64,000 bases of DNA from Sphingobium sp. Its GTDB lineage: Bacteria > Pseudomonadota > Alphaproteobacteria > Sphingomonadales > Sphingomonadaceae. Positions 1 to 64,000 of this stretch are shown here, piece by piece. Below the pieces are notes generated by a model. It worked only from the letters and a program-made list of their open reading frames with translations. It had not been told where the DNA came from and ran no database searches. Made by a program: the position numbers and the translations under genes. The stretch spans positions 1 to 64,000 of the forward strand of contig JAHFPV010000013.1 in NCBI GenBank assembly GCA_023266575.1, given 5' to 3'. Positions within the stretch are counted from its first letter, which is position 1. Each line of letters opens with the position of its first letter.

Positions 1-179
1 CAGTCACAGGCAAAATGTTGTTAGCACACCCGGTTTTGCCACCAAATCCACGCCCAGCGATATCAGATACTTACCAGCTCACGTTCTCTGCGTGTTCCGC
101 TGGCACTGTTCAACTTGGGCATGAAATTTCCATGCGCGACATGGGCGAAGTTAGCGAAGTTCCGCGCCCCCATTACATC

Positions 180-230
180 TTGCGACAATTCCCGCTGGCC
201 CTTGCCAATATTTTGCGACAACTGCCCGCT
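180..230 (+). promoter_or_regulatory. Direct repeat upstream of the TonB-receptor gene
   Basis: The 9-mer TTGCGACAA occurs at 180-188 and again at 213-221, exactly 33 bp apart (about three helical turns). Each copy is followed within 3-4 bases by CCCGCT. Paired same-face repeats in front of a TonB-receptor gene suggest a regulator binding region, but the factor is unknown. No other gene could be recognised in bases 1-267. Confidence 0.35.
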
Positions 231-267
231 AGAGGGAGAGGCAAGAATTTTGTCCGGGGGTAAATGC

Positions 268-3027
268 GTGCGCCGATCCACTTCGTTCGTTCTGTTTTCG
301 TTGATGCTGGGGGCCGCGCCCGGCGCATTGATGGCGCAAGTTGCGCCACAGGCTGCCCCGCAAATGGACGATGGCGAGGAAATAATCGTCACCGGCCAGC
401 CGCAGCGCGGCGCGGTGCTGGGCAACATCGAGCCGGAACAGCAGCTAAGCGGCGCGGATGTGCGCGCGCTCGGCGTCACCTCCATCTCCGAACTGCTCAC
501 CGAATTGTCGCCCCAGACCAACGGATCGCCCGTCGTCCTACTCAATGGCAAGCGGATTTCCAGCTTCTCGGAAATTTCCGACCTCCCGTCCGAAGCCGTC
601 GCGCGGGTCGATATATTGCCCGAACAGGTCGCGCTCTCCTATGGCTATGCGCCCACGCAAAAGGTCGTCAACATCGTCCTGCGCCAGCGTTTCCGCGCCG
701 AAAGCATCGACCTGCGCGGCGGCACCACCACCGACGGCGGCCGCGACAATGGCCAGGCGGAGGGCGGTTTCCTGCGCATCCAGGGCGACAATCGCTTCAC
801 CCTGAACGTCAAATATAGCCGCGCCGCGCAATTGCTGGAGAGCGAGCGCGACATCGTCAACACCGGCACCTCCCGCGTCACCGCCACCACGCGCGGCGCG
901 GAAATCGACCCGGCGCTCTCCGCGCTGGCAGGCGCGACTGTGACCCAGACCGGCATCCCCACCAGCGCCGCGACGGCCCTGCCGACCCTCGCCAGCTTCG
1001 TCCCCGGCGCAACGACAAGCGAAGCCATCGACCTCACCCCCTATCGCACGCTCAGCCCCGCAACCGAAAATTTCAGCGCCAACGCCACCCTCGCCCGCGC
1101 CCTGGGCGGCGTGTCGGCGACGATCAACGGGCGGCTGGAACTGTCCGACAGCGATTCGCTGCAAGGCCTCTCCCAAGCAGCACTGACACTGCCAGCGGCC
1201 AGCCCCTTCTCCCCCTTCGCCAATGACGTTGCCCTGTCCCGCTATCTGGTCCAGCCCGGCGCGCTGGGGCAGCAGGTGCGCGGTACGACGGCGCATATCG
1301 GCGTGACGCTGAACGGGCGGCTGGGGGGCAGCTGGCAATGGTCCTTCACCGGCAATGGCGACCTGTCGATCACCCGCACCCGCACCGACCGGGGCGTGGC
1401 GACCGGCGCGATCCAGGCGGCTCTCGATGCCGGTGACGCCAGCGTCAATCCCTATGCCAGCTTCGCTCCCGACCTGCTCGCCACCCGCCTGACCGATCGT
1501 GCGCGCGCCAAGTCGCAGGCGGTGCAGGGCGACCTGCTGGTCAGCGGCGCACTGTTCGACCTGCCCGCCGGGCAGGCGATGACCTCCGTGCGCATCGGCG
1601 CGTCGGCCAACGGCTTTGAAAGCCGCTCCACCCGCGCCGGGATCGAAAGCCGGTCCGACTATAGCCGGGAGATTGCCAGTGGTCAGGTAAGCCTCGACCT
1701 GCCGCTCACCAGCCGGTCGCGCGACGTGCTGGGCGCGGTCGGCGACATCGGCGTGAACCTGAACCTCGCCGCGCAGCAGCTTTCCGACTTCGGCACCCTC
1801 TCGACGCTCGGCTATGGTCTGCGCTGGCAGCCGATCAAGGTGGTCCAGCTTTTGATGTCCGCCAATCAGGATCGCGCGGCGCCGACCGGCACGCAGATCA
1901 CCGATCCGCTGATCGCCACCCCCAATGTCACCATATTCGACTATGCGACCGGGCAGAGCGTGTTCGTCACTCAGCTGTCCGGCGGCAATGCGACCCTGCG
2001 CGAAAGCGTGCGCGACCAGTTCCGCCTCGGCGCGACGATCAAGCCGTTCGACAAGCCCAATCTGACGCTGACCGCCACCTATCTGAACAGCCGTACCAGC
2101 AACCCGATCGCGGCCTTCCCGTCACCCACCCCGGCGATCGAGGCGGCTTTCCCCCAGCGCTTCCTGCGCGATGCGGACGGCAATCTGCTCCAGATCGACA
2201 CGCGCCCGACCAATTTCCTCCGCTCGCAAAGCGAACAGCTGCGCTGGGGCTTCGACCTGTCGATCCCGCTTAAATCGCACATCCAGAAAGTCATGGAGGC
2301 CTGGCGCGCGGCGGGCGGCAAGCCGGAGGATCGGCCGCCCGAATTGCAGGCTCTGTTCGGCAACCGCCAGCCCCGGCCCGAAGGCGCCCGCGCGCCCGGC
2401 GAAGGCGGTGACCGGCCGCGTGGCGAGGGTGGCATGGGCGCTGGCGGCGATCGACCGCGTGGCCCCGGCGGCGGCGGCTTTGGCGGCCCGCGTGGACCGG
2501 GCGGCGGTGGCGGGCGGCTGAGCTTCAGCCTCTATCACACCTGGCACCTGACCGAGAGCATCACGATCGCGCCGGGCGTGCCACAGCTCAACCTGCTGGA
2601 TGGCGACGCGACCGGATCGTCAGGCGGCCAGCCGCGTCATGAGCTGGAGGGGCGGATCGGTTACATGAATAACGGCATCGGCGCGCGGCTGGGCGTCGAC
2701 TGGGAAAGCGGCACCCATGTCGATGGCGCGCTTGGCGGGGCGTCCCGGCTCGACTTCGGCAGTCTGGCAACGGTCAATCTGCGCATCTTCGCCAATCTGG
2801 GGCAGATGCCGCAACTGGTGAAATCCGTTCCGTTCCTGCGCGGCGCGCGGCTGTCGATCGGCATCGACAATATCTTCAACCAGCGCCGTGATGTGACTGA
2901 CGCAACCGGCATGACGCCGCTGCGTTACCAGCAGGATTATCTCGATCCGCTGGGTCGCGCAGTAACGATCAGCTTCCGCAAGCTCTTCTTCCCCAATTTT
3001 GCCGCCAATAATCGCCCGCGTAGTTAA
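268..3027 (+). CDS. TonB-dependent outer-membrane receptor
   Basis: Outer-membrane active transporter, about 919 residues from the GTG at 268. That start gives a clean signal peptide (MRRSTSFVLFSLMLGAAPG then ALMA-Q). A TTG at 250 with GGGAGAG in front is an alternative, and the upstream ATG at 115 adds an implausible leader. After the signal comes a TonB-box-like EEIIVTG, then a plug domain containing LLTELSP, VVLLNGKRIS and a VDILPEQ stretch, then a long barrel. Around residues 690-750 lies an Arg/Pro/Gly-rich insertion (repeats of DRPRG and GGGG) that is predicted unstructured. The last strand reads GRAVTISFRKLFF, followed by a short tail instead of ending on the usual C-terminal aromatic residue. 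The substrate cannot be deduced. Confidence 0.85.
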   Translation: MRRSTSFVLFSLMLGAAPGALMAQVAPQAAPQMDDGEEIIVTGQPQRGAVLGNIEPEQQLSGADVRALGVTSISELLTELSPQTNGSPVVLLNGKRISSFSEISDLPSEAVARVDILPEQVALSYGYAPTQKVVNIVLRQRFRAESIDLRGGTTTDGGRDNGQAEGGFLRIQGDNRFTLNVKYSRAAQLLESERDIVNTGTSRVTATTRGAEIDPALSALAGATVTQTGIPTSAATALPTLASFVPGATTSEAIDLTPYRTLSPATENFSANATLARALGGVSATINGRLELSDSDSLQGLSQAALTLPAASPFSPFANDVALSRYLVQPGALGQQVRGTTAHIGVTLNGRLGGSWQWSFTGNGDLSITRTRTDRGVATGAIQAALDAGDASVNPYASFAPDLLATRLTDRARAKSQAVQGDLLVSGALFDLPAGQAMTSVRIGASANGFESRSTRAGIESRSDYSREIASGQVSLDLPLTSRSRDVLGAVGDIGVNLNLAAQQLSDFGTLSTLGYGLRWQPIKVVQLLMSANQDRAAPTGTQITDPLIATPNVTIFDYATGQSVFVTQLSGGNATLRESVRDQFRLGATIKPFDKPNLTLTATYLNSRTSNPIAAFPSPTPAIEAAFPQRFLRDADGNLLQIDTRPTNFLRSQSEQLRWGFDLSIPLKSHIQKVMEAWRAAGGKPEDRPPELQALFGNRQPRPEGARAPGEGGDRPRGEGGMGAGGDRPRGPGGGGFGGPRGPGGGGGRLSFSLYHTWHLTESITIAPGVPQLNLLDGDATGSSGGQPRHELEGRIGYMNNGIGARLGVDWESGTHVDGALGGASRLDFGSLATVNLRIFANLGQMPQLVKSVPFLRGARLSIGIDNIFNQRRDVTDATGMTPLRYQQDYLDPLGRAVTISFRKLFFPNFAANNRPRS

Positions 3028-3038
3028 ATTGCTGTTAG
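3024..3038 (+). promoter_or_regulatory. Near-consensus CtrA box
   Basis: TTAA-N7-TTAG, one mismatch from the CtrA consensus TTAA-N7-TTAA. It overlaps the stop codon of the receptor gene and lies 66 bp before the receiver gene. CtrA commonly controls chemotaxis and motility genes in Alphaproteobacteria, which fits the downstream product. The site is seen in the sequence; its function is inferred. Confidence 0.35.
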
Positions 3039-3103
3039 CCACGCCTAAAGCATGGTCTCCCCCGGTCGTTATGATGTGCATAAACGGTTCGGGGAGACGG
3101 CAG

Positions 3104-3526
3104 ATGAAGCCTATCAGAATTGTGGTGGTCGACGATTCGCTCACCATCCGTGCGATGATCGAAACCCTGCTCGAACGCGACCGCCGGGTCGAAGTGGTGG
3201 GCATCGCCCGCGACGGGGTGGAAGCGATCGAGATGATCCGGGCGGAAAAGCCCGACGTGGTGACGCTCGACATCGCCATGCCTGGTAAGGACGGCATGAC
3301 GATATTGGACGAGATTATGGACATGGAACCATGCCCGGTGATCATGTTATCCAGCCTGATGCGTGACGGCGCGCCGATCGTCGCCGAAGCGATGGACCGG
3401 GGGGCAGCTGCCTGCTTCAACAAGGCGATGATAGTGCGCGAAGCGACCCGCTTTGTGAAGCTGATCAAGAGCGTGGCACGCGGCCTCATCGAGGCGGAAG
3501 CGGAACCGGTGGCGATCGCCGCCTGA
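3104..3526 (+). CDS. Single-domain response regulator (CheB/CheY-type receiver)
   Basis: 140-residue stand-alone receiver with no output domain. The acidic pair is D10-D11 (VVVDDS), the predicted phospho-acceptor is D56 (VVTLDIAMPG), the switch Ser is in MLSS (83-84) and the conserved Lys is in NKAM (K107). The sequence resembles the receiver half of CheB, but the methylesterase half is absent. The ATG at 3104 is chosen because GGGGAGAC lies just upstream and the receiver fold starts there; the longer upstream ORF has no family match. It probably acts by protein-protein contact in a chemotaxis-like or stress pathway. No partner kinase is in the window. Confidence 0.85.
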   Translation: MKPIRIVVVDDSLTIRAMIETLLERDRRVEVVGIARDGVEAIEMIRAEKPDVVTLDIAMPGKDGMTILDEIMDMEPCPVIMLSSLMRDGAPIVAEAMDRGAAACFNKAMIVREATRFVKLIKSVARGLIEAEAEPVAIAA

Positions 3527-3548
3527 TCATAGTGCGACTAACGAATTA

Positions 3549-3581
3549 GGGGGCAGGGGCAATCGCTTCTGCCCCCTTTTT
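3549..3581 (+). terminator. Rho-independent terminator
   Basis: GGGGGCAG (3549-3556) pairs with CTGCCCCC (3569-3576) and is followed by TTTTT. It ends the receiver gene. Confidence 0.85.
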
Positions 3582-3593
3582 CATGTGTGCCGA

Positions 3594-3791
3594 TCAATCA
3601 GGGGTCGATGCATTGGAACTGGCCAGCGCCATGGCCTGTGCTGTGCCTGTGGCAGGCTTCACCGTGGCGTCATTGCCCGACAACATATAGGCGCTCAGCG
3701 TCGCGATGCCCAGAACCAGCGCCACGCCGATGACGGCCAACCCGTTGCGACGCCCGCGTCCCTTCACATCACGATCATTTCTATCCTGCAT
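3594..3791 (-). CDS. Small single-pass membrane protein, unknown function
   Basis: 65 residues. A basic N-terminus (MQDRNDRDVKGRGRRN) is followed by one hydrophobic helix (GLAVIGVALVLGIATLSAYML, about residues 17-37) and a short Ala/Thr/Ser-rich tail. GGAGAC sits about 9 bases upstream of the ATG. The N-in topology implied by the arginines puts the tail outside. It lies tail to tail with the receiver gene, beyond a terminator. Family not recognised. Confidence 0.6.
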   Translation of the reverse strand: MQDRNDRDVKGRGRRNGLAVIGVALVLGIATLSAYMLSGNDATVKPATGTAQAMALASSNASTPD

Positions 3792-3900
3792 CGGCTGTCT
3801 CCATCAAGGGTATGTGCCGATCATAATCACCGCGCAGACGAGCAGTTCCGGGACGATTTCGTGATATTTTATTGCTGGGAACGGTAATCCCGGCGACCCG

Positions 3901-6516
3901 TCATGACGCCAGCGCCCTCGGTGCATTACGCAGCGCAGCGATGTCCACGGTTCCGGCAAATTCCACGCCCATACGGTCGTCTTTGGACCAGCGGGCGGTG
4001 GCGTTGATGAACTGGCCTTCGCCCAGCTCGATCGCGAACAATGTGCCGAGCGGCACGTTCCACAATCCCTCGATCAGCGCACCGGTGGCGGATATGTTGC
4101 GGACCCGGCCAGTATAGACATGGCCATCATGATGCACGCCAATGGTGCGCAGCATCGTCTTGCGTTCCGGGCGGCTGGACTGGAAGCCGTCAGCCGATGC
4201 GGCGGAACCAGTGGCACGCTGGCCGGCCAGCACGTCGGCGGCGGGCATCGGGCGGCCATAGATATAGCCCTGGATATGACTGCATCCCAATTGCCGGATC
4301 AGCGCCAGTTCGTCCTGCGTCTCCGCGCCTTCGGCCGTCGTATCCATGCCCAGCGCCTCGGCCAGGCTGACGATCGCCTTGATGATCGCGCTGTTGCGGC
4401 TGCCCTTGGTCGCGGCGCCGCGTACGAAGCTCTGGTCGATCTTGATCTTGTCGAACGGCGCTTTTTTCAGATAGCCGAGCGAGGAATAACCAGTGCCGAA
4501 ATCATCGAGCGCCAGCCGCACGCCCAGCGCTTTGAGCCGTGCGAACATCGCGTCGGTGCCGTCATCATCGTTCAGGAACACGCTCTCGGTGATTTCCAGT
4601 TCCAGCCGTTCGGGCGCAAGCTGCGCATTGGCCAGCGCGTTCATCACCGTGGACGGGAAACCCGGATTGGCAAATTGGGTCGGTGACACATTGACCGCGA
4701 CGCGGATATCCTCCTGCCACTGGACGGCATCGCGGCAGGCGGTGCGCAGTACCCATTCGCCAATCTGTGCGATCAGCCCGGTATCCTCGGCGATCGGGAT
4801 GAACAGGGCAGGGGAGATCGCTCCACGCACCGGATGGTTCCAGCGCAGCAGCGCTTCATAGCCGGTAATCCGCTCCGTCTTGGACGACACCACCGGCTGA
4901 TAGACCAGGTGCAAACCATCGGCGGCTAGCGCATGGCGCAAATCCTCCTCGAGCGCGCGGCGATCTTCCGCATCGGCGTGCATGTCCGACGAATAGAAAC
5001 GATGGACGCCCCGGCCATTGCCCTTGGCCGCGTAGAGCGCCAGATCGGCGTTGCGGATCAGCGCGTCGGCGGTCACGCCATCCTGCGGGCAGGAGGAGAT
5101 GCCGATCGACACGCCGATGACGACGGCCGTTCCCTCAATCGAATAGGGTTGGGACACGGTGGCGATAATGTTCTGCGCCAGCTGCGCCAGCATTGTCTGG
5201 TCCTGACGCCCCGGCAGCAAAATCTTGAATTCGTCGCCGCCCTGCCGCCCGACTAGACCCCGGTCGCCGACCACCCGCTGCAATCGCTGGCTGACCTGCC
5301 GCAACAGCGCATCACCTGCGGGATGGCCCAGCGTGTCGTTGACGCTTTTGAACCGGTCAAGGTCCAGCATCATCAGCGCGCAATCGCCCGCCTTGCCATG
5401 CCGGTCGGCGACGGCCTGCTCCAGAGAGCGGAGCATCTGGATACGGTTGGCCAAGCCCGTGAGCGAATCGAACTGCGCCAGCCGTGTGACCTCTGCCTGG
5501 CTGCGGCGCATTTCGGTCAGGTCCGTGCCTGATCCGCGAAAGCCGTGAAACTGGCCATATTCGTTGAACACCGGCTGGCCGGAAATCGACCACCAGCGCT
5601 CCTCCTTCGCCATGGCGGCGCGGACGGATATGTCGGAAAAGCCGGTGCGCGCCGACAGGTGAAAGCCCAGCGTGCGTTCGCCATCACCCTGCTGCTTGTC
5701 GCCGGGCCGGATGATTTCGGTGATCGGGCGGCCGATCAGCCCGTCCTTGGGCGCATCGAGCGTATGGGCCAGCGTATCGGAAATATAGGTCAGGCATCCC
5801 TGCCGGTCGGTTTCCCAGAACCAGCCGCGCCCGGTTCGCTCATGTTCCTGCAACAGCCGGTCGGACCGTTGCGCGCGCAAATCCTGCCGGTGGCGCTCGA
5901 TCGCGCGTTCCCGGTCCGCCGTTGCCTGCCGCAGCGTCGCGACCGCCATGACGATAATGCAGCTGACCAGCAGACCAACCTGCGCCAGACCTGCCTTTTC
6001 CGTGACAGACACCAGCAGCGCGCCCAGAAAATAGCTGATCCCCAGCAAGCGCCTGTCGCCAAAGATGCACACCGCCAGCAGCGCGACCGCCAGTTCCGGC
6101 ACTGCGGCCAGGAACATCGAGTCGGACGCAGCCTTTGGCTCATGCCCCAGCCACAGGCTGAAAGTCAGGCCGGACAGGAACAGCATTGGCAGCATCAGCC
6201 AGTTCTGGATATGCGGCATCCGCTCTTGAAACAGCGACCAGCGCGGCACCACCATCAATGCGCCATCCACCAGCAGCATCGCGGTCATGATCGCCGCCTG
6301 CTCACTGTCACCGGGGCGATAGAAAGGGATGCCCAACAGGGCGATGACACACAGTTTGGCCAGCAAAATCAGCGGCCACAGTCGCGCGATCTGAACAAAA
6401 GCGCCCGAAATCCAGGACGCGGCAACCTCGGTCCCGCTTTCCGCCAGTCCCAGCGCCACGATGAGCGACATGGAACGGGAGGGGCTATCGGTAAGGGACG
6501 CGCGCGATGGAGACAT
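3901..6516 (-). CDS. Membrane-bound PAS-GGDEF-EAL-PilZ cyclic-di-GMP protein
   Basis: 871 residues combining synthesis, hydrolysis and sensing modules for c-di-GMP. Residues about 25-195 form a multi-helix membrane sensor; 222-340 a PAS domain; 345-510 a GGDEF domain with intact GGDEF (426-430); 520-765 an EAL domain with EALLRW (554-559), NVSPTQF, ITES (642-645), DDFGTGYSSL (671-680) and KIDQSFV (692-698), all consistent with active phosphodiesterase chemistry. Residues 782-865 form a PilZ domain (arginines around 782-790, then NISATGALIEG). No RxxD inhibitory site precedes GGDEF. It is transcribed alone, after dnaN and in the same direction. Confidence 0.92.
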   Translation of the reverse strand: MSPSRASLTDSPSRSMSLIVALGLAESGTEVAASWISGAFVQIARLWPLILLAKLCVIALLGIPFYRPGDSEQAAIMTAMLLVDGALMVVPRWSLFQERMPHIQNWLMLPMLFLSGLTFSLWLGHEPKAASDSMFLAAVPELAVALLAVCIFGDRRLLGISYFLGALLVSVTEKAGLAQVGLLVSCIIVMAVATLRQATADRERAIERHRQDLRAQRSDRLLQEHERTGRGWFWETDRQGCLTYISDTLAHTLDAPKDGLIGRPITEIIRPGDKQQGDGERTLGFHLSARTGFSDISVRAAMAKEERWWSISGQPVFNEYGQFHGFRGSGTDLTEMRRSQAEVTRLAQFDSLTGLANRIQMLRSLEQAVADRHGKAGDCALMMLDLDRFKSVNDTLGHPAGDALLRQVSQRLQRVVGDRGLVGRQGGDEFKILLPGRQDQTMLAQLAQNIIATVSQPYSIEGTAVVIGVSIGISSCPQDGVTADALIRNADLALYAAKGNGRGVHRFYSSDMHADAEDRRALEEDLRHALAADGLHLVYQPVVSSKTERITGYEALLRWNHPVRGAISPALFIPIAEDTGLIAQIGEWVLRTACRDAVQWQEDIRVAVNVSPTQFANPGFPSTVMNALANAQLAPERLELEITESVFLNDDDGTDAMFARLKALGVRLALDDFGTGYSSLGYLKKAPFDKIKIDQSFVRGAATKGSRNSAIIKAIVSLAEALGMDTTAEGAETQDELALIRQLGCSHIQGYIYGRPMPAADVLAGQRATGSAASADGFQSSRPERKTMLRTIGVHHDGHVYTGRVRNISATGALIEGLWNVPLGTLFAIELGEGQFINATARWSKDDRMGVEFAGTVDIAALRNAPRALAS

Positions 6517-6618
6517 GCGCTTTGTTTAACGTCCGTTCGTTTACGGAGGATTACTCAACACGACCAAACTGTTGTGTAATTAACGGAACAATAAGTACCG
6601 AAAATTACCGACCGCGAT

Positions 6619-7731
6619 CTAAACTCGCATCGGCATCAATACATAGAGCGCCGGGCTGCGGTCATTTTCGCGAATCAACGTCGGTGCAGCGGCATCGGCC
6701 AGATGCAGTTCTACCGTTTCACTGTCGATCTGGCCCAATATGTCGAGCAGATAGCGAGCGTTGAAACCGATGTCGAAACCCTCGCCCTGAAAAACGCCCG
6801 ACACTTCTTCGGCCGCCGTGCCATTTTCGGGGCTGGTCACCGACAGGGTGATCTTGTCGCGGTCCAGGCTCATTTTGACCGCGCGGGTCTTTTCGGTCGC
6901 GATGGTTGCGACGCGATCCACCCCTTCCTCGAAACTCCGTGGGTCGATCTTGAGCAGCTTGTCGTTCGCGGTCGGGATGACGCGGCTATAATCGGGGAAC
7001 GTGCCGTCGATCAGCTTGCTGGTCAGGATCGCGCTGCCCAGGCCAAAGCGGATCTTGCTGGCGGACAGCGAAATCTGCACCGACCCCTCAACCTCGTCGA
7101 GCAATTTGCGCAATTCGCTGATACATTTGCGCGGGATGATGATGCCGGGCATCCCGTCCGCGCCATCGGGGCGGGGCACAGTGACGCGGGCGAGGCGATG
7201 GCCGTCGGTCGCGGCGGCTTTCAGCACCGGCTGGCCGTCATCCGACACATGGAAATAAATGCCGTTCAGATAATAGCGCGTCTCTTCGGTCGAGATCGCA
7301 AAGCGCGTCTTGTCGATGATCTGCTTCAATGTCTCGGCGGGCAGTTCGAAACTGGTCGGCAGGTCGCCCTCGGCGATGACCGGGAAATCGTCACGGGGCA
7401 GGGTGGACAGGTTGAAGCGCGCCCGCCCGGCCTGGATCAGCATCTTGCCATCGGCCGCAGCCAGCGACACCTGGCTGCCTTCGGGCAGCTTGCGCGCGAT
7501 GTCGAACAGGGTGTGGGCCGAAATGGTGGTCGCGCCAGCCTGCTCCACCTGCGCGGAAATGCTTTCGACGACCTGAAGGTCCAGATCGGTCGCCATCAGC
7601 TTGATCGCGCCATCGGCCGACGCCTCGATCAGCACATTGGACAGGATCGGAATCGTATTGCGCCGCTCGACCACCGACTGGACGTGGCTCAGGCTCTTCA
7701 ACAGCGTCGCGCGTTCGATGGTGGCCTTCAT
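6619..7731 (-). CDS. dnaN: DNA polymerase III subunit beta (sliding clamp)
   Basis: 370 residues, the usual clamp length, starting MKATIERATLLKSLSHVQSVVERRNTIP and ending in the typical LYVLMPMRV tail. Two clamps form a ring that tethers DNA polymerase III and other replication proteins to DNA. The ATG at 7731 is used because family homology starts there; the in-frame upstream extension has no support. dnaA is not adjacent and recF lies about 8 kb away, so the classic dnaA-dnaN-recF cluster is dispersed, as in other sphingomonads. Confidence 0.97.
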   Translation of the reverse strand: MKATIERATLLKSLSHVQSVVERRNTIPILSNVLIEASADGAIKLMATDLDLQVVESISAQVEQAGATTISAHTLFDIARKLPEGSQVSLAAADGKMLIQAGRARFNLSTLPRDDFPVIAEGDLPTSFELPAETLKQIIDKTRFAISTEETRYYLNGIYFHVSDDGQPVLKAAATDGHRLARVTVPRPDGADGMPGIIIPRKCISELRKLLDEVEGSVQISLSASKIRFGLGSAILTSKLIDGTFPDYSRVIPTANDKLLKIDPRSFEEGVDRVATIATEKTRAVKMSLDRDKITLSVTSPENGTAAEEVSGVFQGEGFDIGFNARYLLDILGQIDSETVELHLADAAAPTLIRENDRSPALYVLMPMRV

Positions 7732-7902
7732 GTCCCTGTTCTGTCCGTTTCTTTTCTGCAAGTGGCCCGGATGCACTCGAATCCGGGTGACTATGATGGA
7801 TGGTTCTTCATAACCGCTGTTGCGGCATGGGCAAGCACTCGCTCACGCTTTCCCACAGCAGGACGCTTGCAAAACGGGACAGGGTGCGCTCTGCCATGGC
7901 GC

Positions 7903-8403
7903 ATGAGCCGCATCGCTGCCCTATTGATGATCCTGTTGCTGGCCGGAACCCCTGCCATTGCGCGGGATTCGCTGGGCATGTTCGACCGCTGGGGGGCGTT
8001 CCGCGATCCCGGAGATGGCCAGAATGGGCCGCGCTGCTATGCTATCGCTCGGCCAGCCAAACGGGATGGCCGGGCCAGCCCTGGCTTCGCTTCGGTCGGC
8101 ACCTGGCCGCGGCAGAAGGTGCGGGGCCAGGTCCATTTCCGCTTGAGCCGCAGCCGCGCAGACAAGGCATTAGTGACGCTCAGCGTCGGCGAACGCCGCT
8201 TCACCCTGGTTGCGGGGCGGAGCGACGCCTGGGCCGCCGACCCTCGCGGTGACGCGGCGATCATCGCCGCCATGCGATCAGCCAGCAGCATGAGCGTCCA
8301 GACCAGCGACGCGCAGGGCCGCGCCTTTGCCGACAGCTACGCCCTGCGCGGCGCAGCGACGGCGATCGACGCAGCGGCGCTGAGGTGCGCGCGATTGCGG
8401 TGA
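7903..8403 (+). CDS. Secreted IalB-like (invasion-associated locus B) protein
   Basis: 166 residues with a clear signal peptide ([20 protein letters not shown]). The mature part starts with FDRWGAFRD and continues PRCYAIARP, resembling the W-x-C opening of IalB-family periplasmic proteins, and ends with a second Cys (ALRCARLR) that could form a disulfide. The ATG at 7903 is selected for the signal peptide; the same frame runs back across dnaN, but that part is antisense noise. It lies 48 bp before rlmN and is probably co-transcribed with it. Function unknown; the family call is tentative. Confidence 0.7.
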
Positions 8404-8450
8404 AGCGGCAGCGCTTTAATAATCCGCGAAAATCGACTATGGGCGCGGTC

Positions 8451-9719
8451 ATGCAATCAGCCGCCAACCCCATCATGCCGATTCCCGGCCTTATCGATCC
8501 TGTGCCCGTGCCGCGCGCCGTGACCCCGCGCACCGATGGCCGCACCGACCTGCTCGGCCTGTCGCGCCCGCAGATCAAGTCCGTGCTGGAGGAAGCCGGG
8601 CTGGACATGAAAGCGGCCAAGCTGCGCTCCAAGCAACTATTCCACTGGCTCTATCATCGCGGCGAAACCGATTTCGAGGCGATGACTGACCTGGCCAAGC
8701 CGATGCGCGGCTGGATGGCGGAGCGCTTCGTTGTCGGTCGCCCGCAGGTGGTCGAGGCGCAGGTGTCCACCGATGGTACCCGCAAATGGCTGCTCCGGTC
8801 GGACGACGGGCAGGATTATGAAATGGTGTTCATTCCCGATGCGGATCGCGGCACGCTCTGCGTGTCGAGTCAGGTCGGTTGCACGCTCAATTGCCGCTTC
8901 TGCCACACTGGCACGATGCGCCTGGTCCGCAATCTAACGCCCGGCGAAATCGTGGGTCAGGTGATGCTGGCGCGCGATGCGCTGGGCGAATGGCCCAAAG
9001 GCAATATGGGCAGCGCTGCCGCCATCCCGGACGATGAGGATGAGGACGCGCCGCAATATTCGCCCGACGGGCGGATGCTGACCAACATCGTGATGATGGG
9101 CATGGGCGAACCGCTCTATAATTTCGAGCATGTCCGCGATGCGCTGAAAGTCGTGATGGATGGCGATGGCCTGGCCCTCTCGCGCCGCCGCATCACACTG
9201 TCGACCAGCGGGGTCATCCCGATGATGGCCCGCGCCAGCGAGGAAATCGGCGTGAACCTGGCCGTTTCGCTCCATGCCGTGACCAAGGAAGTGCGCGACG
9301 AGCTGGTGCCGATCAACAAGAAATATGGGATAGAGGAGTTGCTCCAGGCCTGCGCCGACTATCCCAAGGCCAGCAATGCGCGCCGCATCACCTTTGAATA
9401 TGTGATGATCAAGGACAAGAATGACAGCGACGATGATGCGCGCGAACTGGTCCGCCTGATCCGCAAATATAAGCTGCCGGCCAAGGTCAATCTGATCCCG
9501 TTCAACCCCTGGCCCGGCACCGACTATGAATGTTCGACGCCTGAGCGGATTCGATCGTTCAGTTCGATCGTATTCGAAGGTGGCATTTCCGCCCCCGTCC
9601 GCACCCCGCGCGGGCGCGACATCATGGCGGCCTGCGGGCAATTGAAATCGGCGAGTGAAAAGAAAAGCCGCGCCGAACTCGACCGGCTGGCGGAGGAAAA
9701 GCAGGCGGCGCTGGGCTGA
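8451..9719 (+). CDS. rlmN: 23S rRNA (adenine-2503-C2)/tRNA methyltransferase RlmN
   Basis: 422-residue radical-SAM enzyme that methylates A2503 of 23S rRNA, and A37 of some tRNAs. The cluster motif [11 protein letters not shown] (CxxxCxxC) is intact, as are MGMGEPLYN and LAVSLHA; the substrate-side Cys lies in [18 protein letters not shown]. The ATG at 8451 is taken as the start, with 8439 as an in-frame alternative. Codon 300 onward is typical. It is followed by a strong terminator. Confidence 0.95.
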
Positions 9720-9748
9720 TCCTCTCCTGATGGAGACAGGATGCCATA

Positions 9749-9776
9749 AGCCCCGCCCGTCACGGCGGGGCTTTTT
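9749..9776 (+). terminator. Rho-independent terminator after rlmN
   Basis: AGCCCCGCC (9749-9757) pairs with GGCGGGGCT (9764-9772), followed by a T run. Confidence 0.88.
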
Positions 9777-9792
9777 ATGTGGGGGAATGATG

Positions 9793-10215
9793 ATGACCGA
9801 TGACGAGATTGAGCGGCTGGCCACCGGCTTTTGCGCCTGCACCCTGCCCAAGGCGCAATGGACCCATGGCGCGCACTTTGCGACCGCGCTGTGGCTGATT
9901 CTCCAACGTCCCGAAATCATAGCCGAACGCGACATGCCCGCCATGATCCGCCGCTATAATGAGAGTGTTGGCGGGGTGAACAGCGACACGGGCGGCTATC
10001 ATGAAACCATCACCCAGGCGTCGTTGTATATGACCCGCGCGCTGCTGGCTGGTCTGCCGCCGGACGTGACGCCTGCATCGGCCTTCGCCACGCTGATGGC
10101 ATCGCCATTGGGGGACAAGGACTGGCTGTTCACTTACTGGTCGCAGGACACCCTGATGTCCGTCGCGGCGCGCCGCAATTGGGTTGCGCCTGACCTGCAA
10201 TCCCTGCCTGCATAG
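9793..10215 (+). CDS. Conserved hypothetical protein
   Basis: About 140 residues with no signal peptide. Three ATGs in a row (9787, 9790, 9793) follow GGGGGA; the last has the best spacing. Notable stretches are FCACTLPKAQWTHGAHFATALWLI with an HxxH-like pair, and RRYNESVGGVNSDTGGYHETIT. The His-rich conserved pattern suggests a small cytosolic helical protein, possibly metal-binding. I do not recognise a characterised family. It lies between two hairpins, so it is a single-gene unit. Confidence 0.7.
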   Translation: MTDDEIERLATGFCACTLPKAQWTHGAHFATALWLILQRPEIIAERDMPAMIRRYNESVGGVNSDTGGYHETITQASLYMTRALLAGLPPDVTPASAFATLMASPLGDKDWLFTYWSQDTLMSVAARRNWVAPDLQSLPA

Positions 10216-10217
10216 AA

Positions 10218-10247
10218 AAAGGGCGACCCGTTGCCGGACCGCCCTTT
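10218..10247. terminator. Bidirectional terminator between convergent genes
   Basis: AAAGGGCG (10218-10225) and CGCCCTTT (10240-10247) form a stem with an A run on the left and a T run on the right. It serves the hypothetical gene and the barrel protein gene, which converge here. Confidence 0.75.
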
Positions 10248-10275
10248 CCTTATTCCAAACTGGTCCTGAAAAGGA

Positions 10276-10782
10276 TCAGAAGCGGAAACCGACGCCGACC
10301 ATCGCGGTGTCACGGCCACCGATATTCTGCTCATATTCGGTGCGCTGATATTCAGCCGAGATATAGGTGTTGGGGGTCGCCGCGAATTCCAGACCGCCGC
10401 CGAAACGGACGCCCTCAAAACCGATGCCGTCGCCAGCGACTTCAAAACGGGTGGTGGCATAACCGACCTTGCCGAACGCCAGGACGCGCGGGGTGGCGAC
10501 GAAGCCGACGCGCAGCGACGCGGCGAGATCACGGCTGAGTTCCACGCCGGAATCGCCGACAGTGGTGTCGCCCAGGCTGACTTCGACGCCGCCGGTGATG
10601 CGGGGGGCAAGCGCCAGGTCATAACCGGCGGTCACGCCATAGGCAAAGCCGTCCTCGTCGCCGGCATTGTCATAGCCCAGCGTTACGCCAGCGCGCGGCC
10701 CGGTGAAAGGCGCAGCATCCTGAGCGAAAGCAGGGGCCGAAACGCAGGCAGCAGCAATCGCTGCGAAAATCACAGTTTTCAT
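10276..10782 (-). CDS. Outer-membrane beta-barrel protein (OmpA/OmpW-like porin family)
   Basis: 168 residues: signal peptide MKTVIFAAIAAACVSAPAFA-Q, then alternating-residue strands (GVTLGYDN, YGVTAGYDLALAP, SLRVGFVATPRVLAFGKVGYATTRF) ending in VGVGFRF, the C-terminal Phe required by the BAM machinery. This size suits an eight-stranded barrel. The ATG at 10782 has GAGGAC upstream; an earlier in-frame ATG at 10806 only adds residues ahead of the signal. Function is probably structural or small-molecule permeation. Confidence 0.82.
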   Translation of the reverse strand: MKTVIFAAIAAACVSAPAFAQDAAPFTGPRAGVTLGYDNAGDEDGFAYGVTAGYDLALAPRITGGVEVSLGDTTVGDSGVELSRDLAASLRVGFVATPRVLAFGKVGYATTRFEVAGDGIGFEGVRFGGGLEFAATPNTYISAEYQRTEYEQNIGGRDTAMVGVGFRF

Positions 10783-11104
10783 AAAGTCCTCGATATTTAT
10801 ATTCATAGCCGAATAGAGAAATTCATCCGGCGTTCAGGTTCCGTGCCAAGAAATCATGGCTGAAATAACACAACTCCTCCTGCCCATATCTCCTCCTTGT
10901 CTGGAGATTATATGGACGCGATAGGCATCGGTATCGCGCAACCGCCATCTAGGTTCGCCCTTTTGGTTTGCAAAGGGGTCAGACCTTTATTTCAAATGAT
11001 TTCAACCTTCTGTTGCAAAAGTGTAACAATGCCATGGGATGGCTGTGCGTGCATCATGGCGAACATTCGTGGACTGGGCGGCGTGATCAGTTAGGATAGC
11101 GACC
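10783..11104. other. Gene-free stretch with a REP-like palindrome
   Basis: These 322 bases separate two divergently transcribed genes. A short imperfect palindrome, AAAGG-GGTCAGA-CCTTT, lies at 10972-10988 and resembles REP-type repeats that contain GGGGTCAGACC. No convincing gene was seen; a 65-codon ORF at 10897-11094 lacks an SD and any family features. Confidence 0.4.
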
Positions 11105-11824
11105 ATGAACAGTCAGACCCCAAATGAGACCGGCACGGTCAGGCGGCACCGCCTGTCGACGCGCCTATGGCACTGGCTGAATGCGGCATTGCTCTATGTG
11201 CTGTTCACCAGCGGGCTTGGCATCTTCAACGCCCATCCCCGCCTCTATTGGGGGCATTATGGCGCGAATCTGGATGCGGCCTGGCTGGAGATTGATCGCT
11301 TTCCCGGTTGGCTGACCCTGCCTGCGCTCTACAGCTTGGCCATGTCGCGCCACTGGCATCTGGCGGCCGCGCCGATCTTCGCCTTCGCGCTGCTTTTCTA
11401 CATGCTCTGGAGCCTCGCCAATCGGCACATCGTCCGCGACCTCGCCTTCCGTAGCGATGATCTTGCCCCGCGCCATATCTGGCAGGATATCAAGGATCAT
11501 GCCCGGCTGCGCTTTCCCACGGGCGACGCGGCGCTGCGCTATAATGTGCTGCAAAAGGCCAGCTATATCGGCGTCATCTTCATCCTGTTGCCGCTCATCA
11601 TCCTGACCGGGCTGACCATGGCGCCGGGGATGAACGCGGCCTGGCCCTGGCTGGTCGATCCTTTCGGCGGGCGGCAATCGGCGCGCTCGCTCCACTTCAT
11701 CGCCGCCTTCGCGCTGGTCGCCTTCTTCCTTGTCCATATCTTGATGGTGCTGCTGGCCGGGCCTGTGAACGAAGTGCGATCAATGATCACAGGCCGCTAT
11801 CGCTTGCCGGAGGAGCGGCCATGA
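11105..11824 (+). CDS. Cytochrome b561-type membrane subunit
   Basis: 239 residues with about four transmembrane helices and conserved histidines for haem b (STRLWHWLNA near the N-terminus, SARSLHFIAAF and FFLVHILMV near the C-terminus). This matches the b-type cytochrome family that docks with periplasmic oxidoreductases and links them to the quinone pool. Its stop overlaps the ATG of the molybdo-enzyme by 4 bases (ATGA), so the two are translationally coupled and very likely one complex. Confidence 0.88.
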   Translation: MNSQTPNETGTVRRHRLSTRLWHWLNAALLYVLFTSGLGIFNAHPRLYWGHYGANLDAAWLEIDRFPGWLTLPALYSLAMSRHWHLAAAPIFAFALLFYMLWSLANRHIVRDLAFRSDDLAPRHIWQDIKDHARLRFPTGDAALRYNVLQKASYIGVIFILLPLIILTGLTMAPGMNAAWPWLVDPFGGRQSARSLHFIAAFALVAFFLVHILMVLLAGPVNEVRSMITGRYRLPEERP

Positions 11825-12567
11825 TTCTCACCCGCCGCACCCTGCTGCTGGGAGCCACCGCCACGCTGGCGGGGTGCGACAGGCTGGGGCGGAATGAAAG
11901 CGTGCGCGAAGCCCTCTTTTCGGCTGAAAATTTCCACCGCTGGGCGCAACGCAGCCTGATGGCGCGCGACGCGCTGGCGCAGGAGTTTCGCCCCGACCAG
12001 ATATCGCCAATCTTCCGCGCCAATGGCACCGCCAACCCCAATACGCCGGCCTATAAGGCGCTGTGGCGCGGTGGCTTTGCCGACTGGCGGCTGCCGGTGA
12101 CGGGGCTGGTGACACGCCCGCTGTCCCTTTCTCTGGCGCAATTGCAGGCGATGCCCCACCGCACCCAGATCACCCGCCATGATTGTGTCGAAGGCTGGAG
12201 CGCGATCGGCAAATGGCGCGGCGTTCCGCTGAAAACCATCCTGGAAGCCGCCGGATTGCGCGACAGCGCCCGCTATCTCGTCTTTCGCTGCGCCGACGAT
12301 ATGGGCGGGGGACGGTCCTATTATGAGAGTATCGACCTGTTCGACGCCTTCCATCCCCAGACGATCTTGGCCTATGCGCTTAATGATCGCCCCTTGACCG
12401 TCGCCAATGGCGCGCCGCTGCGGCTGCGGGTCGAACGGCAATTGGGCTATAAACAGGCCAAATATCTGATGGGCATCGAAGCGGTCGCATCGCTCGACGG
12501 CATCGGCAAGGGGAAGGGCGGTTACTGGGAGGATTATGCCGGCTATGACTGGTATGCCGGGATTTGA
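11821..12567 (+). CDS. Molybdopterin-dependent oxidoreductase, predicted lipoprotein
   Basis: 248 residues of the sulfite-oxidase/MsrP-like fold. The N-terminus MILTRRTLLLGATATLAGC combines an RR pair suggestive of Tat export with a lipobox ending at Cys19. The molybdenum-ligand Cys is probably C122 in RHDCVEGWSAIGKWRGV. RSYYESIDLFDAFHPQTILAY and PLRLRVERQLGYKQAKYL are typical of the family. With the upstream cytochrome b it would form a membrane-anchored periplasmic redox enzyme. The substrate is unknown. Confidence 0.88.
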   Translation: MILTRRTLLLGATATLAGCDRLGRNESVREALFSAENFHRWAQRSLMARDALAQEFRPDQISPIFRANGTANPNTPAYKALWRGGFADWRLPVTGLVTRPLSLSLAQLQAMPHRTQITRHDCVEGWSAIGKWRGVPLKTILEAAGLRDSARYLVFRCADDMGGGRSYYESIDLFDAFHPQTILAYALNDRPLTVANGAPLRLRVERQLGYKQAKYLMGIEAVASLDGIGKGKGGYWEDYAGYDWYAGI

Positions 12568-12598
12568 CCTGCGCCTTCGGGGGTGACAGATTATTGCC

Positions 12599-13840
12599 AT
12601 GACACTGTTCGAGCGGATATTGCGGCGACTGGTCACCCACGGCCAGTTGACGATCTTCACCCCTGACGGCACCCATTTTACGGTCGGCAAGTCCGACCCC
12701 GCCTTTCCCGATCTGGCGCTGCGGTTGCAGGACAAGCGGGTCGCCTTCGACATTGTGCGCGATCCGCGGTTGGGCATGGCCGAAGCCTATATTGACGGGC
12801 GCGTGACGATAGAGGGTGGCGGCATCATGGAATTTCTCTCCATGATCCGCGCCAATAATCCGTGGGAAAGCGGCCGATCGATCGACGCGAAAAGCGCGCT
12901 GTCCCGTGGGTTTGGTAGCGCACGGCAAAAATTGTGGCGCGCCAATCACAAGGCGCGGGCCAGGGCCAATGTCGCCCATCATTACGACCTGTCTGCTGCG
13001 CTCTACGCCCTCTTCCTCGACCGCGACCGCCAATATAGCTGCGCCTACTGGCCCGACGCCGACAATGACGCGGGCATCAGCCTGGATCAGGCGCAGGAGG
13101 ACAAGAAGGCCCACATCGCCGCCAAGCTGTTGCTGAAGCCGGGCATGAAGGTGCTGGATATCGGCTGCGGCTGGGGCGGCATGGCGCTCTATCTCCACCG
13201 CACCTGCGGCGTCGATGTGACCGGCATCACTTTGTCAGAAGAACAGCTCAAGATCGCCCGCCAGCGCGCCGCCGACGCGGGCGTGGCAGACCATGTCCGT
13301 TTCGAGTTGATCGACTATCGCGACATGAAGGGACCGTTCGACCGCATCGTATCGGTCGGCATGTTTGAGCATGTTGGCACCGCCCATTACCGCACCTTCT
13401 TCAACACATGCCATGACCTGCTAACGCCCGATGGGGTGATGCTGGTCCACACGATCGGCCGTATGGGTGGGCCGGGCATCACCGACGCCTTCACCCGGAA
13501 ATATATCTTCCCCGGCGGCTATATCCCGGCCCTGTCGGAAATGGTGGCGGGCAGTGAGGGGACGCGGCTGATGGTGACCGATGTGGAGGTACTGCGCCTC
13601 CATTATGGCCTGACCATCCGTCACTGGTACAAGCGGGCAATGGCCCACCGCGCCGACATCATCGCCCTTTATGACGAGCGCTTCTTTCGCCTCTGGACCT
13701 TCTATCTGGCGGGCGCGGCGACGGTGTTCGAGCATGGCGGCATGGTCAATTACCAGGTCCAATATGCCCGCAACCGCCGCACTTTGCCGATCACTCGCGA
13801 CTATATGCAAGAAGCGGAGGCCGCTCTCCAGGGGCGCTGA
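12599..13840 (+). CDS. Cyclopropane-fatty-acyl-phospholipid synthase family methyltransferase
   Basis: 413 residues. The SAM-binding motif VLDIGCGWGGMAL is near residue 184, followed by GITLSEEQL, and then FDRIVSVGMFEHVG, typical of Cfa. A C-terminal RRTLPITRDYM tail also matches. The enzyme adds a methylene or methyl group to unsaturated acyl chains of membrane phospholipids, at the cytoplasmic membrane face. SD is weak (GGGGGTGAC). It may belong to the preceding operon, with a 31 bp gap. Confidence 0.9.
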   Translation: MTLFERILRRLVTHGQLTIFTPDGTHFTVGKSDPAFPDLALRLQDKRVAFDIVRDPRLGMAEAYIDGRVTIEGGGIMEFLSMIRANNPWESGRSIDAKSALSRGFGSARQKLWRANHKARARANVAHHYDLSAALYALFLDRDRQYSCAYWPDADNDAGISLDQAQEDKKAHIAAKLLLKPGMKVLDIGCGWGGMALYLHRTCGVDVTGITLSEEQLKIARQRAADAGVADHVRFELIDYRDMKGPFDRIVSVGMFEHVGTAHYRTFFNTCHDLLTPDGVMLVHTIGRMGGPGITDAFTRKYIFPGGYIPALSEMVAGSEGTRLMVTDVEVLRLHYGLTIRHWYKRAMAHRADIIALYDERFFRLWTFYLAGAATVFEHGGMVNYQVQYARNRRTLPITRDYMQEAEAALQGR

Positions 13841-13952
13841 CTGGCTGAACCGCCGCTAAATGGCGTGTTCGCGGACGGTTCAGTCGGCTTGGGCCATTGT
13901 CCCGCTCATGGTCCCGCCTCTGGAGCGGCGGGGCATGTGAGGAGAGAGCGAC

Positions 13953-14243
13953 ATGAACATCATCTGGAAAGGTGCCGCGGCACTCAGCCTGACTATTGCG
14001 GGCCTCAGCATGGCAGCCCCGGCACAGGCGCAATATTATGGCGGCTATCGCGATGGCTGGCGCGGCGACCGTGGCCATCACTGGAATAATGGCCGCTGGG
14101 ACAACAGGCGCTGGGACAATCGCCGCCATTGGCGCGGCGACCGGCGCGACTGGCGTTATCGCAGCTATCGCCAGCGCTGCTGGACCGAATGGCGCTATGA
14201 CCATTATCGCGACCGTGACGTGCGCGTGCGCATCTGTCGCTGA
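13953..14243 (+). CDS. Small Arg/Trp-rich secreted protein
   Basis: 96 residues: signal peptide MNIIWKGAAALSLTIAGLSMAAPAQA-Q, then a very basic mature part with repeated GDR, WDNRR and WR units and two Cys near the C-terminus (QRCWTEWR and VRICR). Excellent SD (GAGGAGAGAG). The RR/W-rich repeats suggest binding to a polyanion such as LPS or nucleic acid, but this is inference. No characterised family recognised. Confidence 0.75.
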   Translation: MNIIWKGAAALSLTIAGLSMAAPAQAQYYGGYRDGWRGDRGHHWNNGRWDNRRWDNRRHWRGDRRDWRYRSYRQRCWTEWRYDHYRDRDVRVRICR

Positions 14244-14258
14244 TCGCATGACCAGCCA

Positions 14259-14288
14259 GCAACCCGCCACCGACCGGAGGCGGGTTGC
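14259..14288 (+). terminator. Strong hairpin without a T run
   Basis: GCAACCCGCC (14259-14268) pairs perfectly with GGCGGGTTGC (14279-14288). No U tract follows, so it may be an mRNA-stabilising stem or a weak terminator after the Arg-rich gene. Confidence 0.55.
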
Positions 14289-14343
14289 AGCAGGACGGGC
14301 AAACGGCTAGGCGCGGGCGCAACCTTGCAGGAAATATCTGACC

Positions 14344-14619
14344 ATGAGCGACACGCCCCCCGATCATCTGTCCACCAACCCGCGCAGCCCCCATTTCAAC
14401 ATGGATGTGCTTCAGCGCGGCATCGGCATCCGCTTCAAGGGGCGTGAGCGTAACGATGTCGAGGAATATTCGATTTCCGAAGGCTGGATCCGCGTCGCCG
14501 CCGGCAAGACCCGCGATCGCCATGGCAACCCGCTGACGATCAAGCTGAGCGGCCCGGTCGAAGCCTGGTTCCAGACTCCGGCGGCAGAGCCCGAAGAAAA
14601 GCCCGCCGACGCCGAATGA
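14344..14619 (+). CDS. DUF3297 family protein
   Basis: 91 residues. The opening MSDTPPDHLSTNPRSPHFN followed by GIGIRFKGRERNDVEEYSISEGWIRVAAGKTRDRHGNPLTIKL matches the DUF3297 family found in Proteobacteria. It is a small soluble protein of unknown role with an acidic tail (EPEEKPADAE). Confidence 0.85.
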   Translation: MSDTPPDHLSTNPRSPHFNMDVLQRGIGIRFKGRERNDVEEYSISEGWIRVAAGKTRDRHGNPLTIKLSGPVEAWFQTPAAEPEEKPADAE

Positions 14620-14643
14620 CCGGCATCGGCGCTGCTGCGCCAA

Positions 14644-15366
14644 TTAGTTCAGCATCGTTTCCCGCTTCACATCGGCGATGATCGCGCTCAGAGTCCGCTG
14701 CGACGGGGCGCTGTCAGCATATTCGACGATAAAGGGATCGGCCTCCAGTCGCGGCGTGGGCTTGCGTCCGTTCGCCTTAACCTGCGCCATTTGCGGCGCG
14801 GCACGTCGCGTCGTCATCGCGGCGGGCACTTGCACCTCGTCCCATTGATGGCGATCGACACGGGCAAAGCGCACGCTGCTGCCCAGCGCGGGGTCGGGCG
14901 TGAAGTCGTGCAGCTTCGCCTTGGCCGGATAGATGAAGCCGAAGGTCGGGTTGGTGCGCGCGCCCATCTGGCCTGTCGGGCTGTGCCACACCCGCACCTG
15001 GCTCCAGTCGCCTGCATCGGACACGTCGATCGCCAGCACATCTTCCTCGATCGCGCCGGGCACCGACCAGTTGGCATGACGGATCAGCACGCGCCGGTCA
15101 TCCAGCACGCGGCTGACCACCGCGACATGGCCCAACGTCATGGGTCCAGCCGGACGAAAGGCCAGCACCGCGCCCTTTTTCGGCTTTGGCCCGCGCTTAT
15201 ACTGCGCCGCCGCCTGGTCCCACCAGGTCAGCGCATCGCCGCGAATCTCTACCCCCGACACGATGCGCGCATAGGGGACGCATTGCAGCGCGCTCGCACC
15301 CCATAGGGGTGCAGCGCTCAGACCGGACAGCAGGCACACCGCTGCCCAGCAAAACTGTCGAACCAT
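14644..15366 (-). CDS. Exported CHAP-domain (NlpC/P60-like) protein, copy 1
   Basis: 240 residues. A signal peptide (about residues 1-23) precedes ALQCVPYARIVSG, which carries the CHAP nucleophile Cys29. The predicted His is in TLGHVAVVSRV and the third polar residue in IRHANWS. CHAP domains are Cys-His amidases or endopeptidases that usually cut peptidoglycan. A Lys/Arg/Ala-rich extension of about 90 residues follows the domain and is absent from the neighbour. It forms a tandem pair with the next gene (15445-15975), which is upstream in the direction of transcription. Confidence 0.85.
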   Translation of the reverse strand: MVRQFCWAAVCLLSGLSAAPLWGASALQCVPYARIVSGVEIRGDALTWWDQAAAQYKRGPKPKKGAVLAFRPAGPMTLGHVAVVSRVLDDRRVLIRHANWSVPGAIEEDVLAIDVSDAGDWSQVRVWHSPTGQMGARTNPTFGFIYPAKAKLHDFTPDPALGSSVRFARVDRHQWDEVQVPAAMTTRRAAPQMAQVKANGRKPTPRLEADPFIVEYADSAPSQRTLSAIIADVKRETMLN

Positions 15367-15444
15367 ATGCGATCTCGAAACCCTGAGAATCGCCCCACCG
15401 GGATCGATCCTAGTTCCTGACCTGTTATGAAGCGGTTAAGCCGT

Positions 15445-15975
15445 TCAAAAAGCAGAGCGGGCAGCGCCGGTAACGCTGGCATCGGCCATGGCGACCTGCA
15501 CCGGCTGGTCGATCGTCTTGGGCTGGTCGGCATAGATGAAGCCGTTGGCCGGGTTGGAGCGCAGCCCCAGATTGCCGATCGGGCCGTACCAGACCCGGAC
15601 ATCGGACCAGTCGTTATTGGCCGACACGTCGACGGCGCGGACATTGCGCTCGATGCCGCCGCGATAGGACCAGTTGGCATGGGTCAGCAGCACTTCGCGC
15701 TGGCTCACCACCTTGCTGACCATGGCGACATGGCCAACCGGCATGGCGCGGCTGGAGGCGAAGGACAGGACAGCGCCGACGCGGGGCTCATGCCCACGAT
15801 CATAACGGCCCTGGGCCTGATTCCACCAGGTGTTGGCGTTGCCGTGCAATTGGATGCCAGACACCTGACGGGCAAAGGGCGCGCATTGCAGCACGCCTGC
15901 GGTCGCAGGCGAAACGATCAGGAAAGAGAGCGCACAAAGAGCAGCGGCGATAAGCCGTTGAAAACCACTGATCAT
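15445..15975 (-). CDS. Exported CHAP-domain protein, copy 2
   Basis: 176 residues, paralogous to the previous gene: signal peptide ending PATA-G, then VLQCAPFARQVSGIQLHGNANTWW with the Cys nucleophile, PVGHVAMVSKV with the His, and LTHANWSY. It ends soon after the domain. The pair shares the AWxYxRGxxPxxGAVL-type core spacing, so the genes arose by duplication. Periplasmic peptidoglycan hydrolysis is likely but not shown. Confidence 0.85.
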   Translation of the reverse strand: MISGFQRLIAAALCALSFLIVSPATAGVLQCAPFARQVSGIQLHGNANTWWNQAQGRYDRGHEPRVGAVLSFASSRAMPVGHVAMVSKVVSQREVLLTHANWSYRGGIERNVRAVDVSANNDWSDVRVWYGPIGNLGLRSNPANGFIYADQPKTIDQPVQVAMADASVTGAARSAF

Positions 15976-16083
15976 GCGAATGCGACCCCGACCTTGCTTC
16001 AGGCTTTTGCCCCGTTGAGGGGCTTTAGGGCAGAGCGAAGGCGCGTTGAAAAGCGCGGGGCGACGAGTCGTTGCGGGGGCGGG

Positions 16084-17157
16084 TTATGTCGCGGAACGAA
16101 AAACGTGGCCACCCGTTACCGTCAGCCGGGTTGCCGACGATAATTCGTTGAAAAGACTGGATTCCGTCCCGGTCATCCACACTTGCCCGCCCGTTTCCTC
16201 CAATCGGTCGAACAGGGCGGCCCGTCGCGACGGGTCGAGATGCGCCGCCACTTCGTCAAGCAACAGCACCGGCGGCTTGCCGCGATGCTCGGCCACCAGT
16301 GCAGCGTGAGCCAGCAGGATCGATAGCAGCAGCGCCTTCTGCTCGCCGGTCGAACAGAGCGCGGCGGGCTGCTTCTTGGCAATGTGGATCACCGACAGGT
16401 CATGCCGGTGCGGCCCGGACAGGGTGCGCCCCGCCGCCGCATCGCGCCGTCTTTCCCGCCCCAGCCGCTCGCCAAGCGGCAAGTCGCTATCATCCTCCTC
16501 GCTGTCTATCGTCACCAACGGTCGGGCAAAGGGCGCGTCAGGCTGCCCCGCCAGCGCCAGGTTCAGCCGCGTGACCAGATCGCGTCGCGCCGCCGCCAGT
16601 GTCGCGCCATGCTCGCCCATCTGCGCCTCCAGCGCGGACAGCCATGCCGGATCGGCCCGGCGCGGATCGGACAGCAGCCTGTTGCGCGCGCGCATCGCCG
16701 CATCATAACGCGCGCTGTGCGCGGCATGGGCCGGGTGCAGCGCCAGCGTCAGCCGATCCAGAAAGCGCCGCCGCCCGCCGGGGCTGTCGAGGAACAGCCG
16801 GTCCATCGCCGGGGTCAGCCAGACGATCGACAGATGATCGGCCAGCGCATTGGCGGACGATGCCACCCCGCCAATCCGCACCTGCCGTCGGTCGGGCGTG
16901 GCGGCGGCAACCCCGGTGCCCAGCACCGCGCCATCCACCTCCGCCGCGATGCCAAAGCCGCCCGGTCCGTCCTGCCGCGCCATCGCCCGCAACGCCGCGC
17001 CGCGCAGCCCGCGTCCGGGCGCCAGCATCGACACCGCCTCCAATATATTGGTCTTGCCTGCGCCATTGTCGCCGGTCAGCAGGATGAAGCCATGATCGGG
17101 CACGATCAGCGCGTCCGCATGATTGCGGAAATCGCTCAAGGTCAGGCGGCCGATCAT
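16084..17157 (-). CDS. recF: DNA replication/repair protein RecF
   Basis: 357-residue SMC-like ATPase of recombinational gap repair; it loads RecA at ssDNA gaps with RecO and RecR. Walker A is GDNGAGKTN, the signature is [11 protein letters not shown], and Walker B with its D-loop is [11 protein letters not shown]. The ATG at 17157 ([13 protein letters not shown]) is chosen; a TTG at 17199 would add 14 proline-rich residues. The SD is poor at either site. It is separated from dnaN. Confidence 0.95.
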
Positions 17158-17207
17158 CGCCCGGCTGTAGCGGCCAAGTGGCGGTGGGGGAAGCGGCAAC
17201 CATCACA

Positions 17208-17279
17208 CCGTTCGCTTCGAGCGAAGTCGAGAAGCCCGAACATTAGCGCAGGTTTCTCGACTACGCTCGAAACGAACGG
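17208..17279. repeat. Palindromic intergenic repeat, family A copy 1
   Basis: The outer arms CCGTTCG (17208) and CGAACGG (17273) bracket partly complementary sequence (TTCGAGCGAAGTCGAGAA versus TTTCTCGACTACGCTCGAA). This is one of five related elements in this window. Confidence 0.75.
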
Positions 17280-17286
17280 ATCGTTT

Positions 17287-17766
17287 CTAGCAGCGCTTGC
17301 GCGTCACTGCCGTCCCGTCATTGATAATCGTCAGCGTCGCGCCATCGGCTGCCGGGCGCAGCGCCAGCTTGCGCGTCCAGCTTTGGCCCTCGCCGGTGAA
17401 AGCGGCCTTAACCGACAATTGGCCATCATCCCCCGGCGTCACCGCCTCGACCATGCCGACGCTTTCGTGAAAGACAAGCTGGTCCGGAAGGATATACAGC
17501 TCCAGATCGGCCATCCGGTCTCCGCACTTGTCTGTCACGCCGGTCCAGCGGCCCAGCAATGCGGCGGGGATCATCCCGGATGCCCGCACATCCGGTACGG
17601 GCGACTGCGTTGGCACCGTGGCGTTAACTGGTGGCGGCACATCCAGCGTACGCTCCGTACGGTCACTAATATTCGTCACCACGCCGGGCTGCACCTCCGG
17701 CTTTTCGGCAGGCTTGTCGCAGGCGGCAAGGGCGATCAGCGGTAGCAGGGCAAGGGTATGGCGCAT
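17287..17766 (-). CDS. Predicted lipoprotein, unknown function
   Basis: 159 residues. The lipobox LIALAAC follows a short signal, so acylation at Cys16 or so is expected. A Pro/Val/Thr-rich linker precedes a compact domain beginning GMIPAALLGRWTGVTDKCGDRMADLELYI, with a final RKRC that may pair with that Cys. The pattern resembles small periplasmic lipocalin-like or META-like domains, but I could not assign a family. Confidence 0.72.
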   Translation of the reverse strand: MRHTLALLPLIALAACDKPAEKPEVQPGVVTNISDRTERTLDVPPPVNATVPTQSPVPDVRASGMIPAALLGRWTGVTDKCGDRMADLELYILPDQLVFHESVGMVEAVTPGDDGQLSVKAAFTGEGQSWTRKLALRPAADGATLTIINDGTAVTRKRC

Positions 17767-17870
17767 CATAACAGAACCGGCGAGCTGTCCCGCGGTTCCT
17801 GTCCCTGATCGTGACCGACGATCGTCGTCATGCTATTCTCCCCGCCGATGTGAAAGAGGGAGAGCATGTC

Positions 17871-18260
17871 ATGCCGGTGCTGGGAATGGGCGGATTATTT
17901 TTTCGCGCGCGTGATCCCGACGCGCTGAACGCCTGGTATCGCACCCATCTGGGCGTAGGCGCGGGCTGCGTGTCCGATCCCGACGCAAAGCCCGACGAAT
18001 GGACCTGGCGGACATTGGGCGGCCCGATGGTCTTTTCCGCGTTCAAGGCCGACAGCGATTATTTCGCTGCGGACAAGGCGTTCATGATCAATCTGCGCGT
18101 GTCCGATCTCGATTCCCTTCTGAACGGCTTGCGGGACGCTGACATTGTCGTCTTCACCAATCCCGAATGGGATCATCCCGATGTCGGGCGTTTTGCCCGT
18201 ATTCATGATCCCGAAGGTAATGCCATCGAATTGTGGGAGCCGCCCGCGCCCGCCGCCTGA
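17871..18260 (+). CDS. VOC family (glyoxalase/bleomycin-resistance fold) protein
   Basis: 129 residues. MGGLFFRARDPDALNAWYRTHLGV opens the first beta-alpha-beta-beta-beta module, and ARIHDPEGNAIELWEP is the classic closing strand with the metal-ligand Glu. The ATG at 17871 is preceded by GGGAGAG. Such proteins are metal-dependent lyases, dioxygenases or resistance proteins; the substrate is unknown. A peroxiredoxin gene follows after 23 bp, so the two are probably co-transcribed. Confidence 0.88.
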   Translation: MPVLGMGGLFFRARDPDALNAWYRTHLGVGAGCVSDPDAKPDEWTWRTLGGPMVFSAFKADSDYFAADKAFMINLRVSDLDSLLNGLRDADIVVFTNPEWDHPDVGRFARIHDPEGNAIELWEPPAPAA

Positions 18261-18283
18261 CCGTGATTTTAAGGAGCCTGATG

Positions 18284-18817
18284 ATGAAGCGCCTCTCCCT
18301 GTTGCTCGCCGCCGCTGCCACCCTGCTGGGATCGAGCGGGGCTATGGCTGCCCTTGCCATCGGGGCCAAGGCGCCCGATTTCACCACGCGCGGCGCGCAG
18401 GCGGGCAAGACTTTCACCCTGACCTTGTCGCATCAGTTGAAGCGCGGTCCGGTCGTCCTCTATTTCTTCCCCAAGGCGTTTACGCCCGGCTGCTCGGCCG
18501 AAGCGCGCGAATTTGCCGACAATATCGACAAGTTCAAGGCGGCTGGCGCCACTGTCATCGGCATGTCGGCCGACCCGGTCGATGATCTGGTCGCCTTTTC
18601 GACCAAGGAATGTGCGGGCAAATTCGCCGTCGCTTCCGCTGGGCCGGGCATCGTGTCGGGCTATGACGTCGCGCTCAAGATGCGCCCCGGCATGACCGAC
18701 CGCACCTCCTACGTCATCGCCCCGTCAGGCCGCATCGCCTTCGTCCATTCCGAAATGAACTACGCCGAACATGTCAAAACCACGCTGGCGGCGGTGCAGG
18801 CGATGAAGCAGAAATAA
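18284..18817 (+). CDS. Exported peroxiredoxin (BCP/AhpC-TSA type)
   Basis: 177 residues. MKRLSLLLAAAATLLGSSGAMA is a signal peptide, placing this thiol peroxidase in the periplasm, unlike ordinary BCP. The peroxidatic Cys is in FTPGCSAEAREF and a second Cys in STKECAGKF. AAGG AG at 18271-18276 fits the ATG at 18284 better than the one at 18281. It probably reduces peroxides outside the cytoplasm; the electron donor is unknown. Confidence 0.88.
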   Translation: MKRLSLLLAAAATLLGSSGAMAALAIGAKAPDFTTRGAQAGKTFTLTLSHQLKRGPVVLYFFPKAFTPGCSAEAREFADNIDKFKAAGATVIGMSADPVDDLVAFSTKECAGKFAVASAGPGIVSGYDVALKMRPGMTDRTSYVIAPSGRIAFVHSEMNYAEHVKTTLAAVQAMKQK

Positions 18818-18825
18818 AAAAAACG

Positions 18826-18951
18826 CCGTTCGTGCTGATTAGGGACTGAGCGAAGCCGAAGGCCCGTATCGAAGCATTATGCGCTGCGTGTGATCCTTCG
18901 ATACGCCATTTCGACTTCGCTCAATGGCTACTCAGGGCGAACGACGAACGG
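18826..18951. repeat. Palindromic intergenic repeat, family A copy 2
   Basis: Starts CCGTTCG and ends CGAACGG, with internal complementary tracts (GAGCGAAGCCGAAG, ATCGAAGCAT, TCCTTCGATA, TTCGACTTCGCTCA). It is longer than the other family A elements. Confidence 0.65.
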
Positions 18952-18973
18952 GGTAGTTTGCCTCCAAGGCCAT

Positions 18974-19363
18974 TTACTCACCAAAAAAATCCCCACCCGC
19001 AATCCGCTGCAGTCCCGCCACATCGCGCGCATAGATATAGGTCCAGGCCTCTACCGGCCCGTCGGCTCCCTGCACGGTCACCAATGCGCGCCGATATTCA
19101 TGCGGCTCCGGGAAATGCGCGGCACATTCCTCATACTCGTCCAACTGCGCCAGCAGTGCGGCCGGATCGGCTAGGGCAAACAGATCGCCCGTAACCACCC
19201 CTTCATCACCCGGCACGAAGCCCGGATAAGTATCGCCCCGATACAGCGCACCACACGCCGTCGCCCGTCCCAAGACAGGCGCCACGCTGCGCAGCCATCG
19301 CGCCATCGGCCCATCGAAACCGGCCCGCAACGTGCCATAGACGAACAGCAAAGCGCTGCTCAT
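18974..19363 (-). CDS. Gamma-glutamylcyclotransferase-fold protein
   Basis: 129 residues. FVYGTLRAGFDGPMARWL carries the YGTLR signature that binds the gamma-glutamyl group, and LLAQLDEYEECAA contains the probable catalytic Glu. The enzyme class releases 5-oxoproline from gamma-glutamyl amines. The ATG at 19363 is chosen because homology starts here; the SD is weak. Confidence 0.85.
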   Translation of the reverse strand: MSSALLFVYGTLRAGFDGPMARWLRSVAPVLGRATACGALYRGDTYPGFVPGDEGVVTGDLFALADPAALLAQLDEYEECAAHFPEPHEYRRALVTVQGADGPVEAWTYIYARDVAGLQRIAGGDFFGE

Positions 19364-19481
19364 GCCGCATCCATGGAAATTATCCCGATAAACGGTGAAT
19401 TTTCCCAACACGCAGAAACTTCCACACGCATGTTTCTCCCTTTCGCCGCTGAAAGTCGCCAATTTCTGCGGAAAAACAAAA

Positions 19482-19498
19482 TTGGCACGGCTCCTGCA
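19482..19498 (+). promoter_or_regulatory. Putative sigma-54 (-24/-12) promoter
   Basis: TTGGCACGGCTCCTGCA has GG (19484-19485) and GC (19496-19497) separated by exactly 10 bases, close to consensus TGGCACG-N4-TTGC. It lies about 60 bp before a 34-codon ORF with a good SD and about 210 bp before pspC. Psp systems in other Proteobacteria use sigma-54, which supports the call. Confidence 0.65.
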
Positions 19499-19557
19499 AA
19501 CCTGTTGGGCATCAAGGCCGGATCGCCCGGCCAGCCAAAAATCAGGGAGTTTCTACC

Positions 19558-19662
19558 ATGTCCATCGCCAAGTTCCACAGTGCCGCTGTCGCCCTTGTTG
19601 GCGCTTTCATCGTCGCCAGCCTGTTCGTCGGTGCCGCCGTGCCGGTCCTGCCGATCGCCTGA
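19558..19662 (+). CDS. 34-residue hydrophobic small protein upstream of pspC
   Basis: ATG at 19558 with CAGGGAG upstream. The protein is a single hydrophobic helix, SAAVALVGAFIVASLFVGAA, with a short N-terminus and a VPVLPIA end, so it is either a one-pass membrane peptide or a signal-like peptide. It sits between the sigma-54-type promoter and pspC, so it is probably co-expressed with pspC. It is not an annotated family I know. Confidence 0.6.
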   Translation: MSIAKFHSAAVALVGAFIVASLFVGAAVPVLPIA

Positions 19663-19709
19663 TCGACCCGCATTTTTTCCCAAAATCCCAAAATCAGAAG
19701 GCCAGACTC

Positions 19710-19895
19710 ATGAACAACAGCTTCACCCTCGACCGTCGCCACGGCAAGATCATGGGCGTGTGCGCGGGCTTGTCCAACCGCACCGGGCTGGACGTCACGC
19801 TGATCCGCGTCGCCACCGTCCTGCTGACGCTGTGCGCACTCGGCCCGGTCGGCGTTGTGGCCTATTTGCTCGCAGGCTGGCTGGCGGAAGGGTAA
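19710..19895 (+). CDS. pspC: PspC-domain envelope stress protein
   Basis: 61 residues. FTLDRRHGKIMGVCAGLSNRTGLDVTLIRVATVLLTL is the PspC signature (GVCAGLA.. and the helix DxxLIRxxxVLL), followed by a transmembrane helix. In enterobacteria PspC senses envelope stress and binds PspA/PspB. Here the protein is only the domain itself. AGAAGG lies upstream of the ATG. A terminator follows. Confidence 0.88.
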   Translation: MNNSFTLDRRHGKIMGVCAGLSNRTGLDVTLIRVATVLLTLCALGPVGVVAYLLAGWLAEG

Positions 19896-19935
19896 GTCGA
19901 CGGCAAGATCGGACAAAGTCAGCTTATAATAAAAG

Positions 19936-19968
19936 AGCCGCCCCGGCATAGGCCATGGGCGGCTTTTT
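19936..19968 (+). terminator. Rho-independent terminator after pspC
   Basis: AGCCGCCC (19936-19943) pairs with GGGCGGCT (19957-19964), followed by TTTTT. Confidence 0.85.
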
Positions 19969-20010
19969 AATATCCCGACGATTCGGGGTAGAGATGAGCG
20001 CGGATCGCGC

Positions 20011-20094
20011 TCAGGCGTAAAGCACCGAATAGAAGGTCAGCATCTGCACGCCGACCGCAACCACCAGCGCAGCGCCCTGAAAAGCCTGTCGCAT
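20011..20094 (-). CDS. 27-residue membrane microprotein
   Basis: MRQAFQGAALVVAVGVQM followed by LTFYSVLYA and a TGA stop. GGAG lies 6 bases before the ATG. It is one amphipathic/hydrophobic helix preceded by a basic start, consistent with a single-pass inner-membrane peptide. It stands alone between pspC and a DUF72 gene. The reading frame and SD support it; function unknown. Confidence 0.55.
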   Translation of the reverse strand: MRQAFQGAALVVAVGVQMLTFYSVLYA

Positions 20095-20219
20095 ATATAA
20101 CTCCAATATGGTCATTCATTGCCGCCCCATCCGGGCGGATCGGGCCTATGCGCCCGTCATGCTATTGTAACAATCGCAAAGCGCGGCGCACCGATTGCAA
20201 CAAATGCAACAGACTGTGA

Positions 20220-20957
20220 CTATGTGGTCGCACTCAATGCCAGCGCCGCGGCTGGGTTGCGCACCTTCGCGCCACTGATGAAGAAGGCATAGGCATCGCC
20301 CGCTGCCGCCTGCGTCCGCAGCCGTGCTGCCCAGTCCGCCAGCGCCGCCGCGCCATAGCCGGTCGCCTCATCCTCCAGCGTCCGCATCAGCCGCATGTAG
20401 GAAAACCCGACGTCCGCGCCCTGAATTGCGGGATAGGTGTCATGATCGGCCAGCACGACCGCAGCACCAGCCTCCCGCGCCATCCCCAGAAAGACGGGAT
20501 CGTCGAAACTGGCGTGCCGCACCTCCAGCGCATGGCGCAGCGGCACACCATCGACACTGGCCGGCAACAGCTTCAGGAACGCGCCGAAATCGTCGGGATC
20601 GAACGCCTTGGTCGGCATGAATTGCCACAATATCGGCCCCAGCCGGTCGCCCAGTTCGGCAATCCCTTGTCCGACAAATTTGGCGACCGACTCGCCCGCT
20701 TCCCCCAGCACCCTGCGGTTGGTGCAATAGCGCGACGCCTTGACCGCAAACTGGAAGCCGTCCGGCACCGCCTTCGCCCAGCCTGCAAATGTCGCGGGTT
20801 TCTGCGTGCTATAATAGGTCGCGTTGATCTCGGTCGCGGTCAGATGTTGCCCGACATAGGCCAGTTCATCCTTCTGCCGCAGCCCGGCCGGATAGAAAGT
20901 CCCGCGCCAGGGCTCAAACACCCAGCCGCCAATGCCGATCCTGATCCGCCCCGCCAT
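20220..20957 (-). CDS. DUF72 domain protein
   Basis: 245 residues. IRIGIGGWVFEPWRGTFYPAGLRQKDELAYVGQHLTATEINATYYSTQKPATFAGWAKAVPDGF matches the DUF72/YecE TIM-barrel family, with EVRHASF and HDTYPA further on. It starts at an ATG with GGGAGGTC upstream. DUF72 proteins are soluble and lack an assigned reaction. Confidence 0.9.
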   Translation of the reverse strand: MAGRIRIGIGGWVFEPWRGTFYPAGLRQKDELAYVGQHLTATEINATYYSTQKPATFAGWAKAVPDGFQFAVKASRYCTNRRVLGEAGESVAKFVGQGIAELGDRLGPILWQFMPTKAFDPDDFGAFLKLLPASVDGVPLRHALEVRHASFDDPVFLGMAREAGAAVVLADHDTYPAIQGADVGFSYMRLMRTLEDEATGYGAAALADWAARLRTQAAAGDAYAFFISGAKVRNPAAALALSATT

Positions 20958-20991
20958 CCCGACCTCCCGCGCAACATCGCGTTACCTATGT

Positions 20992-21663
20992 CTATCTCAT
21001 TGTCGGCCTTTTCAAGCCGATCAGCCATGGCTTGACCCCGCGCGTCGGTTTCGCCGTCCCATCCATCCGCCGCGCCCGCAGGATCTGGACGGGTTTGACG
21101 ATCATCTGCCCCCGCATCGGACCCGTTCCGCAACAGGTCGGCACTGCCAGAATCGCTTTCACCACGCTCATCCCGCCCACGACATGGCCGAACGCGGCAT
21201 AGCCGATGGACCCTTCGCGCGCGTCCATCGTCGGGGTCGCGCCGATCGTGATGAAGAAATTGCCCATCGCCGAATTGGTCCGGTTGGGCCGCGCCATGGA
21301 CAGGGTGGCGTCGAGATGGCGGATGCCGGTCTGGCTGGTCGGTTCATGCACCACCGGCGGCAGCGATCGCCGCACATCCATATCGATCCCGCCCTGGATC
21401 AGCCCTTGTTTCGGATCGCTCTTGCGCCGCGCCGCGCGATAGAAGGTCACGCCATCGAACCGCCCGTCATCCACATAGGTCAGGAAATTGGCCGATGTCC
21501 GCGGCGCGCGCCTGGTGTCGAGCGCCACGATGATCGTCCCCACCGACGTTTCGATCGCCACCCGGATATAGCCGGGCGTCGGTCGGTTCGCAGGCGCTGC
21601 ATGGGCAAAGCTGGACGAAAGCAGGGCTGACAGGATGGCAAGGCAACGGACAAACAGACGCAT
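20992..21663 (-). CDS. Exported cyclophilin-type peptidyl-prolyl isomerase
   Basis: 223 residues. Signal peptide MRLFVRCLAILSALLSSSFAHA, then VAIETSVGTIIVALDTRRAPRTSANFLTYVDDGRFDGVTFYRA, GNFFITIG and GYAAFGHVVGGMSVVKAI, all cyclophilin-fold. It catalyses cis-trans proline isomerisation in the periplasm. A Cys pair (PTCCGTG) is unusual. The ATG at 21663 is chosen because it starts the signal peptide. Confidence 0.9.
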   Translation of the reverse strand: MRLFVRCLAILSALLSSSFAHAAPANRPTPGYIRVAIETSVGTIIVALDTRRAPRTSANFLTYVDDGRFDGVTFYRAARRKSDPKQGLIQGGIDMDVRRSLPPVVHEPTSQTGIRHLDATLSMARPNRTNSAMGNFFITIGATPTMDAREGSIGYAAFGHVVGGMSVVKAILAVPTCCGTGPMRGQMIVKPVQILRARRMDGTAKPTRGVKPWLIGLKRPTMR

Positions 21664-21783
21664 CGACAGACGAACACTCACGGCGAGTATGGGAACAGGC
21701 CCAAGGCTAAAGCCCCCGCAGGCGCGGCGCAATCGCCCGCTGCCAGATTGACTGTGGGTGACATGATCTGAAAGAGGAAAAAA

Positions 21784-21859
21784 TGGTGCCCGGAGACGGA
21801 TTCGAACCGCCGACACAGCGATTTTCAATCGCTTGCTCTACCAACTGAGCTATCCAGGC
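21784..21859 (-). tRNA. tRNA-Phe (GAA)
   Basis: On the minus strand the acceptor GCCTGGA pairs with TCCGGGC, the D arm is GCTCAGTTGGTAGAGC, the anticodon loop is TTGAAAA (anticodon GAA) on an A-G-C-G-A / T-C-G-C-T stem, the T arm contains GGTTCGAATCC, and the discriminator is A followed by an encoded CCA. Length 76. A run of six T follows, as expected for a terminator. Confidence 0.96.
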
Positions 21860-21907
21860 ACAGCCAACTGCGGATGGCTCCGCCCGATGGAAGCGTGCCT
21901 ATAGTCG

Positions 21908-22102
21908 TCAATCCGCGTCGCTGTCTAGCCCATAATCGCGGCTTTTTTGCATCCCTTCTTCCGCTGGCGGACCGGGTACGCGATAGCCCTCGCCCAGCCA
22001 TTGCAACAGGTCGCGGTCGCGACAGGCGGGGCTGCAAAAGGGGCGTGTTTCGGGCTTTGCGGGCTGGCGGCAGACCGGGCAGGCAGCGGCTTTAGGCGAC
22101 AT
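21908..22102 (-). CDS. yacG: DNA gyrase inhibitor YacG (zinc protein)
   Basis: 64 residues. Zinc ligands are C8, C11, C23 and C27 (ACPVCRQP and FCSPACRDRDLLQWLGEGYRVPG), exactly the YacG pattern. In E. coli YacG binds GyrB and inhibits supercoiling. The 3' end of the upstream RNase E/G-like gene overlaps its start by 11 bases. Confidence 0.92.
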   Translation of the reverse strand: MSPKAAACPVCRQPAKPETRPFCSPACRDRDLLQWLGEGYRVPGPPAEEGMQKSRDYGLDSDAD

Positions 22103-23081
22103 GGCCCGCCCCCAGCGCCAGCGTCGCGTCGGCCGTCAGGGTGATCGCGCCGCCGCGCCGCTTGGCCAGTTGTTCGATCCAGTCACTCTTGCGATAGAGC
22201 AGGTCGATGATCGCCGGTGCGGCCGTCAGCGTCGCCGAGCCGCCATTGCCGTGCCGCTCCGCCCGGCGCAGCAACGCCAGCGCTGCCGTTTCGACCGGAT
22301 CGGCGCGCAGCAATTCGATGAGGTTGGCCCGCTCACGCTTGCGGATGATCTGGAGGAAGCCGAAGCCGTTGACCGCAGTGCGCTCGAAGGGAAGCGGCAG
22401 ATATTTGTCGATCTGGGCCGCCGCGATCATCCGCTCATCCTTGTTATTCATAGTCGGCAGGTCGATGCCAATGGACCCTGACAGCCCCATGCGGCGTATC
22501 GTCTGCGCCGCGATCTTGGCGCCCTTCGGCCCCAACTGCGCAGGTGGTAGCGATCCGTCGACGTCGATCAGCAGCATGGCGGGGGTCACATAGAGGCGCA
22601 GCGCGGCGGCTTCGGTGCCGACATCGCCGCTGATCGCCTCTTCCATCAATTCGGTCCAGCCGACCGCCTCCAGCCGATCCTCCTCATGCGCGGGGCAGGG
22701 GACGACCGGGGTGCCGGTGGCGCGCAGCCGCTGCAGCAGGCTTGGCCCGGCATGGGGCTTGCTGCCGGGCTGGGCGATGCGACCCTTGGCGCGTTTGGGG
22801 CGGCCCTCTTCGGGAATCGCTTCGCGCAATATTTCGACCAGCACGGTCGATCCTTCGGACGTGCGCGGGGGCAGTGGCTCGATCAGCACTTCTTCCTGGC
22901 TGATCAACCGCACGACGCCGCGCTTCTTGGGGATCAGCGTCTGGGTCAGGCGACCCTGCGCGACGGCGCCTGCGCGCACCCCGCCGGTTTCGCGCTCGAT
23001 CAGCGCCTCGACCAGACGGCCCTTTTCCACCAGCGCGGCGCGGGCCTCGCCAACGCCTTCTTCATAAAGCCATTCGGCCAT
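22092..23081 (-). CDS. Short ribonuclease E/G family protein
   Basis: 329 residues, against about 490 for RNase G and over 1000 for RNase E. The N-terminal S1-like part and the catalytic Asp pair are present: LLIDVDGS and GSIGIDLPTMNNKDER. The zinc-link Cys motif and the C-terminal scaffold are missing. Tail: IDLLYRKSDWIEQLAKRRG. It may process a subset of structured RNAs. AGGAACTG serves as SD. It is co-transcribed with yacG and probably with maf and infA. Confidence 0.88.
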   Translation of the reverse strand: MAEWLYEEGVGEARAALVEKGRLVEALIERETGGVRAGAVAQGRLTQTLIPKKRGVVRLISQEEVLIEPLPPRTSEGSTVLVEILREAIPEEGRPKRAKGRIAQPGSKPHAGPSLLQRLRATGTPVVPCPAHEEDRLEAVGWTELMEEAISGDVGTEAAALRLYVTPAMLLIDVDGSLPPAQLGPKGAKIAAQTIRRMGLSGSIGIDLPTMNNKDERMIAAAQIDKYLPLPFERTAVNGFGFLQIIRKRERANLIELLRADPVETAALALLRRAERHGNGGSATLTAAPAIIDLLYRKSDWIEQLAKRRGGAITLTADATLALGAGHVA

Positions 23082-23089
23082 GTCAGTTC

Positions 23090-23662
23090 CTAATCGATTG
23101 CATAGCCCGCCGCCTTCAACAGCGTGCGGGTTTCATAAAGCGGCAGGCCCATGATCGCGCTGTGGCTGCCCTGAATCGCGCGGATCAGGCCAGCGGCCCG
23201 CCCCTGGATCGCATAGCCGCCCGCCTTGCCCCGCCATTCGTCGCTGGCAATATAGCGGTCGATCTCGCTGCGCTCCAGCGGCTTGAAGGTGACGATGTTG
23301 GTGGACAGGCGATGCCGTGCCTGACCTCCGGCGTCGATCAGCGTGATCGCGCTCAGCACGCGATGCCGCCGCCCCGACAGCAAAGTGAGGCAGGCGCGCG
23401 CCTCCTCCTCCGTCTCCGCCTTGGGCAAGATGCGCCGACCCGCCGCAACGACCGTGTCGCCCGACAGGATCAGCGCGCCCGGATGCCGCGCGGCGACGAT
23501 TGCGGCCTTGTCCGCCGCGACCCGCGCGGCATAGACGGACGGCAATTCGCCCTTGCGCGGGGTTTCGTCGCAATCGGCCGGGTCCACGGCATCGGGCGCA
23601 ACGCCGATCTGCCCCAGCAGCGCCAGGCGCCGGGGGGAAGCGGAAGCAAGAATGAGCCGCAT
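23090..23662 (-). CDS. Maf-family nucleoside triphosphate pyrophosphatase
   Basis: 190 residues. LILASASPRR is the Maf signature, then LILSGDTVVAAGRRILPKAETEEEARACLTLLSGRRHRV with the catalytic Asp. Maf proteins hydrolyse non-canonical or modified NTPs to NMPs and limit their incorporation. ATG at 23662; a GTG at 23674 in frame is an alternative. It lies 8 bp upstream of the RNase E/G gene. Confidence 0.93.
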   Translation of the reverse strand: MRLILASASPRRLALLGQIGVAPDAVDPADCDETPRKGELPSVYAARVAADKAAIVAARHPGALILSGDTVVAAGRRILPKAETEEEARACLTLLSGRRHRVLSAITLIDAGGQARHRLSTNIVTFKPLERSEIDRYIASDEWRGKAGGYAIQGRAAGLIRAIQGSHSAIMGLPLYETRTLLKAAGYAID

Positions 23663-23682
23663 CGGGCCTGACACCCGTTGGC

Positions 23683-23901
23683 TTATTTGAAGCGGTAGGT
23701 GATCCGACCCTTGGTCAGGTCGTAGGGCGTCAGTTCGACCAGCACCTCGTCCCCCACGAGGACGCGGATGCGATTCTTGCGCATTTTACCAGCGGTATGG
23801 CCGAGGATCTCATGATCATTCTCAAGCCGGACGCGGAACATGGCGTTGGGGAGAAGCTCCACAACCTGTCCGCGCATTTCAAGCAGTTCTTCTTTGGCCA
23901 T
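23683..23901 (-). CDS. infA: Translation initiation factor IF-1
   Basis: 72 residues: [19 protein letters not shown] opening and [29 protein letters not shown] end, the standard OB-fold of IF-1 that binds the ribosomal A site during initiation. It is the first gene of the infA-maf-RNase E/G-yacG run. Confidence 0.98.
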
Positions 23902-23964
23902 AATATCCCGAATTCAAAAAATCGCGCCGCCATAGCGCCAATTCATCCAAAATGAAAGGCGGCT

Positions 23965-25248
23965 TCATGCGCTGAAATGATCGCCCGCTGCGAGGAGTGT
24001 GGCAAAGACGCCATCAAGCTGCTGCGCGTCGATGCAATAGGGCGGCATAAGATAGATGGTGTTGCCCAATGGCCGCAGCAAGAGGCCATGTTGCAGGAAG
24101 AAAGCGCGCAGCCGCGGAGCGAGATCGGACAGATAGCCTGCGTCCGGCGTGACGATGTCGATCGCCGCGATCGTGCCTAACTGTCGCGGATGGACGAAGG
24201 CCGGGTGCTGCGCCAGCTTTGCGAGTCGCGTGGCAATCCCATCGGCCAATGCTGCGATTCGCCCGCAGACATCCTCCTCGCGCCAGATGGCGAGATTGGC
24301 GACGGCAGCAGCGCAGGCAATTGCGTTGGCGGTATAGCTGGACGAATGGTAAAAGAGTCGGGCGCGGTCGGTCGACCGGTGCGCCTCGAAAATGCGCGCG
24401 GTTGCCAGAGTTGCAGCCAGCGGGATCGCGCCGCCGGTAATGCCCTTGGCCACGGCCATGATGTCCGGCACGACGCCTGCCTGTTCGCAGGCGAACAGCG
24501 TGCCGGTGCGGCCCCATCCGGTCATCACTTCGTCGGCGATGAACAACACGTCATGGCGACGGCAGATCGCCGCCATCTCGCGCAGAACATGCGGCGGATA
24601 GAGCAGCATCCCGCCCGCGCCCAGGATCAGCGGCTCGACGATGAAGGCCGCTGGTTTCCCGTGACAGGCCGCGTCCAGCGCGTCGAGGCAGGCCTGTTCC
24701 TTGCCCGGCGCTGGAAAGGGGATGGTGCCGACATCGAACAGGAGCGGCACCCAGGCGGCATTATAGACGCCGCGCTCCCCCACCGACATCGTGCCGATCG
24801 TATCGCCATGATAGCCATGTTCCAGCACCAGTATGCGACTACGTGCCTCCGCCAGCCCGTCCAGCGCCAGATTGTGCCAGTAACCCAGCGCCATTTTGAG
24901 AGCGACCTCGACCGCCGTCGATCCGCTGTCGGAGAAAAAGACATGGGCCAGCGGGTCGCAACCCGGCGCATGGTGGGCGATCTCGATCAGCCGACGCGCC
25001 ACCGTTTCGGCCGGTTCATGGGTGTAACCGGCAAAGATCAGCTGATCGAGCTGCCCCGCCTGCTGCGCGATGGCGGCGGCGATGCGCGGATGGCAATGGC
25101 CATGCGTCGTCACCCACCAGCTGGAAATCCCGTCGATCAATGTGCTGCCATCAGCCAGATGCAGCAACGCCCCCTCCGCGCGCACGACATGGGGGATCGG
25201 CTCGTTCAGGCCATGCTGGGTGAAGGGGTGCCAAACGGGGGAGGTCAT
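23965..25248 (-). CDS. bioA: Adenosylmethionine-8-amino-7-oxononanoate aminotransferase
   Basis: 427-residue class III PLP transaminase using SAM as amino donor in biotin synthesis. WHPFTQHG near the N-terminus is the BioA hallmark; D239 in LFIADEVMTGWGRTG and K268 in MAVAKGITGG bind PLP. bioD and bioF lie about 5 kb away on the same strand, separated by other genes, so the biotin pathway is split. No biotin-regulator site was recognised in front of it. Confidence 0.96.
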   Translation of the reverse strand: MTSPVWHPFTQHGLNEPIPHVVRAEGALLHLADGSTLIDGISSWWVTTHGHCHPRIAAAIAQQAGQLDQLIFAGYTHEPAETVARRLIEIAHHAPGCDPLAHVFFSDSGSTAVEVALKMALGYWHNLALDGLAEARSRILVLEHGYHGDTIGTMSVGERGVYNAAWVPLLFDVGTIPFPAPGKEQACLDALDAACHGKPAAFIVEPLILGAGGMLLYPPHVLREMAAICRRHDVLFIADEVMTGWGRTGTLFACEQAGVVPDIMAVAKGITGGAIPLAATLATARIFEAHRSTDRARLFYHSSSYTANAIACAAAVANLAIWREEDVCGRIAALADGIATRLAKLAQHPAFVHPRQLGTIAAIDIVTPDAGYLSDLAPRLRAFFLQHGLLLRPLGNTIYLMPPYCIDAQQLDGVFATLLAAGDHFSA

Positions 25249-25335
25249 GGGGCGGCTTTATCGGGTTGGCGGCAATTGACAAGGCAAGGCTGAAACCGCC
25301 ATGATTCCGCCAAGGGGAGTCAAGCCGGGGGGCAT

Positions 25336-26070
25336 ATGCGAGTATTTTTCAAGAGCTTGGTGGCAGTCGCGTTGCTGGCGGCGGCCTTGCCGACAGCGGC
25401 GCAGGAAAAGACAGGCAACAAGCCCGGCTTTACCCTGACCCCCGGCACGGCACGGATCGTGCTAATGCGCCCGTCGATCCGGGTCGGCGAACAATCGACC
25501 GGTGGCATGTTCGAGCCGAACGCGGACTGGACGCTTCAGGCGCGCGATATGCTGGGCCGCGCGATCGGGTCGGTGCAGGGGCAGTTGGGCAACAGCGTCG
25601 TCGATCTGGTCGAGCCTGTCGGCGCGGACGCCAGCGCGCTTGCAGAATATCAGGCACTGTTCACGACGCTGGCGGATAGCGTCATCGTCTATCAATTCTT
25701 CCCCGGCAACCGCCTGCCCACCAAGAAGCGCAAGGGCCAGTTTAGCTGGACGCTGGGACCGGGCGTCGCCAGCCTGCCGGGGCTGAAGGGGGCCGACTAT
25801 GCATTGTTTGTGACGACGGATGATCAGTTTGGATCGGCCGGCCGGAAAGCTGTGCAACTGCTGGCGGCCTTGGGCGGCGTTGGCATAACCTCGGGCGTGC
25901 ATAAGGGTTTCGCCGGACTGGTCGATATCAGGACCGGCGACCTGGTGTGGCTGAACGCGGACCTGCAAATGGGCGGTGACGTGCGGACGGAAGAAGGCGC
26001 GCAAAAACGGGTGGCGCAGTTGTTCGAGGGCTTTCCGGGGCGGCCCGTCCCCTCGGCGACTGGGCAATGA
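25336..26070 (+). CDS. Secreted protein of unknown function, first gene of M48 operon
   Basis: 244 residues with signal peptide MRVFFKSLVAVALLAAALPTAAQ. The mature domain begins FTLTPGTARIVLMRPSIRVGEQSTGG and ends with GGDVRTEEGAQKRVAQLFEGFPGRPV. It overlaps the next gene by 4 bases (ATGA). No family recognised. The context indicates an envelope protein co-produced with the M48 peptidase. Confidence 0.75.
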   Translation: MRVFFKSLVAVALLAAALPTAAQEKTGNKPGFTLTPGTARIVLMRPSIRVGEQSTGGMFEPNADWTLQARDMLGRAIGSVQGQLGNSVVDLVEPVGADASALAEYQALFTTLADSVIVYQFFPGNRLPTKKRKGQFSWTLGPGVASLPGLKGADYALFVTTDDQFGSAGRKAVQLLAALGGVGITSGVHKGFAGLVDIRTGDLVWLNADLQMGGDVRTEEGAQKRVAQLFEGFPGRPVPSATGQ

Positions 26071-27209
26071 GGCGGCCCGCCGCCCTGTCTGGGATAGCCT
26101 TTGCGCTGATCGCTGCTGCGCCACTTCCGCCCTATACGCCCGCCTATGAACCGACCGGCGTGGATGAGCGCGGCATGTGGATGCAGGCGGACGAAGCCGA
26201 ACGGCAGATGCGTGATTCGCCCTTTGTCCTGCGCGACCCGGCGCTCAACGCCTATGTGCGGGGGATATTGTGCCGGACGGTGGGGCAGGACCGCTGCCAG
26301 TCGACCCGGCTCTATATCCAGCGTCTGCCCATCTTCAACGCCACCATGTACCCCAACGGGATGATGACGGTCTGGTCTGGCCTGTTGCTGCGTGTGCGCA
26401 ATGAGGCGGAACTGGGGGCGGTGTTGGGCCATGAATTTGGCCATTTCGAGCAACGCCATTCGCTGGAAGGGTTCAAGCGGGCGCGGGGTCTGGGTGATTT
26501 ATTGACCTGGACGGCTTTGTTGTCACCCACGCTCTATTCGTCGATGGCGACCAGCGCGATCGGCGGCTTCTATTCATTCAGTCGCGGGCAGGAAACCGAA
26601 GCCGACCTGCTTGGCCTTGCCTATCTGGCGCAGTCACCCTATCCCGCCGCCAGCGCTGCGCCGGTCTGGGAACGGCTGATGGCGGAGGCGGACGCGACCG
26701 CCGCCGGGCGCAAGCGCAAGGTCAAGGCGCATCGCTACAGCGCCGGTTTCTTCGCCAGCCACCCGACCGAACTGACCCGCGCCACCTATTTGCGCGACGC
26801 GGCGGCCAAGGCGAATGATCCGGGGTATCCGGCCGCTGCGGCCTACCGCGCGGCGCTGGCTCCGTTCATCGGGGATTTTCTGACCGACCAGATCAAGCTC
26901 AATGATTTTGGCGGCACGGACTATCTGCTGGGCCAACTGGCGGCGGATGGCTGGACGCCGGACCTGCTCTATGCCCGCGCCGAACTCTATCGCCAGCGGG
27001 GCAATCCGCGTGATCTGGTGAGCGCGGCGCAATTTTACCAGCAGGCGATTGATGGCGGTTTTGCCGGGGCGGAGGCGCAACGCGGGCTGGGCCTGTCGCT
27101 GCTGCGCAGCCAGCAACTGGACGCAGGCAAGGAGGCGTTGCGGCGCTATCTCGATGCTACGCCCGCTGCGCCGGATGCCGCGATGATTGGGGCGTTGGTC
27201 GGGCAATGA
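26067..27209 (+). CDS. Exported M48 family zinc peptidase with C-terminal TPR repeats
   Basis: 380 residues. The zinc motif HEFGH (122-126) and the ETEAD motif (176-180) match M48/BepA-like gluzincins. The N-terminus is a signal sequence. Residues about 260-375 form TPR-like helices (AELYRQRGNPRDLVSAAQFYQQAIDGG, AQRGLGLSLLRSQQLDAGKEALRRYL). BepA-like proteins check outer-membrane protein assembly in the periplasm, so a quality-control role is plausible. It overlaps both neighbours by 4 bases. Confidence 0.9.
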   Translation: MRRPAALSGIAFALIAAAPLPPYTPAYEPTGVDERGMWMQADEAERQMRDSPFVLRDPALNAYVRGILCRTVGQDRCQSTRLYIQRLPIFNATMYPNGMMTVWSGLLLRVRNEAELGAVLGHEFGHFEQRHSLEGFKRARGLGDLLTWTALLSPTLYSSMATSAIGGFYSFSRGQETEADLLGLAYLAQSPYPAASAAPVWERLMAEADATAAGRKRKVKAHRYSAGFFASHPTELTRATYLRDAAAKANDPGYPAAAAYRAALAPFIGDFLTDQIKLNDFGGTDYLLGQLAADGWTPDLLYARAELYRQRGNPRDLVSAAQFYQQAIDGGFAGAEAQRGLGLSLLRSQQLDAGKEALRRYLDATPAAPDAAMIGALVGQ

Positions 27210-27808
27210 AAGGGGTGGGGATGGTCAGGATCATGGGCGCGATGATCGCGCTGCTGATGACGGCATTGCCGGTGCAGGCGGGCAACAGCCTGATCGCGCC
27301 GGGTGCGAAAATATTGGTGGCGAAATCGACGCTGGCGGTTACGCCAGCGAGCGAATGGAACAAGCTCGGCGCGCGGCCGGGGCGCAATTCGGAAAGCTGG
27401 ACGCTGGATGGTGACGGCCTGAATGAGATCACCTTTTATGGCGGTATTCCCGACGGTCGCACGCTGTTCCGCGAGGTGGACAAGCGCAACCGGCCGCTGC
27501 CCAAAGTGTCGGGGACGATGCTGATCACCGACATTCCGGCGCTGTTGGAAAGCAGCTACCGGATCGCACTCAACACCCCGCTGATGAGTATCGAAAGTGT
27601 CGAACCGGCGCGCTTTGCGGGCGCGGCTGGAGTGCGCTTCACCTACAGCTATACACGGCCCGACAGTGAAGTCCGGCGGCTGGGCGAGGCACGTGCGGCG
27701 ATGATTGGCGGGCTGCTCTACATGACCACCTATGAAGCGCCTGCGCTCTATTATTTCGCGCGTGACCTGACCGCCTTCCGCCAGATCGCGGACAGCGCGG
27801 CGCTGTAA
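27206..27808 (+). CDS. Secreted protein of unknown function, third gene of M48 operon
   Basis: 200 residues. Signal peptide MVRIMGAMIALLMTALPVQA; the ATG at 27206 overlaps the stop of the peptidase gene (ATGA) and an ATG at 27221 follows GGGGTGGGG, so either start is possible. The mature domain has FYGGIPDGRTLFREVDKRNRPLPK and ARFAGAAGVRFTYSYTRPDSEV. It may act as partner or substrate of the peptidase. Family not recognised. Confidence 0.72.
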   Translation: MKGVGMVRIMGAMIALLMTALPVQAGNSLIAPGAKILVAKSTLAVTPASEWNKLGARPGRNSESWTLDGDGLNEITFYGGIPDGRTLFREVDKRNRPLPKVSGTMLITDIPALLESSYRIALNTPLMSIESVEPARFAGAAGVRFTYSYTRPDSEVRRLGEARAAMIGGLLYMTTYEAPALYYFARDLTAFRQIADSAAL

Positions 27809-27813
27809 GTTAA

Positions 27814-27842
27814 GGGGCGCGTCCGGCAACGCGCCCCGTTTT
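27814..27842 (+). terminator. Rho-independent terminator
   Basis: GGGGCGCG (27814-27821) pairs with CGCGCCCC (27830-27837), followed by GTTTT. It ends the M48 operon and faces the M13 peptidase gene. Confidence 0.85.
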
Positions 27843-27846
27843 GTCC

Positions 27847-29886
27847 CTACCAGATCTTCACCCGCTCGTCCGGCTTCAGGCTCAGCTTGCCGTCGGGCGC
27901 TGGCTTGAAGGCGTCATACCAGGCGTCGAAATTGCGCACGATGTCGGCGCGATATTGTGACGGGGCGTGGGGATCGGTGACCAATCGCTGGCGCAGGTTC
28001 GCCTCGCGATAATTGCGCCGCCATACCTGCGCCCAGCCCAGGAAGAAGCGCTGGTCGCCGGTCATGCCGTCGATCACCGGGGCAGGCTTGCCGCCGAGCG
28101 AGGCATGATAGGCGTCGAGCGCCACCGCGAGGCCACCCAGGTCGCCGATATTCTCGCCCAGCGTGAAGGCGCCCTTCACATGCGCGCCGGGGAAGGGTTC
28201 ATAGGCGTCATATTGCTTGACCAGCTTGTCGGTCAGCCCCTTGAAATTGGCGACGTCGGCATCAGTCCACCATTGGTTGAGCTTGCCGGTTTCGTCATAT
28301 TTCGCGCCCTGATCGTCGAAATGATGGCTCAGTTCATGGCCGATCACCGCGCCGATGCCACCATAATTGACTGCCGGATCGGCATGGGGATCAAAGAAGG
28401 GCGGTTGCAGGATGGCGACGGGGAAAACGATCTCGACCATACCGAAATTGGCATAGGCGTTGATCTCCATCGGGGTCATGCCCCATTCCCAGCGATAGAT
28501 GGGCTTGCCGAGCTTCCCGATATTATAGTCGAAATCAAACTGGCTGGCGCGCATCGCATTGCCCAGCAGGTCGTCGCGCTGGATGGTCAGGCCCGCATAA
28601 TCGCGCCACTTGTCGGGATAGCCGATCTTGGGGGTGAAGGCAGCCAGCTTCTTGTGCGCGCGCGCCTTGGCGGTGTCGCTCATCCACGGCAGGCCGTCGA
28701 TGCGGCGGCCCATGGCGGCGATCACATTTTTGACCAGCACGTCCATCGCCGCCTTGGTCTCCGGCGGGAAATATTGCGCGACATAGGCTTTGCCGACTTC
28801 TTCGCCGAGCGAATCCTTGAGGAAATCGACGCCGCGCTTCCAGCGCGCCTCGCGCTGCGGTGTGCCGGACAGGGTAGTGCCGTAAAAGGCGAAGTCGGCG
28901 TTCGCGATGCTGTCGGGCAGCTTGTCGGCATAGGCGTGCAGGCTGCGCAGCAACAGCGCGTCCTTCAGTACGCCGATCGGTGCCTTGGCGATCAGGGCGG
29001 CTTCGCCGGTGATGGCGGACGGCTGGGCGACGAGCAGGTCGGTGGGGGTCAGGCCGTTGGCCTTGAAATAGGCTGCGAAATCGAAGCCGGGCGCGGCCTT
29101 TTGCAGGGCGGCCAGCGTCAGCTTGTTATAGGTCTTGTCAGCGTCGCGACTGTCAATCTGGGTCCAGTGGACCTTGGCGATTTCCGTTTCGAACGCCATC
29201 AGCGCGGCGGCGCGGGCCTTGGCATCGCTTTCGCCTGCCAGCGTCAGCATGGTCTCCAGATGCGCGACATAGGCGACGCGGATCTTGGCCATTTCCGGCT
29301 TTTCATCCAGATAATAGTCGCGGTCGGGGAGGCCGAGACCGCTTTGGCTCATCGAGAGGATGTAGGTTTCGGGGTCTTTATCATCCTGTCCGACATAGAA
29401 GCGGAACGGGCCGCTGATTCCGGTGCGGGCGGCCTTGGCGGCGACAAGCGCGTAGCCGGCCTTGTCCTTCACGCCCTTGATCTCGGCCAGCCAGGGCTTG
29501 ATCGGGGCCAGCCCCTTTGCCTCGACCGCTGCGGTGTCGAGATAGCTGGCATAGGCCGCGCCGATCTTGCTGTTGGCGTCGCCCTTGGCCGCGTCCAGGA
29601 TCGCGCGGGTGCGGGTGCGTGACAGTTCGTCCAGCGTGTTGAACGCGCCATAGTTGGACTTGTCGGCGGGGATCGGCGTGTTCTTCGCCCATGTGCCGTT
29701 GGCATGGAGGTAGAAATCATCGCCGGGCTTGACCGACGGGTCCATGCCAGCGGCATCGAAGCCATAGCTGCCATAGGTCGGCTTGGCAGGCGCGGTGGCG
29801 GTTGGCGTGGCAGGCTGTTGCGCGTGCGCGATGCCGGCGGTCAGCGCGAGCGCGGAGGCGGCAGCGCGCAGGAGGAGGTGGTTCAT
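27847..29886 (-). CDS. Secreted M13 (neprilysin/PepO) family zinc metallopeptidase
   Basis: 679 residues. Signal peptide ending IAHA-Q. HELSHHFDDQGAKYDETG holds the HExxH motif, and GENIGDLGGLAVALDAY carries the third ligand (ENxxDxGG). Length and fold suit a full M13 peptidase, which cleaves short peptides. The ATG at 29886 has a clear signal peptide behind it. Converges with the M48 operon across a terminator. Confidence 0.95.
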   Translation of the reverse strand: MNHLLLRAAASALALTAGIAHAQQPATPTATAPAKPTYGSYGFDAAGMDPSVKPGDDFYLHANGTWAKNTPIPADKSNYGAFNTLDELSRTRTRAILDAAKGDANSKIGAAYASYLDTAAVEAKGLAPIKPWLAEIKGVKDKAGYALVAAKAARTGISGPFRFYVGQDDKDPETYILSMSQSGLGLPDRDYYLDEKPEMAKIRVAYVAHLETMLTLAGESDAKARAAALMAFETEIAKVHWTQIDSRDADKTYNKLTLAALQKAAPGFDFAAYFKANGLTPTDLLVAQPSAITGEAALIAKAPIGVLKDALLLRSLHAYADKLPDSIANADFAFYGTTLSGTPQREARWKRGVDFLKDSLGEEVGKAYVAQYFPPETKAAMDVLVKNVIAAMGRRIDGLPWMSDTAKARAHKKLAAFTPKIGYPDKWRDYAGLTIQRDDLLGNAMRASQFDFDYNIGKLGKPIYRWEWGMTPMEINAYANFGMVEIVFPVAILQPPFFDPHADPAVNYGGIGAVIGHELSHHFDDQGAKYDETGKLNQWWTDADVANFKGLTDKLVKQYDAYEPFPGAHVKGAFTLGENIGDLGGLAVALDAYHASLGGKPAPVIDGMTGDQRFFLGWAQVWRRNYREANLRQRLVTDPHAPSQYRADIVRNFDAWYDAFKPAPDGKLSLKPDERVKIW

Positions 29887-29987
29887 CAAAGCATCCCTTG
29901 CTTGAGTGGGCGCGGCGAACCGCACCCGGCATGACGGAACTTGAACGCCTGTCCAACTATCCTGTCCATGTCGTTGGTCGAATATTA

Positions 29988-30617
29988 TCAGCCGTTGAAA
30001 GGATCGGAAAGCCGGATATGCGCGGCGAAGGCGGCAGCCAGCGCGGCGGGATGGAGCGGATCGAGCAGTGGCAGGCGGCCAAGGCTGGGGACTTTCGCCA
30101 GTTGCGGGATGATCCGCTCATTCTCTTCATGGCGTTCGCCGATGAAGGCGATGCCCGCGATCGGCACATTGCGGGCGCGCAGGCCTTCGATGCTGAGGAG
30201 GCTGTGGTTGATCGTGCCGAGCGCGGTGCGGGCGCACATTATGACGGGTTGGCCCCAATGGGCAAACAGGTCCGCCATCAGCAGCGTTTCGCTGACCGGC
30301 ACCAGCACGCCGCCTGCCCCTTCGACCACCAGCGGGCCATCGACCTGCGGCAGCGCCAGCCGGTCGAGGCTGATCTCTACCCCGTCGATCCGCGCGGCGA
30401 GATGGGGGGAGGCGGGGGTGGTCAGGCGATAGGCTTCAGGCAGGATATGGCTGGCGGGCAGGCCGGAGAGGCGGGCGACCTCCTCCTTGTCACCATCTGG
30501 ATCGATGCCGGCCTGGATCGGCTTCCAGTAATAAGCGCGCAGTGCGGCGGCCAGGCCAGCGGCGAACACCGTCTTGCCGATGCCGGTGTCGGTGCCGGTG
30601 ACGACGAGGATGGTCAT
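29988..30617 (-). CDS. bioD: Dethiobiotin synthase
   Basis: 209 residues. Walker A VTGTDTGIGKT and DGPLVVEGAGGVLVPVSETL fit BioD, which carboxylates 7,8-diaminononanoate with ATP. It follows bioF in transcription, with the genes overlapping by 4 bases, so bioF and bioD are translationally coupled. Confidence 0.95.
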   Translation of the reverse strand: MTILVVTGTDTGIGKTVFAAGLAAALRAYYWKPIQAGIDPDGDKEEVARLSGLPASHILPEAYRLTTPASPHLAARIDGVEISLDRLALPQVDGPLVVEGAGGVLVPVSETLLMADLFAHWGQPVIMCARTALGTINHSLLSIEGLRARNVPIAGIAFIGERHEENERIIPQLAKVPSLGRLPLLDPLHPAALAAAFAAHIRLSDPFNG

Positions 30618-31738
30618 TTGACGATCCGTTGCAACTCGCGGCCCAGCGCGGCGATGTCGGCGCGGCTGACGTTCAGCGTCAGCGAGATGCGCAAGCGGCT
30701 GGTGCCGGGCGGGACGGTGGGCGGACGGATACCGCGCACGTCGAAGCCTGCTTCCTGCAAGGCGGCGGCGGCGGCCATGGTGCGGGCGTCCTCGCCCAAT
30801 ATGACTGGCACGATCTGGCTGCGCGGGGCAGGCAGGCCGAGCGGGCCGCAGATCGATTCGGCCGCGTCCTGCCGCAAAGTCGTCAGCCGGTCACGCAGGT
30901 CGCTCGCTTCCTCGATCCGGTCGAGCGCGGCGGAGACGGCGACCGCCATCAGCGGCGAGGGCGCGGTGGAGAAGATGAAGGCGCGGGCGCGGTTGATGAG
31001 ATAGTCGATATGGATGCGCTGACCACAGATCAGCGCGCCTTCGACCCCCATCGCCTTGCCGCAGGTGTGCAGGGTGATGACATTGTGCAGGCCATCAAGC
31101 CCAGCGGAAAGTCCGCGCCCGCCCGGACCGAATACGCCGGTGCCATGGGCTTCGTCCAGGATCAGCATCCCGTGATGCTTTGCCGCGAGGCGGGCGAGAT
31201 CGGTGAGCGGGGCGATGTCGCCGTCCATCGAATATAGCGTCTCGACCGCGATCCAGATGCGGCCCTTGCCCCCTTCGGCGCGGAACGCGGCGATCAGGTC
31301 GGCGAAGCTCTGCACGTCGTTGTGGCGGGCGAACACGGCGGCGGCCTTGCTCATGCGGATGCCGTCATGGGCGCTGGCATGGATCAGTTCATCGGCGACG
31401 ATCAGGTCGCCGCGCTGGGGCAGGGTGGCGAACAAGGCAAGGTTGCCGGCATAGCCATTGGCGACGAACAAAGCGGCCTGAGTGCGGAAGAAATCGGCGG
31501 CCTTCGCCTCCAGCCCTTCATGTTCGGGCGCATTGCCGCGCAGCAGGCGCGATCCGCCCGACCCGACCGGCACGCCGCGCCCGATCGCGTCGGCGACAGC
31601 GCCCGCAATGATCGGATCGCCCGACAGGCCGAGATAGTCGTTGGAGGCAAAATCACGGCCCGACCGGGGGATCAGGCGGCGCAACCGGCCGCGTGATTCC
31701 AGCGCGGCCAGCTGTCTGGCAAAGGGTTCGGCGGTCAT
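30614..31738 (-). CDS. bioF: 8-amino-7-oxononanoate synthase
   Basis: 374 residues from the ATG at 31738. The PLP lysine lies in HTCGKAMGVEGALICG and the Asp-containing motif in LILDEAHGTGVFGPGG. It condenses pimeloyl thioester with alanine in biotin synthesis. The longer in-frame start at 31825 has no homology. No SD precedes the ATG; instead CTATAG lies 8 bases before it, suggesting a leaderless transcript. Confidence 0.93.
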   Translation of the reverse strand: MTAEPFARQLAALESRGRLRRLIPRSGRDFASNDYLGLSGDPIIAGAVADAIGRGVPVGSGGSRLLRGNAPEHEGLEAKAADFFRTQAALFVANGYAGNLALFATLPQRGDLIVADELIHASAHDGIRMSKAAAVFARHNDVQSFADLIAAFRAEGGKGRIWIAVETLYSMDGDIAPLTDLARLAAKHHGMLILDEAHGTGVFGPGGRGLSAGLDGLHNVITLHTCGKAMGVEGALICGQRIHIDYLINRARAFIFSTAPSPLMAVAVSAALDRIEEASDLRDRLTTLRQDAAESICGPLGLPAPRSQIVPVILGEDARTMAAAAALQEAGFDVRGIRPPTVPPGTSRLRISLTLNVSRADIAALGRELQRIVK

Positions 31739-31843
31739 GGCCGGGGCTATAGGCGCGGGGGCGGAGGGGAGCAAGCTGGCGCTTAACTTCGCATATTTCC
31801 CGGTAAATGCGACATATTCGGACAAATGTTGGAAATAATATTA

Positions 31844-31882
31844 GCGCGTGATGCCGGGCGGACAGGAACAGGCATCACGCGC
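31844..31882 (-). terminator. Hairpin between bioF and the methyltransferase remnant
   Basis: GCGCGTGATGCC (31844-31855) pairs perfectly with GGCATCACGCGC (31871-31882) across a 15-base loop. Reading leftward it is followed by only a weak T-rich tract, so it probably ends the disrupted methyltransferase transcript. Confidence 0.6.
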
Positions 31883-31915
31883 AAAGCTGTAGCAGCAAGA
31901 CCCCCGATAGGACAG

Positions 31916-32344
31916 TCAGTTAAACAGGCCGCCCTGCGCGCCGGGCTGGTGCGATTTGCGGGTTTCGACGCGCGACGCTTTTTTGACCGGGCTGATCAGC
32001 GGGGGCAGTTTGGGTTTCAGCCCCTGGAACAGTTCGGCCAGCGTGACAAATTGCAGCGCGGGGAAGCGGCCAAATTCGGTTTCGATGATCGGCTGGGACG
32101 CCGCTTCGTCGCGCATCCCCTTGGTCGGCATCCCCTTCATCACGAACAGGCCGAAACTATGTTTGTCGCGTTCCATCACGCGGCCAAGGTTGCGGACCAT
32201 ATTGGGGTTCACATTGTCGCCCGCCTTGACCGATATGACCCCGGTCTCGATCTTGCCGCCAGCGGCGAGATAGTTGAACCAGCCATCGACCCCCTTGTCC
32301 CCGCCCTTCTTTTCGCGGGGGAAGCCGCCGACCTGCCAGCATAT
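31916..32344 (-). pseudogene. C-terminal fragment of a DNA methyltransferase/restriction-type protein
   Basis: The frame is open from 32344 to the stop at 31916. It reads FPREKKGGDKGVDGWFNYL, then GVISVKAGDNVNPNMVRNLGRVMERDKHSFGLFVMKGMPTKGMRDEAAS, matching the C-terminal PDDEXK-like tail found on site-specific DNA methyltransferases. A TGA at 32345 closes the frame upstream. The N-terminal fragment of the same type of protein lies beyond the inserted DUF3800 gene. Confidence 0.8.
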
Positions 32345-32462
32345 TCATTGCTGGAACTTGGACAATGGACGGAGGAAATTGACATGCCCTTGACCAATAC
32401 ATATATTTGTTGGGCCGGGAGTGCGTCACCTAGCACGTTGGGGCTATGGCCTCACCCGGCGT

Positions 32463-33233
32463 CTAATCTAATATCGTTCCACGCCACCCCGCCTTTGGAA
32501 AACGGGCGATTCCATAACCGTCAATTTTTCCAGTTGGCGATGCGCGGAAAGATGGACGGATTCTGTCATACCATGTTCGATCGTTGTGACTTTGTGCGCG
32601 CCAAATTGCGCCTGCAATCATATCCACAAGTTGAATTCCGACGCTCATGTGACTGGGTGAGAAAAACAGGCCTTCAATAAAATTGGCGTAATTTGACGTA
32701 TGTTGCCCAGACTCTCGTACCAGACGTTCATGTTGCTGACGCATTTGTTCGTCGTCACCTCGTCCACGGTGGTCGGCAACGATAAGTCCATAACTATCTC
32801 GCCCGCTGGTCCGCGTAATGTCCTGTAAAAGATACTGAAATCGCTCCGTAACGGGCTTGTATGTGCGGAAATAGAGGTCGCTTTGAGATTTCACCGGGCC
32901 AATACCATAAGCGGTTGGGGCCTCGCTCACGCAAGCGATTATCTTGCAGGATTTGATTTCCGTTATGATCGCAAAAACGGCAATTCTGAACGCATTGCGC
33001 CTTTCTACGTCCCAATCTGCCATTGGGTTATCTCGGTCATTGTTATTTGGAGCGAAATATCGCCATTTCACCTCTCCGAAATAGGCTGATGCGCGCTTGA
33101 GTCCGGAAAGTTTGTCATTCAGGCCAACCCAACGATCTTCAGGGACAACCAAGCCAGCGATAACAAAGTAATTTTGCCCAGGGCTATCAGGCTTTGGCGG
33201 AGTGCCGCTCTCATCTACGAACAACAGATACAT
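32463..33233 (-). CDS. DUF3800 domain protein inserted in the methyltransferase gene
   Basis: 256 residues. YLLFVDESGTP is the DUF3800 opening; GLIVADHRGRGDDEQMR and HMSVGIQLVDMIAGAIWR hold later conserved acidic residues of this RNase-H-like fold family, which often occurs in mobile and defence regions. Base composition is visibly more AT-rich than the flanks, a sign of transfer. The start codon has no SD. It occupies the space where the centre of the methyltransferase should be. Confidence 0.85.
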   Translation of the reverse strand: MYLLFVDESGTPPKPDSPGQNYFVIAGLVVPEDRWVGLNDKLSGLKRASAYFGEVKWRYFAPNNNDRDNPMADWDVERRNAFRIAVFAIITEIKSCKIIACVSEAPTAYGIGPVKSQSDLYFRTYKPVTERFQYLLQDITRTSGRDSYGLIVADHRGRGDDEQMRQQHERLVRESGQHTSNYANFIEGLFFSPSHMSVGIQLVDMIAGAIWRAQSHNDRTWYDRIRPSFRASPTGKIDGYGIARFPKAGWRGTILD

Positions 33234-33251
33234 AGCTACTATGCAGCATTT

Positions 33252-33633
33252 TTACCGCTGAAAAGTCAATCGCTCCGATCCTTCGACCAGCCGCACTGCC
33301 ATCAACGCCAGATAGGCCATCAGCGGATTTTCGCCGATGGCGCTGTGCATAGCGTTCATCATCACGGTCAGCGGGCGGTTGGTGCCGCTGGCAATGTCCA
33401 TCAGCGCATTCTGACTGGCTTCGCCCCAGGTCCAAGTATCTTCAAATTCTACAATTTGCGCTTGTTTATCAGATGTTTGTTGGTCGTTGCGGGGGGGGTG
33501 GGGATTTGAATAGCAAATTATAGCTGGCGTTGGAGTTGAACGGCGGGTCGAGATAGATGATGTCGACGCTTTCGTCGGGGATGTGCGTGCGCAACACGTC
33601 CAGATTGTCGCCATAATAAAGCCGGTTGGTCAT
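33252..33633 (-). pseudogene. N-terminal fragment of a DNA methyltransferase, frameshifted
   Basis: Starts MTNRLYYGDNLDVLR at 33633, then ESVDIIYLDPPFNSNASYN with the catalytic DPPF motif. The frame breaks at a run of eight G (plus strand 33491-33498). Downstream, in the other frame, IVEFEDTWTWGEASQNALMDI and MNAMHSAIGENPLMAYLALMAVRLVE restore family similarity until about 33260, where sequence turns unrelated. The ATG overlaps the toxin gene stop by 4 bases. No active enzyme can be made. Confidence 0.85.
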
Positions 33634-33998
33634 GTGCTGGTTTCGATCCGGGAGATGAAGGAGGGCAGGGCGGCTTTGACGGCGTGCCAGTCCGGTTCGC
33701 TCAACCGGCCCAGATAGTGCGCGGTGTGCGCTTCCAGTGTGGCGACCTTCGCCGTCCTGACTTTTGAGGGGACGGGCAGGCCGACCGCAGCATGATCGGC
33801 GATCAGGACATCGCCCGGCCAGCTTTCCCGTTTGGCGTTGGTAATCATCAGCGCCCAGCATAGAGCACCCGCCGGTCCCAGACCGGTGGCGACGATCAGC
33901 GCGGGGCGAGGATGAAGGCTGGCATCTTCCACATGGGGGAACGGCACCCAGACGACATCACCGGGACTGATCCGTTCAGGATCGACCAAGGACGTCAT
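33630..33998 (-). CDS. PemK/MazF-family toxin (type II)
   Basis: 122 residues. ISPGDVVWVPFPHVEDASLHPRPALIVATG matches the PemK/MazF barrel opening; LMITNAKRESWPGDVLIADHAAVGLPVPSKVRTAKVATLE matches the rest. Members are usually mRNA-cleaving endoribonucleases; specificity is unknown. It overlaps the antitoxin gene by 23 bases, the usual layout. Its stop overlaps the methyltransferase start, coupling toxin, antitoxin and methyltransferase. Confidence 0.87.
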   Translation of the reverse strand: MTSLVDPERISPGDVVWVPFPHVEDASLHPRPALIVATGLGPAGALCWALMITNAKRESWPGDVLIADHAAVGLPVPSKVRTAKVATLEAHTAHYLGRLSEPDWHAVKAALPSFISRIETST

Positions 33999-34200
33999 AG
34001 ACGCTGTCCGCCTCATCAGCCCATTCGGTGAAGGTCGAGAAATTGTTGACGAACATATCTGGCGGTTCAGCACGGGTCAGGACGACCCGATCGCCGTCAA
34101 TCTGATACAGGACGGTGTCGCCTTCATGCAGGCCCAGCGCCGTGCGGACTGCGCGCGGAATAGTGGTCTGCGCCTTGCTGCTGATACGCGACTGGATCAT
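33976..34200 (-). CDS. AbrB/MazE-type antitoxin
   Basis: 74 residues. MIQSRISSKAQTTIPRAVRTALGLHEGDTVLYQIDGDRVVLTRA is a swapped-hairpin AbrB DNA-binding domain, and the C-terminal acidic part (TFTEWADEADSVYDVL) would bind the toxin. The ATG at 34200 is just downstream of a perfect palindrome, expected for autoregulation. Confidence 0.9.
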   Translation of the reverse strand: MIQSRISSKAQTTIPRAVRTALGLHEGDTVLYQIDGDRVVLTRAEPPDMFVNNFSTFTEWADEADSVYDVLGRS

Positions 34201-34204
34201 GGAC

Positions 34205-34231
34205 GCAGGGTAAGGAAATTCCTTACCCTGC
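34205..34231 (-). promoter_or_regulatory. Palindromic operator of the toxin-antitoxin operon
   Basis: Arms GCAGGGTAAGGAA and TTCCTTACCCTGC match perfectly around one central base. The palindrome lies 5 bases before the antitoxin start and 19 bases after the hppA stop, a typical autorepression site for an AbrB-type antitoxin/toxin complex. Confidence 0.75.
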
Positions 34232-34249
34232 GCAATATGGATTTGATGC

Positions 34250-36376
34250 CTACACCCCCCCATGCGCCAGCGCGGCCAGCAGCAGCAGCGCGACGATGTT
34301 GGTGATCTTGATCATCGGGTTGACCGCTGGCCCGGCGGTGTCCTTGTAGGGATCACCCACCGTGTCGCCGGTGACGGCGGCCTTATGGGCTTCGCTGCCC
34401 TTGCCGCCATGATGGCCATCCTCGATATATTTCTTCGCATTGTCCCATGCGCCGCCGCCACTGGTCATGGAGATGGCGACGAACAGGCCGGAGACGATGA
34501 CGCCCAGCAGCAGCGCGCCAAGGGCGGCAAAGCCGTTGGAGACGCCAGCAACGGCGGCAATGACGAAATAGACGATGATGGGTGCCAGGACGGGCAACAG
34601 AGACGGGACGATCATTTCCTTGATCGCCGCCTTCGTCACCAGATCGACCGTGCGGGCATAGTCGGGCTTGCTGGTGCCGTCCATGATGCCCTTATTTTCC
34701 GCAAACTGCGCGCGGACATCCTTCACCACGTCACCCGCCGCTCGGCCCACGGCGGTCATGCCCATCGCCCCGAACAGATAGGGGAGCAGTGCGCCCAGCA
34801 GCAGCCCGACGATGACATAGGGGTTGGAGAGGCTGAAATCGACCGGGGCGGTAAGGCCCAGCGCCGAATTGTAGAATTTCAGATCCTCCGTATAGGCGCC
34901 AAACAGCACCAGCGCGGCAAGGCCCGCCGAACCGATGGCATAGCCCTTCGTCACCGCCTTGGTCGTGTTGCCGACCGCGTCGAGCGCGTCGGTCTTGACC
35001 CGGACGCTGTCATCCAGATGCGCCATTTCGGCGATCCCGCCGGCATTGTCGGTGACAGGGCCATAGGCGTCGAGCGCCACGACCATCCCGGCAAGCGCCA
35101 GCATGGCGGTGGCGGCAAAGGCGATGCCGATCAGGCCCGCCAGCTGGTGCGCGACGATGATGCCCGCGACGATCACCAGCGTGGGCAAAGCGGTCGATTC
35201 CAGGCTGACGGCCAGCCCCTGAATGACGTTGGTGCCGTGGCCGGTTTCCGATGCCTTGGCGATGGAGCGGACCGGGCGATAATTGGTGCCGGTATAATAT
35301 TCGGTGATGACGACCAGCAGCCCGGTGACGGCCAGGCCGACCATCATCGACCAGAACAGGTCCATGCCGGTATAGCCGCCGACCCCGTCCAGATCCGCGC
35401 CGAACACGGCGTGCATGTCGCCCAGCGTGCGCCAGGTGACATAATAGATGGCGGGGATGGAGAGGATCGCTGTGACCCAGAAGCCCTTGTAGAGCGCGCC
35501 CATGATCGACTGGCTGGCCCCCAGCCGCACGAAATAGGTGCCGATGATGGAGGTGATGATGCACACGCCGCCCACGATCAGCGGGAGCGACATCAGGTTC
35601 ATCTTGAAGGCATTGTCGACGCCCGCGACCAGCAGCGCGATCAGCACCATGGTCGCGCCGACGGTGACGACATAGGTTTCAAACAGGTCAGCGGCCATGC
35701 CCGCACAGTCGCCGACATTGTCGCCGACATTGTCGGCGATGACGGCGGGGTTGCGTGGGTCATCCTCCGGTATGCCGGCCTCGACCTTGCCCACCAGATC
35801 CGCGCCGACGTCTGCGGCCTTGGTAAAGATGCCGCCGCCAAGGCGCGCGAAGATGGAGATGAGCGATGCGCCGAAGGCCAGCGCGACGAGGCTGTCGATG
35901 ACGAGGCGGTCGTCAGGCGCATGGCCTGCCGGGCCGGTCAGATACCAGAAGAACAGGCTGATCGCGAGCAGGGCCAGGCCCGCCACGAGCATCCCGGTGA
36001 TCGCCCCCGCCCGGAAAGCGACCGTCAGCCCGCTTTGCAGCGTGCCGCGACAGGCTTCGGCGGTGCGGACATTGGCGCGCACCGAAATATTCATGCCGAT
36101 AAAGCCCGCCGCGCCCGACAGGATCGCGCCGATCAGAAAGCCGACCGCCGAAGTCAGCCCCAGAAAATAGAATGCCAGCAGCGCGACGACCGCGCCGACA
36201 ATGGCGATGGTGGTATATTGGCGGCCGAGATAAGCCTTGGCCCCTTCCTGAATGGCGTCTGCGATGGATTGCATGGTGGCGTTGCCCGCAGGGGCGCTTA
36301 GCACCTGGCGGCTGGTGAACAGGCCGTAGAGCACGGCCAGCAGGCCGCACCCTATGGCGATGGTGACGATTGGCAT
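34250..36376 (-). CDS. hppA: Membrane-bound proton-translocating pyrophosphatase
   Basis: 708 residues, about 16 transmembrane helices. [45 protein letters not shown] is the pyrophosphate-binding core, and [16 protein letters not shown] has Lys where potassium-dependent enzymes have Ala, marking the potassium-independent type. It hydrolyses PPi to pump protons, conserving energy. ATG at 36376 with GGAGAGGAA. The upstream 218 bases hold nothing recognisable. Confidence 0.95.
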
Positions 36377-36594
36377 AGATGTTCCTCTCCCCCAATTATG
36401 AATTTCATCGGCCGCTCCGCAGGGAATGACGGGCGGACGAAGGGCGCATCGGCGGGCGGCCGGACGGGTGGGGTCCGGCATCTAGCACCGCGTCAATCAG
36501 CATCAGGCACACGCACATAAGCGGTCCAACCGGGCTGAGAATAGGGTGAGATGAAGCTACAGGCCAGACAGCGCGCGTCAAGCGGGTTGGGGGC

Positions 36595-37509
36595 CTATCC
36601 GTGTTCCCAGCCAAGTATGGCCGGTAATGGCACGGTTGCGCCGTCGATCATCAGGGTAAGGCCCGCGCCGGTGCCGACATGGCCAATGCGGATCGCGCGG
36701 ACCGGGGGCGTGTTGCCGCGCGGCAGGGTGAAGAGCAGTTCATAGTCATCGCCTGCCTGTGCCGCAGCGATCTGAACGGCGATGCTGGCCCCGCGCACGC
36801 TTTCCAGCGCGGGGGAGAGCGGGATATGGTCGATGGTGACGGCGACGCCGCTGGCCTGCGCCATGCGCTGCGTGTCGATCAACAGCCCGTCCGACAGGTC
36901 CATCATCGCGGTGGCCAGCGGGGCGATCAGCGCCCCTTCCGAAAGCCGGGGCCGGGGGCGGCGATAGGCGTCGACCAGCGGGCCGGCCGCGGCGGGATCG
37001 GCGCGGGCTAGGGAGAGGCCTAAGCCCGCGTCCCCCACCGGGCCGGTGATATAGAGCATGTCGCCCGGCTGCGCGCCCGATCGCGTGGGGATGGGGCCGC
37101 TTGCCTCGCCGATCGCGGTCAGGCTGTAGCTGCGCGGGGCGGCGTCGGGCATCTTGACCGTGTCGCCGCCCAGCAGCGGCAGGCCATGATGGTCAAGCGC
37201 CTCGCCCAGCCCGACGAGAAAGGCGGCGTCCCAGCTTTCGTCCCCCGACAGCGCATAGTTGAGCAGGCAACCGACGGGGCGCGCGCCCTTGGCCGCGAGG
37301 TCCGACAGGTTCACGGCGGCGAGTTTCCAGCCAATGTCGGCGGGCGGATCGGTGGGGAGATAATGGACCCCTTCCACCATCGTGTCGCTGGTGAGGATCA
37401 GGTGAGTGTCGCCGACGGGCAGCACCGCGACATCATCCATCAACCCCTGCGCGGCGGGGTGGTTGGCCAGCAGGCGCAGCAGGGTGAGGAAGCGGGATTC
37501 CTGGCTCAT
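36595..37509 (-). CDS. thiL: Thiamine-monophosphate kinase
   Basis: 304 residues. HLILTSDTMVEGVHY, NLSDLAAKGARPVGCLLNYAL, and AMMDLSDGLLIDTQRMAQASGV are the ThiL signatures for ATP and thiamine phosphate. It converts TMP to the active coenzyme thiamine pyrophosphate. GGATGGAG precedes the ATG. A family A repeat separates it from nusB. Confidence 0.95.
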   Translation of the reverse strand: MSQESRFLTLLRLLANHPAAQGLMDDVAVLPVGDTHLILTSDTMVEGVHYLPTDPPADIGWKLAAVNLSDLAAKGARPVGCLLNYALSGDESWDAAFLVGLGEALDHHGLPLLGGDTVKMPDAAPRSYSLTAIGEASGPIPTRSGAQPGDMLYITGPVGDAGLGLSLARADPAAAGPLVDAYRRPRPRLSEGALIAPLATAMMDLSDGLLIDTQRMAQASGVAVTIDHIPLSPALESVRGASIAVQIAAAQAGDDYELLFTLPRGNTPPVRAIRIGHVGTGAGLTLMIDGATVPLPAILGWEHG

Positions 37510-37519
37510 ACTCCATCCT

Positions 37520-37596
37520 CCGTTCGCCCTGAGCTTGTCGAAGGGCCGTTCTTCTTTGAAGAAAGTGCGGGGCTTCGACAGGCTCAGCCCGAACGG
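37520..37596. repeat. Palindromic intergenic repeat, family A copy 3
   Basis: CCGTTCGCCCTGAGCTTGTC pairs with the far arm ending in CAGGCTCAGCCCGAACGG. Situated in the 97-base gap between thiL and nusB. Confidence 0.8.
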
Positions 37597-37606
37597 ATTT
37601 TAGTGT

Positions 37607-38056
37607 TTATGACCCCCGAGCGTCCTTGGCCACCGCATCCAGCAAGCCGTTGACGAAGCCGGATTCGCGCTTGTCGTAGAAGGCGTGGGCGACGTCGACA
37701 TATTCGCTGATGATCGTCGCGGTCGCGATGTCGGCGCGGGCGAGCAGTTCATAGGTGCCTGCGCGCAATATCTGGCGCATCGGCTTGTCGAGCCGGTCGA
37801 GGCTCCAGCCGCTCGACAGGCGGGCGACGATCAGCGCGTCAATCTCGTCGCGGCGCTTGTCCACGCCGGACACGACATCGTCGAAAAACGGCTCCTCCGC
37901 CGGGGCGTAGGTCACGTCCTCGATGGTGGCGCCCAGGCGATGGGCATGAAATTCGTGCAGCAGGACATGGACGGGGGTTCCCTCCATTTCGAGCTGATAC
38001 AGCGCCTGCACCGCGGCAAGGCGCGCGGCGGAGCGGGATTTGGAGCGTGCGTTCAT
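37607..38056 (-). CDS. nusB: Transcription antitermination factor NusB
   Basis: 149 residues. RSAARLAAVQALYQLEMEG and IDALIVARLSSGWSLDRLDKPMRQILRAGTYELL, plus IISEYVDVAHAFYDKRESGFVNGLLDAVAKD, are classic NusB. With NusA/S10 it prevents premature termination in rRNA operons. There is no clear SD; a family A repeat lies 15 bp upstream. In many Alphaproteobacteria nusB accompanies rib genes, which here lie elsewhere. Confidence 0.95.
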   Translation of the reverse strand: MNARSKSRSAARLAAVQALYQLEMEGTPVHVLLHEFHAHRLGATIEDVTYAPAEEPFFDDVVSGVDKRRDEIDALIVARLSSGWSLDRLDKPMRQILRAGTYELLARADIATATIISEYVDVAHAFYDKRESGFVNGLLDAVAKDARGS

Positions 38057-38070
38057 AAATAGTCCAATAG

Positions 38071-38147
38071 CCGTTCGGGCTGAGCTTGTCGAAGCCCAGT
38101 CCTTCTTAAGGAAAAGTGCGGCCCTTCGACAGGCTCAGGGCGAACGG
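38071..38147. repeat. Palindromic intergenic repeat, family A copy 4
   Basis: CCGTTCGGGCTGAGCTTGTC near the left end and CAGGCTCAGGGCGAACGG at the right; nearly identical to copy 3, 475 bp away. Confidence 0.8.
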
Positions 38148-38150
38148 AAA

Positions 38151-39440
38151 TTACTGCAATCTTAGTGCCACTGACGCAGCGTGCGCAGGCAGGCCTTCGG
38201 CTTCGGCCAGCGCCACAGCCGCCGGGCCGATCGCGCGGATCGCGGCATCGTCGAGGCTGAGGAAGCTGGTGCGCTTCATGAAATCCAGTACGGAAAGACC
38301 CGACGAGAAGCGCGCACGGCGGCCGGTGGGCAGGACGTGGTTGGGACCGGCGACATAATCGCCGACCGCTTCGGGGGTCATGCGACCGAGGAATACCGAA
38401 CCCGCATGGCGCACTTTGGCGAACAGCGCGTCGGGATCATCCACCGCCAGTTCGAGATGTTCGGCGGCGAGGCGGTTGACCAGCGGCATCGCTTCCTCAA
38501 AATCGCGCACGACGACGATCGCGCCATTGGCGGTCCAGCTGGCGCGGGCGACCTTCTTCGTGGCGAGCTGGCCAAGCCGTCCCTCGACCGCGCGTTCGAC
38601 CGCATCGGCAAAGGCCGCGTCATCGGTGAACAGGATCGACTGGCTGGTCGGGTCATGCTCGGATTGGCTCAAAAGGTCGGCGGCGATCCAGTCGGGGTCG
38701 TTCTTTGCGTCCGCTACGACGACGATTTCGGATGGGCCAGCGACCATATCGATGCCGACCACGCCGTATAGCTGCCGCTTGGCTTCGGCGACCCAGGCGT
38801 TGCCGGGACCGGTGATGACGTCAACCGGCGCGATCCGGTCGGTGCCATAGGCGAGCGCGGCGACGGCCTGCGCCCCGCCGACGCGCCAAATTTCCTCGAT
38901 CCCCGCAATGTGTGCGGCGGCCAGCACCAGCGGGTTGATCTCCCCATTGGGGGTGGGCGTGACCATCGCGATGCGCTGCACGCCCGCGACCTTGGCGGGG
39001 ATGACGTTCATCAGCAGTGAGCTGGGATAGGCGGCGCGACCGCCCGGCACATAGAGGCCCGCGGCGTCCACCGCGCTCCAGCGCGCGCCCAGCCGCACGC
39101 CCGCGCTGTCCACGCCGTCGCTGTCCACGGGACGCTGCTTTTCATGATAGGCGGTGATCCGCGCGGCCGCGAGTTCGAGTGCGTCGCGCAGCGTGCTGGA
39201 AATGCCGTCGAGCGCGGCGCGGGTTTCCACCGCTGTCACGGCCCATCCGGTGACGTTCAGGTCATGATGGTCGAAACGCTGCGTGTAATCGGCCAGCGCT
39301 GCGTCGCCGCCAGCGCGCACGGCTTTCAGGATCGCGGTGACATCGCGCGAGACATCCTCATCGGCCTCACGGCGCGCATCGACCAGCGTAGTGAAGGCGG
39401 CGGCGAAATCGGGGGCGGTGGTGGTGAGGCGCTGGGTCAT
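38151..39440 (-). CDS. hisD: Histidinol dehydrogenase
   Basis: 429 residues. GPGNAWVAEAKRQLYGVVGIDMVAGPSEI, DLLSQSEHDPTSQSILF and GYVAGPNHVLPTGRRARF-like stretches are the typical HisD motifs; zinc ligands (Gln, two His, Asp) are present. It oxidises histidinol to histidine in two NAD-dependent steps. It is downstream of hisG with a family B repeat between. Confidence 0.96.
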   Translation of the reverse strand: MTQRLTTTAPDFAAAFTTLVDARREADEDVSRDVTAILKAVRAGGDAALADYTQRFDHHDLNVTGWAVTAVETRAALDGISSTLRDALELAAARITAYHEKQRPVDSDGVDSAGVRLGARWSAVDAAGLYVPGGRAAYPSSLLMNVIPAKVAGVQRIAMVTPTPNGEINPLVLAAAHIAGIEEIWRVGGAQAVAALAYGTDRIAPVDVITGPGNAWVAEAKRQLYGVVGIDMVAGPSEIVVVADAKNDPDWIAADLLSQSEHDPTSQSILFTDDAAFADAVERAVEGRLGQLATKKVARASWTANGAIVVVRDFEEAMPLVNRLAAEHLELAVDDPDALFAKVRHAGSVFLGRMTPEAVGDYVAGPNHVLPTGRRARFSSGLSVLDFMKRTSFLSLDDAAIRAIGPAAVALAEAEGLPAHAASVALRLQ

Positions 39441-39451
39441 TACATTATACT

Positions 39452-39537
39452 CGTCATCCCAGCGAAGGCTGGGATCTCACTTTTCTTGGACCAAGCGCAG
39501 AAAAGGAAGCGGGATCCCAGCCTTCGCTGGGATGACG
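39452..39537. repeat. Palindromic intergenic repeat, family B copy 1
   Basis: Left arm CGTCATCCCAGCGAAGGCTG and GGATC; right arm GATCC plus CAGCCTTCGCTGGGATGACG. Between them a poorly matched centre of about 35 bp. It sits between hisD and hisG. Confidence 0.85.
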
Positions 39538-39545
39538 GTGTAGGT

Positions 39546-40208
39546 TCACGCCGCATCCTTGACCCCCACGGCCTTGCGAAACGCTTCCACCATCGGCGCG
39601 AGTTCGGCCGAGCGCATTTTGAAGGCGGCGCGGTTGACGATCAGGCGGGCAGAAATGGGCATGATGATGTCGGTTTCGACGAGGCCATTGGCTTTCAGCG
39701 TCGCGCCCGACGAGACGAGATCGACGATCCGCCGCGACAGGCCGAGCGACGGGGCCAACTCCATTGCGCCGTTCAGCTTGACGCATTCGGCCTGAAGCCC
39801 GCGCGCTTCATAATATTTGCGCGTTAGGTGCGGATATTTGGTGGCGACGCGGACATGGCTGATCGCGGCTTCATCCTCGTCGGCCAGGTCTGCGGGCTGG
39901 GCGACCGACAGGCGGCAATGACCGATGTCGAGGTCCACGGGCGCGTAGAGTTCGGAATAGTCGAATTCCTCGACCACGTCGGAGCCGACAATGCCGATCT
40001 GGGCCGCGCCATGGGCGACGAACGTCGCGACGTCGAACGCGCGCACGCGGATGATCGACACGTCGGGGCGATTGGTGGCGAAGCGCAGCGCGCGGCTTTT
40101 CTTGTCATGAAACTCCGCCTCCGGCTCGATACCGGCTTTGGCGAGCAAAGGCAGCGCCTCATCGAGGATGCGGCCCTTGGGAATGGCGAAGGTGAGGGTG
40201 CGAGTCAT
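39546..40208 (-). CDS. hisG: ATP phosphoribosyltransferase, short form
   Basis: 220 residues: only the catalytic core, with no C-terminal regulatory domain, so a HisZ partner is needed for activity and feedback. [16 protein letters not shown] opens it; [20 protein letters not shown] and [31 protein letters not shown] close it. Catalyses the first step of histidine synthesis. HisZ is not in the window. Confidence 0.95.
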
Positions 40209-40260
40209 GACGCGCGGGCCTTAGCGGGGCCGGGGGGGGAGGGCAAGGATTTGGGGGGAT

Positions 40261-40401
40261 CTAATCCTCCTTGCGCCGCAGGCGTGGGGAGGGGGACCGC
40301 TCGCAAAGCGAGTGGTGGAGGGGCAATGCGCAGGTCGTGCCGTTTCCCCTCCACCACGCTTCGCGCGGTCCCCCTCCCCAAGCAAGCTTGGGGAGGATTA
40401 G
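40261..40401. repeat. Palindromic intergenic repeat, family C copy 1
   Basis: CTAATCCTCC at the left and GGAGGATTAG at the right enclose complementary blocks: GTGGGGAGGGGGACCGCTCGC and GCGCGGTCCCCCTCCCC, then GAGTGGTGGAGGGG and CCCCTCCACCACGC. The last bases of mnmA, including its stop codon at 40398-40400, lie inside the right arm. Confidence 0.8.
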
Positions 40402-41501
40402 GCGTCCACCATCGCGCTTTGCGTGCTGGCGATCCAGCCGCCGCCCAACACATGATCGCCATCATAGAGCACCGCCGCCTGCCCCGGCGCGACGCCATAT
40501 TCGGGGGCGTCGAACAGCAATTGTCCGTCCACCAGACGCGCGGGGGTGGGCTTAGCCATCGACCGCACTTTCGCCGTCAGCGGTCCGGCAAAGTCGCGGC
40601 CCAGCCAGTTGATGTCGGTGAGTGTCGCGCCCGATACCGCCAGTGCCGCCTTTGGTCCCACGATCACGCGCTTGGCCGGAGCGTCCAGGCGGATGACGTA
40701 GAGCGGATCGGGCTGGCCGCCAATCTCCAGCCCCTTGCGCTGGCCGACGGTGAAATGGATCATCCCCTTGTGCCGGCCCAGCACTCGGCCATCGACATGG
40801 ACGATATCGCCGCCTTCATCCGCGTCGGGGCGCAGTTTGCGCACGATTTTCGCATAATCGCCGTCGGGGACGAAGCAGATGTCCTGGCTGTCGGGCTTCA
40901 AGGCTACGGCCAGCCCCAGTTCGGCGGCGATTTCGCGCACCATCGGTTTCGGTAACCCGCCGAGCGGAAAGCGCAGATAATTAAGCTGCGCCTGGGTGGT
41001 GGCGAACAGGAAATAGCTCTGGTCGCGCGCGGGATCGGCGGCGCGATGCAGTTCCGCGCCTTGAGCACCCTCGACCCGGCGGACATAATGGCCGGTGGCT
41101 AGGCAGTCGGCCCCCAGATCGCGCGCAATCTGGAACAGGTCGGTGAATTTCACCCCCATATTGCATTTGACGCAGGGGATGGGGGTGCGCCCGGCCATAT
41201 ATTCGTCGGCAAAGTCGGCAATCACCGAATCGCGGAAGCGGCTTTCATAGTCGAACACATAATGGGCGATGCCGATGCGGTCGGCGACCGCGCGCGCGTC
41301 GCGTATGTCCTGCCCTGCGCAACAGCTGCCGGTGCGGCCGACCGCCGCGCCATGATCATAAAGCTGGAGCGTGACGCCGATCACTTCCGCGCCGGTTTTG
41401 GCGGCAAGCGCGGCGACGACGGAGGAATCGACCCCGCCGGACATGGCAACGACAATGCGCCGCGCATCGAGCGGCTGGGTTAGCTGAAACTCTGGCTGCA
41501 T
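40398..41501 (-). CDS. mnmA: tRNA-specific 2-thiouridylase
   Basis: 367 residues. PP-loop [15 protein letters not shown] near residue 23, the nucleophile region [13 protein letters not shown] and the persulfide Cys in [10 protein letters not shown], followed by [12 protein letters not shown]. It thiolates U34 of Lys, Glu and Gln tRNAs. The ATG at 41501 is preceded by CTATAG 8 bases away with no SD. Confidence 0.95.
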
Positions 41502-41608
41502 GGCTGTGCCTATAGGGATGATGGGCGTCGGGTGCCAGTGTTTCAGCTTTGCGACAAAGCGAGCGCCCATTTACCGACCCTTATCCATTGCCGCGTAGAA
41601 GCAGCGTC

Positions 41609-41905
41609 ATGGATTTGAGTTTTCTTCGGACAGGCGGGCTTACCCCCGCCAATGCCAGACCCCTAGGCCGCACGCGCGTGCCGGTCTGGCCGTTCCTGCG
41701 GGCTGCCTGTGCAGCACAGCAGGCGGCCAGCCCGACTGCGCTGGCGGTTGCGGGCGTCCTGCGGGGGCAGGATGGAACGGAGGACTGGATCCAGGAACTG
41801 GCGGGAATTTTCGCGCCACGTTCCGGCGGCATGATCGAAGCCGTTCGGCTCGCAGGAAGCTTTAATCCGCTGATCGCGAACCGTTTAGCTGTGGGGAAAG
41901 GATGA
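41609..41905 (+). CDS. Hypothetical protein
   Basis: 98 residues: MDLSFLRTGGLTPANARPLGRTRVPVWPF then a helix AACAAQQAASPTALAVAGV and IQELAGIFAPRSGGMIEAVRLAGSFNPLIANRL. It precedes sciP on the same strand with 105 bp between. No signal, no family known to me. SD is poor (AGCAGCG), so I keep moderate confidence. Confidence 0.4.
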   Translation: MDLSFLRTGGLTPANARPLGRTRVPVWPFLRAACAAQQAASPTALAVAGVLRGQDGTEDWIQELAGIFAPRSGGMIEAVRLAGSFNPLIANRLAVGKG

Positions 41906-42010
41906 TGAAGGTGGCGTTTACCTTGGCGCTTTAGCCGTTCTTCAGGGCTGATGTGGATAAGGGGTTCGCTGCTGGATTTGACAACGCCAGCGCCGCTTTT
42001 GAGGGTAGTA

Positions 42011-42310
42011 ATGATCGAAAACCAGAAAATACGGCCAGCCCAGGTCGTCGGGCCGCTCGGAGAACCGCTGACGCTGGACAGCCTCCCGCCACCGGACACG
42101 ACCCGCTGGGTCGTGCGGCGCAAGGCGGAAGTCGTGTCGGCCGTCAATGGCGGTTTGCTGACCGTGGACGAAGCGTGCGCGCGCTATAATCTGACGCTGG
42201 AAGAATTTGCCGGCTGGCAGCGGGCGGTCGACCGGTCGGGGATGCACGGCCTGCGCGTGACGCGCATCCAATATTATAAATCCCTCTACGAACGGCAGCA
42301 GAAATACTGA
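42011..42310 (+). CDS. sciP: DUF1153 / SciP-type CtrA-inhibitory regulator
   Basis: 99 residues. WVVRRKAEVVSAVNGGLLTVDEACARYNLTLEEFAGWQRAVDRSGMHGLRVTRIQYYK is the helix-turn-helix DUF1153 family. In Caulobacter SciP binds CtrA and blocks its activation of target promoters in the cell cycle. GAGGG lies in front of the ATG. Note the CtrA-like box near 3.0 kb in this window. Confidence 0.92.
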   Translation: MIENQKIRPAQVVGPLGEPLTLDSLPPPDTTRWVVRRKAEVVSAVNGGLLTVDEACARYNLTLEEFAGWQRAVDRSGMHGLRVTRIQYYKSLYERQQKY

Positions 42311-42343
42311 TCCGCACAGGCGGAGATATATTCAGGCCAAGCA

Positions 42344-42380
42344 AAAAGGGGTCGCCGGGCAAGGCTCGGCGGCCCCTTTT
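42344..42380 (+). terminator. Rho-independent terminator after sciP
   Basis: AAAAGGGG-T-CGCCG (42344-) pairs with CGGCG-G-CCCCTTTT (ending 42380), ending in four T. Confidence 0.85.
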
Positions 42381-42457
42381 GCTTACGGATCAGGAAAAAC
42401 CGCCTGTAACGACGCGGGACGGGGATGGTTTCCCGGCCGGAATCATTTTTCACCCAT

Positions 42458-42482
42458 GGAACAGGCTGCCCCTTGCACCGTT
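42458..42482 (+). promoter_or_regulatory. Putative EcfG (general stress sigma) promoter
   Basis: GGAAC (42458-42462), 16 bases, CGTT (42479-42482): an exact match to the alphaproteobacterial EcfG consensus. The GlsB/YeaQ gene begins 48 bases downstream of the -10 element. YeaQ-family genes are stress-induced, supporting the assignment. Confidence 0.65.
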
Positions 42483-42529
42483 AATCCCTCAGCACCCAAC
42501 CCGCTGGGGGCGTGGTCAAGGAGAGTATC

Positions 42530-42787
42530 ATGGGCATCATTATGTGGCTTGTCGTTGGTGGCATTATTGGCTGGCTTGCCAGCATGGTCATGCGGACTGA
42601 CGCGCAGCAGGGCATCCTGCTCAACATCGTCGTCGGCATCGTCGGTGCGTTCATCGGCGGCATGATTTTCAGCGGCGGTTCGATCAACAATGCGGGCCTG
42701 ACGCTGTACAGCTTCCTCGTTTCGCTGGTCGGCGCGATCATCCTGCTGGCGATCGTCAATCTGGTCCGTCGCGGGTCGGTGCGCTAA
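42530..42787 (+). CDS. GlsB/YeaQ/YmgE family stress-response membrane protein
   Basis: 85 residues; three hydrophobic helices (MGIIMWLVVGGIIGWLASMVM, GILLNIVVGIVGAFIGGMIF, LYSFLVSLVGAIILLAIVNLV). The GWLAxxxM and NIVVGIxGAxIGG pattern matches the YeaQ family. ATG at 42530 with AAGGAGAG in front. Function unknown but stress linked. A terminator follows; the paralogue (42887-43135) converges. Confidence 0.88.
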   Translation: MGIIMWLVVGGIIGWLASMVMRTDAQQGILLNIVVGIVGAFIGGMIFSGGSINNAGLTLYSFLVSLVGAIILLAIVNLVRRGSVR

Positions 42788-42816
42788 CCACACCTGTCAC
42801 GACTGACCGCCCAAAA

Positions 42817-42848
42817 GGCCGCGCTCCTCACCGGGCGCGGTCTTTTTT
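42817..42848 (+). terminator. Rho-independent terminator after the GlsB-family gene
   Basis: GGCCGCGC (42817-42824) pairs with GCGCGGTC (42835-42842), followed by six T. Confidence 0.85.
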
Positions 42849-42886
42849 GTTGGTCCAAAATTCGCTCTTCCGAGGATTCTGAAAAA

Positions 42887-43135
42887 CTATCTCCGCGCGG
42901 CGAACCAGCGGTATAGGGCCAGCACGGCGATCGATCCCAGGATCGCGGCGATGAAGCCTGCGCTCTGGCCCGGTGCATAGAAGCCGGCGAGTCGCCCGAC
43001 AAAGCCCGCCAACAGCGCGCCGGCAATGCCCAGCAACATGGTGACGATACAGCCGCCAGGGTCGCGTCCCGGCATGATCAGCTTTGCGATTGCCCCGGCC
43101 AGCAGGCCGATCATGATCCAACCCAGCAAATCCAT
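42887..43135 (-). CDS. GlsB/YeaQ family membrane protein, second copy
   Basis: 82 residues; MDLLGWIMIGLLAGAIAKLIMPGRDPGGCIVTMLLGIAGALLAGFVGR matches the family, and the second half has another pair of helices (FIAAILGSIAVLALYRWF). It carries the PGRDPGG sequence typical of transglycosylase-associated (GlsB) proteins. GGGAGAGGAG lies upstream. Its neighbour gene on the opposite strand is a more distant paralogue. Confidence 0.88.
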   Translation of the reverse strand: MDLLGWIMIGLLAGAIAKLIMPGRDPGGCIVTMLLGIAGALLAGFVGRLAGFYAPGQSAGFIAAILGSIAVLALYRWFAARR

Positions 43136-43342
43136 GGCGCGCTCCTCTCCCTCGATGTTTCGCACCCGGCACATATAGCGCCATAATCGGGGGCTTTTGG
43201 CAAATGAATCCCGTTCCGGGCCGCCGCCCGTCCCGTTCGCGCCCAACGAACCACCGTGCCATTTCCGCCGCTTTGGCTTATACTGCCGCGCAATATCGCT
43301 TTGCCCTCCCCCTTTGACCCATGATATTGGGGCTTGAGGGCG

Positions 43343-43362
43343 GTGCTATATTCATATAACAC
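43343..43362. promoter_or_regulatory. Palindromic operator upstream of the RND efflux genes
   Basis: GTGCTATATTCATATAACAC: nine of ten base pairs match around the centre. It lies 38 bp before the adaptor gene. The AT-rich arms suggest a TetR-type repressor, but no regulator gene is adjacent. Confidence 0.45.
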
Positions 43363-43400
43363 AGCTGCTGGATGGCGAAGCGCCGGAGAGACAGAATCGC

Positions 43401-44570
43401 ATGAATTACGAAACCCAGGTCATGGCCGACTCAGCGGTCGTCATCGACGACGAGGATGCGCGCACGCGCAAGCGGCGGCTGTGGCTGGTCGCGGCGGTGA
43501 TCGTCGTGGCGCTGGTCGGCAGTGCCGTGTGGATTTCGATGCGGGGCGGCGGCGCGGCAGCGCCTGCCGTTACGGCGCAGGTGCCGGTCGTCACGGTCAG
43601 CAGTCCGGGCCAGTCGACCGTTGCGCGCACGGTGACCGCCACCGGATCGCTTGGTGCGCGGATCGACATGCCGGTCGGCGTCGTGGGTGAAGGCGGCATG
43701 GTCAGCAGGGTGCTGGTGCAGCCGGGCGACTGGGTCCGCGCCGGACAGGTGCTCGCAGTGATCGAACGGTCGGTGCAGGTGCAGCAGGTCAATTCGCTCG
43801 CCGCGCAGGTCGAGGTTGCCCGCGCCGACGCCAAGCTGGCGCAGGCGCAGCTGGATCGCGCCAAGGCGCTGGTCGGGCGCGGCTTCATCAGCGCGGCGGA
43901 CATAGACCAGCGCACCGCGACCCGTGACGCGGCCAATGCGCGCGTCAATGTCGCCGTCGCCCAGCTGGCCGAACAGCGTGCCCGCACCGGGCGGCTGGAC
44001 ATTCGTGCGCCTGCCAACGGGCTGGTGCTGACCCGCGTGGTTGAGCCGGGGCAGATTGTGGGGTCTGGCAGCGGCGTGCTGTTCCGCATGGCCAAGGATG
44101 GCGAGATGGAATTGCTGGCGCAGGTGGCCGAGGGTGACCTGGCGGTGCTGCGTCCGGGCAATAGCGCCATTGTGACTCCGGTGGGTGGCAAGGATAAGTT
44201 TGCCGGACGGGTATGGCAGGTGTCGCCCGTGGTTGATCCGCAGACGCGGCAGGGCATTGCCCGCATTGCGCTGCCCTATCAGGCGGCGATCCGGCCGGGC
44301 GGCTTTGCTGCCGTGACTATCACCAGCGGGTCGGGCAGCGCGCCCTTGCTGCCGGAATCGGCGGTGCAGAGCGATCCCAAGGGCAATTATGTCTATGTCG
44401 TCAACGGCAAGAATGAAGTCGAACGGCGCGCCGTGACCGTAGGTCAGGTGTCGGAGGCGGGGGTTGCCGTGACCAGCGGCATCACTGGCAATGAAAAGAT
44501 TGTGACGTCGGCAGGCGCTTTCCTGACGCCGGGACAGAAGGTCAAGCCGGAGCGCCTCAAGGCTTCGTAA
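43401..44570 (+). CDS. RND efflux periplasmic adaptor (AcrA/MexE-like)
   Basis: 389 residues. A cytoplasmic tail and one anchor helix (LWLVAAVIVVALVGSAVWI) precede the adaptor. VLVQPGDWVRAGQVLAVIE is the first half of the lipoyl motif, QVNSLAAQVEVARADAKLAQAQLDRAKAL a coiled-coil hairpin, and GRLDIRAPANGLVLTRVVEPGQIVGSG the second half. Pairs with the downstream permease (83 bp) to export substrates; an outer-membrane channel gene is absent here. Confidence 0.94.
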   Translation: MNYETQVMADSAVVIDDEDARTRKRRLWLVAAVIVVALVGSAVWISMRGGGAAAPAVTAQVPVVTVSSPGQSTVARTVTATGSLGARIDMPVGVVGEGGMVSRVLVQPGDWVRAGQVLAVIERSVQVQQVNSLAAQVEVARADAKLAQAQLDRAKALVGRGFISAADIDQRTATRDAANARVNVAVAQLAEQRARTGRLDIRAPANGLVLTRVVEPGQIVGSGSGVLFRMAKDGEMELLAQVAEGDLAVLRPGNSAIVTPVGGKDKFAGRVWQVSPVVDPQTRQGIARIALPYQAAIRPGGFAAVTITSGSGSAPLLPESAVQSDPKGNYVYVVNGKNEVERRAVTVGQVSEAGVAVTSGITGNEKIVTSAGAFLTPGQKVKPERLKAS

Positions 44571-44653
44571 AATATAGGTTGCGCCCTAGTGTCAGGGTGG
44601 CTGTGCGACGGGATGAAGGGACGGATTGCGTCCGGCGAAGGAAGCTGTAGCCC

Positions 44654-47600
44654 ATGAATTTTCGGAATATATCGGCTTGGGCCATTCGCAATCCGGTGAC
44701 GCCGCTCGTCATGTTCGCGGCGCTGTTGCTGGCTGGTCTGGTCAGTTTCAGCCGCATGGACATCAACAATAATCCCGACATCAGCTTTCCGATGGTCAGC
44801 GTCGTCGTCAGCCAGCCGGGCGCTGCCCCGACCGAGCTGGAAACCCAGGTCACCCAGCGGGTCGAGGCGGCGGTGCGCGGCATCAGCGGCGTGGATGAAA
44901 TCACGTCCTTCGTGTCCGAAGGCCGGTCGCTGAGCAACGTCCAGTTCGTGATCGGCACGCCGGTCGACCGGGCCGTCAACGACGTCAAAAACGCGGTCGA
45001 CCAGATTCGCAGCGACCTGCCCGACGGCATTTTGGAACCGCAGGTCACCCGCATCGACATTGATGGCGGGCCGATCGCCTATTTCAGCGCCGAAGCGACC
45101 GACATGACGCTGGAAGAGTTGTCCTGGTATGTCGACAATACCGTGGCCAAGCGGTTGCGGTCGATCAGCGGCATGGCGGCGGTCAATCGCGGTGGCGGCG
45201 TCAGCCGGGAAATCCGCGTCATTCTGGACCCCGCCAAATTGCAGGCGTTCGGCATCACCGCCGCGCAGGTCAACCAGCAGTTGCAGCAGGTCAACATCAA
45301 CGCGGCGGGCGGGCGTACCGAAATTGCCGGGGCCGAACAGTCGATCCGCGTGCTGGGCAACGCCGCCAATGCGCGCGATCTGGGCGCGACCCAGATCGCC
45401 ATCAGCGGCGGTCGCACGGTCAAGCTGGCCGACATCGCCGATGTGCGCGACATGTATGCCGAACAGCGCAACCTGTCGCTGATGAACGGGCGTCAGGTCA
45501 CCAGTTTCAGCATGGAAAAGGCCAAGGGCGCGTCCGACGTCACCGTCTATGACGAGGCGATGAAGGAGCTGGACAAGCTGCGCAAGGAAAACCCCAAGGT
45601 CACCTTCAAGCAGCTCTATACCAGCGTCGATTACACCAAGGACCAATATCATTCGGCGATGGCCGCGATGATCGAAGGCGCAGTGCTGGCGGTCGTGATC
45701 GTGTTCCTGTTCCTGCGCGACTGGCGATCAACGATGATTTCGGCGCTGGCCATCCCGCTGTCGGCTATTCCGGCCTTCTGGTTCATGGACATGATGGGCT
45801 TCACGCTCAACTTCATCTCGCTGCTGGCGTTGAGCCTGGTGGCAGGTGTGCTGGTCGATGACGCTATCGTGGAGATTGAGAATATCGTGCGCCATATGCG
45901 CATGGGCAAAAGCGCCTATCAGGCGTCGATCGACGCGGCCGACGAAATCGGTCTGGCGGTGCTGGCGACGACCATGGCGATCGTCGCGGTGTTCCTGCCC
46001 GTCGCGCTGATGCCGGGTATTTCCGGGCAGTTCTTCATCCAGTTCGGCATGACCGTGGTCGTGTCCGTCCTCATGAGCCTGGCGGTGGCCCGGCTGATCA
46101 CGCCGATGCTGGCGGCCTATTTCCTCAAGGCCCATGGTGCCCAGAGCCATGGCGAGGGGTGGATGATGGACCGCTATATGGACGTGCTGCGCTGGTCGCT
46201 CGATGAGCGCCGTGCCATCGCCCATCGAGCGCGGGGCGGGTGGCGGCGTTTTACCGCGATTTTCCTGGATCACCGGATGTGGACGGTCGGCTTTGGCTTT
46301 CTGGCCTTTGTCGCGACGATCATTGCCTTTGCGACCTTGCCCATGACCTTCCAGCCGGTCACCAATACCGATTTCAGCCAGGTGAAGATCGAGACTGTGC
46401 CGGGCAGCACATTGGCGCAGACGACCGCGATTACCCGCCGGGTCGCCGATATGCTGGCCGCCGACACCGAAGTGGTCGATGCGGCTTTTGCCGACATCGA
46501 AACCACTAACGCCGACATTTTCCTGACGCTCAAGAAGGATCGCCCGATCTCGTCAGTGGACTGGGAGCGCAAGATTGCGCCGAAATTCCAGACGATCGCC
46601 GACGCGCGGGTGAATTTCCAGTCGCAATCGGGTGGTGGCTTTGGCCGCGATATCATCCTGATGTTTGGGTCTGACGATCCGGTGAAGCTGGATGCAGCCG
46701 CCAACGAACTGGTCGCCGAAATGGCCAAGATCCGTGAGTTGCGCGCTCCGCGTGTTCAGGGCGACATGCAGCGGCCGGAGATTATCATCAAGCCGCGGCT
46801 GGACCTGGCCGCCAGTATGGGCGTGACTACCGCTGCATTGAGCCAGACCATCCGCATCGCGACGATTGGCGATATCGACCAGAACAGCGCCAAATTCTCG
46901 CTGTCCGATCGCCAGATTCCGATCCGCGTGTCGATTGCCGAAGATAGCCGCAAGGATATCGGCACCATCGAAAATATGCCGGTGCCGACAATTAATGGTG
47001 GATCGGTGCCGTTGAAGGTTGTCGCCGATATCAGCTTTGGCGCAGGGCCGACGCAGATTCGCCGCTACAACCAGATCCGCCGCATTGTCGTCGGAGCCGA
47101 CCTGGCACCGGGCATCGTCACCAGCCAGGCCAATGCCAAGATCAATGCCATTCCGATCATGAAGCAGATCAAGGAAGGCAAGTTGCAGGGCGTGCAGCAG
47201 ATTACTGCAGGCGATGCGAAGTGGCAGGGCGAGATGATCGAAAATTTCATCATCGCCGTCATTTCCGGCATTCTGCTGGTGTTGGCGGTGCTGGTGTTGC
47301 TCTACAAGCGGATCATGCCGCCCTTCGTCAACTTGGGGTCGCTGGTGCTGGCTCCGCTGGGCGGTGCGCTGGCGCTGCATATCGCTGGCCAGCCGGTATC
47401 GATGCCGGTGCTGATCGGCCTGCTGATGCTGCTCGGCATCGTTGCTAAAAACTCGATCCTCGTCATCGACTTCGCACTGGAGGAGATGGAGAAGGGCGTG
47501 CCCAAGTTCGAGGCGATCATGGATGCGGGGCATAAGCGTGCCCAGCCGATCGTCATGACCACGGTGGCGATGGTCGCGGGCATGGTGCCGACGGCCCTGT

Positions 47601-47818
47601 CGCTGTCGGGCGATGGTGCCTGGCGCGCGCCGATGGGCATCACGGTGATCGGCGGACTGATCCTGTCGACCGTGCTGACGCTAGTGATCGTGCCGGCGAC
47701 CTTCAGTCTGGCGATCGCAATCGAAAGCTGGGTCGGGCCGCGCCTGGGCCGGGGTCTGCTGACCTACAAGCCGGGCGACGACAAGGATGCGCCGGGGCAT
47801 GTTCAACCGGCGGAATGA
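44654..47818 (+). CDS. RND efflux permease (AcrB-like)
   Basis: 1054 residues, the usual size. Twelve transmembrane helices in two blocks with large periplasmic loops. LVAGVLVDDAIVEIENIVRHM carries the paired Asp of TM4 needed for proton transport. IAKNSILVIDFALEEM and PIVMTTVAMVAGMVPTALSLSGDGAWRAPMGITVIGGLILST are other conserved segments. Proton-driven extrusion of small compounds; specificity unknown. Confidence 0.96.
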   Translation: MNFRNISAWAIRNPVTPLVMFAALLLAGLVSFSRMDINNNPDISFPMVSVVVSQPGAAPTELETQVTQRVEAAVRGISGVDEITSFVSEGRSLSNVQFVIGTPVDRAVNDVKNAVDQIRSDLPDGILEPQVTRIDIDGGPIAYFSAEATDMTLEELSWYVDNTVAKRLRSISGMAAVNRGGGVSREIRVILDPAKLQAFGITAAQVNQQLQQVNINAAGGRTEIAGAEQSIRVLGNAANARDLGATQIAISGGRTVKLADIADVRDMYAEQRNLSLMNGRQVTSFSMEKAKGASDVTVYDEAMKELDKLRKENPKVTFKQLYTSVDYTKDQYHSAMAAMIEGAVLAVVIVFLFLRDWRSTMISALAIPLSAIPAFWFMDMMGFTLNFISLLALSLVAGVLVDDAIVEIENIVRHMRMGKSAYQASIDAADEIGLAVLATTMAIVAVFLPVALMPGISGQFFIQFGMTVVVSVLMSLAVARLITPMLAAYFLKAHGAQSHGEGWMMDRYMDVLRWSLDERRAIAHRARGGWRRFTAIFLDHRMWTVGFGFLAFVATIIAFATLPMTFQPVTNTDFSQVKIETVPGSTLAQTTAITRRVADMLAADTEVVDAAFADIETTNADIFLTLKKDRPISSVDWERKIAPKFQTIADARVNFQSQSGGGFGRDIILMFGSDDPVKLDAAANELVAEMAKIRELRAPRVQGDMQRPEIIIKPRLDLAASMGVTTAALSQTIRIATIGDIDQNSAKFSLSDRQIPIRVSIAEDSRKDIGTIENMPVPTINGGSVPLKVVADISFGAGPTQIRRYNQIRRIVVGADLAPGIVTSQANAKINAIPIMKQIKEGKLQGVQQITAGDAKWQGEMIENFIIAVISGILLVLAVLVLLYKRIMPPFVNLGSLVLAPLGGALALHIAGQPVSMPVLIGLLMLLGIVAKNSILVIDFALEEMEKGVPKFEAIMDAGHKRAQPIVMTTVAMVAGMVPTALSLSGDGAWRAPMGITVIGGLILSTVLTLVIVPATFSLAIAIESWVGPRLGRGLLTYKPGDDKDAPGHVQPAE

Positions 47819-47876
47819 TCGGGTAGCAAAACAACGCTTTGCCTGAACGAAACGGCGGCGTAACCGTTGGGGAGCC

Positions 47877-49142
47877 ATGAAGTTGCTCCGCGTCCCCCGG
47901 CCGATCGGCGAAAGCCTGCCCAATCCCTCGCGACGGATGCGGTTGCTGGCGACGGGCATGTTGCTGGCGATGGCGGCGCTGTTCATCGCTGCGCGCAGCA
48001 CCGCGCATCTGCACCCGGCCATCGGCTTCGTGCAGGCCTTTGCCGAAGCGGCGATGGTTGGCGGGCTGGCCGACTGGTTTGCGGTCACGGCCCTGTTCCG
48101 CCATCCGCTCGGCCTGCCCATTCCGCACACCGCGATCATCCCGCGCAACAAGGACCGTATCGGCGAGACGCTGGCCATCTTCCTGCGCGACAATTTCCTG
48201 ACCCCTGCCGTGGTCGCGCGGCGGATGCGCGGCATGGATGTCGCCGCCGCTGCCGGGCGTTTCCTCGCCAGCCCCTCGGCGGGCGACGGACGGTTGCGCG
48301 AGGGGGCGTCGCGGCTGATCGCCGATATGCTGGAGGCGCTCGACCAGGAACGGCTGGGCGGCATGGTGAAGGGCGCGATCGGCCAGCGGCTGCGCGGCAT
48401 CAATATCGGCCCGCTGGTAGGACAAGCGATCGAGGCGGCGATGCGCGACGGGCGCCATGCCCCGGTAATGGACGGCATCATCCACTGGGCGGACCGCACG
48501 CTGGAGGCGAATGATCACATGATCCGCCAGATGGTGCATGACAAGGCGGGCAAGGTGCTGCGCTGGACGGGGCTGGACGAAAATCTGGCCAATGCGATCA
48601 TCGACGGGCTGCGCAAGATGCTGGCGGAAATGGCCGCCGATCCGGGTCACAGCCTGCGGCTGAAGGCCGAGGAGGGGATGGCGAAGCTCGCCTTCGACCT
48701 CCAGTTCGATATCGAGATGCAGGCGAAGGCAGCGCAAATCCGCGACGAGATTCTCGACAATCCGGCGATGCAGCGCTGGATTGACGGCCTGTGGGAACAG
48801 GCGCGCAGCGGGTTGTTGCGCGCAGTGCGCGATCCGGGCAAGGCGATGGCCGGGCGACTGGGCGAGGCGTTGCGCCAGTTGGGTGGCACGTTGCAGGAGG
48901 ATGCGCGGCTGCGCCATGTCATCAACCGCTTCGTGCGCCGCGCGGCGGTGGGGGCGACCGCCACCTATGGCGACGCGATCGTCCGGTTGGTCAGTGACAC
49001 GGTGCGCGGCTGGGACGCGGGCACTATCACCAATCGGCTTGAGGGCGCGGTTGGCCGCGACCTGCAATATATCCGCATCAACGGCACGCTGGTCGGCGGG
49101 CTGGTAGGGTTGATCATCCACGCCATCGACACGCTGTTCTAG
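47877..49142 (+). CDS. DUF445 family membrane protein (YjiN-like)
   Basis: 421 residues. VQAFAEAAMVGGLADWFAVTALFRHPLGLPIPHTAIIPRNKDRIGETLAIFLRDNFL is the DUF445 hallmark; a membrane helix begins at residue 20, and the C-terminal helix VGGLVGLIIHAIDTLF follows a long amphipathic region. GGGGAGCC precedes the ATG. Unknown function; it does not look like part of the RND complex. Confidence 0.9.
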   Translation: MKLLRVPRPIGESLPNPSRRMRLLATGMLLAMAALFIAARSTAHLHPAIGFVQAFAEAAMVGGLADWFAVTALFRHPLGLPIPHTAIIPRNKDRIGETLAIFLRDNFLTPAVVARRMRGMDVAAAAGRFLASPSAGDGRLREGASRLIADMLEALDQERLGGMVKGAIGQRLRGINIGPLVGQAIEAAMRDGRHAPVMDGIIHWADRTLEANDHMIRQMVHDKAGKVLRWTGLDENLANAIIDGLRKMLAEMAADPGHSLRLKAEEGMAKLAFDLQFDIEMQAKAAQIRDEILDNPAMQRWIDGLWEQARSGLLRAVRDPGKAMAGRLGEALRQLGGTLQEDARLRHVINRFVRRAAVGATATYGDAIVRLVSDTVRGWDAGTITNRLEGAVGRDLQYIRINGTLVGGLVGLIIHAIDTLF

Positions 49143-49448
49143 GCTCAATCGACATTCAGCCCTGACGGCCTGCAAATGGCGGTTTCCCGTGCTTCCGGTG
49201 CTCACCTACTTTTAGTAGGCTGCGTTGAAACGAGGCACGTGACTCGTTTCAAGGGTCACGACAAACCACCATTTTACCTGCGATGGCCTGCGGCTCGGCT
49301 CGTCATCATCTGAATGTTGACCGGCTCTAACTGGTAAAAGCATAGCATCTGCGCGGCCTTAAAAAATGATGTTGCAACATATCATAGAAATATGATGTAA
49401 CATGTCATGTGCCGTCCAACAGCGGGCGGGCAGGAGAGGAGTCGGGCG
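49143..49448. other. Gene-free stretch with nested inverted repeats
   Basis: Within this 306-base gap lie CCTACT-TTT-AGTAGG (49205-49219) and TTGAAACGAG (49225-49234) with CTCGTTTCAA (49243-49252). An outer, imperfect pair links GCCTGCAAATGGCGGTTT (around 49169) and CAAACCACCATTTTACCTGC (around 49262). The structure looks like a branched repeat or RNA rather than a gene. Two further dyads at 49366-49408 belong to the tonB promoter region. Confidence 0.5.
49366..49408. promoter_or_regulatory. Paired dyad elements upstream of the tonB gene
   Basis: ATGATGTTGCAACATATCAT (49366-49385, containing the perfect palindrome TGTTGCAACA) and ATATGATGTAACATGTCAT (49390-49408) lie just before the tonB ribosome site. 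The AT-rich paired dyads resemble metal-repressor (Fur/Zur-type) or TetR operators, which suits a TonB gene. The binding factor is unknown. Confidence 0.45.
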
Positions 49449-50171
49449 ATGCGGATGAGCATGATGCAGGCAGCCATCGGGCATGGGAGAATAGCAGGTG
49501 CAGGCGAGAGGCCGACACCGTCGGGCTATCGCAGCGGCACCGGGTCGCCGGTTGGTATTGGCGGGGCGATCGCCGTCCATGCGCTGGTGATAGGGGCGTG
49601 GCTGCTGATCCCCAAGGAGGTGATCGACACGGTGTTCACCCCGCCGCCGATTGAAACCTATCCGGTGGAAGCCGACAAGACACCCCCGCCTGAACCCATC
49701 GAGCCGACGGTCGAGAAACCGATAAAGACTCGCCCGACCGAGCAGCAACCCACCGCTATGGACCCGATCGTGCCTGGCGCGCAGGGCGATCCGGTCATCA
49801 CCGGCGGCGCCGGGACGGGAGACGGGATTGATCCTGGCCCCACCATCATCTTGCCGCCCATCGATCCGCCCCATGTGCCTGTGCTGGTCGATGCCGGCAT
49901 CGATCCGCGCGCGCTGTCGCAGTTTCAGCCCGACTATCCCGGTGCGATGATCCGTCAGGGACTGGAAGGGGCGGTGACGGTGCGGGTCACAATCAATGCC
50001 GCAGGGCGCGTCACTGACATTGCAAGAATTTCGGCGACCGATGAGAGTTTCTGGATCGCCACCCAGCGCCACGCCCTGCGCAAATGGCGCTTCCGCCCCG
50101 CCACGCGCGATGGCGTACCAGTGGCGACGACGAAAACGCTGACAGTGCGCTTCACCCTGACGGACCGGTGA
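49449..50171 (+). CDS. Energy transducer TonB
   Basis: 240 residues from the ATG at 49449 (GGAGAGGAG upstream). An N-terminal anchor (GGAIAVHALVIGAWLLIP, about 40-57), a Pro-rich linker (TPPPIETYPV, KTPPPEPIEP), and a C-terminal TonB domain: YPGAMIRQGLEGAVTVRVTINAAGRVTDIARI through RKWRFRPATRDGVPV. It transmits proton-motive force to TonB-dependent receptors such as the one at the left end. ExbB/D are not in the window. Confidence 0.9.
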   Translation: MRMSMMQAAIGHGRIAGAGERPTPSGYRSGTGSPVGIGGAIAVHALVIGAWLLIPKEVIDTVFTPPPIETYPVEADKTPPPEPIEPTVEKPIKTRPTEQQPTAMDPIVPGAQGDPVITGGAGTGDGIDPGPTIILPPIDPPHVPVLVDAGIDPRALSQFQPDYPGAMIRQGLEGAVTVRVTINAAGRVTDIARISATDESFWIATQRHALRKWRFRPATRDGVPVATTKTLTVRFTLTDR

Positions 50172-50179
50172 CGCGCGAC

Positions 50180-50210
50180 GCCCATCTTCCCCCAAAAGGG
50201 GAGGATGGGC
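50180..50210 (+). repeat. Hairpin, family C-like short element
   Basis: GCCCATCTTCCCC and GGGGAGGATGGGC pair around an AAAA-type loop with one T-G pair. It lies just after the tonB stop, where it could act as a weak terminator or RNA stabiliser. Confidence 0.5.
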
Positions 50211-50260
50211 GTTGCATCACCCCTTTTGCATCCGGGCGCGGCCTGCACTATATGGACGAC

Positions 50261-50722
50261 ATGGCGATTTTTCCCCGTCCCGTTTCCCCCAAGAGCGCGC
50301 TTGGCGATCTGTGGGGCTATTTCCGCCAGCCGCGCCAGCATAAATGGCCGCTGCTGGGCGTTTCCATGGCGTTCACCTGGGTGATCGTCTGGACCTTCAT
50401 CACCGACGCCAACACCAACACCATGCCGACGCGCAACAAGATCATCTATGTCCAGAGCTGGGACGCGAATCGCAGCGATGCGGCGATCATCCTGCAACAG
50501 AAAATGGACCTGGCCCGGCGCGACGCCATATTGCAGAAAAATCAGGTGGAGATGCAGAAGATCGCCGATGCGTTCGGCATCGACTGGCGCAAGGATGAGG
50601 CGCGCAATACCGCCCGGCGCAAGGAAGCGGTCAAGCAGATCAACGCCATGCTCGACCAGCGACTGGTGAAGGCGGAGGCTGAGAGCAAGCCGGGCGCGCA
50701 ACCGGAAGTCGCCAAGCCCTGA
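50261..50722 (+). CDS. Single-pass membrane protein, unknown function
   Basis: 153 residues (ATG 50261; ATG 50252 is an alternative). FRQPRQHKWPLLGVSMAFTWVIVWTFIT is a membrane anchor near residues 23-45; the remainder is Asp/Lys-rich and helical, ending KQINAMLDQRLVKAEAESKPG. No strong SD, but CTATAT lies 7 bases before the ATG. Its stop overlaps a possible CTG start for ribD. Coiled-coil-like tail; family not recognised. It may be in the rib operon. Confidence 0.65.
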   Translation: MAIFPRPVSPKSALGDLWGYFRQPRQHKWPLLGVSMAFTWVIVWTFITDANTNTMPTRNKIIYVQSWDANRSDAAIILQQKMDLARRDAILQKNQVEMQKIADAFGIDWRKDEARNTARRKEAVKQINAMLDQRLVKAEAESKPGAQPEVAKP

Positions 50723-50757
50723 GCCAGACGTCGACGCCCGCCGCCGACCGGCGTTTC

Positions 50758-51711
50758 ATGGCCGCTGCCATCGCGCTGTCGGCGCGCGGGCGCGGGCTTT
50801 CTACTCCCAATCCCAATGTCGGCTGCCTGATCGTCAAGGACGGCCATGTCGTCGGGCGTGGCTGGACGCAAAAGGGTGGCCGCCCTCATGCCGAAGCGCA
50901 GGCGCTGGGGCAGGCGATGGAGCAGGCCCGTGGAGCGACGGCCTATGTGACGCTGGAACCCTGTTTCCATCTGTCGCCGCGCGGGCCGCGCTGTGCCGAC
51001 CTGATGGCGCGTGCCGGGGTGGCGCGGGTAGCGATCGCGCTGCGCGATCCTGATCCGCGCACCGACGGGCAGGGCGCGGCCTGGCTGCGCGAACGCGGCA
51101 TCACGGTGGAAATGGGGCTGCTGGCGGAGGAAGCTGCGCGCGCCATGGCGGGCTTTGTGCTGCGCCAGACGCGCGGGCGGCCGCATGTGACGCTGAAACT
51201 CGGCCTCTCGCTCGACGGGCGAATCGCGCTGGCCGATGGCTCCAGCCGCTGGATCACCGGCCCGGATGCGCGCGCCCATGCCCATGTAGAGCGGGCGCGG
51301 CACGACGCGATAGTGGTGGGCGGCGGTACGCTGCGCGCCGATGCGCCGGGGCTGGATGTGCGGCTGGCTGGGCTGGAGGATCGGTCGCCGCGCCGGATAT
51401 TGCTCAGCCGGGGCGATGCGCCCGATGGCTGGGAACGGATCCGCGCGCCCGACGAGATTGCGGCGCTCGACCGGGTCGATCATCTGCTGGTGGAGGGGGG
51501 CGCGGAAACGGCAGCTGCATTTCTGCGCGCGGGGCTGGTCGACCGGCTGCTGCTTTATCGCGCACCAATCATCATCGGCGCGGGGCTGGCGGGGATCGGC
51601 GACATTGGCCTGATGGACCTGGCCGATGCACATGGCCGCTGGCGGCTGACTGACCAGCGACGGCTGGGGGTCGATCGTCTGGAGGTTTACGAGGCGGTGT
51701 CGAGCGCTTAG
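50758..51711 (+). CDS. ribD: Bifunctional riboflavin deaminase/reductase RibD
   Basis: At least 317 residues. Deaminase zinc motif HAE (GGRPHAEAQAL) and EPC-x9-C in EPCFHLSPRGPRC, then reductase domain VTLKLGLSLDGRIALADGSSRWITG and LLVEGGAETAAAFL. It deaminates then reduces the pyrimidine intermediate of riboflavin synthesis. The conserved opening DRRFMAAAIALSARG extends upstream of the ATG, so translation may start at a CTG at 50719 overlapping the previous stop. Confidence 0.93.
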   Translation: MAAAIALSARGRGLSTPNPNVGCLIVKDGHVVGRGWTQKGGRPHAEAQALGQAMEQARGATAYVTLEPCFHLSPRGPRCADLMARAGVARVAIALRDPDPRTDGQGAAWLRERGITVEMGLLAEEAARAMAGFVLRQTRGRPHVTLKLGLSLDGRIALADGSSRWITGPDARAHAHVERARHDAIVVGGGTLRADAPGLDVRLAGLEDRSPRRILLSRGDAPDGWERIRAPDEIAALDRVDHLLVEGGAETAAAFLRAGLVDRLLLYRAPIIIGAGLAGIGDIGLMDLADAHGRWRLTDQRRLGVDRLEVYEAVSSA

Positions 51712-51727
51712 AGCCACTTAACAATTT

Positions 51728-51789
51728 CCGTTCGGTTCGAGCTTGTCGAGAACAGTGCGCGTCGTTCTCGACAAGCTCGAACCGAACGG
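51728..51789. repeat. Palindromic intergenic repeat, family A copy 5
   Basis: A perfect 26-bp inverted repeat: CCGTTCGGTTCGAGCTTGTC-GAGAAC on the left and its exact complement on the right, with a 10-base loop. It separates ribD and ribE. Confidence 0.88.
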
Positions 51790-51817
51790 ATGTGGTTTAT
51801 AAGGGCCTTTGCGTTTC

Positions 51818-52432
51818 ATGTTCACCGGCATCATCACCGACATCGGCACCATCCGCCAGGCGGAGCAACGCGGCGACCTGCGGCTGGTCATCGGCAGCGG
51901 CTATGACATGGCGTCGGTCGCGATCGGCGCGTCGATCGCCTGTTCGGGGGCGTGCCTGACCGTGGTGGAAAAGGGCGCGGACTGGTTCGCGGTCGATTTG
52001 TCGGCCGAAACCGTCGCGCGCACCGCGCCGGGCCTGTGGGCGCAGGGCGGCCGGCTCAATCTAGAACGCGCGCTCAAGGTCGGCGATGAACTGGGTGGGC
52101 ATATCGTCACTGGCCATGTCGATGGCGTGGGCCATCTGGTGTCGGCCACGCCGCAAGGCGATTCGATCCGGCTGGTCGTTGCCGCGCCTGCCGCGCTGGC
52201 CGCGGCGCTTGCGGCCAAGGGGTCGATCACGCTGGACGGTATTTCGCTGACCGTGAACAGCGTCGAGGATCAACCCGATGGCAGCGTCCATTTCTGCCTG
52301 AACATCATCCCGCATACGGCGGCTGAAACGACGCTGGACGCGCTACCGCAAGGGCGGACCTTCAATCTGGAGATTGATGTCCTCGCGCGCTATCTTGACC
52401 GGATGATGAGTGTTCGCAACCACACAATGTGA
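51818..52432 (+). CDS. ribE: Riboflavin synthase, alpha subunit type
   Basis: 204 residues. MFTGIITDIG is the diagnostic N-terminus; two lumazine-binding barrels follow (IACSGACLTVVEKGADWFAVDLSAET and ITLDGISLTVNSVEDQPDGSVHFCLNIIPHTAAETTL). The enzyme converts two lumazines to riboflavin and pyrimidine. ATG at 51818. There is no SD; TTATAAG lies about 14 bases upstream. Confidence 0.95.
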   Translation: MFTGIITDIGTIRQAEQRGDLRLVIGSGYDMASVAIGASIACSGACLTVVEKGADWFAVDLSAETVARTAPGLWAQGGRLNLERALKVGDELGGHIVTGHVDGVGHLVSATPQGDSIRLVVAAPAALAAALAAKGSITLDGISLTVNSVEDQPDGSVHFCLNIIPHTAAETTLDALPQGRTFNLEIDVLARYLDRMMSVRNHTM

Positions 52433-52468
52433 TTCCCTCTTGATATAATCACACTATAATGTGATATA
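52419..52468 (+). promoter_or_regulatory. ribB promoter with repeated TGTGAT operator half-sites
   Basis: ATCACA-CTATAA-TGTGAT (52448-52465) is a perfect inverted repeat; another TGTGAT lies at 52428-52433, 32 bp upstream of the second, next to ACCACA. Two perfect TATAAT boxes (52444-52449 and 52455-52460) sit in it, one inside the palindrome spacer. A repressor bound here would cover the promoter. It overlaps the ribE stop codon. Confidence 0.6.
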
Positions 52469-52504
52469 CGGCCCATCCCGGCGATCGGGAAGGAGTCGTT
52501 TGCC

Positions 52505-53788
52505 ATGTCCTCTGCCCTTATAGATACCGTCCGCAGCCTCATCACCGATGGCGGCATGTCGCGATCCGGCCTGGCCCGTGCGGCGGGTCTGCACGCCAAT
52601 TCGCTGCGCAAGCTGGGCGAGGGGGACTGGAACCCGACCGCCGACACGCTGGGCAAGCTGGAAGCCTATCTGCTCAAGCGCGAGGGCGGCACTGCGCTCG
52701 CCAGCCCCGAAGAAATTATCAACGAAGCCCGCAACGGCCGCATGTTCATCCTGGTCGATGATGAAGATCGCGAGAATGAAGGCGATCTGGTCATCCCGGC
52801 GCAGATGGCGACCCCCGACGCGATCAATTTCATGGCCACCCATGGCCGGGGCCTCATCTGCCTGGCGCTGACCAAGGACCGGGTCGATAAGTTGGGCCTG
52901 GGCCTGATGAGCCGCAATAACGGCACCCGGCATGAAACCGCTTTCACCGTGTCGATCGAGGCGCGCGAGGGGGTGACCACCGGCATCAGCGCGGCTGACC
53001 GCGCCCGCACCATTTCCGTCGCGATCGACGGGTCGAAGGGCAAGGCGGATATCGTGACGCCCGGCCATGTCTTTCCGCTGGTGGCCAAGGATGGCGGCGT
53101 GCTGGTGCGCACGGGCCATACCGAAGCGGCCGTGGACGTGGCGCGGCTTGCCGGGCTCAACCCGTCTGGCGTCATCTGCGAAGTGATGAAGGATGACGGC
53201 ACGATGGCGCGCCTTGACGACCTCATCCCCTTTGCCGCCAAGCACAAGATGAAGATCGGCACGATCCGCGACCTGATCGCCTATCGCCGCCGCCATGACC
53301 ATATCGTCGAACGCCGCGCGGAATCGGTGTTTCAAAGCCAGTGGGGCGGCGACTGGAAGGCGATGAGTTTCTACAACAAGGCGACCCAGACCGAGCAGCT
53401 TGTGTTGCAGAAGGGGCATGTGACATCCGACCAGCCGACACTGGTTCGGATGCATCAACTATCGTTGCTGGATGATGTTTATGGCGCGATGGGCAAGCGT
53501 TCGGGCCTGTTATCCAAATCTATGGAGATTATTGCGCAGGAAGGAGCGGGCTTGATTGTTGTCCTGACAGTTCCAACGCCCGAAAACTTCGTTACCCGCA
53601 TTCTGGAACATCATGCCGGACGCCCAGGCAGTGGCATGGATGAATTGCGCGACTATGGCGTGGGCGCACAAATCCTTGCCGAACTGGGCGTGCATGACAT
53701 GGTCCTGCTGACCAACAGCCATCACAGTCTGATCGCGCTTGACGGCTATGACCTGGCCGTGGTTGGGCAGCGTCCGATCGAGCTGTAA
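52505..53788 (+). CDS. ribB: HTH-RibB fusion with degenerate GTP cyclohydrolase II domain
   Basis: 427 residues. Residues about 5-58 are a Cro/XRE-like HTH ([22 protein letters not shown]), which is not part of ordinary RibB. Residues 66-265 are dihydroxybutanone phosphate synthase: [16 protein letters not shown] (84-99), [43 protein letters not shown] (185-215). Residues about 270-427 are RibA-like in layout, but the CxxGDxxxSxxCxC zinc site reads [21 protein letters not shown], with no Cys in the whole domain, so GTP cyclohydrolase activity is very unlikely. A strong SD (GGAAGGAG) precedes the ATG. A true RibA must be encoded elsewhere. Confidence 0.92.
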
Positions 53789-53798
53789 AGGATTTATC

Positions 53799-54221
53799 AT
53801 GGCCAAATTCCTGATCGTCGAAGCGCGTTTCTACGACCATCTCAACGACCTGCTGATCGAGGGCGCGAAAGCCGCGCTCGATGACGCCGGGCATAAATAT
53901 GAGGTGGTGACGGTGCCGGGCGCACTGGAAATCCCCGGCGCCATAGCTCTGGCGGCCGAAAGCGGCCGCTATGACGGCTTCATCGCCATCGGCGTGGTGA
54001 TCCGCGGCGAAACCTATCATTTCGAAGTCGTGTCGAACGAAAGCGCGCGCGGCCTGATGGCGCTCAGCATGGACGCGATCGCGATCGGCAACGGCATTTT
54101 GACGGTGGAGAATGAAGCGCAGGCGCTGACTCGCGCCAAGCCGACAGAAAAGGACAAGGGCGGCGAAGCGGCCAAGGCGGCCATCGCCATGCTGGCCCTG
54201 CGCGAAAGGTTCGGGGCGTAA
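53799..54221 (+). CDS. ribH: 6,7-dimethyl-8-ribityllumazine synthase
   Basis: 140 residues. [15 protein letters not shown] and [26 protein letters not shown] are the RibH active-site segments. It joins the RibB butanone product to the pyrimidine. AAAGGA lies 10 bases before the ATG and only 10 bp separate it from the ribB stop. A terminator follows. Confidence 0.95.
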
Positions 54222-54230
54222 GAGACGAAC

Positions 54231-54258
54231 AATCCTCCCCTGCAAGGGGAGGATTTTA
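54231..54258 (+). terminator. Terminator after ribH (family C-like sequence)
   Basis: AATCCTCCCC (54231-54240) pairs with GGGGAGGATT (54246-54255), then T's. The arms resemble the ends of family C elements. Confidence 0.78.
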
Positions 54259-54286
54259 AGTAGAGCGCCGGAAAACTCGGAAAGCA

Positions 54287-54379
54287 CCCGTCATTCCTGC
54301 GCAGGCGGGAACCCATGTCTCGTTACGCGGCTGGATTGGCGGCGGCACGTTGGGTCCCCGCTTTCGCGGGGATGACGGG
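54287..54379. repeat. Palindromic intergenic repeat, family B copy 2
   Basis: CCCGTCATTCCTGCGCAGGCG at the left, CCCGCTTTCGCGGGGATGACGGG at the right; longer than copy 1, with an unpaired middle. It separates ribH and the Old Yellow Enzyme gene. Confidence 0.75.
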
Positions 54380-54387
54380 TAATGTGG

Positions 54388-55482
54388 TTACGCCGTGACG
54401 CGTTGTTCGGCCAGTGCCGGATAGTTGGTATAGCCATCCTCGCCCGGACCATACCAGGTCTCCATACCCTTGATCGGGTTCAAAGGCGCATCGCTGCCCA
54501 GCCGTTCCACCAGGTCGGGATTGGCGATGAAGGGGCGGCCAAAGCTGATCGCGTCGGCAAGGCCGCTGTCCAGGTCTGCCTGCGCCCGTTGCTTGTCATA
54601 ATCGCTGTTCAGGATCAGCGGCCCCTTGAAATGCTGGCGGATCAGCGGCGACTGGCGCGGCACCTCGGTCGCGCCGAACGTGCCGTCCGGTCCCGGCTCA
54701 CGCAGTTCGAGCGAGGCGATGCCGATCGCGTTCAGTACTTCCGCCGCATGGGCGAACAGCGGCCCAGGATTGCTGTCATTCACGCCCTGCGCATCGCCAT
54801 TGGGCGACAGGCGCACCGACACCTTGTCCGCGCCGATCGCATCGGCCACCGCCTGCGTGACTTCGGCCAACAACCGCACACGGTTTTCGATGCTGCCGCC
54901 ATATTGGTCGGTGCGAAAATTGGCGTTGTCGCGCAGGAACTGGTCGATGAGATAGCCATTTGCGGCGTGGATCTGCACCCCGTCAAACCCGGCGCGGATC
55001 GCATTGTGCGCGGCGGTGACATAAGTGTCGATCAGGCCGGGAATCTCTTCTGTCGCCAACGGCCGGGCGGTCTCGAACGGCGCTTTGCCTTCATAGGTAT
55101 GGGCGTCACCCGCCGTTGCGGTCGCGCTGGATGACACCGGCTGCTCGCCGGTCACGCTCGAATGGACCTGCCGCCCCATATGCCAGAGCTGGACGATGAT
55201 CCGCCCGCCCGCCTCATGCACGGCTTGCGTCACTGGCTGCCAGGCGACGACCTGTTCGTCCGACCAGATGCCCGGCGCATAGGGCCAGCCCAGCCCCTGG
55301 CGCGAAATGCCGGTCGCTTCGGTGATGATCAGGCCCGCGCCGGCGCGCTGGCGGTAATAGTCGACCATGATCGGCGTCGGCACATGGTCACGAGTCGCAC
55401 GGCCACGGGTCAGCGGCGCCATGATGGCGCGGTTGGGAGCGGTGATGGCGCCGATCTGGACAGGCTTGAACAGGCTAGACAT
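54388..55482 (-). CDS. Old Yellow Enzyme family flavin ene-reductase (NemA-like)
   Basis: 364 residues. ATEATGISRQGLGWPYAPGIW opens the FMN barrel, with LWHMGRQVHSSVTG, the HAANGYLIDQFLRDNANFRTDQYGGSIENRVRLL block and FGRPFIANPDLVERL. HAAN carries the His-Asn pair that binds the substrate. It reduces activated C=C bonds of enones, or nitro groups in the NemA sub-branch, using NAD(P)H. AAAGGGAGA precedes the ATG. A palindrome lies 20-34 bases upstream. Confidence 0.94.
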   Translation of the reverse strand: MSSLFKPVQIGAITAPNRAIMAPLTRGRATRDHVPTPIMVDYYRQRAGAGLIITEATGISRQGLGWPYAPGIWSDEQVVAWQPVTQAVHEAGGRIIVQLWHMGRQVHSSVTGEQPVSSSATATAGDAHTYEGKAPFETARPLATEEIPGLIDTYVTAAHNAIRAGFDGVQIHAANGYLIDQFLRDNANFRTDQYGGSIENRVRLLAEVTQAVADAIGADKVSVRLSPNGDAQGVNDSNPGPLFAHAAEVLNAIGIASLELREPGPDGTFGATEVPRQSPLIRQHFKGPLILNSDYDKQRAQADLDSGLADAISFGRPFIANPDLVERLGSDAPLNPIKGMETWYGPGEDGYTNYPALAEQRVTA

Positions 55483-55501
55483 GAAATCTCCCTTTATCAA
55501 A

Positions 55502-55516
55502 GTTGCAAATTGCAAC
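55502..55516. promoter_or_regulatory. Operator-like palindrome between OYE and EamA genes
   Basis: GTTGCAA-A-TTGCAAC, a perfect 7-bp inverted repeat around one base. The genes diverge here, so one repressor could control both. A GTTGCA core also occurs upstream of tonB and near 20.2 kb. Confidence 0.5.
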
Positions 55517-55551
55517 GGGACTTGATGCTGAAAGCCAGCTAGGGAGCCGCC

Positions 55552-56433
55552 ATGGCCAGTTCAACCCCTACCATGCGCGCGGATATTCCCAAATTCGCAT
55601 TTCCTGCCCTGATATTGGCAAATCTCATCCTGCCGCTCGGCCCGGTCTTGGTACGGCTGGCCGATGTCGGGCCGGTGGCGGCGGCTTTCTGGCGGCTGAC
55701 GCTGGCCCTGCCTTTCCTCATCCTGCTGGCGCTGCCGGGGCTGCGCCGCACCGCGCCGACGATCCGCGAATGGGGCGCGCTGGTCTGGTCCGGGTTGTTC
55801 TTCGCCGCCGATCTGGCCGCCTGGCATATCGGCATCCTCTACACCAAAGTCACCAACGCCACCATATTCGGCAATATGAGCGGGCTGATGCTGCCGATCT
55901 GGGGGCTGGTCATACTGCGCCAGCGGCCAAAGCGGATGCAGGCAATCGCGCTCACTCTGGCGGCAGCAGGCGCAGCGGTGATGATGGGGGGCAGCTATGA
56001 ACTCTCGCCCCGCTACCTCCATGGCGACCTGCTCTGCCTGCTCGCAGGCGCGCTCTATACCGGCTATCTGCTGATCGTGCAGGGGGTGCGCGGGCGGCTG
56101 GACAGCTGGTCGGTGCTGGCGATCTCCAGCGTGGCTAGCGCGCCGCCGCTCTTGCTGTGCGCGCTGTGGCTGGGGGAGCGGATCATGCCCGGTGACTGGA
56201 CCCCGCTGGTGGTGCTTGCGCTGACCAGCCAGCTGATCGGGCAGGGGCTGCTCACCTATGCGATCGGCTGGTTCACCCCGCTGGTGCTGGGCCTCAGCCT
56301 GCTGTTGCAACCCGCCGTCTCCGCCGTGCTGGGCTGGATGCTGTTTGGCGAATGGCTGAGCGTCACCGATATGATTGGGACGATGGCGGTTGCCATTGCG
56401 CTGGTGCTTGTGCGGCTGCCCTCGCGTGCCTAG
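55552..56433 (+). CDS. EamA/DMT-superfamily transporter
   Basis: 293 residues with about ten helices in two EamA halves; ILLALPGLRRTAPTIREWGALVWSGLFFAADLAAWHIGILYT and GQGLLTYAIGWFTPLVLGLSLLLQPAVSAVLGWMLFGEWL are the repeat signatures. Likely metabolite exporter. CTAGGGAGCC precedes the ATG. Divergent from the OYE gene. Confidence 0.9.
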   Translation: MASSTPTMRADIPKFAFPALILANLILPLGPVLVRLADVGPVAAAFWRLTLALPFLILLALPGLRRTAPTIREWGALVWSGLFFAADLAAWHIGILYTKVTNATIFGNMSGLMLPIWGLVILRQRPKRMQAIALTLAAAGAAVMMGGSYELSPRYLHGDLLCLLAGALYTGYLLIVQGVRGRLDSWSVLAISSVASAPPLLLCALWLGERIMPGDWTPLVVLALTSQLIGQGLLTYAIGWFTPLVLGLSLLLQPAVSAVLGWMLFGEWLSVTDMIGTMAVAIALVLVRLPSRA

Positions 56434-56442
56434 ATTGGGCTT

Positions 56443-57105
56443 ATGAGCGACATTGCCGACATGACCCTTGATGAAATCCGCGCCCTGCTGGCGCCTGTGA
56501 TGGCGCGCCATGCTGCCTTTGATGGCTGGCGCAAGGAAGCCGTCGCGATGGCGGCGGCGGAAAAGGGCGTCGATCCAGATATTGCCGCGCTCGCCTTTGC
56601 CGATGGGCCGGTCGACATGATCGACGCCTGGTTCGCCAGCATCGATACGCGGATGCTGGATGCGCTACCGCCCGAAACGCTCGACGCGCTGTCGATCCGG
56701 CGCAGGATCATCGCGCTGGTGGAGGCGCGGCTCAACCTGCTAGCGCCCGACCGCGAAGCGCTGCGCCGCGCCATCGCCATCCTTGCCATGCCGACCAATG
56801 CAGCGCGCGCGACCCGGCTGGGCTGGCGCGCGGCCGACGTCATGTGGCGCGCGGCGGGCGACAATGCCACCGACCTTGCCCATTATACCAAGCGGATGAC
56901 GCTGGCCGGGGTCTATGCCGCCACGCTGCTGGTGTTCGTCGATGACGAGAGCGACGGCCATGCCGACAGCCGCGCCTTCCTCGCTCGGCGGATCGAGGGC
57001 GTCATGCGCTTCGAAAAGTTCAAGGCACAGGTCAAGGGTGTGGGCGGCGGCGAGCGGCTCAGCCTCGCGCGTTTCATCGGGCGGCTGCGCTACCCGGCGA
57101 TATGA
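56443..57105 (+). CDS. COQ9 family ubiquinone-biosynthesis protein
   Basis: 220 residues. The TetR-like COQ9 fold: MTLDEIRALLAPVMARHAAFDGWRKEAVAMAAAEKG, AILAMPTNAARATRLGWRAADVMWRAAGDNATDLAHYTKRMTLAGVYAATLLVFVDDESDG. COQ9 binds lipids and assists the Coq7 hydroxylase in mitochondria and Alphaproteobacteria. It follows the EamA gene after 9 bp. Confidence 0.92.
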   Translation: MSDIADMTLDEIRALLAPVMARHAAFDGWRKEAVAMAAAEKGVDPDIAALAFADGPVDMIDAWFASIDTRMLDALPPETLDALSIRRRIIALVEARLNLLAPDREALRRAIAILAMPTNAARATRLGWRAADVMWRAAGDNATDLAHYTKRMTLAGVYAATLLVFVDDESDGHADSRAFLARRIEGVMRFEKFKAQVKGVGGGERLSLARFIGRLRYPAI

Positions 57106-57194
57106 TCTGCCGCGCCGGACGCCATTTCCTTCTGGTCTTTCCTAATCGGTATTGATAGTCACTTGCAGCAATTGCCCTGTGAGTATCCATTCCC

Positions 57195-57449
57195 GTGCGC
57201 CTGACCGAACTGCCCCTGCGCCAGCCTGCCTTTGTTGACCTGATCGACTGGTCCGTCCTGTCCCCGTCGGAAGGCCAGCGGCTGCGCGAATTTGGCCTGT
57301 GCGAAGGGGCGAGTGTCGAGGCGCTGCACCATGGCGGCCTGTGGGGCAAGGGACCGATCGCCTGCAAGGTGGGCCGCATGACCATCGCCATGCGCCGCAA
57401 CCACGCCGCCGCCGTGACCGTCCGTACCGGACCGGACGCCGCGCCATGA
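57195..57449 (+). CDS. feoA: Ferrous iron transport protein A
   Basis: 84 residues, GTG start. An SH3-like fold: SEGQRLREFGLCEGASVEALHHGGLWGKGPIACKVGRMTIAMRRNHAAAVTV. It probably regulates FeoB by binding its G domain. Overlaps feoB by 4 bases. No convincing Fur box could be fixed upstream. Confidence 0.92.
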   Translation: MRLTELPLRQPAFVDLIDWSVLSPSEGQRLREFGLCEGASVEALHHGGLWGKGPIACKVGRMTIAMRRNHAAAVTVRTGPDAAP

Positions 57450-59308
57450 GCGTGCTGCCGCTTGTCGCGCTGGTCGGCAATCCCAATGCTGGCAAGAGCG
57501 CGCTGTTCAACGCGCTGACCGGTGCGCGGCAGAAGCTGGGCAATTATCCCGGCGTCACGGTGGAGCGCAAGGCGGGACGGCTGGCGCTGGCCGATGGTCG
57601 GCCGGTCGAACTGGTCGATCTGCCCGGCACCTACAGCCTCAACGCCGCCAGCCCCGATGAACAGGTGACGCGCGACGTCGTGATGGGAAGGCAGGCGGGC
57701 GAAAGGCGGCCCGATGCGCTGGTGATCGTGGTCGATGCGTCCAATCTCGACAATCATCTGCGATTCGCGCTGGAACTGATCGCGCTGGGCCTGCCGACGA
57801 TCGTGGCGCTCAACATGGTGGACCTTGCCACCCGCGACGGGCTGGAACTGGACGCCGCCGTGCTGGCGCGCGAACTGGGCGTGCCGGTGATCGCGACCGT
57901 GGCGGTGCGCAAGCGCGGGCTTGACCATCTGCGCGAAGAATTGGGCGGCCTGCTGGACAGCGCCGCGCCTGAAGCCAAAACCCTGCCGCCGGAACGCGAT
58001 TTTGATGCGGTGCGCGGCGAAGCCCGCCGCATCGCCCGCGCCGCCGTCGTGCGCGAAACCCCTTCGCGCCGCCTGACTGCCGCCGTCGATCGGGTGGCGT
58101 TGCATCCCGTGTTCGGGCTGCTGCTGCTGCTTGGCTTGCTGTTCGTCATGTTTCAGGCGGTCTATGCCTGGTCCGAAGCGCCGATCGCCATGATCGAGGG
58201 GCTGGCCGAAGCCGCCGCTACCGCCGCGCGCGACGCACTGCCCGACGGGATGCTGCGATCCTTCCTGGTCGATGGCGTCATCAATGGGGTGGGGTCGGTG
58301 GTGGTGTTCCTGCCTCAGATTCTCATCCTCTTCTTCTTCATCCTGATGCTGGAGGCGACCGGCTATATGGTCCGCGCCGCCTTCCTGATGGATGGGATCA
58401 TGGCGAAGGTCGGCCTGTCCGGCCGTGCCTTCATTCCTTTGCTCTCCTCCTTCGCCTGCGCGATTCCGGGCATCATGGCGACGCGCACGATCGCGGACCC
58501 CAAGGACCGGTTGACGACGATCCTGATTGCGCCGCTGATGACCTGTTCGGCGCGGCTGCCGGTCTATGCCGTCATCATTGGCGCCTTCATCCCCGCGCGC
58601 GACGTGCTGCCGGGTGTCGGCCTGCAGGGTTTCGTCCTCTTCTGCCTCTACGTTGCGGGTATCATCGGCGCGATGCTGGTGGCTTTGATCCTGCGCATGA
58701 CCGTGACCAAGGGTGCCAGCGGCGGTTTCCTGATGGAAATGCCCAAATATCAGTGGCCCCGGCCGCAGGATATATTGCTCGGCCTGTGGCAGCGCGCGGT
58801 CATTTTCCTCAAGCGCGCCGGCACCATCATCTTCACCTCCACCGTGATCCTGTGGGTGCTGCTTTCCTATCCCAAGCCACCGGAAGGCAGCGCCGTCAGC
58901 CAGGTCGATTATTCGATCGCGGGGCGGATAGCAGGCGGCCTCAACGTCATATTGGAGCCGATCGGCTTCAACCGCGACATCTCGCTGGCGCTGATCCCGG
59001 CGATGGCGGCGCGCGAAGTCGCCGTCTCGGCGCTCGCCACCGTCTATTCGATCGACGCGGGCGATGACGAGGCGCTGCTGGAACGCAGCCTTGGCGACCG
59101 GCTGAAAGACCAGTGGCCACTACCCACCGCGCTGGCGTTTCTGGCATGGTTCATCTTCGCGCCCCAGTGCATCTCGACTATCGCGGTCACCCGGCGCGAA
59201 ACCAATGGCTGGAAATGGCCGATGTTCATGCTCGGCTATCTGTTCGTGCTGGCTTATGTCGCGGCGGGCCTGACCTTCTGGACCGCGACGGCATTGGGCC
59301 TCAGCTGA
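57446..59308 (+). CDS. feoB: Ferrous iron transporter B
   Basis: 620 residues. G-domain motifs: G1 GNPNAGKS (11-18), G3 DLPGTYSL (58-65), G4 NMVD. Then Gate motifs: AIPGIMATRTIADPKDRLTTILIAPLMTCSARLPVYAVI. It transports Fe2+ across the inner membrane. Shorter than E. coli FeoB, as common in Alphaproteobacteria; no FeoC gene follows. Confidence 0.95.
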   Translation: MSVLPLVALVGNPNAGKSALFNALTGARQKLGNYPGVTVERKAGRLALADGRPVELVDLPGTYSLNAASPDEQVTRDVVMGRQAGERRPDALVIVVDASNLDNHLRFALELIALGLPTIVALNMVDLATRDGLELDAAVLARELGVPVIATVAVRKRGLDHLREELGGLLDSAAPEAKTLPPERDFDAVRGEARRIARAAVVRETPSRRLTAAVDRVALHPVFGLLLLLGLLFVMFQAVYAWSEAPIAMIEGLAEAAATAARDALPDGMLRSFLVDGVINGVGSVVVFLPQILILFFFILMLEATGYMVRAAFLMDGIMAKVGLSGRAFIPLLSSFACAIPGIMATRTIADPKDRLTTILIAPLMTCSARLPVYAVIIGAFIPARDVLPGVGLQGFVLFCLYVAGIIGAMLVALILRMTVTKGASGGFLMEMPKYQWPRPQDILLGLWQRAVIFLKRAGTIIFTSTVILWVLLSYPKPPEGSAVSQVDYSIAGRIAGGLNVILEPIGFNRDISLALIPAMAAREVAVSALATVYSIDAGDDEALLERSLGDRLKDQWPLPTALAFLAWFIFAPQCISTIAVTRRETNGWKWPMFMLGYLFVLAYVAAGLTFWTATALGLS

Positions 59309-59382
59309 ATTTGCGCCGGATCAAGGCGGGCGCTGCCATGACGGACTAAGCCGACCGGATAGTCCTTCCTTGGAAACCGGAT

Positions 59383-59955
59383 ATGGCCACAGCGCCCTTT
59401 CTCATTGCGATCTGGGCCTTATTGCTGACGCCCGGCCCGACCAATACGCTGATGGCGCTGGCAGGGGCGCAAGGCGGGTGGCGGTCCACACTGCGGCTGG
59501 TCCCGGCGGAACTGGCGGCCTATCTGCTGATCGTGCTGCCGGCCGCGTTGATCGGTGCCGATGCTATGGCCCAGTGGCCCGACCTGGCGCGCGTCCTGAA
59601 ACTCGGCGCGGCCTTGTGGATATTCTATCTTGCCATCATCCTGTGGCGGGTGCCGTCCGGCCATGTCGCGGCGCAGCCGGTCGGCATCGCTCGATTGTTC
59701 ATCACGACCCTGCTCAATCCCAAGGGGCTTGTGGTCGGGCTGGTCCTGTTGCCATCGCCGCATGATCCGCTGTTCGGCCCGCATCTGCTGCTGTTCGGCG
59801 CTTCGGTGATCCTGGCCGCCAGCGTGTGGGCAGGGTTGGGCGCGCAGGCGGGGCAGGGCGAAAGTGGCGGTGATGCACGCTGGCTGCGCCGTATCGCCGG
59901 GTCATGGCTGGCGCTGCTGTCGGGTGGTCTGGTGCTGGGAGCCATGACGCATTAA
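59383..59955 (+). CDS. LysE/RhtB-type small exporter
   Basis: 190 residues with about five to six helices. FLIAIWALLLTPGPTNTLMALAGAQGGW carries the conserved TPGP motif of the LysE superfamily, and ITTLLNPKGLVVGLVLLPS a conserved NPK motif. Likely exports amino acids or similar small solutes. SD is weak. Confidence 0.85.
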   Translation: MATAPFLIAIWALLLTPGPTNTLMALAGAQGGWRSTLRLVPAELAAYLLIVLPAALIGADAMAQWPDLARVLKLGAALWIFYLAIILWRVPSGHVAAQPVGIARLFITTLLNPKGLVVGLVLLPSPHDPLFGPHLLLFGASVILAASVWAGLGAQAGQGESGGDARWLRRIAGSWLALLSGGLVLGAMTH

Positions 59956-60028
59956 GCCGTCCCCCATGTCGCCGCTGGATTTGCCGCCGCGCGTCGCTAT
60001 AAAGGCCCGCTAATCTCTCGGAGGAATC

Positions 60029-60598
60029 ATGGCAGGCTCGGTCAACAAGGTCATTCTGGTCGGCAATCTGGGCGCCGATCCGGAGGTCAAGAGCTTCCAG
60101 AACGGCGGCAAAATCTGCAATTTGCGCATCGCCACGTCCGAAAGCTGGAAGGATCGCAATACGGGCGAGAAGAAGGAGCGCACCGAATGGCACACGGTTG
60201 TCATCGGCGGCGAAGGGCTGGTCGGCGTCGCCGAGCGGTTCCTGCGCAAAGGCTCCAAAATCTATATTGAGGGTCAGTTGCGCACCCGCAAATGGCAGGA
60301 CCAGAGCGGCAATGACCGCTATTCGACGGAAGTCATGGTGCAGGGTCCAGGCGCGGTCCTGACCATGCTGGACGGTGCGCCCGGTGGCGGCGGTCAGGGC
60401 GGCGGCGGTGGACGCTCGCAGCAGGGCGTCAGCGACTGGGGCGCATCGTCGGGCGGCTATGATGATTTTGGCGGCGGCAATAGCGGCGGCGGCTTTGGCG
60501 GCGGGCGTTCTTCGGGCGGCGGCGCATCGAGCGGGGGCCGCGGCAGCGCAGGCAGCCCCAATTTCGACAATGATCTGGACGATGAAGTACCGTTCTGA
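60029..60598 (+). CDS. ssb: Single-stranded DNA-binding protein
   Basis: 189 residues. OB fold: [58 protein letters not shown]; then a long Gly/Ser-rich disordered tail and the acidic tip [10 protein letters not shown] that recruits replication proteins. CTCGGAGGAATC provides a perfect SD. A strong bidirectional terminator follows. Confidence 0.97.
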
Positions 60599-60617
60599 TC
60601 GGCACGATGCGTTTTAC

Positions 60618-60648
60618 AAAAAGGGGCGGTGGAAACCGCCCCTTTTTT
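60618..60648. terminator. Bidirectional terminator between ssb and galU
   Basis: AAAAAGGGGCGGT (60618-60630) and ACCGCCCCTTTTT (60635-60647) form a 13-bp stem with a GGAA loop and runs on both sides. Confidence 0.92.
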
Positions 60649-60649
60649 A

Positions 60650-61528
60650 TTAGCCGCGTGCCAGTTCTTCGGCCGCGAAGGCGCGAATATGGTCGCGCAG
60701 ATCATCCCGCTCCAGCGCCAGCGCCAGATTGGCCTCGATATAGCCGGCCTTTGACCCGCAATCGAAGCGGCGGCCGTCGAAGGTCACGCCGTGGAACGGC
60801 TGCTTGCCGATCAGTGCTGCCATCGCGTCGGTCAGCTGGATTTCGCCGCCCGCGCCTTTTTCCTGCGTTTCCAATATCTTCATGACATCGGGTTGCAGGA
60901 TATAGCGGCCCGGCAGGATCAGGTTGGACGGTGCGGTCCCGGCGGCGGGTTTTTCGACCAGCCCCTTCACCTCCGTCAGCACGCCATCGCGGACGCCCGG
61001 ATCGATCACGCCATAGCTGGGCGTCTGTTCCATCGGGATTTCCAGCGCGCAGACCAGATTGCCGCCGACCTTGTCATAAGCGTCGACCATCTGCTTCATG
61101 CAGCCATTGCCCGGCACGCCCTTCATGAACTCGTCGGGCAGCAGGATCGCGAACGGCTCATCGCCGATAATGTCGCGCGCGCACCAGATGGCGTGGCCCA
61201 GACCCAGTGATTCCTGCTGGCGCAGGAACACCGCATTGCCCGGTGCCAGTCGCGTCCCTTCCAGTGCGGACAGATCTTTGCCGCGTTCGCGCTGCAACGT
61301 CTCGCACTCGAAGGCGATATCGAAATAATCCTCGATCGCGCCCTTGCCGCGCCCGGTGACGAAGATCATCTGCTCGATGCCCGCCTCGCGCGCTTCGTCG
61401 ACCGCATATTGGATCAGCGGACGATCGACCACCGGCAGCAATTCCTTGGGAACTGATTTGGTCGCGGGCAAAAAGCGCGTGCCCAGCCCAGCGACAGGAA
61501 AAACGGCTTTGCGAATCGGCTTATTCAA
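60650..61528 (-). CDS. galU: UTP-glucose-1-phosphate uridylyltransferase
   Basis: 292 residues. RKAVFPVAGLGTRFLPATKSVPKELLPVVDRPLIQYAVDEAREAGI is the GalU nucleotide-binding opening. It makes UDP-glucose for surface polysaccharides. The start appears to be a TTG at 61528 (read as Met), with GGGGAG about 9 bases upstream. Confidence 0.96.
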   Translation of the reverse strand: MNKPIRKAVFPVAGLGTRFLPATKSVPKELLPVVDRPLIQYAVDEAREAGIEQMIFVTGRGKGAIEDYFDIAFECETLQRERGKDLSALEGTRLAPGNAVFLRQQESLGLGHAIWCARDIIGDEPFAILLPDEFMKGVPGNGCMKQMVDAYDKVGGNLVCALEIPMEQTPSYGVIDPGVRDGVLTEVKGLVEKPAAGTAPSNLILPGRYILQPDVMKILETQEKGAGGEIQLTDAMAALIGKQPFHGVTFDGRRFDCGSKAGYIEANLALALERDDLRDHIRAFAAEELARG

Positions 61529-61629
61529 GATGGACTCCCCTTAATCCCGGCCCCCACGGCCATATATGATTTGCCGCACATGCGAAAAAGGTCAAGCGCG
61601 CAGCCGGAATTTGCTGTGTGCGCTGCACC

Positions 61630-62097
61630 CTATACTGCAAGCAAGCGGTTCGCGACCGTTTCCAGATCGCCTATTTCCTGATCAAGTTGCTCGAATGTGA
61701 CAAATTGATGGATATTGCGTTGATCACGACAAATAAATCCGCCCGGCTGGGGCTGATGAAAGCCCTGGATGATCAGCGCTCGAAAGCGGTCGATCCGCTG
61801 GATGTCGCGCTCGATCGCCGCGATTTCGGTCAGCGCGCTGGCATTGCGCCGGTCGCGCATCGCCACCATCGTGCGCAATTCGGTCATCAGCTTGGCCATG
61901 GACGGGCGGGTGCGCGCGCCGACGGTGCGAATATCGCCCATCTTCTCGCGCATCAGGCCGATCTTGGTTTCCAGACTCTGTTCCAGCATCGTCCAGGCGC
62001 ACACCAGCCGCCCGACCGCGCACAGCAACGCCGCATCTTCCGGCGCATAATCCGACACCGTCTTTCCATTCATATCCGCAACCAGATGTACGCCCAC
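61630..62097 (-). CDS. Hypothetical helical protein
   Basis: 155 residues from a GTG at 62097 with AAGGAG eight bases upstream; an ATG at 62073 would give 147. The sequence is largely helical: LLCAVGRLVCAWTMLEQSLETKIGLMREKMGDIRTVGARTRPSMAKLMTELRTMVAM and EIAAIERDIQRIDRFRALIIQGFHQPQPGGFICRDQRNIHQFVTFEQLDQEIGDLETVANRL. No signal peptide or family known to me; resembles uncharacterised four-helix-type proteins. Confidence 0.7.
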   Translation of the reverse strand: MGVHLVADMNGKTVSDYAPEDAALLCAVGRLVCAWTMLEQSLETKIGLMREKMGDIRTVGARTRPSMAKLMTELRTMVAMRDRRNASALTEIAAIERDIQRIDRFRALIIQGFHQPQPGGFICRDQRNIHQFVTFEQLDQEIGDLETVANRLLAV

Positions 62098-62234
62098 GCC
62101 CCATTCTCCTTATTGCCCCCTGTCCTGCGCAGGCGGGAACGGATAGGCCAGAGGGACAGGCACCATCGCTCGCGGCGGTGGCACGGCACATCGGAAATTG
62201 TGCAATATAGGCGGCGAGCCGAAAGCGCTATGGC

Positions 62235-62408
62235 TTAGAAATCAATCGCTAAGCCCTTGCGCTCCCAATCGCCGTAGCGGATCGGGCTTAACTCTTCTTG
62301 GGGCTGCGGCAGGCTGTCGATCGGGTCCGGTTGCGGCACAGGCGGGCTTTTGGAGAGATGGGTGGGCGGCTGCACATGCGCGGGGCGCTTGCCATTATAA
62401 TGTCCCAT
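62235..62408 (-). CDS. DUF1674 (SDHAF4-like succinate dehydrogenase assembly factor)
   Basis: 57 residues: MGHYNGKRPAHVQPPTHLSKSPPVPQPDPID with the C-terminal signature LSPIRYGDWERKGLAIDF. Small SDHAF4-type proteins help flavinylate or protect succinate dehydrogenase in mitochondria and Alphaproteobacteria. AAAGGCGG lies just upstream. Homology stops here, so the long upstream continuation is not used. Confidence 0.82.
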   Translation of the reverse strand: MGHYNGKRPAHVQPPTHLSKSPPVPQPDPIDSLPQPQEELSPIRYGDWERKGLAIDF

Positions 62409-62549
62409 ATAGCCGCCTTTCGATAGCGGAGCGCCGCAGCGACGCGCCTTGTCCTCAAGCCGCCATTTGGGCGGCGACAGGCTCAAGCGCAAGGGTATGA
62501 AGGGGAGGCACGCTTTCTTATCCCTGCAAAATGGCCTAGGCGCGGGCGC

Positions 62550-63839
62550 ATGGCTCAATCTCCCCGCCCCGCTGACGTCCCCGGCCTGCCTGCGCGTCGT
62601 TCCGCCCTCAAATTGCTCGACGCCGTGCTGCGGCGCGGCGACCCGCTCGAAATCGCGCTGCATGGGGCCTGCCAGGGGCTGGCCGACCGGGCCGACCGGG
62701 CGCTGGTCCATGCCATCGCCGCCGAAGTGTTGCGCCATCTGCCCGATCTCGACGCGCTGATCGACGGCGCGACCCGCTTGCCCCTGCCTGACGATGCCAA
62801 GGCGCGCATGGTGCTGCGCATTGCGCTGGTGCAGGTGCTGGTGCTGGGCACCGCGCCCCATGCCGCGATCGCCACTGCATTGCCGCTGGTCGATGGCGGG
62901 CCGCGCAAGCTGGTCCATGGCGTGTTCGGCACGGTGACTCGCAGCGCGCCGGTGCTGCCCGTGCCGCCGACCCTGCCCGCCGCCGTCGCCGAACGCTGGA
63001 CCGCGCAATGGGGCGCAGAGATGGTGGATGCCGCCGCGCGCGCCTATGCCATCCGCCCGCCCGTGGACATCAGCCTGGGCGATCCCGCCGCCACCGCCGA
63101 CTGGGCGACGCAACTGGGCGGCGTCAGCCTGGCTCCCGGCCATGTCCGCCTGCCCGACGGGGCCAATATTCCCGATCTGCCCGGCTTTGCCGATGGCGCG
63201 TGGTGGGTGCAGGATGTCGCCGCTTCCTGCCCGGCGCGCTTGCTCGGCGCTGGGGAAGGCCGCCATGTGCTGGACCTGTGCGCCGCGCCTGGTGGCAAGA
63301 CGATGCAACTGGCGGCGGCCGGATGGCGCGTCACTGCGATCGATTCTTCGAAAAAGCGACTGGAGCGTCTGACCGAAAATCTCGCCCGCACCGGCCTGCC
63401 CGCCGACGTGGTGCAGGCCGATCTGCGCCAATGGCAGCCGGACGAACCGGTCGATGCCATCCTGCTCGATGCGCCCTGCACCGCGACCGGTATCTATCGC
63501 CGTCATCCCGACGTGCTGCACCGCATCGGCCCGCGCCAGGTTGCCGAGCTGGCGGAATTGCAGGGCGAATTGCTCGCTCGTGCCGCCGACTGGCTGAAAC
63601 CGGGCGGCGTGCTGCTCTACGCCACCTGCTCGCTGGAACAGGCCGAGGGCGAGGAGCAGATCGCCCGTTTCCTTAGCCAGCGCCCGGACTTCGCGCTTGT
63701 CCCGGCACAAGCCGATGAATTGCCCGACGGCATGGCCCCCACGCCGCAGGGCTGGCTGCGCACGCTGCCTGACACATTGGCGGATCAGGGCGGCGCGGAC
63801 GGATTTTTTATCGCGCGTCTTGCCAAGGCGGACAACTAA
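62550..63839 (+). CDS. rsmB: 16S rRNA (cytosine-967-C5)-methyltransferase RsmB-like
   Basis: 429 residues. An N-terminal NusB-like helical region, SAM-binding VLDLCAAPGGKTMQLAA, ILLDAPCTATG (first Cys) and GVLLYATCSLEQAEGEEQI (second Cys) are the NOL1/NOP2/Sun signatures. It methylates C967 of 16S rRNA. The start ATG at 62550 has weak SD. Confidence 0.93.
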   Translation: MAQSPRPADVPGLPARRSALKLLDAVLRRGDPLEIALHGACQGLADRADRALVHAIAAEVLRHLPDLDALIDGATRLPLPDDAKARMVLRIALVQVLVLGTAPHAAIATALPLVDGGPRKLVHGVFGTVTRSAPVLPVPPTLPAAVAERWTAQWGAEMVDAAARAYAIRPPVDISLGDPAATADWATQLGGVSLAPGHVRLPDGANIPDLPGFADGAWWVQDVAASCPARLLGAGEGRHVLDLCAAPGGKTMQLAAAGWRVTAIDSSKKRLERLTENLARTGLPADVVQADLRQWQPDEPVDAILLDAPCTATGIYRRHPDVLHRIGPRQVAELAELQGELLARAADWLKPGGVLLYATCSLEQAEGEEQIARFLSQRPDFALVPAQADELPDGMAPTPQGWLRTLPDTLADQGGADGFFIARLAKADN

Positions 63840-63891
63840 GCCTTAACCATGAAGCACTTAGGATGACCATTCCTCGTCTGGAAGGTGCGCC

Positions 63892-64000
63892 GTGCGTCCG
63901 ATCGAACCTTTGCCCCTGCACCATAGCTGGCCGCTCTACGACCTGCGCGAACATCTCGCCCCGGTGATGCTGGACCCGTCGCTGGCGCGCAACGATGCGG
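63892..64000 (+). CDS. Start of a gene cut by the window end
   Basis: GTG at 63892 with GGAAGGTG upstream; 36 codons are open to the right edge (RPIEPLPLHHSWPLYDLREHLAPVMLDPSLARNDA). No family can be assigned from this piece. A TTAACCAT sequence lies about 45 bases upstream. Confidence 0.5.
   Translation, partial: MRPIEPLPLHHSWPLYDLREHLAPVMLDPSLARNDA

Follow-up and report, generated by a model that had tools for sequence, protein, structure and literature searches.

Why should an enzyme of riboflavin synthesis carry a DNA-binding domain at its N-terminus, and on which DNA would such a domain act? The question is raised by the ribB gene of a Sphingobium genome, which lies in the window (the whole stretch of 64,000 nucleotides that was analysed here) within a cluster of riboflavin genes in the order ribD - ribE - ribB - ribH. 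An initial annotation of this DNA had placed a Cro/XRE-like helix-turn-helix (HTH) at about residues 5–58, ahead of the RibB core; the open reading frame is indeed present, and the HTH is supported by Pfam matches that fall below threshold and by conservation (below). The genes of the cluster and the domains of the ribB product are as follows:

50758..51711, + strand: ribD, the first riboflavin gene in the cluster (open reading frame list, Pfam).
51818..52432, + strand: ribE (riboflavin synthase), the 5' neighbour of ribB (open reading frame list, Pfam).
52505..53788, + strand: ribB(X), a fusion of HTH, DHBP synthase and degenerate GCHII-like domains, 427 amino acids (open reading frame list, Pfam).
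52505..52678, + strand: Cro/XRE-type HTH, N-terminal residues 1–58 (sub-threshold Pfam, AlphaFold, Foldseek with weak E-values, conservation).
52709..53284, + strand: DHBP synthase (RibB) catalytic domain, residues 69–260, DDEDRENE intact (PF00926, E 1.1e-83).
53312..53776, + strand: GTP cyclohydrolase II (GCHII)-like domain, residues 270–424, of the RibX type and lacking the zinc cysteines (PF00925, E 1.1e-29).
53799..54221, + strand: ribH (lumazine synthase), the 3' neighbour of ribB, with its ATG at 53799 (open reading frame list, Pfam).

Only 10 bp separate ribB from ribH, so the two are presumably carried on one transcript. Between ribD and ribE there is an inverted repeat (51720–51797; 34 bp, 91% complementary, with a 10-bp loop).

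The RibB core of the window protein matches PF00926 over the full length of the profile (1–191) with 279.9 bits against a cut-off of 26.4, and DDEDRENE (residues 85–92), which we take to be the acidic active-site loop of DHBP synthase, is invariant in 49 of 49 homologues. Seventeen distinct sequences of solved structure match this core at E ≤ 1e-10, the best being 6mnz. Residues 308–347, in the GCHII-like domain, contain no cysteine; the zinc-site stretch of the 49 homologues has none in 46 cases and one in three, and nowhere are all three present, a loss that can also be read from the alignment to 4i14 and 2bz0. A bifunctional RibBA was considered and rejected on these grounds (no homologue among the 49 has all three GCHII zinc cysteines). 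Because these cysteines are absent and a separate, stronger GCHII match is present in the source genome (contig 13, 205 bits in a profile search), the window protein is, as judged from its sequence, of the RibBX type with a DNA-binding head, and not RibBA. We take the name RibBX and its biochemistry, a DHBP synthase with a non-functional GCHII-like domain, to be those known from Shewanella ribBX. The source genome has a second, N-terminally truncated RibBX copy on contig 11 (about 41.8–42.6 kb; L002 1519–2268), which begins inside the DHBP synthase domain, has an N-terminal piece of a GH78 rhamnosidase upstream and a flavin reductase downstream, and looks like a remnant of rearrangement.

The profile search that had been proposed as a check on the HTH finds, in residues 1–72, matches to HTH_3 (E 0.0026, 18.2–18.4 bits against the Pfam cut-off of 23) and HTH_26 (E 0.0041, 17.8–18 bits against 22); both fall under their cut-offs, and routine annotation would probably miss the head for this reason. 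Among 47 aligned N-termini, HTH_3 is matched at E ≤ 0.01 in 15, HTH_31 in 11 and HTH_26 in 10. Structure prediction, another check named at the outset, gives an AlphaFold model of residues 1–66 with a pLDDT of 87.8 (75.6 for the full-length model); DSSP assigns no regular helix in either model at residues 27–45, the expected place of the recognition helix. None of the 324 Foldseek matches in the PDB reaches E ≤ 0.001; the 50 listed have probabilities of 0.72–1.00, TM-scores of 0.48–0.65 and weak E-values (0.08–0.81), and from their titles we take these 50 to be HTH regulators of the XRE/Cro kind. Named among the matches are C.EcoT38IS, C.BclI, C.AhdI, HipB, SinR and the 434 repressor. Small HTH proteins are also among the matches in a viral structure library (best E 0.0037), and the HTH profile run against PDB sequences found nothing convincing (best E 0.075). 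Mean majority identity in the 49 fused homologues is 80–83% in residues 19–52, 52% in residues 1–18, 46% in residues 53–66, 88% in the catalytic core and 62% in the C-terminal X domain; the centre of the HTH is thus conserved nearly as well as the catalytic core and better than the X domain and its own flanks. The residues G28, L29, H30, N32, L34 and R35, and W42, N43, P44 and T45, are invariant in the fused homologues.

RibBX is matched in 294 of 298 genomes of the family Sphingomonadaceae and the HTH-RibBX fusion in 243 of them, a fusion being called when the RibBX match begins at query residue 1–9 and so includes the head. Eighteen genomes matched in a class-wide sample of 385, for which at most 16 candidates were scored per genome; four of these are Sphingomonadaceae and carry the fusion, and among the 14 from other families no matched frame reads as RibB. 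In a tree of 129 rows, a single branch (support 100) separates the 26 that lie outside the family, none of which has the HTH. On this quick tree, which has many weak forks, at least seven changes of the HTH label are required, and two of them are forced by well-supported branches. One gain of the HTH and several losses would be the simplest history, with its polarity unproven.

The candidate target of this head is a palindrome with the consensus TCACATnnnnATGTGA. Its occurrence at 52449–52464, like the loss of the zinc cysteines, goes beyond what the initial annotation had noted, and the region upstream of ribB is laid out in the following way:

52417..52432, no strand assigned: distal operator, 8/12 of consensus, overlapping the end of ribE, 32 bp upstream of the proximal site.
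52440..52468, + strand: promoter-like TTGATA (52440–52445), 17-bp spacer and GATATA (52463–52468), read from the sequence.
52449..52464, no strand assigned: proximal operator TCACACTATAATGTGA, 11/12 of consensus, between the −35- and −10-like elements.

The palindrome accompanies the HTH in the regions examined. When the 450 nt ahead of the RibB core motif were searched, the best match to TCACATnnnnATGTGA in 89 HTH-fused ribB regions was 12 of 12 in 49, 11 in 29, 10 in nine and 9 in two (at least 9 in 89/89, at least 10 in 87/89); in 56 HTH-less regions of the family it was 9 in two, 8 in 14, 7 in 36 and 6 in four, which is within the range of shuffled sequence. Among 4400 controls, made by shuffling HTH-positive regions in dinucleotide blocks, 9 was reached in 9.7%, 10 in 1.3%, 11 in 0.09% and 12 in none; taken alone, the two fused genes at 9 (L137, L151) do not exceed chance. 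The HTH-fused set comprises 79 regions from the 298 family genomes and 10 from separate genome contigs, and the HTH-less set 52 and four, respectively; L155, L173 and L236 are HTH-positive, and the profiles of position, spacing and invariance use 88 of the 89 (L236 is outside). Left out of the count were L229 and L230 (contig ends), L184–L187 (not ribB), duplicates, loci L018–L082 (from outside the family), and L202, L213 and L226 (core motif unmatched; best 7, 8 and 7 of 12). The ACA/TGT cores of the operator are invariant in all 88 profiled regions. Four genomes (G152, G127, G293, G116) provide a control within themselves, in that the HTH copy has the operator and the HTH-less copies do not. 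The exact 16-mer is present in 133 of the 298 family genomes (a reversed control in two), and 71 of the 75 exact sites listed lie no more than 150 bp upstream of an HTH-ribB gene.

The remaining four listed sites (in G191, G098, G156 and G099) are surrounded by open reading frames that share no theme. One exact operator-like site in G098 (L184 1430–1445) lies downstream of ribH, flanked by an aldo-keto-reductase-like open reading frame and one for an 84-amino-acid membrane-type protein without a Pfam match; it may be a further target there, or may have arisen by chance. TCACA-N6-TGTGA occurs in two places in the source genome: the ribB site, with 11/12, and a perfect 12/12 site on contig 15, inside a coding open reading frame that reads as a response regulator. 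With this one further site in a coding frame and no theme around the four sites above, a wider regulon is not supported. We also rejected a CRP-type site, which is TGTGA-N6-TCACA; the arms here stand in the reverse order.

A generic sigma-70 scan found no promoter, and we derive the −35/−10 reading from a comparison of the sequences that precede 88 of the genes. TTG stands 7–9 nt ahead of the proximal site in 54 of the 88 (background about 2.1% per position), and the site is followed by T in 53 and A in 68; the proximal operator therefore appears to fill the spacer between −35 and −10, the position of a repressor. A second site of at least 8/12 is present at a spacing of 29–33 bp in 59/88, against 1.5 per control bin. 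Since the proximal site ends no more than 15 nt from the assigned ATG in 75 of the 88, the transcripts probably have little or no leader; the leader of the window ribB is longer and contains AAGGAG at 52490.

From these comparisons we consider it highly likely that HTH-RibBX is an autorepressor of ribB-ribH that acts through TCACATnnnnATGTGA by means of a captured, phage Cro-like head. The protein, as a dimer or a dimer of dimers, would bind TCACATnnnnATGTGA in its own promoter and would also contact a second site, roughly three turns of the helix further upstream; the occupied proximal site between −35 and −10 would block RNA polymerase, and ribB-ribH would be repressed as the enzyme accumulates. 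Binding, dimerisation, repression and the co-transcription of ribH are all things that we infer here. The enzyme very probably turns off its own gene in most of the sphingomonads examined. The initial annotation had suggested a repressor whose catalytic domains would serve as its sensor of the pathway. The self-regulating part of this proposal is strongly supported by the operator, which is placed over the promoter and occurs together with the HTH, and by the prophage HTH described below; the position over the promoter suggests repression rather than activation, and it is from position that this direction is read. As to the sensing, plain concentration-dependent autorepression fits the data just as well.

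A repressor gated by a metabolite, in which the X domain or the active site would bind a flavin or an intermediate (FMN, ribulose-5-phosphate and DHBP are candidates), shift the affinity for the operator and so replace a riboswitch, is a possibility that we take seriously without thinking it probable. FMN riboswitches control riboflavin genes in many bacteria; the initial annotation had seen none, and there is none (RF00050) in the window or, by the genome search it had proposed, anywhere in the source genome, which favours such gating. So does the fact that all 49 homologues retain the X domain but not its three zinc cysteines, and Shewanella RibX reportedly regulates the RibB domain. The HTH-less relatives, however, have a C-terminal domain of equal extent and no operator, which argues that at least there it has another role.

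Autorepression by a captured head leaves the question of where the head was captured. Prophage DNA in genome G015 (L181, the same as IMG/VR L243) encodes a stand-alone 68-amino-acid HTH protein that is 47% identical to the RibB head, and this HTH is also found on an IMG/VR viral contig; a search of the family with it matches 244 of the 298 genomes, the extra one being this stand-alone gene. It is divergent from a gene whose product matches phrog_4 'transcriptional repressor' (E 8.6e-17) and can be read as a repressor of the CI/S24 type. A ribB-type operator pair lies at about −28 and −60 from the stand-alone gene (11/12 each), and some 2.8 kb away the prophage has a second pair (L243 162–208; 12/12 and 11/12). 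Both RibBX copies in G015 lack the HTH and the operator; their best scores are 7 and 9 of 12, the latter at a distance of 492 nt. The second TCACAT pair of L243 precedes an 83-amino-acid open reading frame (214–465) of uncertain gene status. Two other stand-alone homologues have palindromes of their own: that of Pseudanabaena phage Pan3 has GCATATTCTGATATGC at −29, and the alphaproteobacterial stand-alone HTH L248, a possible natural specificity variant, has TCGCAT-type palindromes, imperfect at −26/−59 and perfect at −75. No clear palindrome was found at that position in six of the nine short stand-alone homologues (L249, L255, L262 and those of phages Pan5, CASP1 and 1N2-2).

Capture of a Cro-like gene together with its operator would be the simplest origin. 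A fuller version, in which an ancestor of the Sphingomonadaceae took up a phage cro-like gene and operator and the resulting enzyme-repressor reads flavin through its X domain in place of a riboswitch, is somewhat doubtful. We think it unlikely that the phage instead acquired both its HTH and its operator from the ribB of a host; only one prophage with the exact ribB type of operator was found, as such a transfer might lead one to expect, but its HTH sits as a Cro would, divergent from CI, and the phage relative in Pan3 has another palindrome.

The two sites with their fixed spacing, and the presence of C.EcoT38IS, C.BclI and C.AhdI among the nearest solved folds, bring to mind a two-phase switch like that of the restriction-modification C proteins, in which the distal site would activate and the proximal site repress the same promoter. 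C-protein systems usually have their stronger site in the distal position, whereas here the proximal site matches better in 65 of 88 genes (the two are equal in eight, and the distal is better in 15), and the distal site of the window is in effect a right half-site, AATGTGAT at 52426–52433; such a switch is distinctly unlikely. That the palindrome belongs to some other regulator, with the HTH a structural or enzyme-tuning extension, would suit the sub-threshold Pfam scores but is very improbable, given that the operator is absent from the 56 HTH-less genes and that a prophage HTH without RibB has the same operator.

The autorepressor proposed here has parallels in several known systems. RbkR, an archaeal repressor in which an HTH is joined to riboflavin kinase, likewise fuses a DNA-binding domain to an enzyme of the riboflavin pathway, but its enzyme is a CTP-dependent kinase and archaeal; an RbkR-like regulator, the presence of which was another check named in the initial annotation, was rejected for the source genome, where CTP-dependent riboflavin kinase (PF01982) is absent. 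RibBX proteins share with the window protein both enzyme-derived domains, their order and the loss of the zinc cysteines, and the window protein differs in adding the N-terminal HTH and a candidate cognate operator; 6mnz aligns from its residue 7, which leaves no space for an N-terminal HTH. BirA, PutA and NadR are metabolic enzymes that double as repressors, as this protein may, although they have other folds, pathways and operators, and ligand gating is known for them. Phage Cro-type repressors and C proteins have a small XRE-like fold, which the head probably shares, and palindromes over their own promoters, but here the HTH is fused to a metabolic enzyme. No description of an HTH-fused RibB was found among the listed titles and abstract openings of open-licence PubMed Central papers; a word search of a 2025 review of riboflavin regulation (PMC12542839) finds no 'helix-turn-helix', 'DNA-binding' or 'RibBX', and the regulators that bind a ribA promoter in Wolbachia are separate proteins (PMC3518464). 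Enzyme-repressor fusions are already known as a kind, and it is HTH-RibBX, its operator and the phage link that appear to be new.

If it is correct, this reading would add an enzyme-repressor fusion for riboflavin synthesis, and with it a new route of control, to the Gram-negative bacteria, in a form that is found in most of a large family and yet lies under annotation cut-offs. The TCACAT-, TCGCAT- and GCATAT-type relatives make recognition of the operator by the HTH directly testable, and there are natural lineages that lack both the domain and the operator. Autorepression may be the way in which a genome that has no FMN riboswitch restrains ribB, and, if true, it would mean that a phage switch, protein and operator together, was domesticated when it was joined to a metabolic enzyme.
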